A stretch of 32,668 nucleotides of DNA, taken from positions 1 through 32,668 of IMG/VR virus record IMGVR_UViG_3300034200_000329; one strand, written 5' to 3'. Within the stretch, counting starts at the first letter, position 1. Every line of letters starts with the position of its first letter. This document shows, one piece after another, positions 1 to 32,668 of this stretch. This DNA comes from a virus. The translations under genes were made by a program, and so were the position numbers. Under the pieces are notes generated by a model. That model had not been told where the DNA came from. It made no database searches and saw only the letters and a program-made list of their open reading frames with translations.

Positions 1-127
1 ATAGGATTGTCATAGGATGAGAAATGAAAGTAAGCATATCTATCATCATAGTTAGGCTGCATGCATAATCTATGGAAATGATTCTTGCCCTTTGGTGTTG
101 ATATAAATATAACCTTCTTTCCTTTTA
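1..127. repeat. Terminal direct repeat, copy 1 (circular closure overlap)
   Basis: Bases 1-127 are identical to 32542-32668. The repeat lies inside the large terminase gene, and joining the two ends there restores one uninterrupted reading frame across the junction. A 127-bp exact overlap is a common assembler k-mer length, so this is best read as an assembly overlap of a circular or circularly permuted genome, not a biological terminal repeat. Confidence 0.95.
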
Positions 128-554
128 CCAAGACTGTTGCACTCAATACCTCGTCCCACAGCTCTGGTCTTGTGAAGGCCATCTCATCCACAACCATGTA
201 ATCAAAGGTATTTCCTCTGATGTTGTCTGGTCTCTCACCAGAAAAGAATTCAATGGTTGAGCCAAACCCATTGACCATCAGATCTGATCTATTGAAAGTG
301 AAGAGTCCACTCTTGGCAACTGCTCTCTCAAGATCAGCAAAGACTTTCTTACCTTGCTTGTATACTGGAGTAACCCAAGCTATGCGACAACCTTTATCAT
401 TGATGGCCCACCACAACAATTGGTTGATGCCAAGCAAAGTCTTTCCAAACTGCCTACCAATGTTGAGAGCATAATACTTCTCATGGCCATGGTTGATGGC
501 ATCATGAATCTCTCTCTGTTTGTCATGTGGCTTGTAACCTTTGACTGTACTCAT
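1..554 (-). CDS. terL: Terminase large subunit, N-terminal part (continues at the right end of the window)
   Basis: This holds the ATPase half of the packaging motor that drives DNA into the prohead through the portal. Translating from the ATG at 554 gives Walker A GRQFGKT (residues 33-39), a Walker B hydrophobic strand ending in VVDE (121-124; D123 and catalytic E124), and the coupling motif ISTPKG (151-156). The frame is open to base 1 and continues exactly from 32541 down to 31893, making a 400-residue protein, a normal TerL length. The ATG overlaps the small-subunit stop (ATGA), the usual terS-terL coupling. The gene is split only because the circle was opened inside it. Confidence 0.95.
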   Translation of the reverse strand, partial: MSTVKGYKPHDKQREIHDAINHGHEKYYALNIGRQFGKTLLGINQLLWWAINDKGCRIAWVTPVYKQGKKVFADLERAVAKSGLFTFNRSDLMVNGFGSTIEFFSGERPDNIRGNTFDYMVVDEMAFTRPELWDEVLSATVLVKGKKVIFISTPKGKNHFHRLCMQPNYDDRYAYFHFSSYDNP

Positions 555-946
555 TCAAAATCAAACTTCTCTACATTCTTGGTCTCGAGCTGTTGTCTGT
601 CATGCATGCCGAATTTATTCTTGGCATAGAATATACCCTTGCCTTCATTGGCCACAATGTCCTTGCCAAGAGCAACAAACTCCCCCTCGATGTTTTTAAT
701 AGTGTGACTTTTAATTCCTTCCTCTCTCAACCATCTGTACCAAGTCCTTCTATTTATAAGATCCATCTTCTCTCTCAAAGGAATCCAGATATTAAGAAAG
801 TAATCAATTGTTGGAATATGTCTATCTGGAATCTGAATGACATCCCCTCTTGGAGATATTGTTGACTTTGTATTGTTCAAGCATTCCTGGACATATATCC
901 ATGCCAGCTCTTCTAACTTATCAACTTGTTCTGGAGTATACGCCAT
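551..946 (-). CDS. terS: Terminase small subunit (putative)
   Basis: A 131-residue protein that would recognise phage DNA for packaging. The assignment rests mainly on position: it ends in an ATGA overlap with the ATG of the large subunit. It is mostly helical, with a basic helical segment around residues 60-78 (NRRTWYRWLREEG) that could be a DNA-binding helix-turn-helix, followed by a short strand-rich part (GEFVALGKDIV). Its size fits terminase small subunits, which are poorly conserved, so sequence alone would not name it. The start ATG at 946 follows a 72-bp gap after the sugar amidotransferase gene, in which no convincing promoter was seen. Confidence 0.72.
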   Translation of the reverse strand: MAYTPEQVDKLEELAWIYVQECLNNTKSTISPRGDVIQIPDRHIPTIDYFLNIWIPLREKMDLINRRTWYRWLREEGIKSHTIKNIEGEFVALGKDIVANEGKGIFYAKNKFGMHDRQQLETKNVEKFDFE

Positions 947-1018
947 AATTGGACATGATTTATCCTAACCAATATATCAATACATTAGTCAGTTTTATTA
1001 CTATATATTATTGTTCGA

Positions 1019-2086
1019 TTAATTACAGTATTTAACATAGAAAGTATATGGCACCACTTTCAACTTCACCAGTACCCAGATAAGATGCTTGTATTTTTTA
1101 AAGTCATATCTGTCAAACTCTGATCTGTCTCTCTTTCTGATGTTCACCAGTCTGAGCATCCTCTCAGCACTTGAGCCGAGCTTTGTGATGTCAAACTCTG
1201 ACTTGGTGTTAAATTGTTCTCTGGCTTGCTCCTTTGTAAGCTTACCACTTCTGACTTGAGCAGCTAAGTAAACAATCCTTTTGTCAATGTTAAACTTGAC
1301 AGGCAGAAGGAATGAGCCAACAAATTCAGTATAAACATTCTCACAATGCTTACCTCCGTAATCTTGCCAGTTGATGAGTCTCTTCATCTCAGCTTCCATT
1401 GTGTCTCTGTCAAATCCATAGTGAAATGGTCTCACATTCTTGATGCCCATTGCAGCATAGAATAGTTGGTCCTTGAATGTGAAGAGAGGATAGTTCTGGA
1501 GTCTGAGTCCAGAATACTTGTTGTAAACGGATTGAATGTATTTAGCATCCATGTATGTCCATCCCTTTGGTGTTGAGCCTTCTGTTCTGAAATCATGACC
1601 ATTGAGAATGTACTTGATGTTGTACTTGAATGCTGTGTCATACATCAGCTTTGTCATTGCTATGTCGTTTGGTATATCAGCATCTGGTGTGCCAGCCCAT
1701 AGGAATGCATCATTAAGTCTATCATACTCCTCCTTATTGACAGTGTATGTGATAGAGTCAACCCCTAAGAGCTTTACCAACTGACTCATATTGTGAAGAG
1801 CTTCTGGAGCATTCCAATGATTGTCAAAGTGAATGACCAATGGCTTTAAATTCCAATACTTGACAGCTGTGTATAGCAGTGTTGATGAGTCAATACCTCC
1901 AGAGATACCCATGATGCAGTCATAAGTCTTATCTTGACCTTTGGCTCTTATCTCTCTGATGAGATGCTTGAGTTCATGAGGATTGGCTTGCAGCTCCAAT
2001 TGATCATGGAGATCACAATATTCGCATTGACTCTCACCTATCTTGGCAATGGTCTCATCAAATAAACAGCGTGGACATTCTTTCAT
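1019..2086 (-). CDS. N-acetyl sugar amidotransferase-like PP-loop ATPase
   Basis: A 355-residue protein resembling the WbpG/PseA/LegM (TIGR03573) family, which activates an acetamido sugar with ATP and adds ammonia to give an acetamidino group on surface-glycan sugars. An N-terminal CPRC...CEYC pair of Cys-x-x-Cys motifs (residues about 3-27) suggests a metal-binding knuckle. It is followed by the PP-loop SGGIDSS near residue 62 and by HFDNHWN, NGHDFRTEG and KHCENVYTEF segments typical of the family. I chose the ATG at 2086 because MKECPRC begins the domain; an in-frame TTG at 2152 would only add overlap with the glycosyltransferase gene. Bacterial homologues often work with a glutaminase subunit, and none is visible here. 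Last gene of the glycan module, upstream of the terminases. Confidence 0.8.
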   Translation of the reverse strand: MKECPRCLFDETIAKIGESQCEYCDLHDQLELQANPHELKHLIREIRAKGQDKTYDCIMGISGGIDSSTLLYTAVKYWNLKPLVIHFDNHWNAPEALHNMSQLVKLLGVDSITYTVNKEEYDRLNDAFLWAGTPDADIPNDIAMTKLMYDTAFKYNIKYILNGHDFRTEGSTPKGWTYMDAKYIQSVYNKYSGLRLQNYPLFTFKDQLFYAAMGIKNVRPFHYGFDRDTMEAEMKRLINWQDYGGKHCENVYTEFVGSFLLPVKFNIDKRIVYLAAQVRSGKLTKEQAREQFNTKSEFDITKLGSSAERMLRLVNIRKRDRSEFDRYDFKKYKHLIWVLVKLKVVPYTFYVKYCN

Positions 2087-2795
2087 AGTTAACAAAGTTA
2101 TGATAAATTTTACTAATATAAGCATTCTCAACATTCCTGGATAGATATTCAATCCTTATTGATTGACAGATGTCATCCACTGATTGCCAAGGAATTGAAG
2201 CTGGAAGATCACCATTGTATATTGACCTTCTACCCATGAGCCCCATTTCAATGTTGACATTTGGACAACCATCATGAGGAGTCAATCTCAGATTGAGAAA
2301 GCATTGAGAATAGACATCCACAAGTTGCTCTTTGGTGAATGTATCATGACCAGCTCTGATGATAGGAATGTTGATTCTTTCTTTTATTTCGTTAATAAGT
2401 GACTCACCATAATACTCTGGAGCATTGCCGGAATACCAGAAGATTTTCTCTCCATTTGGAACAACTGGCCACTCATGAGGAATGACTGCATTGATTGGAC
2501 ACCATACTGCCTGAATACCTTTGGATGCAAGAGTCTCCATCACTTGTTGACTCACAGCTATGTTGACAGAGTCTTGCATGAACTTCACAGATTCCTCTGG
2601 CAGATCTTTGGCATCTGATCCAAACCAAACAATTGTGCTGGCTCCCAGATGTGTTGCCAATGTCTCAAGGTCCTCCTGTCTATACATGCCCATGAACACT
2701 GTGTCCCATGTTGCAACCTCGTATGGTGTTAAGTTGTATTTTTGAATGAGTCCTTTGTCAAGACCAGCAAGAGATTCTGAGATATGTGCTTGCAT
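2058..2795 (-). CDS. Glycosyltransferase, GT-B fold / GT4-like
   Basis: A 245-residue protein whose C-terminal half looks like the donor-binding domain of GT4-type transferases. There is a strand-turn IFWYSGN (about 130-136), then NIPIIRAGHDTF, then HDGCPNVNIEMGLMG (about 185-199). The last matches the family's acidic-GxPNxxxE-A/G loop that holds the nucleotide-sugar phosphates. The N-terminal acceptor domain is short (about 120 residues; full GT4 enzymes have about 180), so this is a compact version. It starts in a TAATG overlap with the preceding GT2-like gene and runs 29 nt into the amidotransferase gene, indicating one transcript. Substrate and acceptor cannot be read from the sequence. 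Confidence 0.72.
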   Translation of the reverse strand: MQAHISESLAGLDKGLIQKYNLTPYEVATWDTVFMGMYRQEDLETLATHLGASTIVWFGSDAKDLPEESVKFMQDSVNIAVSQQVMETLASKGIQAVWCPINAVIPHEWPVVPNGEKIFWYSGNAPEYYGESLINEIKERINIPIIRAGHDTFTKEQLVDVYSQCFLNLRLTPHDGCPNVNIEMGLMGRRSIYNGDLPASIPWQSVDDICQSIRIEYLSRNVENAYISKIYHNFVNYERMSTLFI

Positions 2796-3493
2796 TATAG
2801 TAGTTGTTTTAGTTCGTTGAAATCTTTCTCAAGCAATCTCACATCACATCTCTGTGACTTGAGAGCTCCACTCCAGTGATCAGTGAACTTATGCTTGTTA
2901 TTCCATTTGTTTGTTGAGATGGATAGGAGTTGCACTGAGTTGTCACATTCCATGATGCCAATGTCTTGATTTGATTTGATTGCCTTCAGCCACATGGACC
3001 AGTCAAGTCCTGAACTCAGTTGAGGATTGAATGGAGTCCAGTTGATAGTCTCAAGAAAATGTCTGTTTAGAAAGCGACCAATGCCGATTGGCTCATTGTG
3101 TCTCATGTGATCCTTATATCCTTTCCAATGGACCAGTCTTATGTGGTCAGATACATCAGCAAAGTGACAGCCAAGCATCCCAATCATTCCAAAGTTATTG
3201 CTGTGTTCCTTGCATCTCTCAATGTATTGGTCACTGCACCAATCAGATGAGCCCATGAAGATCACAGCATCAGCATTGTAATTCTTTGATGCTTGGAATC
3301 CTTTGTTCCATTTGTAGCCAAGAGGATCATTGTCAATGGAGATGAACTCAACATCCATTTGCTTAGCAATATCCATTGCCTCTCTCTCATGACCTAAAAT
3401 AATCGGAGTGACACCTTGCCTCTTAAGTCTTGAGATAGTTAGTCTCACAAGAGGAAATCTGCCATATACTGGTATTGGAGCTGTGACTATCAT
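2795..3493 (-). CDS. Glycosyltransferase family 2-like (GT-A fold)
   Basis: A 232-residue protein that begins like GT2 enzymes, with TAPIPVYGRFPLVRLTISRL (4-23), a nucleotide-sugar strand near ISIDNDPLGYKWNKGF (about 51-66) and AVIFMGSSDW (75-84). In this last segment the classical DxD is replaced by SSDW, as in some phage homologues. A later LDWSMWLKAI matches the acceptor-side ED/D-W region. No membrane segment is seen, so it should be cytosolic. It overlaps the upstream 78-residue gene by four bases and the downstream GT4-like gene by a TAATG, so the three are translationally coupled. The degenerate DxD leaves metal use uncertain. Confidence 0.7.
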   Translation of the reverse strand: MIVTAPIPVYGRFPLVRLTISRLKRQGVTPIILGHEREAMDIAKQMDVEFISIDNDPLGYKWNKGFQASKNYNADAVIFMGSSDWCSDQYIERCKEHSNNFGMIGMLGCHFADVSDHIRLVHWKGYKDHMRHNEPIGIGRFLNRHFLETINWTPFNPQLSSGLDWSMWLKAIKSNQDIGIMECDNSVQLLSISTNKWNNKHKFTDHWSGALKSQRCDVRLLEKDFNELKQLL

Positions 3494-3726
3494 TGTTTAA
3501 TTCCGATAAAGTGAATCTTTGGCTTGAGTTGCTCACCTTCATTGACTGATGTCAAGAGCTTGCTCATTCCATTACGGATGCAAGTTGCACATCCAATGTT
3601 GAGCTTGCCATGACCAGCAGCTTTGTGCCAATCACCAAGCTCTCTTTTTAATGGAGCATTCAAGGAGAAAGATCTTGTCTTAGCAAATCTGTCAACCTGT
3701 TGCAATAGTTCATCACTTACTTTCAT
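3490..3726 (-). CDS. Small Cys-x-x-Cys protein of unknown function
   Basis: A 78-residue protein not assigned to a named family. The N-terminal half is helical and charged, and the middle holds GCATCIRNGMSKL (about 45-57), a Cys-x-x-Cys in a short amphipathic helix. The tail PKIHFIGIKQ is strand-like. Its start overlaps the membrane-protein gene and its stop overlaps the GT2-like gene, so it is embedded in the glycan operon and may accompany the transferases. I do not assign a function. Confidence 0.6.
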   Translation of the reverse strand: MKVSDELLQQVDRFAKTRSFSLNAPLKRELGDWHKAAGHGKLNIGCATCIRNGMSKLLTSVNEGEQLKPKIHFIGIKQ

Positions 3727-3925
3727 AGATCAGTATTAAGTCAGATAATAGATAGGTGATGAATGCCAAGCCAATCAGATGCCAATCAAAGAATGATGCA
3801 GCAATGACTGCTATCCAGAAGGATAGACAGCTCTGACAACTGAATGGTTTCATGTCAGGAAGATTGAAGCTCTGGAGAGCTCTCGCAAATCCTATTGGTA
3901 AAAGTATTATAATCAGATAAATCAT
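3713..3925 (-). CDS. Small membrane protein with CxxCLxFW motif
   Basis: A 70-residue protein with a hydrophobic N-terminal helix (residues 1-14), the motif FSCQSCLSFWIAV (about 28-40) and a further hydrophobic stretch to about residue 65, giving two or three membrane segments. The C-x-x-C-L-x-F-W pattern resembles the DUF1360 group of small membrane proteins, whose role is unknown. It overlaps the end of the sigma-like gene by 71 nt, which is long for this genome, but the membrane pattern and conserved motif argue it is real. First gene of the run leading into the glycosyltransferases, where it could anchor or export the glycan pathway. Confidence 0.6.
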   Translation of the reverse strand: MIYLIIILLPIGFARALQSFNLPDMKPFSCQSCLSFWIAVIAASFFDWHLIGLAFITYLLSDLILIYESK

Positions 3926-4361
3926 ATTTGAATTGCTTTATTGCTAAGTGAATTGTATCAAGACTGATTCCTGTTAAGGTCCTAATCTCTCTGTATGTCA
4001 TGCCCATCAGATGCATCTTTGTAATCTCTTTGGTGAACATCTTCTGATCATCTTCAGGACTCTGATGAAGATAGTCATCCAAGAGCTCCTGTGCTTTTGT
4101 GACTTGGTAGCTCTCATCATCTGATTGCCTTGAGTCCATATCTGGAAGGTCATCGTATGTCTTGAATAACTTATTGAATGTGGAATCTCTCCAGTTATAC
4201 TGGTTGTATGCGTATCTGGCAAAGACTCTTGGAAGGTCCTCTTGTCTGATGCTAAGCTCATGCACCAATAGATAGACGTGGCTGACCAAGTCTGAAGATA
4301 TTGGATTCCCTCCAGTGATCTTACTGGCAATGACATAGGCTTCTTTCTTCCAAAATTCCAC
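3855..4361 (-). CDS. Sigma-70 region 4-like HTH regulator
   Basis: A 168-residue protein that resembles short sigma-like factors of phages. Residues about 1-60 form a helical region with conserved aromatic residues (VFARYAYNQYNWRDS). Residues about 110-150 carry a region 4-type helix-turn-helix, MTYREIRTLTGISLDTIH. The start is a GTG at 4361, nine bases after the previous stop; no ATG is available in frame after the in-frame TAA upstream. It could redirect host RNA polymerase to late genes, or act as a plain DNA-binding regulator. It ends inside the next gene. Confidence 0.62.
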   Translation of the reverse strand: MEFWKKEAYVIASKITGGNPISSDLVSHVYLLVHELSIRQEDLPRVFARYAYNQYNWRDSTFNKLFKTYDDLPDMDSRQSDDESYQVTKAQELLDDYLHQSPEDDQKMFTKEITKMHLMGMTYREIRTLTGISLDTIHLAIKQFKYDLSDYNTFTNRICESSPELQSS

Positions 4362-4370
4362 ATTGCTAAG

Positions 4371-4589
4371 TTATTGATTTTTAGAATACCATTTAAACCA
4401 TTTGATGTAAAAGTCCTCAGAGACCTTTGACTCATTCATGAATCTCCAGAGCTGAGTTGTGTTGACTCCGATATCTTCAGCAATGTGAATCTGTTTGTAT
4501 CTGTTACTGATTCGTGACTTTGTTTCTCTTATCATCCACAACTTGATGTTGTCATCTGGATTGTTGAGATAGATTGTTATGGTTTTCAT
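4371..4589 (-). CDS. Small HTH DNA-binding protein
   Basis: A 72-residue protein with a likely helix-turn-helix between about residues 31 and 58 (QIHIAEDIGVNTTQLWRFMNES), of the kind found in small phage regulators. The N-terminus (KTITIYLNNPDDNIKLWM) is strand-rich. The start codon overlaps the stop of the upstream 52-residue membrane protein (ATGA), and the sigma-like gene follows after nine bases, so the two regulators are probably made together. The operator is not known. Confidence 0.6.
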   Translation of the reverse strand: MKTITIYLNNPDDNIKLWMIRETKSRISNRYKQIHIAEDIGVNTTQLWRFMNESKVSEDFYIKWFKWYSKNQ

Positions 4590-4744
4590 TTCTTAAGTTT
4601 TAAGTATATGATCCAGGTGATTGCAAGAGCTACGAATGTTATGACTCCAATGGTCCCGAAAAAAAAGTACAGGCCATAATAGAATAACCCTACTCCAGCT
4701 ATCAGCAAGAATAGGGTCAATATCCAAATAGTTATATCTTTCAT
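4586..4744 (-). CDS. 52-residue two-TM membrane protein
   Basis: A short gene of 53 codons. The product has two hydrophobic stretches, about residues 5-28 (IWILTLFLLIAGVGLFYYGL) and 30-46 (GTIGVITFVALAITWII), joined by a phenylalanine-rich turn and ending in a basic tail KLKK, which suggests the C-terminus is cytosolic. Its ATG overlaps the DUF3127-like stop (TGATG), and its stop overlaps the next ATG (ATGA). This double coupling supports it as a true gene and shows that an alternative 60-residue frame over the same bases is not coding. Function unknown; not in the lysis region, so a holin role is only a possibility. Confidence 0.7.
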   Translation of the reverse strand: MKDITIWILTLFLLIAGVGLFYYGLYFFFGTIGVITFVALAITWIIYLKLKK

Positions 4745-5016
4745 CAGAATATACTTGATTCAATCTTGTAAGCATTCAAGGTGTTGTAATACTTACCATT
4801 GTACTCTCTTCCTCTGTGATCGAATGTGACCTCAATCTCTTCACCAGTTGTAAATTTGTCCATCTCTTGGATGCGATCATTCATCACTTGGAATTGGATT
4901 GACTGAGGATATTTCTCATCTGGAGTCTGAATCACGAAATCCATTACTCTGAACTTATCAGAGATTTGTCTTGGCTCAGATTTTAGGATGAGCTTTCCTT
5001 TTAATTTATGTTCCAT
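4744..5016 (-). CDS. DUF3127-like OB-fold protein
   Basis: A 90-residue protein with the pattern of DUF3127, a small family common in Bacteroidota and their phages that resembles single-stranded-DNA-binding OB folds. Strands run LKGKLILKS, FRVMDFVIQT, YPQSIQFQVM and EIEVTFDHRGREYNGKYYNTLNAYKIE. The REYNGKYYN segment matches the family hallmark REYNGRWY. It lies beside the exonuclease and ERF annealing protein, so an SSB-like role in replication or recombination fits. The biochemical role is inferred. Confidence 0.75.
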   Translation of the reverse strand: MEHKLKGKLILKSEPRQISDKFRVMDFVIQTPDEKYPQSIQFQVMNDRIQEMDKFTTGEEIEVTFDHRGREYNGKYYNTLNAYKIESSIF

Positions 5017-5020
5017 TTTA

Positions 5021-5200
5021 CTACATTTTACTTAATTCAATAAAGGTCTTTTTTGTCAATGCCTCAGCATATTCATGTGCCATTGCAGCAACTGTTGCAT
5101 TTGGTTGAACATACTCCTCATCATAGGCATTACCATTTGCTGATAGCAAGCCATTCAATGCAACTAACATTGCTTGCTGATAGAATTCTTTCTTATTCAT
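5021..5200 (-). CDS. 59-residue helical protein, unknown
   Basis: A 60-codon gene between the exonuclease and DUF3127-like genes. The product is a soluble helical protein (MNKKEFYQQAMLVALNGLLS, then NATVAAMAHEYAEALTKKTFIE). Its leader (TAAATAATAAATAAAATG) matches that of the major capsid gene in 18 straight bases, a strong Bacteroidota-type translation start, so it may be made in quantity. It fills what would otherwise be a 180-bp gap. Function unknown. Confidence 0.72.
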   Translation of the reverse strand: MNKKEFYQQAMLVALNGLLSANGNAYDEEYVQPNATVAAMAHEYAEALTKKTFIELSKM

Positions 5201-5201
5201 T

Positions 5202-5825
5202 TTATTTATTATTTAATTCGTTAATATACTGACTGTAATACTCATTTGCTGCTATGAGCTTTTCTTTCATCTGATCAATGTGATACTCTCCAAAGAATGT
5301 AAATCTCAAGACTGTGATTCTCTTTGCTGGATCAATGTGACTGACCTTGTGAATGAATCTATTGTCCCAGTCATTGAGCAATGTATCATCTGTGTCAATC
5401 ATGCAATAAATGAGCTCAGCATCTGACTTATTCAAGAGCCAACAATATCCCATCAATTGCCACATGTAATCTTTGTTCATTCCTTCATCTGGAGTTGCTG
5501 GAAAAGTCTCAAGAGACCAAGATGTCTTGACATCAATGACCATGTTGTCCAGGATGATGTCTGGCTCACCGGTAAGGAATTCATTCTCAAATCTCTCTTT
5601 GTTCTTCACATAGAATGTGCCTCTCACTTGATTGACAAGAGCAATTGATTCCTCCTCCCAGTCCTTGCCCTTGAGCATTGGCTTGGTTGTGATGCTTGAT
5701 GAGAAGCCAAAGAATTGCTCCTTAGCTATCTTTCTAATCTCAGACTTAGCTGTCTCAGATAATTGCTCTGACTTTGTCTTTGGAGCTGTCATGAGCTTTC
5801 CTAATGCTGATGGATGCCATTTCAT
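5202..5825 (-). CDS. YqaJ/lambda exonuclease-like PD-(D/E)XK nuclease
   Basis: A 207-residue nuclease expected to degrade one strand of linear DNA and expose single strands for annealing. Family features in order: N-terminal SALGKLMTAP, the acidic cluster DWEEES (about 55-60), GEPDIIL with D89, and VIDVKTS with D98 and K100, which together make the PD-(D/E)XK site. A helix containing DYMWQLMGYCWLL is the QxxxY-type helix of these enzymes. It overlaps the ERF gene by four bases, forming the classic exonuclease plus single-strand annealing pair. Confidence 0.85.
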   Translation of the reverse strand: MKWHPSALGKLMTAPKTKSEQLSETAKSEIRKIAKEQFFGFSSSITTKPMLKGKDWEEESIALVNQVRGTFYVKNKERFENEFLTGEPDIILDNMVIDVKTSWSLETFPATPDEGMNKDYMWQLMGYCWLLNKSDAELIYCMIDTDDTLLNDWDNRFIHKVSHIDPAKRITVLRFTFFGEYHIDQMKEKLIAANEYYSQYINELNNK

Positions 5826-6337
5826 AATTGTGCCTCCTGTTCTTTAGTTAGTGAATAGCTTGACTTCAACTGCTCAAGAGAATACTTTCCTTTGGCAATA
5901 GCATCCAGAGCTTTCTTGAATTGCTCCTCTGACAAGGATGGATTCGGAGCCTTGACAGATGTTGTGACTGTGTTGCCATCATCATCCACAGCTTGCAATG
6001 ATAAGAGAGCTTGCAATGTTGCTCTCCGATAGTAAGTAGTTGCCGAGATCATCTTCTGTGGATCCGTAATGGATGGAAGAGTTAACCAGCTTTCCACTTT
6101 CTGACCTGAGTCAATGTCAATGATCTGAGTTAACAAGACATTATCATGGATTGGCTGGAGTAATATCAAGCCATTCTCGTGGAGGATTGGCTCAACTGTC
6201 TCAAGCAATGCATTGATATCTGCATAACTTCTTTTGAAATGTGGATTCGTGGCATTCTTAACCACCTTTCCAATGTGCATCTTTGCTCTGTGGAGCTTCA
6301 TGTAAAGAGTTACATGACTTAATTCATCATTTTGCAT
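5822..6337 (-). CDS. erf: ERF-family single-strand annealing protein
   Basis: A 171-residue recombinase of the ERF superfamily, which binds single-stranded DNA and anneals complementary strands in phage recombination and genome circularisation. The core is visible as NPHFKRSYADINALLETVEPILHE (about 31-54), a leading Q/L strand, and SATTYYRRATLQALLSL (about 97-113), the region with the family's conserved RR/YGR-type helix. A variable acidic/Ser-rich linker and helical tail follow. A TACATTTG -7-like box lies 22 bases upstream of the ATG. It starts the transcript that includes the exonuclease. Confidence 0.85.
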   Translation of the reverse strand: MQNDELSHVTLYMKLHRAKMHIGKVVKNATNPHFKRSYADINALLETVEPILHENGLILLQPIHDNVLLTQIIDIDSGQKVESWLTLPSITDPQKMISATTYYRRATLQALLSLQAVDDDGNTVTTSVKAPNPSLSEEQFKKALDAIAKGKYSLEQLKSSYSLTKEQEAQL

Positions 6338-6355
6338 ATCTATTAATTTAAATTT

Positions 6356-6835
6356 TTACAAATGTAAAGAAAACTTTTCATACCACAATACAAAAGAGTC
6401 AAAATCTTTTGCAATAATATATGTACCTCCAGCTTTCTCAATGGATTCTTGATATTGTTTCTGAGCATCAGACTGTCTATCATTGCCATACTTTACCTCA
6501 ATCTTGACTGACCTTCCTCTGATTGTTGCTGAGATGTCAGCTGTTCCTTTGGTTGATTGTCCTGGAGTCCATTTGCCTGGTAGCTGTTTCTGGTATTGCA
6601 CCTCTCCTGTTCCAACTTTAATCTTTTTGCCTTCTCTGTACTGGCCTTGAGAAGAGATTCTCTCAGCTTGTCCTCCCAGAGCATTGATGTAAAATATAAT
6701 ACACTTGGTCAGACTATTGGCTGAGCTATCCTTCCAATCAGTTAAAGGAATGAGCTCTGGTCTCATTGATGGATATTTAGTTGTCAGTTGTTCTATCTCC
6801 AGAGCTCTGAGTCTGTCCTTGTTAATTTTGTTCAT
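6356..6835 (-). CDS. VRR-NUC-like PD-(D/E)XK endonuclease
   Basis: A 159-residue protein with a C-terminal VRR-NUC/Holliday-resolvase-like nuclease core: KGTADISATIRGR (D100), VKIEVKYG (E113, K115) and QSDAQKQYQESIEKAGGTYII, in which the last helix and strand match the Q..Y...GG.Y pattern. The N-terminal half is basic and may bind DNA. It could resolve branched recombination intermediates made by the neighbouring ERF/exonuclease pair. I chose the ATG at 6835; a TTG six bases upstream would only lengthen the overlap with the gene before it. Confidence 0.75.
   Translation of the reverse strand: MNKINKDRLRALEIEQLTTKYPSMRPELIPLTDWKDSSANSLTKCIIFYINALGGQAERISSQGQYREGKKIKVGTGEVQYQKQLPGKWTPGQSTKGTADISATIRGRSVKIEVKYGNDRQSDAQKQYQESIEKAGGTYIIAKDFDSFVLWYEKFSLHL
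6359..6389 (-). promoter_or_regulatory. Putative Bacteroidota-type promoter for the ERF/exonuclease genes
   Basis: On the minus strand TACATTTG (6366-6359) matches the TAnnTTTG -7 consensus. Nineteen bases upstream is ATTG (6389-6386), one base off the TTTG -33 element. Transcription would start near 6352, about 15 bases before the ERF ATG. The box lies in the last codons of the VRR-NUC-like gene. Seen by eye only. Confidence 0.4.
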
Positions 6836-7022
6836 AACCAAAGTTTATATCAATTCTTTGTTCATAGATTCCATTATCAACAATGAATCCTGTTATTTTA
6901 CCCAATGTACTCTCTCCTAATTTAATCTCCATTTTTTGTAAATCAATTCTCAAATTTTTATTATTCATAGGCATATCATTACACTTTGTTTTTTTTGTTG
7001 GTTTAATGTTTTCGCAACTCAT
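6822..7022 (-). CDS. 66-residue protein of unknown function
   Basis: A small Lys/Asn-rich protein with strand-like segments in its second half (IKLGESTLGKITGFIVDNGIYEQRIDINFGY) and a charged N-terminus. It is distinctly more AT-rich than the replication genes on either side. It follows the 69-residue gene with one base between and overlaps the VRR-NUC-like gene. No family recognised. Confidence 0.55.
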   Translation of the reverse strand: MSCENIKPTKKTKCNDMPMNNKNLRIDLQKMEIKLGESTLGKITGFIVDNGIYEQRIDINFGYEQN

Positions 7023-7023
7023 T

Positions 7024-7233
7024 CTATTCTGATTTAAAGGTTTCTATTTGATTTTTTAATTCATTTATTAATGGCTCTATACTTGAAATTCCATATTTTT
7101 CTATTACTCTTAACGTTTCTATTTCTGCTATAACTATCTGCTCTTTCTCCATTTCTTTGGCTTGTTTAATTACATCTTCATATTCATGTAAATTCAACTG
7201 CTCAACCAACCATTCTACTGCTGTTTGTTTCAT
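7024..7233 (-). CDS. 69-residue acidic helical protein
   Basis: The product begins MKQTAVEWLVEQL, a start seen in many small phage proteins of Bacteroidota hosts, and continues as an acidic helix rich in Glu/Lys (KQAKEMEKEQIVIAEIETLRV) with coiled-coil character. The ATG overlaps the stop of the HExxH gene by four bases. Soluble; function unknown. Confidence 0.62.
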   Translation of the reverse strand: MKQTAVEWLVEQLNLHEYEDVIKQAKEMEKEQIVIAEIETLRVIEKYGISSIEPLINELKNQIETFKSE

Positions 7234-7616
7234 ATTAAGTATTTAATTAATTCATAAACTTCTCTTGTTTCTCCCTCTGCTATTGAAATCATCTCCTCCT
7301 CAAAGGACAGATCCTCATTGTAGTGATTAATGGCCCAATGCATGAGCTCATGATATAAGTTGCATATCAAATCAAGATGACTGTTGCACCTGTTTAGATT
7401 GATGAACACAAACATCCTGTCAGATACATGATATTCTCCTTCATGTGGTATGTGATTAGCCCATCCAGCAATGTAAGCCTGTTGATTGTTGTTGAGATGC
7501 AACAAGCAATCTGTCTTATTCAATCCATGCATCTCCTCGACATTGTAATAATCAAATATTGAACATGGATCTATGCTCAGTAAAAGGTCATAATGGTCTC
7601 TTGTGATTGTTAGCAT
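7230..7616 (-). CDS. HExxH zinc metallopeptidase-like protein
   Basis: A 128-residue protein with LYHELMHWAINHY, a zincin HExxH motif (H89, E90, H93), followed by an acidic helix EEEMISIAEGE (107-116) that could supply the third zinc ligand. The layout (strand, edge strand RMFVFINL, active-site helix, acidic helix) recalls minimal zincins such as the SprT/ImmA type, but it is shorter than these. It sits between the HNH gene and small early genes. It could cleave a host or phage regulator. The fold is inferred from the motif, and the substrate is unknown. Confidence 0.55.
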   Translation of the reverse strand: MLTITRDHYDLLLSIDPCSIFDYYNVEEMHGLNKTDCLLHLNNNQQAYIAGWANHIPHEGEYHVSDRMFVFINLNRCNSHLDLICNLYHELMHWAINHYNEDLSFEEEMISIAEGETREVYELIKYLI

Positions 7617-8233
7617 TTTTTATGAATTTTATTATGATGACAATTATAACATACTGATATCAATTCAAACATTAGCTCATCTTTCCAATGATCATAAGTT
7701 AAATGATGTACTTCAGTAGCTGGAGCTTCCAAACATCCTTGACAAATAAAATTATCTCTTATAAATACTTTTTGTCTTATTGCTTTCCATTTTGATGTTT
7801 GTAAATATTCAGAATGTTCTTTAAACCAATTATCTTTTTTTATTCTTGCTTGTTCAATATATTCATTATGTTTATTAATTCGCTCTTGTTCATTTTTATC
7901 ATGATGTTTTTTCAAGATAATTTGGATTGCTTCTCTTCGATATTCATCTTCATATCTTTGATAAGTAGGTCCATTATTTTCCAATTCTTCATCATACTTT
8001 TTTATATCTCCGAATTTAATTTTGTCATGTAAATTATCGACTGCTGAATGTTTAAACACACCTTTATGATGTTTTTTACCACAACTATTGCATTGCTGGT
8101 ACAAAGTAATCCTACCACTTTCACCTTTTTTATAAACAAATTCATAATTATGATCCCAACAATTTTGTGAATACCACTCATCTTTCCAATCTTGATAAGA
8201 CTTAATACTACTGTAATCTGGATATAAGCTCAT
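7610..8233 (-). CDS. HNH endonuclease with N-terminal zinc knuckle
   Basis: A 207-residue protein with a C-terminal HNH domain: WKAIRQKVFIRDNFICQGC, then ATEVHHLTY, then LISVCYNCHHNKIH. This gives the two Cys-x-x-Cys pairs and the central HH of the beta-beta-alpha-metal fold. A second Cys-x-x-Cys (CNSCGKKHH, about 48-56) lies near the N-terminus, and a long charged helix links the two. It is noticeably AT-rich compared with the primase gene before it, consistent with recent acquisition. It could be a homing-type nuclease or serve packaging or replication; it is far from the terminase genes. Confidence 0.8.
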   Translation of the reverse strand: MSLYPDYSSIKSYQDWKDEWYSQNCWDHNYEFVYKKGESGRITLYQQCNSCGKKHHKGVFKHSAVDNLHDKIKFGDIKKYDEELENNGPTYQRYEDEYRREAIQIILKKHHDKNEQERINKHNEYIEQARIKKDNWFKEHSEYLQTSKWKAIRQKVFIRDNFICQGCLEAPATEVHHLTYDHWKDELMFELISVCYNCHHNKIHKKC

Positions 8234-8244
8234 AATTCATATTT

Positions 8245-10587
8245 TTAAAATGGAACATCCTCCAATGGTTGAAATTCTTGTTTAATATCTTTGATTATCA
8301 TCTTGCCAACTCCTCCAGAATAAGCTGTCTCAAATTCAAGCTCATGAAATTGACAATATTTATTCAAATTACGAGTCATTAAAGTCTGAGATACATTCTT
8401 TTTTCTTAGCTCTGGAAAGCTATCAAGCAAGTCATCATATGTTTTTTTGATGTTTATGTATTCATTCTTGTAAAGGCCGCCAAAGAATATATTCATCTCA
8501 TTGCCAATCTTGTCAAGAAGCTTTCTGTAATCAAGATTCTTTAATGGCATATCAATCAATCCATTCTCAAGATAGATGCTGATGCAGTTCATCATGTAAT
8601 TATCAAATGCGGCCCATTCATCATCAGTCCATTCATTAAATAGTTCATGACCAAACTCCATAATCGGAGTATAGTTGTCATTGAAATAAGAGCTCATCTC
8701 AACTTCATACTTTCTGGCATTGAAGGATGCACTATCTCCTTGAATGGTATAGTTAGTTGTGATAATTATCTTTGGTGACTCAGTGACATCCAACTTGATA
8801 CTGTCCTTTCCTTTGTATTCAATGCTGATTCCTTCAGTAATTACACTAAATAGATTCTCAAAATTGAATGACTTCTTAACATCATCAAATACAAGTACCT
8901 GGCAATCTGTTGCAACACTTTGATAAGGAAATGATTTGTTAAAATCAAATGTCTTGCCATCCAATGATTGAACTTTCCTAAGTTGTTTCAATGCATTCCA
9001 AAAGATACCCTTTCCAGACCTTCCATTTGGATTCTCAGAGATGACCTCATCATTGAAGATTATTGCTTTGTTGTTGCTGTTGGTCTTGAATGAATGCAAG
9101 AGATATCCAATGACAGTCTGAAATGCTTTGTACTTATCTCTGTTCTCTCCAGCTATCTTCCAGATGAATCTTCTGTATTCTGCCTGATGGTGATCGGTTG
9201 GATAGTAATCTCTGTTAATGACCTGGTCTCTCCAGATTCCAACATTGACATCTGAATAACTCAGTATCTCTTTATTGTCCTTTGTTATTTTCACAATACA
9301 ATTCCTGTAAAATAGATAGCACTCATCCTTGCTGTCCTTTAATACCTCAATTGATTTGGATTTCAATAAACTCAGATAATCTCTTTTAAAGAATTTCAAG
9401 TTGCCAGTCATCAAGTTAAATACTCCCTCATCACATTGATTCTGTTCAATCCATTCAATCACAAAATCCTTGATATCTTTCTCATAGACAATCTTCATGA
9501 AGATGCCTTGTTTTTGAATAAAGTCAAATGTGCTCCCCTCATTTGGGGAGTTCTTAAAAAAATCATTTGACTCTAAAAAATCTTTGAATCTCTTGTTGTT
9601 CAGTGAGTAGTTGCCTTTCTCATTCTTGCTCCAGAATTCCTCATTGTCAACCATGTTGAATCTCTTTCTGAGTTCATCCTTGGCTCTCTTCCAATCTCCA
9701 TCATATTTTAGCTCAGTTAAGATGTTAAATGGTGAATAAGCTTGCTTAGCACTAAATGGCTTGCAATTCAAATCCTCTGAGAAGATATAAAACATTCCAG
9801 GAAAGTGACCAAAGGTAGCTGAGAATCCATCCTTAATATCCTTGTTTGGTCTTGTCCAGTATTCCACATCTCCTCTGTTCTCACAATACTGCCATCCAGC
9901 TTTTGCCAATAAATCCTTAGCCTCTTGCTGATGCTCAATGTTGTACTTTCCATCTGGAGTTGAATCCTTCCAGCTCTCTGCCCATTTCTTATTGGAGTCA
10001 ATGGTCCTGGTCTTTGAAACAATCTCTTTGTACTTATTGAATGAATGTGCTAAGTCCTTGATTCCATTGAACTCTTCAGCTGATTCCAATGGCTGAAGCT
10101 TCAGGTATTCACAACCATTGATGTGTTGATATCCTTCACTTGGCCAGCAAGCTGCATATTGACCATTACCTCTAATCTCAATCATTACTGACTTGGTTTC
10201 CCAATAAGCGAAGACTTCACCAGACAGAACATCATCTTTGTAAATAAAATAGATGTGATATCCTCCTCCAGCTGTTGAGTAAATGGATAGCTTTCCTTCC
10301 AGAAGCAAGCCAAATATGTATGGAAGAGCAATAAAGCTCTCATAGATATCCTTTATTGGCTCTCCATTGTGTTTATCAAAGTCAAGACAATAGAATCCAG
10401 ATGATACTTTACCACAAGCAATGCCAATCTTTTGAGCATTATTGAATAACCTATCAACATCCTCCTCTTTAATGGATTCATATAGATAGTTATGTCCTTT
10501 CTCCAGCATTGGAGCTTTATTTTCTTTCAATGGTAAAGGCTGGAGGCCTTCCATCAATAAGTCATGAGCATGATTAGTTAGTTTCAT
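8245..10587 (-). CDS. Bifunctional primase / SF3 (D5-like) helicase
   Basis: A 780-residue replication protein. The N-terminal primase-polymerase domain shows YCLDFDKHNG (metal-binding D69 and D71) and GGGYHIYFIY (107-116, the active-site His strand). The middle is a linker. The C-terminal helicase has Walker A GRSGKG (K526), Walker B VLVFDDV (D568, D569) and a sensor-like PKIIITTNY, as in phage D5/SF3 helicases. The protein would unwind DNA and lay primers, making replication largely phage-directed, though no DNA polymerase is visible. The ATG at 10587 is preceded by a 360-bp non-coding region that probably holds its promoter and an origin. Confidence 0.88.
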   Translation of the reverse strand: MKLTNHAHDLLMEGLQPLPLKENKAPMLEKGHNYLYESIKEEDVDRLFNNAQKIGIACGKVSSGFYCLDFDKHNGEPIKDIYESFIALPYIFGLLLEGKLSIYSTAGGGYHIYFIYKDDVLSGEVFAYWETKSVMIEIRGNGQYAACWPSEGYQHINGCEYLKLQPLESAEEFNGIKDLAHSFNKYKEIVSKTRTIDSNKKWAESWKDSTPDGKYNIEHQQEAKDLLAKAGWQYCENRGDVEYWTRPNKDIKDGFSATFGHFPGMFYIFSEDLNCKPFSAKQAYSPFNILTELKYDGDWKRAKDELRKRFNMVDNEEFWSKNEKGNYSLNNKRFKDFLESNDFFKNSPNEGSTFDFIQKQGIFMKIVYEKDIKDFVIEWIEQNQCDEGVFNLMTGNLKFFKRDYLSLLKSKSIEVLKDSKDECYLFYRNCIVKITKDNKEILSYSDVNVGIWRDQVINRDYYPTDHHQAEYRRFIWKIAGENRDKYKAFQTVIGYLLHSFKTNSNNKAIIFNDEVISENPNGRSGKGIFWNALKQLRKVQSLDGKTFDFNKSFPYQSVATDCQVLVFDDVKKSFNFENLFSVITEGISIEYKGKDSIKLDVTESPKIIITTNYTIQGDSASFNARKYEVEMSSYFNDNYTPIMEFGHELFNEWTDDEWAAFDNYMMNCISIYLENGLIDMPLKNLDYRKLLDKIGNEMNIFFGGLYKNEYINIKKTYDDLLDSFPELRKKNVSQTLMTRNLNKYCQFHELEFETAYSGGVGKMIIKDIKQEFQPLEDVPF

Positions 10588-10600
10588 AAATGCGTTTTAT

Positions 10601-10638
10601 ACTTGCGTTTAAAAAAAGTAGGGGGAAAGGACGCAAGT
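10601..10638. repeat. 8-bp inverted repeat upstream of the primase gene
   Basis: ACTTGCGT (10601-10608) and ACGCAAGT (10631-10638) form a perfect inverted repeat with a 22-base spacer in the presumed 5' leader of the primase-helicase mRNA, within 55 bases of its ATG. It could be an operator or an RNA hairpin. TGCGTTT is also directly repeated at 10591 and 10604. Confidence 0.5.
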
Positions 10639-10675
10639 GAACCTTTTACTGGGCAGCTAACCGCAAACCCCTGTA

Positions 10676-10683
10676 CAAATATA
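10676..10683 (-). promoter_or_regulatory. Putative -7 box for the primase-helicase gene
   Basis: TATATTTG on the minus strand matches the Bacteroidota TAnnTTTG consensus. It would give a leader of about 85 bases before the ATG at 10587. No TTTG -33 element was found at the usual 19-base spacing. The same octamer occurs at 13780 and 19386, both in intergenic positions. Confidence 0.4.
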
Positions 10684-10724
10684 AACACTTTTACAATACG
10701 AAAGTTAGAAAGTTTCAAAAAATA

Positions 10725-10742
10725 AAACTTTACGGAAAGTTT
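10725..10742. repeat. Perfect hairpin AAACTTT-ACGG-AAAGTTT
   Basis: Two AAAGTTT-type repeats are arranged head to head with a 4-base loop, giving an 18-bp element with a 7-bp stem. There is no T-run on either side, so it is not an obvious terminator. It is more likely a protein-binding site related to the other AAAGTTT copies. Confidence 0.5.
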
Positions 10743-10782
10743 CGGATGTAACTTGTTGATATTAAATTGATTAAGTACCATT

Positions 10783-10870
10783 TGCAGACTTGTAAAGTTT
10801 TTTTTGACTAAAAAAATATTTTGTTTTGTATGTATGTTCATAGAGCGTATAGGGGAGAAAAAAGTCTGCA
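10783..10870. repeat. 9-bp inverted repeat flanking an AT-rich tract
   Basis: TGCAGACTT (10783-10791) and AAGTCTGCA (10862-10870) are perfect inverted copies enclosing about 70 bases, of which 10794-10830 is almost all A/T. The layout would suit a site where DNA is unwound between two bound proteins. Confidence 0.45.
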
Positions 10871-10947
10871 AGTCTTCAAAGTATTAATTTTCAATAACTT
10901 AACCCGTAAAGTTTCATATTTTTAACCATGTTTAAAAGTTTACATCT

Positions 10948-11337
10948 TTACACCTTGTCATAGTATCCATCCTTAATTCTTTGCTTAATTATGCCCAGAG
11001 CTGTTGTGTTATGGCAATTGATAATGTCCTGATAAATAGTAGGTTTATCCTCATCTAATATGATGGACACTTTGCCAAGTTGCTTGACATACTCCCGAAT
11101 TGTGCAGTCATATATCTTATCCTTGCCATAATAGTTATCATGAATCTTCAATCCATTAAGCACTGTTGCATGGTCCCTGTTGAATAACTTGCCAATCCTT
11201 GCAAGATTCCATCCATCCTCTCTGAGTAATGAGTACAGATAGCTCCTCTTATAGATCAGATCCCTGTATCTGTCCTTGCTGCTCAGATTGTCCATCTGAA
11301 TCAACTCCTTTATTTTTTCTATATTCATAGTATTCAT
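10948..11337 (-). CDS. DnaA domain IV-like DNA-binding protein
   Basis: A 129-residue protein matching the C-terminal DNA-binding domain of the initiator DnaA, without the AAA+ ATPase. The key region is RSYLYSLLREDGWNLARIGKLFNRDHATVLNGL (about 31-63), in which RDHATVL corresponds to the DnaA signature GRDHTTVxHA that reads the major groove of DnaA boxes. It is encoded next to the repeat-rich 360-bp region and the primase-helicase, so it may bind the phage origin, recruit the helicase, or compete with host DnaA. Starts at 11337 or 11328 are equally possible. Its 5' end overlaps a small gene. Confidence 0.78.
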   Translation of the reverse strand: MNTMNIEKIKELIQMDNLSSKDRYRDLIYKRSYLYSLLREDGWNLARIGKLFNRDHATVLNGLKIHDNYYGKDKIYDCTIREYVKQLGKVSIILDEDKPTIYQDIINCHNTTALGIIKQRIKDGYYDKV

Positions 11338-11416
11338 CTATTGTTGTTAATAAATCTTCTTTCTGAGCCTCTCTGCTGTATTGCCAAGCCTCTTCAATCC
11401 ATTTGATGTATTTCAT
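11249..11416 (-). CDS. 55-residue protein overlapping the DnaA-like gene
   Basis: A 56-codon frame whose ATG overlaps the methyltransferase stop as ATGA, the coupling used throughout this genome, and which covers the otherwise empty 11338-11412. Residues 1-35 look genuine (KYIKWIEEAWQYSREAQKEDLLTTIDEYYEYRKN, an acidic amphipathic helix). The last 20 residues are Gln/Ser/Asp-rich and lie inside the DnaA-like gene's first 89 bases, where the frame may be free-riding. Function unknown. Confidence 0.5.
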   Translation of the reverse strand: MKYIKWIEEAWQYSREAQKEDLLTTIDEYYEYRKNKGVDSDGQSEQQGQIQGSDL

Positions 11417-12630
11417 AAGTTTAAATTTTTAATGATTTTGTAAAGTACATTGACCACTATTGAATTGCCAGCTTGCTTGTATGCTTGTGAATCACTGACT
11501 GGCCAAGTGAATGTATCTGGAAAGTCCATTAATCTGAAGCATTCACGAGGAGTCAATCTTCGGATTCTGAATCCATCATATATACCATGCCTATCTTGAG
11601 TTGTAATTGTAAACATTTCTTCTCCATTATCCTTAAATCTTCTTCCATTTTGACGTTTTTTAATTCTATTCGGAGTAAGTACTGGAACGCAAATACCTTG
11701 ATTACATCCAGTATCCAATGTCTGAGCAACACCTTTGCCGACTCTTCCTCTTCTTGTTTCTGAGTTAGGTATTGAAAAATTTATACTATCACCTTCCTTT
11801 GCCTCTTCATAACCTTTTGCCGTTGCTGATTTGACTTTAATACTATTATCAGTAGCACAAAGTGCTGCATTTGCTCTTAAACAGTTAGCTATTTGTGTTT
11901 CATCCTTTGGCTTCCAATTAAATCCATCTTGACCTTTCTCTTCAATATGTCTTTTATTATGAGCTAAAAATCCATTTATAAGTTTCTCACTCAAAAAATA
12001 TTTATCATCCACATCATCCTCAAGTACATCCTTCAATCTTTTAATCAAATGCTCTTCTCTTGGAAATTGAAAGTCATTATCTGAGTCATCTCTGATACCA
12101 ATTAAGAACACTCTCTCCCTATTCTGTGGGACACCATGATGCTTTGCGTTCAACACTTGCCAATATAAATGATAAGGAACTGATTCCTCATAAGGGAACA
12201 AAACAGGAACACCATTGACTGATTTTCCACCTAACATATTAATCCATTCTTGGAATGTTTTACCTCCATCATCAGAAAGCAATCCTTTGACATTCTCAAA
12301 GATGAAATATCTTGGTTTATTCTTTTCAATAAATTCATAAGAATTAAAAAACAATATACCTCGTTTATCATCCTTGCCAAGTCTCTTTCCAGCCAATGAG
12401 AATGCTTGGCATGGAGGAGATGTCATATAAATGTCCAATGACTCAGATGGAATCTCTCTGTCATACACATTGGTTGGATAGTATTCTGGCTCACCATAGT
12501 TATGAATGAATGTTTGTCTTGCATATTTATCCATATCACAAGCAAAGAGCTCTTTGTATTCAATACCTAATCTGATTAAGGCTTGATTGAATGCACCAAC
12601 ACCGCTGAAATCACTACCTACTTTTATCAT
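11413..12630 (-). CDS. DNA (cytosine-5) methyltransferase
   Basis: A 405-residue C5-MTase that would methylate cytosine in duplex phage DNA using S-adenosylmethionine. Motifs in order: I, DFSGVGAF (7-14); IV, SPPCQAFS with catalytic C74; VI, ENV (112-114); VIII, QNRERVFLIG (169-178); a target-recognition region of about 150 residues; IX, RRLTPRECFRLMDFPD; X, QAGNSIVVNVL. All look intact. No restriction endonuclease is adjacent, so it is an orphan, probably protecting phage DNA or regulating genes. Its target cannot be read, but the strong CpG depletion of this genome makes the target worth testing. Confidence 0.92.
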   Translation of the reverse strand: MIKVGSDFSGVGAFNQALIRLGIEYKELFACDMDKYARQTFIHNYGEPEYYPTNVYDREIPSESLDIYMTSPPCQAFSLAGKRLGKDDKRGILFFNSYEFIEKNKPRYFIFENVKGLLSDDGGKTFQEWINMLGGKSVNGVPVLFPYEESVPYHLYWQVLNAKHHGVPQNRERVFLIGIRDDSDNDFQFPREEHLIKRLKDVLEDDVDDKYFLSEKLINGFLAHNKRHIEEKGQDGFNWKPKDETQIANCLRANAALCATDNSIKVKSATAKGYEEAKEGDSINFSIPNSETRRGRVGKGVAQTLDTGCNQGICVPVLTPNRIKKRQNGRRFKDNGEEMFTITTQDRHGIYDGFRIRRLTPRECFRLMDFPDTFTWPVSDSQAYKQAGNSIVVNVLYKIIKNLNL

Positions 12631-12642
12631 ATCTTCTCAACT

Positions 12643-12858
12643 TTAATGATTAACGGAGGCCACATGTCCATCTTCTTGATTGCATCCTCTGGACTGTTGG
12701 CTTGAATTGTTTTCTGTTGGATTGTCCACTTGACATCCTTGACTTTGAATGTTACTCTGAAATTCTTCATCTCTTTTTGCTCTTAAAAAATTGTTATATA
12801 AATCAATGTTGAATCTGCCTGACCTTTGCCACCAGTATTCATAATGTGCTGTGCTCAT
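12643..12858 (-). CDS. 71-residue protein of unknown function
   Basis: The product starts with an aromatic/basic segment (HYEYWWQRSGRFNIDLYNNFLRAKRDEEF) and ends in a disordered Gln/Asn/Ser/Cys-rich tail with two cysteines. Its ATG overlaps the stop of the HTH gene (ATGA), and the methyltransferase starts 12 bases after its stop, so it may accompany the methyltransferase. No family recognised. Confidence 0.6.
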   Translation of the reverse strand: MSTAHYEYWWQRSGRFNIDLYNNFLRAKRDEEFQSNIQSQGCQVDNPTENNSSQQSRGCNQEDGHVASVNH

Positions 12859-13280
12859 ATCTTTATTTTTCTTGTTCCAACATAACTTAGTATTTCTTTA
12901 TTGTATTTCTCTTTGGCACCTTGAAATAAATGCTTCCAACTTTTACCAGTACAAATGTTTGAAACGGTTGATTGATCAATATCAAATAATTTTGCAATAC
13001 TACTCTGAGTCATTCCATATTTCAATCTCATGACCATTATTCTTTTGACAGATAGATTGCTCAACTTAGTAAAATTACAATCCTGTTCAATTGATCCAGT
13101 ACCTCTTTTTTTATTATCTGTTTCAATATCTTTCACTAATCTGCAAATGGTTGTCATTGTTACATTGTATTCATTTGCCAATTCTTTCATTGTTACTTTT
13201 GATGATCCATATCTTTTTTGGATATCTTTAACTTGATGAATGTCAAGCTTTGCTGCATTACTGAATCTTCCTTCTTTCAT
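12855..13280 (-). CDS. Tandem helix-turn-helix DNA-binding protein
   Basis: A 141-residue protein with two HTH units: residues about 13-50 (VKDIQKRYGSSKVTMKELANEYNVTMTTICRLVKDI) and about 78-115 (VMRLKYGMTQSSIAKLFDIDQSTVSNICTGKSWKHL). Both resemble resolvase-type or HNH-associated DNA-reading helices; the GKSWKHL ending is common in the targeting domain of phage HNH proteins. No nuclease residues are seen. It may be a regulator, or the orphaned DNA-binding part of a homing endonuclease. The gene is more AT-rich than the surrounding structural genes. Confidence 0.68.
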   Translation of the reverse strand: MKEGRFSNAAKLDIHQVKDIQKRYGSSKVTMKELANEYNVTMTTICRLVKDIETDNKKRGTGSIEQDCNFTKLSNLSVKRIMVMRLKYGMTQSSIAKLFDIDQSTVSNICTGKSWKHLFQGAKEKYNKEILSYVGTRKIKI

Positions 13281-13486
13281 ATCTTGTTTTTATAAATTGT
13301 TAAACGACCAATGGCTCTTGCACATGTGTCAATCCGATCATCATATTTCTCAGCAAGCTGATATAAGCCAGCTCTTTTCAAGTCTGGGATGAGAGATTGA
13401 TACATTTTGATTCTGTACATGAATCCATCAATGATTGCATTAACATTGTCAATCTTTTCAAGTCTTGTGATTATCTCCTCTCTCAT
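13277..13486 (-). CDS. 69-residue helical protein
   Basis: I take the ATG at 13486, which overlaps the stop of the upstream membrane protein as ATGA; a longer upstream in-frame start would run through that gene. The product is helical and charged (MREEIITRLEKIDNVNAIIDGF ... LAEKYDDRIDTCARAIGRL) and has no membrane segment. It overlaps the HTH gene by four bases. Unknown. Confidence 0.6.
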   Translation of the reverse strand: MREEIITRLEKIDNVNAIIDGFMYRIKMYQSLIPDLKRAGLYQLAEKYDDRIDTCARAIGRLTIYKNKI

Positions 13487-13629
13487 CTCATTAAACTTAA
13501 CAAGGTGAATAATCCACCACAAACAATACAAACTATTGTTACAAGGCTTAAAACTGCACTCAAAAAAGATTTGTGTTCATCATTCGCTGGAAGGAATGGC
13601 TCAATAATGGTAATTAATTTTGCTTTCAT
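13483..13629 (-). CDS. 48-residue single-TM protein
   Basis: A 49-codon gene in the space before the 69-residue gene. The N-terminal half is polar (MKAKLITIIEPFLPANDEHKS), followed by one hydrophobic segment, about residues 20-45 (LSAVLSLVTIVCIVCGGLFTLLSL). The ATGA overlap with the next gene supports it. It is the first gene after the terminator that ends the lysis region. It could be a holin-like or exclusion protein, but size and topology alone cannot settle that. Confidence 0.62.
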   Translation of the reverse strand: MKAKLITIIEPFLPANDEHKSFLSAVLSLVTIVCIVCGGLFTLLSLMR

Positions 13630-13774
13630 ATCTGTTTTGTTAATTATTATGATGTAAAGTTAATTACTTTTTTCAGTTATGAAATTATTTTAACATATTT
13701 TAACAATATAAGGAATAAAAAAAGGGAATGATTTTCACCACTCCCCTCTGTTGCTAACAATTAAAACAGATATG
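13627..13774. repeat. 12-bp inverted repeat across the early/late intergenic region
   Basis: CATATCTGTTTT (13627-13638) and AAAACAGATATG (13763-13774) are perfect inverted copies flanking the terminator. The left copy includes the start codon of the 48-residue membrane protein, so a factor binding it could block that start. They could also pair in RNA to form a long-range stem enclosing the terminator. Confidence 0.5.
13717..13745 (-). terminator. Rho-independent terminator after the lysis genes
   Basis: On the minus strand GGGAGTG (13745-13739), an 8-base loop and CATTCCC (13730-13724) form a 7-bp stem with one G-U pair, followed by seven T. It lies 44 bases after the stop of the 93-residue repeat protein and would separate late from early transcription. 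Confidence 0.75.
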
Positions 13775-13779
13775 CAAGA

Positions 13780-13810
13780 CAAATATACTTATTTTTTGAA
13801 TCTCTTCAAT
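13780..13810 (-). promoter_or_regulatory. Putative promoter just upstream of the terminator
   Basis: TATATTTG (13787-13780, minus strand) with ATTG 19 bases upstream (13810-13807) resembles the Bacteroidota -7/-33 pair. A transcript from here would meet the terminator at 13745 before reaching the 48-residue gene, so it may be attenuated or the match may be chance. Confidence 0.3.
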
Positions 13811-14070
13811 AAAAGCTTTGCTATTTTTCCAATCAATCCAGATTGCTCATTGACATCAACCTTTACCTCACCATTGTTGATCTCAACATCAACCTTCTCT
13901 GAGTCAACCTTGATGCTTTTGTTGTCCTTATCTTTGTGTAGTTCAACATCAACCTTTGGAGTATCAACCTTAACATCAGTTACTCCATCCTTTCTGGTGA
14001 TCTTTATATCAACATTCTTGGTATCAATGTTTATATTCAAGTTCTTTTTTGGTCTCCCTGGCTTTTTCAT
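13789..14070 (-). CDS. Val-Asp repeat protein with cationic C-terminal helix
   Basis: A 93-residue protein of unknown family. It starts with a basic AT-hook-like GRPKK (5-9). It has three copies of a 12-residue strand motif at exactly 20-residue spacing: INIDTKNVDIKI (13-24), VKVDTPKVDVEL (33-44) and IKVDSEKVDVEI (53-64), plus a partial EVKVDV (68-73). The alternating pattern suggests a beta-solenoid or sheet. The end GLIGKIAKLLLKRFKK (78-93) is a cationic amphipathic helix like membrane-active peptides. It overlaps the endolysin stop by one base and is last before the terminator, so a lysis role is possible; DNA binding is an alternative. Confidence 0.72.
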   Translation of the reverse strand: MKKPGRPKKNLNINIDTKNVDIKITRKDGVTDVKVDTPKVDVELHKDKDNKSIKVDSEKVDVEINNGEVKVDVNEQSGLIGKIAKLLLKRFKK

Positions 14071-14588
14071 TATGCTTCATTTGTTGTTACTATTCCTTTT
14101 GCCTCAAGATGCACCACTCTCACTGATGCTGGCTGTGCAATCTTCCATGCTGTCCTTCTTGCTTGGCTGAGTCTTGACTTCTCAATGCGAGATACACTGA
14201 CTGAATTATTCTGGTTGCCACCTAAGACATGATAATGTGTTGAATCCTCACCAACATAGATGCCCACATGACCTCCTCCATTCCTGGTGAAAGTCAACAC
14301 ATCACCAAGCATTGGCACCTTGGCAACATTGCCATACTTATTCCAGTTCAATGCCCACAATGGAGCCTTGACAACTTGCAATCCAGCAGCATGACAACAA
14401 TAAGCTATGAACAGACCACACCAAGGTATCTCATCATTTGTGTAAACCTTCTCAAGACCAAGAGCTTTAGCCCAGGATAGAATGGTTGGATTGTGTTGCT
14501 TGCCAACTATCTCCTTAACACCAATGTGCTTAACTGCCTCAACTAATATCTTGGGAGCTGTTTCTTTTTTCAGCCATGCATAGCTCAT
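14070..14588 (-). CDS. Endolysin, TIGR02594-type NlpC/P60-CHAP-like peptidase
   Basis: A 172-residue cell-wall hydrolase that would cut peptidoglycan peptides at lysis. The family signature is plain: an N-terminal helix with HIGVKEIVGKQHNP, the active-site segment EIPWCGLFIAYCC (catalytic C57), GDVLTFTRNGGGHVGIYVGED (H107) and HVLGGNQNNSVSV (polar residue near 125). No signal peptide is seen, so export would rely on a holin or on the neighbouring membrane proteins. The start overlaps the upstream spanin-like gene by four bases. Confidence 0.88.
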   Translation of the reverse strand: MSYAWLKKETAPKILVEAVKHIGVKEIVGKQHNPTILSWAKALGLEKVYTNDEIPWCGLFIAYCCHAAGLQVVKAPLWALNWNKYGNVAKVPMLGDVLTFTRNGGGHVGIYVGEDSTHYHVLGGNQNNSVSVSRIEKSRLSQARRTAWKIAQPASVRVVHLEAKGIVTTNEA

Positions 14589-14830
14589 ATTGAATCTCTT
14601 TGGATGTAAATGTACTTAATTTTTCTTTTTAATGTCAACAGGCTGTCCACATCATGCTTGAGTATCTCAACCTTATGGTTGTTTTCCTCCTCAAGATCAT
14701 GCAGATATTTCTCTGCCTTGATTGTGGTTGCATCTTTCTTTGGCGCCTTGTATTCATGTGTTGGCATTGGTGCCAGGATTGCAAATAAAGAGCTCACAAT
14801 TGTGGCTATCAATAGAATCTTATTCTCCAT
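14585..14830 (-). CDS. Signal-anchor coiled-coil protein, Rz/spanin-like
   Basis: An 81-residue protein with an N-terminal hydrophobic segment (residues 5-22, ILLIATIVSSLFAILAPM) and a periplasmic-type charged helix (AEKYLHDLEEENNHKVEILKHDVDSLLTL) that should form a coiled coil. This is the build of an inner-membrane spanin subunit that joins inner and outer membranes at lysis of Gram-negative hosts. It lies directly before the endolysin with an ATGA overlap. No lipoprotein partner (o-spanin) was found. Confidence 0.55.
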   Translation of the reverse strand: MENKILLIATIVSSLFAILAPMPTHEYKAPKKDATTIKAEKYLHDLEEENNHKVEILKHDVDSLLTLKRKIKYIYIQRDSI

Positions 14831-15062
14831 CTAATTTCTTGTTAAGTTCTTTTTGAAATAGAATATCTTGCATTAGTTTTTTATCTTCCTTCCTCTCATC
14901 ATCACAATCATCAATCCTCTGTTGTTGAGTCTGAATCTCTTTATCCTTTGAATTGATTAGATACCTTCCAATGAATATGAGAATTGTAAGTAATATAAAA
15001 AAGATATATGTGAATGGACTCTTTATGAATGTCTTGAAATCCAGCTTAAATATGTTCTCCAT
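14820..15062 (-). CDS. Single-TM coiled-coil lysis-region protein
   Basis: An 80-residue protein with a cytosolic N-terminus (MENIFKLDFKTFIKSPF), one TM helix (about 17-35, TYIFFILLTILIFIGRYLI) and a charged coiled-coil tail (KEIQTQQQRIDDCDDERKEDKKLM). It could be a holin of the one-TM class or a spanin component paired with the next gene, which has a similar layout; two such genes in a row suggest they cooperate. It overlaps the next gene by 11 bases. Confidence 0.55.
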   Translation of the reverse strand: MENIFKLDFKTFIKSPFTYIFFILLTILIFIGRYLINSKDKEIQTQQQRIDDCDDERKEDKKLMQDILFQKELNKKLDGE

Positions 15063-15073
15063 ACTATAATATG

Positions 15074-15751
15074 CTAATATGTTTTATTCAGAACAAAGAT
15101 GTCAGAGTAAATTGAATTATTTGCATTGTTTGAGCTCCATTGAGCTGTGATGTCTAATGTATTACTTATGGTAGTATCAAATGTTGTTGAGTTCACTGTG
15201 TTCCAAGCGAATCCTTGTTGAGTCCCAGATGCTAATTTTAAGATGTGGAATTGTGCTAATGATACAACTGATGCAACACCAGCTGCTCCAATGGCTCTGA
15301 TTGTAAAAGTTACACTTAACGTGAACACTTGATTTGTGATTGCTGGCATTGTCAATGGTCCTGAATCACCTAAATCCACAGAGCCAGACTTCAATCTGAT
15401 TCTTAATGTGTTGTTGTTCTGAGCACTCATTAGTCCACCCATATCAACTCTGAATGAATCACCAACTTGAAAGCCATTTGCTGGCACAGATAAACTACCA
15501 ACACCTCCATCAATCAATGTTCCTTCTGTTGTTGTTGCTGTTAATGTTGGACTATTGGCTGTCTGTGCAAAGAGACCTACATTTGTTGTGGCTGATGGAC
15601 CAGGAATGGTGACAACAGTCTCTCCTCCACTATCTGCTGCTGTGACTCCAGCTCCTGTGAATTTCAAAGTTGATCTCTGAGTTAATGCTGTGCTCTCATC
15701 CTTGATGGTATCATAAGCTTGAGCTGTGACATTGATGGTTGTTGTTGCCAT
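15074..15751 (-). CDS. Fibre/spike-like structural protein
   Basis: A 225-residue Thr/Ser/Gly/Ala-rich protein, poor in charged residues, with the strand-turn pattern of phage fibre or head-decoration proteins. The N-terminus (TTINVTAQAYDTIKDESTALTQRSTLKFTGAGVTAADSGGETVVTIPG) resembles the repeat seen in attachment regions of fibres; the C-terminal 120 residues look like a beta-sandwich with a jelly-roll character. TAATG coupling to the tail completion gene places it with the head-tail joining genes. It may bind cells or decorate the neck or head. Confidence 0.6.
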   Translation of the reverse strand: MATTTINVTAQAYDTIKDESTALTQRSTLKFTGAGVTAADSGGETVVTIPGPSATTNVGLFAQTANSPTLTATTTEGTLIDGGVGSLSVPANGFQVGDSFRVDMGGLMSAQNNNTLRIRLKSGSVDLGDSGPLTMPAITNQVFTLSVTFTIRAIGAAGVASVVSLAQFHILKLASGTQQGFAWNTVNSTTFDTTISNTLDITAQWSSNNANNSIYSDIFVLNKTY

Positions 15752-16335
15752 TATAAGTTGATATTAATTGTGTTGTTGGTTGTTGTGTCCTGTGTGAAGG
15801 TATCCTCAAGAGATCCATTGACATAAACTTGATATGTTGTTGTCAAATCTCCACAATCTCCTCCTGGAGGATTGCCATTCTCAAAATCATAGTCATCATA
15901 AGGAATGGAACACCAATCATTGTAGTCATATATTGATGCACTCACATTGATTGTCCATCCAGCTGTGACATCTGGTCCTCTGTTAATGAATGGTTGTGTT
16001 GTGATGTCTCCATTGATATCCATGAAATCCTCAAATCTCCATTGCTGCAATGTGATTCTGATGTCATTACAGATGCTCAGGCAATCAGAATGAATCTCAT
16101 TGATCTGTCTATACTCTTGGATGTTGTACTTATCACAGATTGAGATGACCATGTTCACATTCACAGCTTGAGCTGTCATAGATCCAGCCTGTAAAGTCAC
16201 AACCATCAAAGGATATTGAGCTGCATCTCTTGACACAGCATCAATGTAATCACCTTGAAAGAATTCGTTTATCTGCCTGTGCTGTGTTGCTATTATTTCC
16301 AGCTCTTTCATTAGCTGGTTTAACGTTCTTTCCAT
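15751..16335 (-). CDS. Tail completion / terminator-like protein
   Basis: A 194-residue protein whose first 120 residues (helix LNQLMKELEIIATQHRQINEFFQGD, then YPLMVVTLQAG and VNMVISICDKYN strands, then a helix SICNDIRITLQQW) resemble tail completion/terminator proteins of Bacteroidota phages, which cap the tail tube at the neck. A 60-residue C-terminal extension has a DYDDYDFENGNPPGGDCGD linker and a strand-rich Thr/Asn tail, possibly an added surface domain. It lies between the connector and fibre genes. Confidence 0.6.
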   Translation of the reverse strand: MERTLNQLMKELEIIATQHRQINEFFQGDYIDAVSRDAAQYPLMVVTLQAGSMTAQAVNVNMVISICDKYNIQEYRQINEIHSDCLSICNDIRITLQQWRFEDFMDINGDITTQPFINRGPDVTAGWTINVSASIYDYNDWCSIPYDDYDFENGNPPGGDCGDLTTTYQVYVNGSLEDTFTQDTTTNNTININL

Positions 16336-16387
16336 CCTTATTAAGATATGCTTTTAGTTTATCAATCTGTTTCTTTGAAAATTTCAT
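16250..16387 (-). CDS. 45-residue basic protein overlapping the tail completion gene
   Basis: A 46-codon frame starting in an ATGA overlap with the stop of the connector gene and covering the otherwise empty 16336-16383. The first 25 residues (MKFSKKQIDKLKAYLNKDGKN) are a basic amphipathic helix; the rest is Asn/Ala-rich and lies within the next gene's first 86 bases. The coupling suggests a true small gene; the overlap makes the extent uncertain. Confidence 0.45.
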   Translation of the reverse strand: MKFSKKQIDKLKAYLNKDGKNVKPANERAGNNSNTAQADKRILSR

Positions 16388-16896
16388 TGGATCCAGTTCA
16401 ATGGTTTATATCCTGTCTTATCTTTCTTCACATACTCATTGCAATGATCAGAACACATATCACAATATTCTGGATATTTTGTTGCTTGGTCATCCATAAG
16501 GAAGCCAATAAGTCTCTCCTTATAAAAGTATGCATCCTTTCTCAACTGATCTCTGAATTCATGTACCTCACTCAAAGTATTGGCTTGAAGATTCTCATCA
16601 GATACTCTTCCTGTTGCTTTGTTGGTCATCTTCTCAGTCAACAGCAATGCTGCTCTGTAATCAACGAATGCAACCAAACATGGCACAACATAATCATTCA
16701 TCAATGTTAGATAATCAGGAGTCCAGTTGGATGTCTCCACTTTCAAGAGTAAAGCATTGTAAAGAGGAGTCCCAAGAGCTGGCTGAATATGCATGTCTTG
16801 ACTTCGCTTGATAGCAACTGCCAAGAGCTTTGTATCTGTATTGTTGTGGATCAATCCTAATTTTTTAAGATTTTCCACTGATAGTAGGTAGTTCAT
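16384..16896 (-). CDS. Head-tail connector, DUF6712-like
   Basis: A 170-residue helical protein of the kind that follows the portal in Bacteroidota siphophages (DUF6712). It would add to the portal ring and bind the tail. Helices can be followed: VENLKKLGLIHNNTDTKLLAVAIKRSQDMHIQPALGTPLYNALL (7-50), a bundle with YRAALLLTEKMTNKAT, and a C-terminal loop with four cysteines between residues 143 and 153 (YCDMCSDHC), which may bind metal. A four-base gap to the portal gene indicates one transcript. Confidence 0.72.
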   Translation of the reverse strand: MNYLLSVENLKKLGLIHNNTDTKLLAVAIKRSQDMHIQPALGTPLYNALLLKVETSNWTPDYLTLMNDYVVPCLVAFVDYRAALLLTEKMTNKATGRVSDENLQANTLSEVHEFRDQLRKDAYFYKERLIGFLMDDQATKYPEYCDMCSDHCNEYVKKDKTGYKPLNWIQ

Positions 16897-16900
16897 AGTC

Positions 16901-18871
16901 TTATCGTTTTACAACTAATTGTTGAATCCATTCATGCCGGCACCATGGTGTTGACGCTTGAGTATCTGGATTGGTATACCATCCTCCTCTATATCTCCAC
17001 ACATCTCTGTATGGTGTTAACCTATTAGAGATAGCATTAATCTCATCCCTGGTGTAAAGTCTATTAAGGTCCATTAATCTCTCACAGAATTGTCTTGAGC
17101 CACTCTTTGCTGGAGGGACATCAAGTCTTGTTCTGTATCCGTATCTCACCTCAAATCTTTCTATTGGAATCTGCTCCTCTCTCACAAGTTGAGTTCCTAG
17201 CTCAGTGACTTGTCCTTTTGTGATGACCTCCCATTTCATGAGTCTTGCCATTGACTTGGCAATATCCTCAATGTTGGTGTTCAGAGCTGTTGCAATAGCA
17301 TTGCTATCCTCACCATCTCCAATCATCTTAAGTACATTCTTGTCAAAGTCATTGAGCTCTGCTGATATCTCTGCTATTGTTGCGAATAATTGGTCTTGCT
17401 TTGTGAATACCTCAGCTGATGGTGTATCCCATGCAATTGGAAATGTGGCAATCACCTCATAGTCATGAGCTGGCTCACCATATTGTGCAAAGTATCCTAT
17501 CTCATCATCTTGGTGTTCAAACTTGCATGAGCTCAATTGCTGTGCTCCTGGTTGCAATCCCACAATCCTTCTTGCTTGTGCCTCATCAATGGTTGGAAAT
17601 GATGCCAATACAATGCTCAATGCACTCTCGCTGGTCAATACTCCTTCCTTAATCTTGGCAACCACATCAATAAGTGATGCAATCTGTGCTCCGTTTAATG
17701 CACTCTTAGCAACATCAACTGGAGCCTCTGCTGTTGGTTGGTCAGTTGCTGTTGGTTGTGCTGCCACTGGTGCAACTTCAGCTGTTCCAATTGGTTTAAC
17801 ATCTCTTAACCTCACAACACCAACATCTCCAGAGAGTCTGACCATTTCATTTAATATCCACTCAAGTCTCTTCTGTCTTGTATCAACATAAGTTGTCTTG
17901 AATATCTCAAATAAATCAGCACTTTCAGCTGCATTGAATGAGCCTTCTGGAGCCACACCAAACAAAGATGGAGCAACAACTGAATGAGCCACAAGAATGT
18001 TCTGTTGAACGCTTGACTCAAGAGATTCATATCTCTTATCAAGATCATTGCCATTTAAATTATCAACTTTTGGAGCTTGATCTGCTGTCTCAGCAAAAGT
18101 GATTATAATATCTCCAGCATTCTCAATGCTTGATGCTGGTCCTTTGATTTGATTCTTGTATGCCTCTGCCTCCTCTTGTGTCTCTGGGAAACCATTGACA
18201 AATGTGATCATAGTTCCTGACTTGAATCCACTCTGCAATTCATACATGTGGAATTTACTGATGTCAACATCTGTCTGGATTGCTGTGATTCCTCCTTGAT
18301 ATGGAGGCTTTGGATATACTCCATGTTCTTTACGACCCTTCTTAGCTGGATCCTTGTAATACAATACAAATGATCCTGTCTTATTGGCCTCATCAAGAGC
18401 TGGCAATGTTCTTAGATTTGTTTTCTCAGCTGATTGCTGTTGCATTGTCCAGTCATCAGAAAGATAGTACATTCTTTCATCAGATGAGATTCTGATTGCA
18501 TCAATGGCAAGATACTCCCACACAGCAACTCTGGTCCCTTCTCTGTTCCAGGTACCCTTAATAGCGAATGCTCCGAATAATTCATAATCAAATGCCAATT
18601 GTTCAACAATCTCATTCATGTTGAAATCAGAATAAGGATTGGCAATGAATCTTGCAAGCTCACCAGATACAACCTCAATACCTCCTCCAGCAATGTAGTG
18701 AGTCTTATTCTTTATTATACCTTGGTGCCAGGCTGATCCATTATAGAGATCCACCAAAAAGTATGGATAGTCATTCTTTTTTCCCCATTTAATAAAGCCA
18801 AGCATTCTGTCTTGCTCCTCAATTGGCAAGACAAAGTCCTTTCTGAATGACATTGATTCAAATTTATTCAT
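16901..18871 (-). CDS. Portal protein with C-terminal extension
   Basis: A 656-residue protein. Residues about 1-375 match phage portals of Bacteroidota siphophages: KTHYIAGGGIEV, YELFGAFAIKG, QNILVAHSVVAPSLFGVAPEG, then a helical stem EIFKTTYVDTRQKRLEWILNEM. The portal forms the ring at the capsid vertex through which DNA passes. The remaining 280 residues are unusual: an Ala/Pro/Thr linker, a helical part, a winged-helix-like segment (NVLKMIGDGEDSNAIATALN), and an end with SRQFCERL, RGGWYTNP and CRHEW that resembles the Cys/His C-terminus of MuF-type minor head proteins. It may be a portal and minor head protein in one chain. Its start overlaps the upstream gene by eight bases. Confidence 0.82.
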   Translation of the reverse strand: MNKFESMSFRKDFVLPIEEQDRMLGFIKWGKKNDYPYFLVDLYNGSAWHQGIIKNKTHYIAGGGIEVVSGELARFIANPYSDFNMNEIVEQLAFDYELFGAFAIKGTWNREGTRVAVWEYLAIDAIRISSDERMYYLSDDWTMQQQSAEKTNLRTLPALDEANKTGSFVLYYKDPAKKGRKEHGVYPKPPYQGGITAIQTDVDISKFHMYELQSGFKSGTMITFVNGFPETQEEAEAYKNQIKGPASSIENAGDIIITFAETADQAPKVDNLNGNDLDKRYESLESSVQQNILVAHSVVAPSLFGVAPEGSFNAAESADLFEIFKTTYVDTRQKRLEWILNEMVRLSGDVGVVRLRDVKPIGTAEVAPVAAQPTATDQPTAEAPVDVAKSALNGAQIASLIDVVAKIKEGVLTSESALSIVLASFPTIDEAQARRIVGLQPGAQQLSSCKFEHQDDEIGYFAQYGEPAHDYEVIATFPIAWDTPSAEVFTKQDQLFATIAEISAELNDFDKNVLKMIGDGEDSNAIATALNTNIEDIAKSMARLMKWEVITKGQVTELGTQLVREEQIPIERFEVRYGYRTRLDVPPAKSGSRQFCERLMDLNRLYTRDEINAISNRLTPYRDVWRYRGGWYTNPDTQASTPWCRHEWIQQLVVKR

Positions 18872-19232
18872 AGATATTGAATGTTATATTTGTTGAGAAT
18901 TCTGCGGAAGGTGAGTCAATCTCATACACATGAGCTCTACCTTCCTCAACCAAGCCATCAGATAAATCTGGATCAAGATTGGTTGATGATGTCTGTTGAT
19001 AGATTCTATATGTGTAATAACCATCATAATCAAAGGTAACATCCACACCATCCACAAGCAAGAATTCATCATATCTGGATGTAGCTGTGCTCAGATTAGG
19101 CAAGATGCAATAGTACTTCAAGAATGATTGCTCATGCTCAAATTCAAATAGATAGAAAACTGGACTAACTGTTGTTAGCTCCGTTACTGTTACTATCAGA
19201 TTTGAAGAGGTCCCCTTCTGTATTCTCAGCAT
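18864..19232 (-). CDS. Small structural protein of head region, unknown
   Basis: A 122-residue strand-rich protein beginning MLRIQKGTSSNLIVTVTELTT, with FYLFEFEHE, an aromatic YYCILPNLS and a DYDGYYTYRIYQQ strand. Proteins of this shape and position occur beside portal genes of Bacteroidota phages, but their role is not established. Overlaps the portal start by eight bases. I assign no function. Confidence 0.65.
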   Translation of the reverse strand: MLRIQKGTSSNLIVTVTELTTVSPVFYLFEFEHEQSFLKYYCILPNLSTATSRYDEFLLVDGVDVTFDYDGYYTYRIYQQTSSTNLDPDLSDGLVEEGRAHVYEIDSPSAEFSTNITFNIYE

Positions 19233-19380
19233 TTTTAATTAGTTTAGGTTTACGCTTTTCAAAAATATGAAGGAAGCCAAGAGACATGTAATAGTCCTCT
19301 TTGCCTCTCTCAATGTCAACCCATCTACTCAATAGAGCTGACCATTGTTTTGAGCCAATGTATTTTTTTAGTATTTCCAT
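19165..19380 (-). CDS. 71-residue protein downstream of a terminator
   Basis: A short protein beginning MEILKKYIGSKQWSALLSRW with charged helical segments and a Ser/Asn-rich tail (SDSNSNGANNS), overlapping the next gene by 68 bases. Its ATG is only five bases after a TATATTTG box that adjoins the terminator T-run, so it may be translated from a leaderless transcript. Unknown function. Confidence 0.55.
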   Translation of the reverse strand: MEILKKYIGSKQWSALLSRWVDIERGKEDYYMSLGFLHIFEKRKPKLIKNAENTEGDLFKSDSNSNGANNS

Positions 19381-19385
19381 GGTTT

Positions 19386-19393
19386 CAAATATA
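19386..19393 (-). promoter_or_regulatory. Putative -7 box restarting transcription after the terminator
   Basis: TATATTTG on the minus strand, starting one base after the terminator's T-run and ending five bases before the ATG at 19380. Transcription starting about seven bases downstream of the box would make the mRNA nearly leaderless. No -33 TTTG was found. It would let the portal genes be transcribed separately from the capsid genes. Confidence 0.4.
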
Positions 19394-19394
19394 C

Positions 19395-19420
19395 AAAAAA
19401 AGGAGGGACACAGCCCTCCC
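19395..19420 (-). terminator. Strong Rho-independent terminator before the portal block
   Basis: Minus strand: GGAGGG (19419-19414), a 6-base loop, CCCTCC (19407-19402), then seven T (19401-19395). A 6-bp all-GC stem with a T-run is a standard intrinsic terminator. It ends transcription of the capsid and 177-residue genes. Confidence 0.8.
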
Positions 19421-19444
19421 TTATTTATAAGAGTTTACAATTTA

Positions 19445-19978
19445 TTAAATTGATGGAGATTGCTGTGCTAATAAAGCCTGATAAATAGCTGGATCAACAT
19501 CTGGAACAGGATCATTCTCTAATCCTCCCATAATGATGTCATGTCCTAATCTGTCAGACTTCAATACTCCAGATCCATAGGCAGAAGCTTCAGCAATCTG
19601 AAGGCCTTCACCAAATCCAAGAGCAACAATTGTCCCATCAGCTTTCTCAACAAGAGCAACACACTCATTTTGTCCAAGCAAGTGAATCTCAGCACGCAAT
19701 TCTTTAGTGTCTGATGCTAAGATCATTGTCAAAGTTTGCTCATACCAAAGAGTCCCATTTCCTTTATTCACTCGGATTGGTGCAGTGTAGCTTGATAAGT
19801 TAGATTTTAACTTATATAAGAACACCTCACCAGAGACAGTCAATGCATCAACTTCATTGTTGGCATTCACAGTCCCTACAGTCATATTCCCAAGAGGAAA
19901 TATCATCACAGACTTAATACCACCTTTTCCATTGGTACAAGTTCTGTCATTATATCCAGCGGTCATTAAACATGCCAT
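19445..19978 (-). CDS. Structural protein after the major capsid (tail tube or decoration candidate)
   Basis: A 177-residue protein with a conserved Cys-containing start (ACLMTAGYNDRTCTNGKGGIKSVMIFPLGN), then alternating strands (FLYKLKSNLSSYTAPIRVNKGNGTLWYEQTLTMIL, AEIHLLGQNECVALVEKADG) and a glycine-rich loop. The position next to the capsid gene and the separate terminators on both sides fit a protein made in large amounts, such as a tail tube or head decoration protein. I cannot choose between them from sequence alone; no other gene here is an obvious major tail protein. Confidence 0.62.
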   Translation of the reverse strand: MACLMTAGYNDRTCTNGKGGIKSVMIFPLGNMTVGTVNANNEVDALTVSGEVFLYKLKSNLSSYTAPIRVNKGNGTLWYEQTLTMILASDTKELRAEIHLLGQNECVALVEKADGTIVALGFGEGLQIAEASAYGSGVLKSDRLGHDIIMGGLENDPVPDVDPAIYQALLAQQSPSI

Positions 19979-20009
19979 GATTTTGTCTTTTTTTTAATGT
20001 TATTAAATA

Positions 20010-20029
20010 GGGAGGAGTCACCCCCTCCC
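20010..20029 (-). terminator. Stem-loop after the major capsid gene
   Basis: Minus strand: GGGAGGGG, loop GTGA, CTCCTCCC, a stable 8-bp stem with one G-U pair and a GNRA-type tetraloop. It is followed by a T-poor AT stretch, not a T-run, so it may be a partial terminator or an mRNA-stabilising 3' hairpin. It lies 11 bases after the capsid stop. Confidence 0.6.
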
Positions 20030-20040
20030 ATTGTTAGTTA

Positions 20041-21012
20041 TTAGTTAGGTGAAGATGTTCCGTTCCACACTCCGATCTGATCCAAGAATGGTACCTGAAC
20101 ACCAGCTCTGAACTTAGATCGTAAGTAGATTACATCATCATCTTGAGAATACCAAAGGTCAAAGTTCTCAAAGTCAGAACTTAAGTCAGTTCCAAATACA
20201 AATTGAGATGCACGACCTGTGTAGATGTTATCAAGACCATTCAATCCATTTACTTTAACAATTCTCATGTTTGTTCCTGGAAGGATTAACTCATTCAAGT
20301 CACCAATGTTAGCTGGATTGTAATGGAATAAGTTATCATCAACCAAGTTCTTAGTCAAGAAATTAAAGTTCTCACGACCTGTGAAACAGATAAAGTCATT
20401 AGCCTCAGCAACATTTGCTGGTGTGTTAACGAAACACTCATAGAATACATCAAATGCATTAGATGCTGAGATTGATGCAACAGAAGATGTGTTCAAGTTT
20501 ACACAACCATTTGCAGTTGTCAAGAATTGACGGAATCCATTCATAAAAGCCAAGTTACCTGTACCAGTAGCTTTGTTTCCTTTCCAGATTAACTTATCCA
20601 ATTCAAATGAATGTAACTGCAATAAGTAGTTGATGATTTGTTGCTCAAATGGAAGAGTCTTATCTTCAGCCATTGCACCTGGACGAAGACCTAACTGTGT
20701 CCAGAATCCATCAAGATCCTTCTGACAGAAAGACTTCATGTAACCAAGAGTCTCAACTGCAATAGCTCTGTCAGTGAATACTGTGTCTCCAGATGGAGTC
20801 ATAGTACAATCACCAGCTTGATAAACAACTGAGTCATCTAATAACTTTAATTCTTGAGATCCTTTGATCCCTTGTTGAATTGATAAATATTGTAGTGTGC
20901 GAGCTTCAGTAACTGAACGGACAATCAAGTCCTCTCTTTGCTCATCAACATACGCTGCAAGACCAGAAACATCCCAGTCAAATTTTCCTTTTAGATACTT
21001 TTTAAGTGACAT
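20041..21012 (-). CDS. Major capsid protein
   Basis: A 323-residue protein assigned as major capsid by place (after protease and scaffold, before the connector block), length and an HK97-like layout: a helical N-arm (DVSGLAAYVDEQREDLIVRSVTEARTLQYLS), a strand-rich P-domain (DDSVVYQAGDCTMTPSGDTVFTDRAIAVETLGY), a long middle, and a C-terminal strand IYLRSKFRAGVQVPF. It would form the icosahedral shell. The leader TAAATAATAAATAAAATG is a strong Bacteroidota-type start and is shared with the gene at 5200. The pathway is expression with scaffold and protease, then expansion. Confidence 0.85.
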   Translation of the reverse strand: MSLKKYLKGKFDWDVSGLAAYVDEQREDLIVRSVTEARTLQYLSIQQGIKGSQELKLLDDSVVYQAGDCTMTPSGDTVFTDRAIAVETLGYMKSFCQKDLDGFWTQLGLRPGAMAEDKTLPFEQQIINYLLQLHSFELDKLIWKGNKATGTGNLAFMNGFRQFLTTANGCVNLNTSSVASISASNAFDVFYECFVNTPANVAEANDFICFTGRENFNFLTKNLVDDNLFHYNPANIGDLNELILPGTNMRIVKVNGLNGLDNIYTGRASQFVFGTDLSSDFENFDLWYSQDDDVIYLRSKFRAGVQVPFLDQIGVWNGTSSPN

Positions 21013-21020
21013 TTTATTTA

Positions 21021-21752
21021 TTATTTATTACGTTTTAAAAATTGTTGTCTGGCTGTCAAGTTGCCAACTTTGCTGAACTTCTCAGCCTCTTTGGTTTCAA
21101 CTGATGGCTGGCCTTTAAAAGATTCGAATTCACTTTTTAAAGAGCTCAACTCATTTATCAAAGTTGTGTTATTTTCAGCAATAGCTTTGGTCATTTCTGC
21201 CAATCCTTCGACAGCTTTGGAGAATGCCTCAAGCTTTGCATTTACAATTGATTCAACTTGCTCTGCACTCATTGATTGTTCAACAGGCATAGCAGTCTCC
21301 TCATTTATCTTAGCGACAACAGCAGTTGCTACATCATAAGCAACTCCCATCTCAAGTCCTAATCTTTCAGCGATTACCTCAGTGATGTCTTCCAATACTT
21401 GTGGTAACATCTCAGCAGAGATTGCTTGAAAGTCTGAGCTTGTTTCCTCAACGGCAACCTCTCCAGCTCCTTCATTCTCTCTCTCATCAATGATTTCTGT
21501 GATTACTCCTTCAGCGTTAACCACTATTGATACACCAGCAAGTTCACCAGATAAGGCATGTGTGCCCTCTGGAGCTGGTATTCTTTCACCATCAGCAACA
21601 ACAAAAACTGGCATCCCTACCTCAAGAGCATCATATTCAACTATGGTTGTTCCATCAGCAAGAGTTGCCTGTTCAAATGTGTCAACTGACTTAGAGAATT
21701 GTGCTTTCATTTCAGCAATCAATTCTTTAATAGTTTGCAATTCTTTGTTCAT
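21021..21752 (-). CDS. Putative capsid scaffolding protein
   Basis: A 243-residue acidic protein between protease and capsid genes, as expected for a scaffold. The N-terminal helix (NKELQTIKELIAEMKAQF) leads to a small beta domain (EYDALEVGMPVFVVADGERIPAPEGTHAL), an acidic linker, a helical region (VLEDITEVIAERLGLE) and a coiled-coil C-terminus (LAEMTKAIAENNTTLINELSSLKSEFESF) with a basic end QQFLKRNK that could bind capsid. The embedded beta domain is unusual for a scaffold. Confidence 0.7.
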   Translation of the reverse strand: MNKELQTIKELIAEMKAQFSKSVDTFEQATLADGTTIVEYDALEVGMPVFVVADGERIPAPEGTHALSGELAGVSIVVNAEGVITEIIDERENEGAGEVAVEETSSDFQAISAEMLPQVLEDITEVIAERLGLEMGVAYDVATAVVAKINEETAMPVEQSMSAEQVESIVNAKLEAFSKAVEGLAEMTKAIAENNTTLINELSSLKSEFESFKGQPSVETKEAEKFSKVGNLTARQQFLKRNK

Positions 21753-21765
21753 ACTTTATTATAAT

Positions 21766-22668
21766 TTATTGTTCGAAAATACCTAACTCTTTTAGCTTAG
21801 CCTCTGACCATCTCTTTGCAGCAAGACCTCCCCATAATAGATATGAGATAGTTCCACATGCTGAATTGTCATCTGGATTGTAGTACTCCTCTGCTCTTGA
21901 CAGATATGAATACATCCTTTTGATGATAGCCACAGAGACAGTCTGTCTATTAGCCAAAGTTGTTGCTCTTAATCTGCCAACCCTTGTGGCACATTTATTT
22001 CCATACTTCTGATTCAGCTCAATTCCTTTCTTGGCATTGTTGCTCACAGCTTCTGGATAGTCATTGTAAAATGTAATGTATTCCTGTACCTTCTTAAGCT
22101 CTTGGTATATGGCTGAGAATTCATGCTCCCATCCTTTGCCAGTCTCAAGCAATTGAAAGACTCCCTCAATTGAGAAACCTGTGAACATTCCAGCCTTAGC
22201 TGCATCATAGACATCCTTATTGGTCACCTTATAGCTCACAATCCAAGATCCATCATTCTCATCCTTGAATCTTTCTGGAGCTGTGAATCCTTTTGACTCA
22301 TCAATGATATATGACATTATCATATAGATCCCATCAACCACTCTCTTGCTATCATGCTCAAGATTCACATTATTAAAGTTCTCTCTCCTTGCATAATCAA
22401 AAACAATATCCTTGATTGCAGATGGTGAAAAGTTCACATAATACTCCTCACCAGTCTGAGGATCTCTTCTGAATATGGGAGTGTTCGCAGATATAGCCAC
22501 TCCAGTAATGACTTGCTCCTCATCATTGAATTGATAAGCAATTTTTTTGGAGAATGTTTCAAAGGATTTCTCATGTGCTGGATTGGCCACAAGGCTGTTG
22601 AATGATACTGTTGTTTCTGGATCATCCAGATCAATGATAATATCATAAAGAGGCAATTCTCTAATCAT
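21766..22668 (-). CDS. XkdF-like prohead protease fused to a helical C-terminal domain
   Basis: A 300-residue protein. Residues about 1-180 match the XkdF-type serine protease family of phage heads: VITGVAISANTPIFRRDP, NVNLEHDSK (a likely catalytic His), and GSWIVSYKVTNKDVYDAAKAGMFTGFSIEGVF (a likely catalytic Ser). It would cleave scaffold and capsid during maturation. Residues about 205-300 form a second domain: PEAVSNNAKKGIELNQKYG, then RMYSYLSRAEEYY, then ISYLLWGGLAAKRWSEAK, a module found fused to several phage head proteins. The ATG at 22668 was chosen because MIRELPLYDIIID starts the domain; it leaves only 24 bases to the divergent plus-strand gene. Confidence 0.8.
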   Translation of the reverse strand: MIRELPLYDIIIDLDDPETTVSFNSLVANPAHEKSFETFSKKIAYQFNDEEQVITGVAISANTPIFRRDPQTGEEYYVNFSPSAIKDIVFDYARRENFNNVNLEHDSKRVVDGIYMIMSYIIDESKGFTAPERFKDENDGSWIVSYKVTNKDVYDAAKAGMFTGFSIEGVFQLLETGKGWEHEFSAIYQELKKVQEYITFYNDYPEAVSNNAKKGIELNQKYGNKCATRVGRLRATTLANRQTVSVAIIKRMYSYLSRAEEYYNPDDNSACGTISYLLWGGLAAKRWSEAKLKELGIFEQ

Positions 22669-22678
22669 AATTATTATG

Positions 22679-22686
22679 TAAATTTG
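22679..22686 (+). promoter_or_regulatory. Putative -7 box of the only plus-strand gene
   Basis: TAAATTTG on the plus strand matches TAnnTTTG exactly and ends six bases before the ATG at 22693, so a start site about seven bases downstream would make a leaderless or nearly leaderless mRNA. No good -33 element is 19 bases upstream. It lies in the 24-bp gap between the protease start and this gene. Confidence 0.45.
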
Positions 22687-22692
22687 TTCGAA

Positions 22693-23340
22693 ATGATATT
22701 TGTTTATCCATACCACAGCAGAGCTGAGTCTGACTTTGAAATCAAGCAATCAATTGCAATGGTCCTCAAAGTTTTTCCTGATGCTGAGATATGGACAGTT
22801 GGTAAGGCTGTGTCTGGTATCAACAACATTCCTTGCACTCAACACAACAACATCAGAGGATGTGATGTGACCAACAGAATGCTCACCTTTGCCAAACAGA
22901 TTGGAGGAGATTTCATCTATATGAATAAGGATTTCTTTATCAGTAAGTCATGGCAGCCTCATGTAGCCATTAAGATGGGACCAATCATCATCAATGATGA
23001 CCATCCACCACATACCAAGGTTGCTCAATGCAATACTCTTGAATTTTTAAAGCATAATAACTTCACAGCTCATAATTATGAGACACACACTCCATGTTTA
23101 ATGAACAGCAAAAAGTTGATTGATCTCTTTGACAATATCAACTGGCAGAATGACAACCATTTCATCAAGTCAATCTATTGTAATGTGTATCAAGTTCCTT
23201 CCAAGGATGGATTCAATTGCAAGGTATCTGTGCCATCTATTGCCAAGGCTCAAGAATTGATTCTGCTCCAGGGATGTTTCTCAACTGGTGATGCTTTCTG
23301 GAATAAGACTTGTGTTGACTGGATTAAAAGCTTGACTTAG
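22693..23340 (+). CDS. Stealth-like sugar-phosphate transferase, antisense to the rest of the genome
   Basis: A 215-residue protein and the only plus-strand gene. It resembles the Stealth family of capsule hexose-1-phosphate transferases in a short phage form: GGDFIYMNKDFFISK (about 72-87) matches the Stealth CR2 region (normally YxNDDxF), followed by a conserved HNYETHTPCLMNSKKLIDLF (about 132-152) with NHFIKSIYCN. I take the ATG at 22693, where MIFVYPYHSRAESDFEIK begins the fold; a TTG nine bases upstream is less likely. It fills the gap between tape measure and protease, overlapping the tape-measure stop by 17 bases. CpG-poor composition like its neighbours suggests long residence. It could alter surface glycans together with the 1019-3925 module. 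Confidence 0.68.
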   Translation: MIFVYPYHSRAESDFEIKQSIAMVLKVFPDAEIWTVGKAVSGINNIPCTQHNNIRGCDVTNRMLTFAKQIGGDFIYMNKDFFISKSWQPHVAIKMGPIIINDDHPPHTKVAQCNTLEFLKHNNFTAHNYETHTPCLMNSKKLIDLFDNINWQNDNHFIKSIYCNVYQVPSKDGFNCKVSVPSIAKAQELILLQGCFSTGDAFWNKTCVDWIKSLT

Positions 23341-25969
23341 CCTCTTGTACTTGTACTTTGTTCTGAGTATTGGTGATGTCAGACTCCAATACAACAACCT
23401 GTGATGTCATTGTCTGACCTTGTTGCCCTTGACCAAGTTGTGTCAAGTCAGTTGTCTGAGTATTGGTATTGGCTTGGAATGAACTTGCTCCAGCTCCACT
23501 CAATGAACTTCCTTCTCCAGATGATAGCTGTGGTGGTGTTGGTGCAGAGCCAGCTTGATACTTCTGATTCATGATGGCCATTGCCTGTGTGATACCAATC
23601 AAGGATGCTGATGCAATGGCAGCAATACCAGCTGGTGATGGAGGAGGACCAAACTGAGCAATCCCTTTCACAATTGCTGATGCTGTGTCAATTCCAACCT
23701 GTGCTAATCTTAGAGCTTTCTCTCTTGCAAATTGTGCCTTCTTAATTTTCTCCTCTTCATTGAATGCCTTGAGTTGAACTTGATACTTTTGTTGTGCAAA
23801 TTTCTCCTCAATCTTTTTTCTCTGATCAGCTGTCAATCCTTCTTGATTCAACTGAGCTTGCATATTGGCATCAAGATTTGCAAGATCATCTTCTCTATTC
23901 TTAGCTATGCTGTTAAGTCTTGCTTGGTCAATCTGATTGACAAGTTCATTAACTTTCTTGAGCTCATCCAATCCTCTCTGAGTTCCCTCAATTGCATCTG
24001 TTACTCCCTTGAGAGATTCTTCTCTTGCCTTAACTTCATTTGCTTTGGTTTGCTCATCATACTTCTTATCAATATCAGCTTTCTTCTTTCTGAAATCCTC
24101 TCTAAGTTTCAATTGATAGTCAACGTATTGCTCCTCATCTATGTTGCCATTCTTTAAGTTCTCAGAGTTAATCTTCTCTTGCTCCTTGTACCACTCATCC
24201 AAATCAAGCAATTCATTCTCTTGATCAGAATTCAAGTATCTCTGCCACTTATTCCTTAACTCTCTCTTCTTAGCCTCTGCCTCTGCAATCTTATCAAGCT
24301 CCTCCTTAGTATACTTATTGACAATGGCAATCCTTTCTGCTGCCTCCTGTTCATCAATCTGTCTCAATAGCTCTGCATTGTTATGAGCTTCATCTCTCAT
24401 CTTATCATACTTGATGGTTGACTGCAATAGCTCTTTCTCTTGACCTTCCTTCATCAAGTCCAGACTCAATTGGAATTGGTCATCCTCAGCTTTGATTCTG
24501 TCCTCATTTGCTTTGCGTTCAATCTCAGCCAATCTCTCAGCCTCTTTCTTGGCTGCCTCTCTTCTCTTCTCAGCTCTGGCTTTTGCTTTATCAGCTCTCT
24601 CCTTAGCTGCATCCTCCTCAGCTTTTGTCTCCTCAATTCTCAATACATCAAGATCATCCTTTAACTTTTTATTTTCTTTGTACTGATCATTGCTGTTTTG
24701 CTTGACCTCTTTTAATGTCTTCTCTAATTGCTTAGCTCTGTCACTATCAGCATCACCTGTTGCTTTCAACAACTTAATCTCATCCTCATAGGCTGCAATT
24801 TTTCTCTTTTGCATTTCAAGGATTGCTCTTCCAGATTTTAATGCAGCAACAAGTTTTTTCTCCTCCATCTCCTCTGTGTTCTTTCCAGCAGCTTGTGCCT
24901 TCCTTATCTCAAGAGCATATGCATCATCAACAGCTTTTGCTTTCTTTTTTTCTGCTGATATCTTCTTATTCATTTCCTTCTCAGTTGCATCAGTCTTGGC
25001 TTTTGCATTAGCCTTCATCTTGGCTGTCTGTTCATCATCCACAACTCCAAAGTATTCAAGAGCTTTAATTACTCCATAAATAACACCAATGAATGGAAAC
25101 ATTATACTGATTACAAGTTTAACTCCTGGTCCAAGTTTATTAAACCAATTATAAGCCTTCATCACAGCCTCAGATACCTTGTCAAAGTTGGTAATCAATA
25201 AACCTATTGCAACCACAATGGCTCCAATACCTGTGGCAATCAATGCCAATCTGAACAACTTCATTGCTGTGGTTGATGCTGTTGTCGCTGTTGCAAGACC
25301 TACATTCGCACCAGCCTGAGCTGTTGTTGCTGCTGTGTTTGCCAATGCTGGTGCAATGGAGCCAGTCAAGATAAAGTTCTTAGCTTTCTCAAGACCATTT
25401 CTAATTTGAATGCCAAGGATTGCCTCCTTATTCAAGTTATTAGAAACAATACTCACAGCATTGACCAATCCCTGAACAGCTTGCAACTTGACCATTGTTT
25501 CTGTCAATGCCTCAGACTCAACTCCAGTCAATGCAACCGCTGATTGTATTCCTTGAAAGGCTGCTGCTCCAGTCTCAATTCCACTTAGTGTGGTATCAAG
25601 GCCAACAAAGTCTGATGACAAGGCTGTTGTCTGTGCCTTTAAATCTCCAATCTCATCCTTTAATCCAGCTGCATTCCTAATGGCTTGCTGTCCAATTGGA
25701 GTCTCAGCTCCAGCTGCCGCAGCAATGTTCTGGTATTCCTTCATTGTCCTGGTCATCTCCCTCATGGTGAGACCACCAGCCTCAACTCTGGCATTCAGTT
25801 CCTGGAGCTTTTGGTCAAAGGTATCTATGCCAGTATTATCTGCTGCTGTTTTTTGTGTTGCCTTGAGATCTTGATTCAAGTCATTGACAGCTGCATCCAT
25901 AGCTTGGATGTCCTGAACACTGTTACCAGTGTTGACCTTCAGTGAGAATACAACTGACTTCTCTGCCAT
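23324..25969 (-). CDS. Tape measure protein
   Basis: An 881-residue tail-length ruler. It starts with an SLKVNTGNSVQDIQAM strand-helix, continues as a long helix region, has hydrophobic segments (about 237-260 RLALIATGIGAIVVAIGLLI and about 283-303 LVISIMFPFIGVIYGVI) for entry into the host membrane, then about 400 residues of Lys/Glu/Ala coiled coil and a Gln/Ser/Thr-rich tail. At about 0.15 nm per residue this predicts a tail near 130 nm, typical of a siphovirus. Its gene is coupled to the 79-residue gene (TAATG). Uniquely here it is upstream of the head genes in transcription order. Confidence 0.88.
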   Translation of the reverse strand: MAEKSVVFSLKVNTGNSVQDIQAMDAAVNDLNQDLKATQKTAADNTGIDTFDQKLQELNARVEAGGLTMREMTRTMKEYQNIAAAAGAETPIGQQAIRNAAGLKDEIGDLKAQTTALSSDFVGLDTTLSGIETGAAAFQGIQSAVALTGVESEALTETMVKLQAVQGLVNAVSIVSNNLNKEAILGIQIRNGLEKAKNFILTGSIAPALANTAATTAQAGANVGLATATTASTTAMKLFRLALIATGIGAIVVAIGLLITNFDKVSEAVMKAYNWFNKLGPGVKLVISIMFPFIGVIYGVIKALEYFGVVDDEQTAKMKANAKAKTDATEKEMNKKISAEKKKAKAVDDAYALEIRKAQAAGKNTEEMEEKKLVAALKSGRAILEMQKRKIAAYEDEIKLLKATGDADSDRAKQLEKTLKEVKQNSNDQYKENKKLKDDLDVLRIEETKAEEDAAKERADKAKARAEKRREAAKKEAERLAEIERKANEDRIKAEDDQFQLSLDLMKEGQEKELLQSTIKYDKMRDEAHNNAELLRQIDEQEAAERIAIVNKYTKEELDKIAEAEAKKRELRNKWQRYLNSDQENELLDLDEWYKEQEKINSENLKNGNIDEEQYVDYQLKLREDFRKKKADIDKKYDEQTKANEVKAREESLKGVTDAIEGTQRGLDELKKVNELVNQIDQARLNSIAKNREDDLANLDANMQAQLNQEGLTADQRKKIEEKFAQQKYQVQLKAFNEEEKIKKAQFAREKALRLAQVGIDTASAIVKGIAQFGPPPSPAGIAAIASASLIGITQAMAIMNQKYQAGSAPTPPQLSSGEGSSLSGAGASSFQANTNTQTTDLTQLGQGQQGQTMTSQVVVLESDITNTQNKVQVQEAKSSF

Positions 25970-26208
25970 TAGTTATTTACTTCGTATTTTGGAAGCTCAA
26001 CATTGTTAACCCAATCAATGATATCTTGATCTGACCAATCAGATGTATATGTGTATCCTGGAAAGTCAACACCAAAGATTGTGGATGCAGTTGTGAGCAA
26101 GACATTTGCTGTACATACTTTATTGATTATGTCATCAACAACTGTTGTGACTGTCACTGTTGGATTAATGATCTCAACATTGAACTGAGGAAATTTATAA
26201 GTTGCCAT
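25969..26208 (-). CDS. 79-residue tail-region protein, unknown
   Basis: The product starts with strands (TYKFPQFNVEIINPTVTVTTVVDD) and ends in an acidic helix (SDWSDQDIIDWVNNVELPKY). It lies between the DUF1566-like gene and the tape measure, so it may be a small tail-tip part. The stop overlaps the tape measure ATG. It is not a recognisable tail chaperone. Confidence 0.6.
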   Translation of the reverse strand: MATYKFPQFNVEIINPTVTVTTVVDDIINKVCTANVLLTTASTIFGVDFPGYTYTSDWSDQDIIDWVNNVELPKYEVNN

Positions 26209-26209
26209 A

Positions 26210-26836
26210 TTATGATAGTGTTGTTCCTGTTACGGTGAATGTTCTTACTCTGAAATAAGTATATGATGTTGATGTTGTCTTTGCTACTACAGTTATAGCA
26301 CCAATATTATTCAAAACATATGCTTGTGTTGTTGCAGCAAGATTTGTAGTTGAACTCCAGTATACTCTTCCCGATGAAGATAAATTGAAAGGTGAATAAT
26401 TCAATATATTATTTTGGTCATTAGCAAAGTTCATAAGATTCATTATCTCCTTAATATTTGCCAACCTCCATCCACTTGTGAAAGTTGCAACTGAATATGA
26501 AAGTGAATTATCAACAGCTTGATTCCAAGTGTTACCAGTTGCAATTGCTACTCTTGAAATACCTAAGACAGTTGAGCCGTCATAAGTACTCCAATCAATG
26601 ACAATGTTATTGGTGTAAGTAGTTCCACCTAACTCATCAGTAAATCTATTGGTATTACCAAAAGGATTGTTACTTGCTAATGTTGTGAATGATGTAGCTC
26701 TACCAGCCTCAAGGTCACCATCATCACCAGTTCGATAAGATGTTGTCTGACCTGTTTTCATCAATGTTGCTCCAACAGGAGCTGGTGTGGGAGCTGCACC
26801 ACCTCCACCGATTTTAAAATTTAATGCACTTATCAT
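26210..26836 (-). CDS. DUF1566/Lcl-domain protein, receptor-binding candidate
   Basis: A 208-residue protein with an N-terminal GGGG/Pro-Ala linker (about 9-22) after a short strand, which looks like a flexible tether, and a C-terminal DUF1566-type domain: GNTWNQAVDNSLSYSV, SGWRLANIKEIMNLMNF, RVYWSSTTNLAATTQAYVL and FRVRTFTV. This fold is related to the C-type lectin-like fold used for cell-surface binding. It may be the tail-tip adhesin. No reverse transcriptase or template repeat was seen, so it is not a visible diversity-generating target. Confidence 0.7.
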   Translation of the reverse strand: MISALNFKIGGGGAAPTPAPVGATLMKTGQTTSYRTGDDGDLEAGRATSFTTLASNNPFGNTNRFTDELGGTTYTNNIVIDWSTYDGSTVLGISRVAIATGNTWNQAVDNSLSYSVATFTSGWRLANIKEIMNLMNFANDQNNILNYSPFNLSSSGRVYWSSTTNLAATTQAYVLNNIGAITVVAKTTSTSYTYFRVRTFTVTGTTLS

Positions 26837-27099
26837 ATTACTAATATAACAGATCCAGATGTTAATTGAACTGAACTGAATTTGAATCCATTCAATGGTC
26901 TTATGATTGCTCCAGCTTTTACTGCTGTCGATGAGTCTTGAATATATGTATCTTTCACCTCATTGCCTCTCACTTGAATAGATTCAAATATTGTATCCTC
27001 AAGAGCAACAATTGCATCACATAATAATTCCACTGCATCTGTTCCGTTAACTATGAATGTACCTTGTGCTGCTGATAGCACGCTTTGTGAATTTGCCAT
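26833..27099 (-). CDS. 88-residue small structural protein
   Basis: The product has strands GTFIVNGTDAV, ESIQVRGNEVKD and a C-terminal SVQLTSGSVILVI; compact and beta-rich, with a short acidic helix (LLCDAIVALEDTIF). Overlaps the DUF1566-like gene by four bases. It sits between the tail hub and the adhesin candidate, so it may be a small tail-tip part. Family unknown. Confidence 0.6.
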   Translation of the reverse strand: MANSQSVLSAAQGTFIVNGTDAVELLCDAIVALEDTIFESIQVRGNEVKDTYIQDSSTAVKAGAIIRPLNGFKFSSVQLTSGSVILVI

Positions 27100-27111
27100 T
27101 TTATATGTTTT

Positions 27112-29397
27112 TTATGGTGGTGTAACTATGGTGGTCTGAATACCCTCTCCCTCTATTATGCGAATCAGTTCGACAACTGTTGATGTATTCTTGCCACTCT
27201 GATAGTCACTAACTTTGAGCAACCTATACACAACACCATCAATATTAATTAAGTTTCTGAAATCAAGACTATTGATGTCTGATGGTCTCAGCATCACTGA
27301 GCATGTCACCTTCTTTCCAAATCTTGAAATCAATTCCTTAATGAACTTCTCATGATACAGATACAAGTTGTTGGTTGGATATGTTGATGTGGACCAAAAC
27401 ACATAGTCAGGCACACCAAAGTTGAAATCAAAGGATGGTGAATCCAAGTTGTCCAAGTGACCAACATAAGGATATGATGTCTCATTGAATGGTGTTCCAT
27501 TCTCATCCACATGAATCCAGTCTCCTGTCCTCAATCCTCCCAATTGCACAAGGAATGGCTTTCCTTTCTTTCTTTCAACCAAGCTTGAGCCATCCTCATT
27601 GAACTTAATCTGGAATGCTCTTGGAACAGTTAAGTCAGTGAATGTTGATGGTGATGTATCTGGAATGGTTGACAATACCTTCTGGCTGAATGGCAGCTTG
27701 AAATTGGTTTCATTGGTTGCAAATTGACTTTGACTCTCCACAATAAATGATCCATATTGTTCCTGAACATCATCAAAATAACGACCATTCCAATAGTCAT
27801 CATCTGTCTCAAAATTAAACTTATAATTCTTAGCACTGAAATTGATCGTTGGCTCAATCTGTATCTCTTTACTTCTGTCAATCTTATAAGTCCAATCAAT
27901 TGCATCACCACTGGCATTGTAAAAATCACTCAATGGCTCTATCTCAAGAATGGTTGGATCCGATGTCCTTGGCTTGACATATAAGTTAAACGCTGTGACA
28001 AGTCCTTTGAAGAACACATCACAAGTCATGTCTGGAAGGAATGCACCAAGAGATACTGTGCCTCCAGCTGTCAATGTTTGTGCTTGCTTTAAGATATCCA
28101 ACTCAGCTGTGTTGCTCACAATCTGTGTCCTCAATCCATTCAGTCCAGCAGTCCCTCCGATTAATTGTGGAGTCAAGATAATGTATCTGACTTCAAATGA
28201 TAAGGTATCATTAATCAATAAGTTTATCTGTCTTGAATAGTCAAAATTAAAGCTCTCAGTATGTCCAGTTGCTTGACCATTCAATGCTCCAGAATAAATT
28301 GTGTCAAATGATATCAGAATGTTGTTCTTATACACAAGCAACTCAAGTCTGTAACTGCCATACATCAATGAAGCAGATTGAGTATCTGTGAAAGTCAAGT
28401 CATGATCACCATAATAATGAACATTAAACAATCCAGAGGATGCAGCCACAAACAATAAAGGTGATGAGCTTTGAGCTTGATTCAAGTTGTCTTGAGTCAC
28501 TGTAACCTCCATGATGTCCACAGAGTTTAAGCTGTTTAAAAACCATATAGCACTATTGCCATAACTATAACCAGATACATTGGTATTGATGATTGTGCCA
28601 GCTCCGACATTGTTATTCTCTGTTGAAAACAAACTATCATTATCAGCCTGAACTTGTGTGATGGTTGGCAAGTCTCCTCCAGGATATGCCATCAGCATCC
28701 TCTTGAATCTTTGGCTCTCAAGGAATCTACTGCTCCATGAGATACCACAATAGTTGAAAGCTTTTGTCAATATATCATAGCAGAATACCTGAGGAGGAAT
28801 CTGCTCAACTGCAAAGGTGGAAGGAGTAGCACGCGTGAACCCGTAATCAATCAAGCCGTAGTAATACCCTTTACCCTTCCATCCTTGCGAGTCTTGGTTG
28901 CTGACAGGAGCTCCATTGAATTGTACTATCCCCGCCCATGTATCTTGTTGGTTGTCATATGTCAATGCATGGTCATACTCTGAATATCCAAGCTCATTGA
29001 CCTTAATCTTTGTAAGTCTTGAGATGTAGTCAATCGTATCACTTACAAGAGTTATGTCAAAGGACCATACTCCATCATTGAGCTTGCAGTTCATTAACTG
29101 AGCAACACCATTGAACTCAAGCAATCCATTCTGATAGTATTGACATTCTGCCTTGATGCTTGGATCAAAGTCAATGAAATCACTATCTGTATTGCTGATC
29201 TTATCTGTTGCACTCAAAGTGTATACACTCAGCATCAGTGATGTGTTATTCTTTGTTCCTGGCAATGTGATGGTCTTGGACTTATTGCCCTTCCTTGCAT
29301 TCAAGTCCTTGATGTCACTGATATTGAATGTCAATGGAAAGGGAGCATCTTGACTGATGTCAACAAGCCTCCCATTAATGAATAATTCTCCAGCCAT
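27112..29397 (-). CDS. Tail hub / Tal-like tail tip protein
   Basis: A 761-residue protein beginning MAGELFINGRLVDIS and FPLTFNISDIKDLNARKGNKSKTITLPGT, an opening widely conserved in tail-tip proteins of Bacteroidota siphophages. A beta-rich first 150 residues is followed by a long region with FCYDILTKAFNYCGISW, and the end holds VTCSVMLRPSDINSLDFRNLINIDGVVYRLLKVSDYQSG, similar to hub proteins of contractile and Tal-type tails. It probably forms the central tip that touches the cell. TAATG coupling to the 404-residue gene. A local CpG-rich patch sits at 28830-28935. Confidence 0.7.
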   Translation of the reverse strand: MAGELFINGRLVDISQDAPFPLTFNISDIKDLNARKGNKSKTITLPGTKNNTSLMLSVYTLSATDKISNTDSDFIDFDPSIKAECQYYQNGLLEFNGVAQLMNCKLNDGVWSFDITLVSDTIDYISRLTKIKVNELGYSEYDHALTYDNQQDTWAGIVQFNGAPVSNQDSQGWKGKGYYYGLIDYGFTRATPSTFAVEQIPPQVFCYDILTKAFNYCGISWSSRFLESQRFKRMLMAYPGGDLPTITQVQADNDSLFSTENNNVGAGTIINTNVSGYSYGNSAIWFLNSLNSVDIMEVTVTQDNLNQAQSSSPLLFVAASSGLFNVHYYGDHDLTFTDTQSASLMYGSYRLELLVYKNNILISFDTIYSGALNGQATGHTESFNFDYSRQINLLINDTLSFEVRYIILTPQLIGGTAGLNGLRTQIVSNTAELDILKQAQTLTAGGTVSLGAFLPDMTCDVFFKGLVTAFNLYVKPRTSDPTILEIEPLSDFYNASGDAIDWTYKIDRSKEIQIEPTINFSAKNYKFNFETDDDYWNGRYFDDVQEQYGSFIVESQSQFATNETNFKLPFSQKVLSTIPDTSPSTFTDLTVPRAFQIKFNEDGSSLVERKKGKPFLVQLGGLRTGDWIHVDENGTPFNETSYPYVGHLDNLDSPSFDFNFGVPDYVFWSTSTYPTNNLYLYHEKFIKELISRFGKKVTCSVMLRPSDINSLDFRNLINIDGVVYRLLKVSDYQSGKNTSTVVELIRIIEGEGIQTTIVTPP

Positions 29398-30611
29398 TAG
29401 TTAAGTTGTGATCTATATGTGTATGTTCTTTCCAATGTAATCTGCTCCTGTATCAAGCCATCTCTCCTCCTTGTCTTGAGCTGATAGCTTGTGTTGGTTA
29501 CTTTGACTGGCTCGAATGCTGTCCCATCCTCAACCTCAAGATAAACTGATGGTGATTCCATCAAGCTCCTTACCAGCCATTGTTGAACAGATTCATAAAT
29601 CCAGTCAGAATTCAAGACCAACTGATCTGCTGATGTCTTGGCAAAGTCAACCTTCTCACCTTGATAAAGTGGATATGTGTAGCTTGTATCATCCCAGACT
29701 CCTTTCTCTCTCTGATATCCATAGGATTGTACTGTGGATGAATCTGTTGAAACCAATGAGAATGTGAATGCATCCCAAACACCATACTTATTCAACCAAT
29801 GCAATCTCCTTGTCTCATATCTCTTGCACTCTCTGTCCATATAAACATTGAATGGCTCACCTCCTCCAGAATAACTTCCTCCAGATTGTGTGCCTCTGGG
29901 AGTCAATTCATAATAATAGCAATCATCAAAGTTAGCTTGTGTGATAGCTGTGTTGGCAATGATTGTCTGAGGAGATGCATCAACAACTGGGAATTGATTG
30001 GCTGAGAATGCCTCTGTGTGTGTGACTATAAGTGAGTTGTTTATATCATACAATCTGAATCTAACTTGAAAGAATCCAGGATCTCCATTTAAGATACCCA
30101 TAAACAACCTCTCATCATTTCCAACATATAGCTTTCTATCTCTTGGCCAGTCAGTCAACCATGTGACTCCACTCCCAGAATTCGGATTGTTGGATGATAC
30201 TGCATGATCTAACCAATCCCAATTAATAAAGTCCTGATGTCTTAATGCTGCATTGATAGCATATCTGGTTGAGCTTGTCTCACTATCATAAAGCTGTGGA
30301 TTTGGTGAGCCATACTTCTCATAAACAATAATGTAATAGTCATTGATGGCTGAATCATAGAAAGTCAACAATGAGCCATCCACAATCAATGGACTTGACA
30401 ATGTACTCTGAACAGCTTCAGATACATCTATCCTTCCAAGAGTATTGAATTGCCGATAAACCTCTTGAGTCAATCTCAAATTTCCGTTGATATAAACCTC
30501 AACAATAAAGCTGAAATTTGGTTGTGCAGTCTCATCACTGCTGAAAGTGAAAACCAATGGATTGCCAGCTGATGCAATCGGTTGTGGCTCATCATATAGT
30601 GTTATTGCCAT
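29397..30611 (-). CDS. Tail tip protein (distal tail candidate)
   Basis: A 404-residue strand-rich protein. The N-terminal half looks like an Ig-like/jelly-roll domain (NPLVFTFSSDETAQPNFSFIVEVYING, then RIDVSEAV), and the C-terminal half has CKRYETRRLHWLNKYGVWDAFTF and KTRRRDGLIQEQITLERTYTYRS. The first motif is conserved in Bacteroidota tail proteins. It precedes the hub gene and overlaps the HK97-gp10-like gene by 20 bases, which fits a distal-tail adaptor between tube and hub. I infer the role from place. Confidence 0.6.
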   Translation of the reverse strand: MAITLYDEPQPIASAGNPLVFTFSSDETAQPNFSFIVEVYINGNLRLTQEVYRQFNTLGRIDVSEAVQSTLSSPLIVDGSLLTFYDSAINDYYIIVYEKYGSPNPQLYDSETSSTRYAINAALRHQDFINWDWLDHAVSSNNPNSGSGVTWLTDWPRDRKLYVGNDERLFMGILNGDPGFFQVRFRLYDINNSLIVTHTEAFSANQFPVVDASPQTIIANTAITQANFDDCYYYELTPRGTQSGGSYSGGGEPFNVYMDRECKRYETRRLHWLNKYGVWDAFTFSLVSTDSSTVQSYGYQREKGVWDDTSYTYPLYQGEKVDFAKTSADQLVLNSDWIYESVQQWLVRSLMESPSVYLEVEDGTAFEPVKVTNTSYQLKTRRRDGLIQEQITLERTYTYRSQLN

Positions 30612-31116
30612 TTCTTGTAAAATTTATTTCAAATAATAAACCAGTGAGCTCTGCCAAGTCTCTGCCTATCCTCTCCAGAACACTATCATTGATGACATTC
30701 TCTGTGATTCTCTTTGGCTGCAATCCTCGTTGCTTAATGTTGGATGCCACAGCATAGGCATGACTCATGTCCAATCCCTTCCACTGACTTATGGCTGTTG
30801 CCATGTTGTGAGATACTCCAGGATAGTTGAATGAGAATTGACTCCCATAGTTGTTGGTCCCAACAGCATTAACCCCTTCATCAACAAATGGATAGTAATC
30901 ATCAGCCTCTAATCTGAATGACAGCTGTCCAGTTGGAACAGGAATGATTGACGCTGCCAATGCTCCTGTATTACTGGCAACCTTCTTGGTGTAATCTCTG
31001 AACTCCTCAGCAAGCTTGTTGGATAGCTCAATGATGAATCTGTCATAAGCATTCTTTGGTTGCTCAGCATCTTGAGCTGATATCCCAAAGTCATCAAGAA
31101 AATCAAACTCTGCCAT
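30592..31116 (-). CDS. HK97-gp10-like neck/tail protein
   Basis: A 174-residue protein resembling HK97 gp10-type proteins that complete the head-tail neck. The central YYPFVDEGVNAVGTNNYGSQFSFNYPG (about 74-100) matches the family's YPFVEfGT/G-type core, and helices lie on both sides. In many siphophages it sits between connectors and tail tube; here it is next to the chaperone-like gene and tail-tip genes, far from the connectors. Its ATG lies inside the end of the predicted -1 frame of the upstream gene, so translation may be coupled. Confidence 0.68.
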   Translation of the reverse strand: MAEFDFLDDFGISAQDAEQPKNAYDRFIIELSNKLAEEFRDYTKKVASNTGALAASIIPVPTGQLSFRLEADDYYPFVDEGVNAVGTNNYGSQFSFNYPGVSHNMATAISQWKGLDMSHAYAVASNIKQRGLQPKRITENVINDSVLERIGRDLAELTGLLFEINFTRNGNNTI

Positions 31117-31896
31117 TGCTTAATATGCGTTTTTGTTCGTTCTCATCCACTATCCTAAAATAGTTCATCCAGAACAATGTTGTCACATAAGGCTGTTGTG
31201 TAATTTTCGCCACACTGACTCCCATTTCTTTGGATAATCTATGTAAGATAGTTGTCCAACTAAACCACTCTGAATCTTTAAGTCCTGTTCCATCATCATC
31301 ATTTCCATCCTCTGTCTCGCCATCTGAATCCCTAATATAGCGAGCTTCCGCTTGTGAGATAAGTCCAAAAAAAAACTGAAGAAATTTAAGAACTCATCTC
31401 CAGGAAAATGTTCCTTGAATTCCTTGTATCTGTTGTCATTATCATTGAGCACTCTTCCTCTGTCATCCTCTTGGCAATACTCCATCCCTTTCTCAACATA
31501 CATGATTGCCAATGCTTGACATGGATCCTGGCTGATGTCCTCAATAAGCTTCAGGTCAATGATTTGACCAGTTGAGACATGAGCAAAGTTTTTCTCAAGG
31601 CAATATGTCTTGCCATTGATACTAATCTCTGGCTTTGGCTCTTGATACTTATAGGTCACCAATAGTTGCAGCATGTGATTGGCTGCCACTTGGATGGATT
31701 GTATATCTGCTCTCTTTATCTTGTTGATTGACTCCCCACTGAATAGACTGAGCAACTGACATTGGAAGATTAACAGCTGTGTGATGTCATCCTCCTTATG
31801 TGCCTTCATTGCCTCAGCCATCATGAGCCATCTGGTCATCTGGTCTGGTGTGCATGCACTGATGGTTGTTGGTAGTTTTATGTCAAGTTGTTTCAT
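31103..31896 (-). CDS. Predicted -1 frameshift fusion of the tail-chaperone-like gene
   Basis: A T_TTT_TTG heptamer (31372-31366) in a T9 run would let about 177 residues of the 0-frame product continue in the -1 frame from GGA at 31366 to TGA at 31103, adding 87 residues for a protein of about 264. The added part has an acidic linker (RDSDGETEDGNDDDG), then WFSWTTILHRLSKEMGVSVAKI and PYVTTLFWMNYFRIVDENEQKRIL, which reads like a real helical domain. It also covers the otherwise unexplained 66 bases (31117-31182) between this gene and the next. A 4-bp hairpin (AGCG/CGCT, 31352-31339) lies 13 bases after the slip site. Conserved -1 frameshifts of this kind are known in tail assembly chaperones (lambda G/GT). 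A sequencing error in the T9 run is the main alternative. Confidence 0.6.
31183..31896 (-). CDS. Tail assembly chaperone-like protein, unshifted product
   Basis: A 237-residue protein: an N-terminal helical domain (IKLPTTISACTPDQMTRWLMMAEAMKAHKED, then LLIFQCQLLSLFSG), a strand-containing middle (PEISINGKTYCLEKNFAHV), and a helix with DNRYKEFKEHFPGDEFLNFFSFFL just before the T9 slip site. After it the 0-frame gives a charged helix (RKLAILGIQMARQRMEMMMMEQ) and ends at 31183. The layout with a slip site near residue 177 resembles tail chaperones (lambda gpG), though its place right after TerL and not just before the tape measure is unusual. It overlaps TerL by four bases. Confidence 0.6.
   Translation of the reverse strand: MKQLDIKLPTTISACTPDQMTRWLMMAEAMKAHKEDDITQLLIFQCQLLSLFSGESINKIKRADIQSIQVAANHMLQLLVTYKYQEPKPEISINGKTYCLEKNFAHVSTGQIIDLKLIEDISQDPCQALAIMYVEKGMEYCQEDDRGRVLNDNDNRYKEFKEHFPGDEFLNFFSFFLDLSHKRKLAILGIQMARQRMEMMMMEQDLKIQSGLVGQLSYIDYPKKWESVWRKLHNSLM
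31366..31375 (-). promoter_or_regulatory. Candidate -1 ribosomal slippery site
   Basis: Nine consecutive T then G on the minus strand, read AGT TTT TTT TTG in the 0 frame (S174-L177). T_TTT_TTG fits the X_XXY_YYZ heptamer, so both ribosomal tRNAs can re-pair after slipping back one base. The same homopolymer could also cause polymerase slippage. Confidence 0.6.
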
Positions 31897-32668
31897 ACTC
31901 TCAAAGCCATGTATCTTCCTTTATTCGTGAATTCCTTTCTGCTGTTCCAAGCCAATGCAGTTGAGATGACTCCATCATCATGCAATCCAGCTGGTGCAGA
32001 ATAACTCACGTTCCTGGTATTCGGATTGTAAATATAGGAAAAATTATCAAGCTCATCCAACAACCATTGCTCATTGATAATTGAGATAGCTTTCTGCTCA
32101 AATGCAACAGCCAAGTCCTCAATGATGATTGGCTTTGTTTTGGAGCTTGTCACAAATGGATGTATCAAGTTCCGACATCTTGACTGGAGCATCTCAAAGA
32201 ACACATCACCTTGATTATTGACCTCAACCAATGTCACAGCATTGTATTGCTTAATCAACTCAGCAACCTTGTCAATGATCCTGGTCCATTCATCATGCCT
32301 CCATCTGTGAGCTGTGACCATCTGTCCATCTTGGTTGATGATAGTGAGCACAGTGTAGTCATCAGCTCGACCAATGTCAAGACCAGCGAACATCTTCTGA
32401 GTCTTGGATCCTGTGCCAATGCACTCATGAACATTCTTGAAGATACCACTGGCATTGTCAATGAACTCAGCTAAGTACTCCTGTCTGAATACATGGTCAG
32501 GTAGTGACCTCTTCCTTTCATCCAATTCTCTTGGGTCAATCATAGGATTGTCATAGGATGAGAAATGAAAGTAAGCATATCTATCATCATAGTTAGGCTG
32601 CATGCATAATCTATGGAAATGATTCTTGCCCTTTGGTGTTGATATAAATATAACCTTCTTTCCTTTTA
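31893..32668 (-). CDS. terL: Terminase large subunit, C-terminal part (nuclease domain; continues at the left end)
   Basis: The right-hand part of the split gene; reading enters from base 32668, and 32542-32668 duplicates 1-127. The nuclease domain is visible: GLDIGRADDYTVLTI, with the first acidic residues of an RNase H-like site, VTLVEVNNQG, with a further acidic residue, and LHDDGVISTALAW near the end. It would cut concatemeric DNA to headful or unit size. The stop overlaps the chaperone-like gene's ATG by four bases. Full protein 400 residues; see the N-terminal part for ATPase motifs. Confidence 0.92.
   Translation of the reverse strand, partial: KGKKVIFISTPKGKNHFHRLCMQPNYDDRYAYFHFSSYDNPMIDPRELDERKRSLPDHVFRQEYLAEFIDNASGIFKNVHECIGTGSKTQKMFAGLDIGRADDYTVLTIINQDGQMVTAHRWRHDEWTRIIDKVAELIKQYNAVTLVEVNNQGDVFFEMLQSRCRNLIHPFVTSSKTKPIIIEDLAVAFEQKAISIINEQWLLDELDNFSYIYNPNTRNVSYSAPAGLHDDGVISTALAWNSRKEFTNKGRYMALRV
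32542..32668. repeat. Terminal direct repeat, copy 2
   Basis: Identical to bases 1-127. Removing one copy gives a 32,541-bp circle with terL intact. Confidence 0.95.

Follow-up and report, generated by a model that had tools for sequence, protein, structure and literature searches.

Lambda G/GT and HK97 gp13/gp14 give a short product and a -1 extended product with a common N-terminus, the slip lying near the end of the first ORF, and the features of G/GT-like tail assembly chaperones have been described (PMC5009743). Two products can also be set by a U or A homopolymer, as in Shigella mxiE and Thermus dnaX (nine A in Thermus dnaX; PMC1088944), and in a large share of bacterial genomes A/T runs prone to slippage are visibly selected against once they reach nine (Baranov et al., 2005, PMC1088944). 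The phage gene analysed here shares the first arrangement with the lambda and HK97 genes and the homopolymer with mxiE and dnaX, which are unrelated genes in which slippage has been experimentally shown, whereas here it is predicted from sequence. Unlike the lambda and HK97 chaperones, to which it has no detectable sequence homology, it carries nine Ts (T9) instead of a mixed heptamer, its 0-frame continues for 61 codons past the slip as a tail under selection, and it adjoins terL, with six genes between it and the tape measure. We consider it probable that this is a two-product gene slipping at T9 and that the pair works like lambda gpG/gpGT.

The window, that is, the whole stretch of 32,668 nucleotides analysed (IMG/VR record IMGVR_UViG_3300034200_000329), contains the following features:

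31893-32668, minus strand: terL, the C-terminal part in this record (PHROG terminase large subunit; the record ends overlap)
31183-31896, minus strand: slip gene, ORF of the 0-frame short product (237 aa; G-like)
31367-31375, minus strand: T9 slip site, 0-frame AGT TTT TTT TTG, invariant in 126 distinct family A sequences
31106-31369, minus strand: -1 frame extension of 88 codons (T-like), with its stop at 31103-31105
31183-31366, minus strand: overlap of the 0-frame and the -1 frame, with substitution rates indicating purifying selection in both
30592-31116, minus strand: next gene, tail completion/HK97 gp10-like (blastp E 0.001 to P12024S gp42)
23324-25969, minus strand: candidate tape measure protein (blastp E 5e-13 to P12024S gp49)

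The 0-frame at the slip site reads AGT TTT TTT TTG GAC, the first T of the run being the end of the AGT codon; the plus strand reads A9, and a heptamer T TTT TTT is contained in the run at 31375-31369 on the minus strand. The -1 reading consists of an acidic linker followed by a conserved EWFxWTxIxxxLSKEMG...QPYVxTLFWMNY domain, covers the otherwise empty 31117-31182 and stops 13 nt into the next gene (ATG at 31116), with a predicted length of 264 aa for the spliced product. An earlier note on this DNA had pointed out the run with its 0-frame TTT TTT TTG, the -1 frame through the empty stretch into the next gene, and a long product of about 264 residues beside the 237-residue one, and all three were recovered here. 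The T9 by itself is unremarkable, since about 0.9 A/T runs of nine or longer are expected in the window under a first-order Markov model.

The slip gene adjoins terL, which it overlaps by ATGA, and not the tape measure gene as lambda/HK97-type G/GT does. Six genes, not the seven counted earlier, separate it from the tape measure (30592-31116, 29397-30611, 27112-29397, 26833-27099, 26210-26836 and 25969-26208). The assignments of the next gene and of the tape measure candidate rely on the P12024S proteins, gp42 matching PHROG tail completion/Neck1 at E 4e-4 and gp49 matching PHROG tape measure at E 2e-4. Regarding the record as a whole, window positions 1-127 and 32542-32668 map onto overlapping stretches of another contig (L002), and this overlap of the record ends implies a 127-bp terminal repeat; the record would then be complete, mapping as a circle of about 32.54 kb, and terL, whose 5' part is at the window start, would be intact across the junction. 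The genome is minus-strand except for a 218-aa plus-strand ORF (22684-23340) lying between the genes for the head protease and the tape measure.

To delimit the family around the window we used IMG/VR searches with the 0-frame protein and terL as queries and one GTDB scan, which yielded 126 distinct sequences (family A; 14 clusters at 80%, 46-100% identity to the window). All 126 carry exactly nine Ts in an identical codon phase, [AGT/GGT/GCT] TTT TTT TT[G/A], with the -1 frame open at the slip site throughout, and the 0-frame product keeps a length of 236-237 aa in close relatives. The 126 loci (946 kb) hold 125 sense-strand T9 runs, all at the slip site, and A9 otherwise occurs only twice. 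The two Phe codons immediately ahead of the run are mostly TTC, and 52% of upstream Phe codons are TTC in this family; on naive figures that ignore relatedness, the chance of two TTT codons in all 14 clusters is 1e-9, and that of a T ending the preceding codon in the 14 clusters is 3e-7.

Substitution patterns change frame at the run. Column variability peaks at 0-frame position 3 upstream and at -1-frame position 3 past the 0-frame stop, the overlap showing both patterns; dN/dS is 0.095 in the 0-frame upstream of the run and 0.10 in the -1 frame downstream. Nearest-pair rates in the overlap, classed as silent (S) or non-silent (N) in each frame, are 0.286 for SS, 0.048 for SN, 0.044 for NS and 0.016 for NN. 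As these rates are constrained in each frame, selection acts on the -1 extension as well as on the 61-aa 0-frame tail, which argues that the 237-aa and the 264-aa products both matter. Conservation and selection on both frames thus correspond to two products from one start, as in the lambda/HK97 type, and the comparative analysis establishes, at the level of sequence, the shift, the slip site and the selection on both products. The homologue alignment and the per-frame comparison of silent and non-silent changes proposed earlier therefore come out in favour of the programmed shift: the T-run and both frames are conserved across the 126 sequences, with purifying selection in both frames of the overlap, and no relative was found with eight Ts or with a closed -1 frame. 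Together with the frame-switching substitutions and the collinear single-ORF homologues described below, the invariant T9 and the conserved -1 frame strongly support it.

A second group of sequences was reached through the portal protein, by way of Nonlabens phage P12024S. The window portal (16901-18871, minus strand, 656 aa) has a long C-terminal extension whose residues 513-566 match the winged-helix PF24409 wHTH-PRTase_assc at E 1.4e-4, under the curated cutoff, and the P12024S portal is similar to it within that extension. The structural module is collinear between the window and P12024S, with matches for the protease, the MCP, the portal, the 404/474-aa and 761/754-aa proteins and the tape measure. 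Directly after terL, P12024S carries gp38, with T9 in ATA CTT TTT TTT TAT and the annotated gp39 in the -1 frame; the two (Inhavirus; phrog_32199/phrog_38404) are annotated as two hypothetical genes. They belong with the window gene by profile similarity over both halves, fold, slip position and gene order, and differ from it in a T9 shifted by one base relative to the codons and in having about 12% identity. Further scans gave 210 sequences of this type (family B; 25-99% identity to gp38). The cultured phages P12024S and P12024L both show the T9 arrangement, and the cultured frameshifting members infect a flavobacterium. In family B the position after terL is common: of the 190 loci whose upstream sequence reaches 1 kb or more, 80 have a terL match ending within 200 nt, a count that divergent terL genes may escape. 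The gene position, which the earlier note called unusual for tail chaperones, is no peculiarity of this genome, the terL-side position recurring across the family and in P12024S. Other genes occupy the place after terL in Tenacibaculum phage Larrie, Olleya phage Harreka_1, Riemerella phage RAP44 and Bacteroides phage BS-TP2. Two family B loci (L464 and L465) have an additional T9 close to the start of that ORF (offset 34).

Profile comparison of spliced A with spliced B gave 97.3% in hhalign (E 2e-11, 230 columns spanning the junction), and, independently, an AF2 model of the window 0-frame protein (pLDDT 76) matched P12024S gp38 (E 8.6e-7) and Flavobacterium phage 6H gp10 (E 5e-5) in Foldseek. 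Family B in turn matches a set of single-ORF proteins (97.9%, E 4e-13) from Flavobacterium phages 2A and laban6-1, Cellulophaga phage Ingeline_1, Polaribacter phage Leef_1 and a Microcystis phage. Since the direct match of A to this set (31%, E 5e-4) and that of the -1 half alone between A and B (E 0.0065) are weak, the link from A to the single-ORF proteins runs via B and the full-length comparison. PHROGs groups the single-ORF proteins as one unknown family. The phrog_25418 proteins (2A gp12, laban6-1 gp17, Ingeline_1 gp05) align collinearly with the spliced product through family B, and their genes sit a few places ahead of the tape measure; unlike the slip gene's products, they are encoded by one uninterrupted ORF with at most T6 at the equivalent site. 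The long form alone is expected from such genes, and a G:GT ratio would therefore not be universal in the wider family. The 6H locus was rejected as a programmed site, gp10 and the ORF behind it together resembling a broken form of 2A gp12, which is itself intact: 6H gp10 (L292, 10352-10927) is a frame-disrupted single-ORF long form relative to 2A gp12 (L363, 3001-3882), annotated as a shorter hypothetical protein.

We propose that most transcripts and ribosomes would yield the 237-aa protein, while a fraction would slip at T9, through an extra U in the mRNA or a ribosome moving back one base, and continue in the -1 frame. The slip would give a 264-aa protein in which the first 176 residues are common and the 61-aa tail is replaced by the acidic linker and the conserved helical domain. 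The pair may act like lambda gpG/gpGT, a chaperone in two lengths, encoded here immediately behind terL, where the tail operon begins.

The level at which the slip would occur was approached through run length and codon phase in families A and B combined (336 sequences, about 300 of them distinct, 75 clusters at 80%). The run is nine Ts long in 321 of the 336 and ten in the remaining 15, never shorter, and it is found in all three codon phases, the Ts ending the codon before the two Phe codons (FF) and starting the codon after them being 1+2, 2+1, 3+0, 2+2 or 3+1. T10 is confined to family B, where it arises by substitution beside the run and keeps the frame relation. When flanking T counts were shuffled between clusters, a mean of 14.9 of the 75 clusters fell below nine, and zero was reached in none of 20000 shuffles. 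The run state changes at least nine times on the tree, and both T10 kinds able to bridge phases occur.

This pattern, with a length of nine or more conserved and a free phase, is that of transcriptional-slippage genes, a mechanism that the earlier note did not raise and that the data match no less well than slippage of the ribosome. RNA polymerase would add one U, the U10 message giving the long product by normal translation, and U8 mRNAs would end early, since the +1 frame closes 1-20 codons after the run. Nine is also where selection against A/T runs prone to slippage begins to show in many bacteria (PMC1088944), and RNA structure is not needed for such slippage. No conserved RNA structure was found 3' of the run: folding of 14 downstream regions from each of the two families gave a mean z close to 0, and RNAalifold yielded only four pairs, with no compensatory change. 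We lean slightly to transcriptional slippage because run length, and not codon phase, is kept, and regard it as having a little better than an even chance; against it, a phased heptamer is always there as well.

That heptamer is what classical -1 ribosomal frameshifting would require, tandem slippage of two tRNA-Phe at T TTT TTT giving the long product as in lambda G/GT, with no transcript heterogeneity. It is present in correct phase in every sequence, -1 is the standard direction, and the mechanism is used by known tail chaperones (PMC5009743). A heptamer needs seven Ts, however, and seven or eight were never found; the codons flanking FF trade Ts while the total stays at nine or more, a pattern that is clustered on the phylogeny and to which amino-acid constraint could contribute. 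In the commonest arrangement (phase-1) the eighth T occupies the heptamer's free Z position, where a change would be silent in either frame, and is nevertheless T without exception (naive chance 2e-7 over 41 clusters). The lack of a stimulatory structure also counts against the ribosome. Since each T9 holds a phased T TTT TTT and the flanking codons are protein-constrained, ribosomal slippage is nearly as likely as transcriptional slippage, although we place it somewhat under an even chance. The more specific view that this is a widespread undescribed tail-chaperone-like family, in which the two products come from transcriptional slippage and the run is held at nine or more Ts while drifting through three phases with T10 as possible intermediates, falls just short of even. 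If the transcriptional reading is true, it would be, to our knowledge, the first large family of phage morphogenesis genes whose products are set by slippage of RNA polymerase and not by the ribosome.

As for function, a G/GT-like tail assembly chaperone is our best guess, since a gene of the tail operon would give two slippage products, the longer one carrying an acidic linker and, at its C-terminus, a short helical domain; homology to known chaperones is at most suggestive. The T-like part resembles HK97 gp14 in a helical-domain pattern, L-x3-MG-x-[ST]-[LV] ... W-[IM]-x-Y, noted visually and scoring no higher than the top decoys, and neither HK97 nor lambda G/T gave a sequence similarity above decoys. 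No Pfam or PHROG match was obtained for the slip gene, and nothing firm from Pfam/PHROG over all members of alignments A3, A4 and A6. Phage_TAC_7 matched at E 0.04 in 4 of 37, and phrog_166 'tail protein' matched weakly in 4 of the 9 family B members of alignment A6 (best E 0.006), which could bridge to a known chaperone family. Among structural comparisons, VIA-align placed the HK97 tail assembly chaperone 2ob9 second (Z 3.0, 66 residues), tied with unrelated folds, and Foldseek returned an E of 0.37 for a BFVD entry named tail assembly chaperone and no match in the PDB with E below 1. PDB sequence matches to choline-binding-type repeats, covering one beta-hairpin, were discarded as spurious. 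The AF2 model of the -1 domain alone was poor (pLDDT 62), and its fold matches were set aside for that reason. The tail-chaperone-like character proposed in the earlier note is plausible rather than proven, and the gene is properly said to work like G/GT, not to belong to that homologous family.

The two-product gene could instead be a head-tail connector or other morphogenesis factor, as would fit its place between terL and a neck/tail-completion gene, the weak structural resemblance to a chaperone and the existence of single-ORF homologues. Two slippage products with an acidic linker and a short helical domain are a tail chaperone hallmark, though, and no alternative chaperone candidate ahead of the tape measure was found among the window ORFs, which makes this assignment rather unlikely.

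A separate small gene with its own start in the -1 frame, as P12024S gp39 is annotated, is highly improbable: conservation begins at the run, single-ORF homologues span both parts, and 122 of 123 family A sequences have no ATG, GTG or TTG in the -1 frame ahead of the conserved EWFxW. A -1-frame stop immediately abuts T9 in 29 sequences, so that with no -1 start entry to the domain has to come from the 0-frame, no earlier than the first T. Sequencing or assembly error, to which homopolymers are prone, or a decayed gene is less credible still, T9 being present in about 300 distinct assemblies and two cultured phages.

No report of the slip gene was found among the open-licence titles and abstracts listed on transcriptional slippage and phage tail proteins, on chaperone frameshifts of Bacteroidota phages and on P12024S, nor a description in the catalogues searched. 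The analysis suggests a function for an unannotated gene after terL in hundreds of environmental phages, and if the chaperone assignment is true, the rule that such genes lie just before the tape measure would not be general. The nine-T floor over three phases makes the question of ribosome versus polymerase directly testable in cultured P12024S, and the single-ORF relatives provide a natural comparison for the purpose of the short form.
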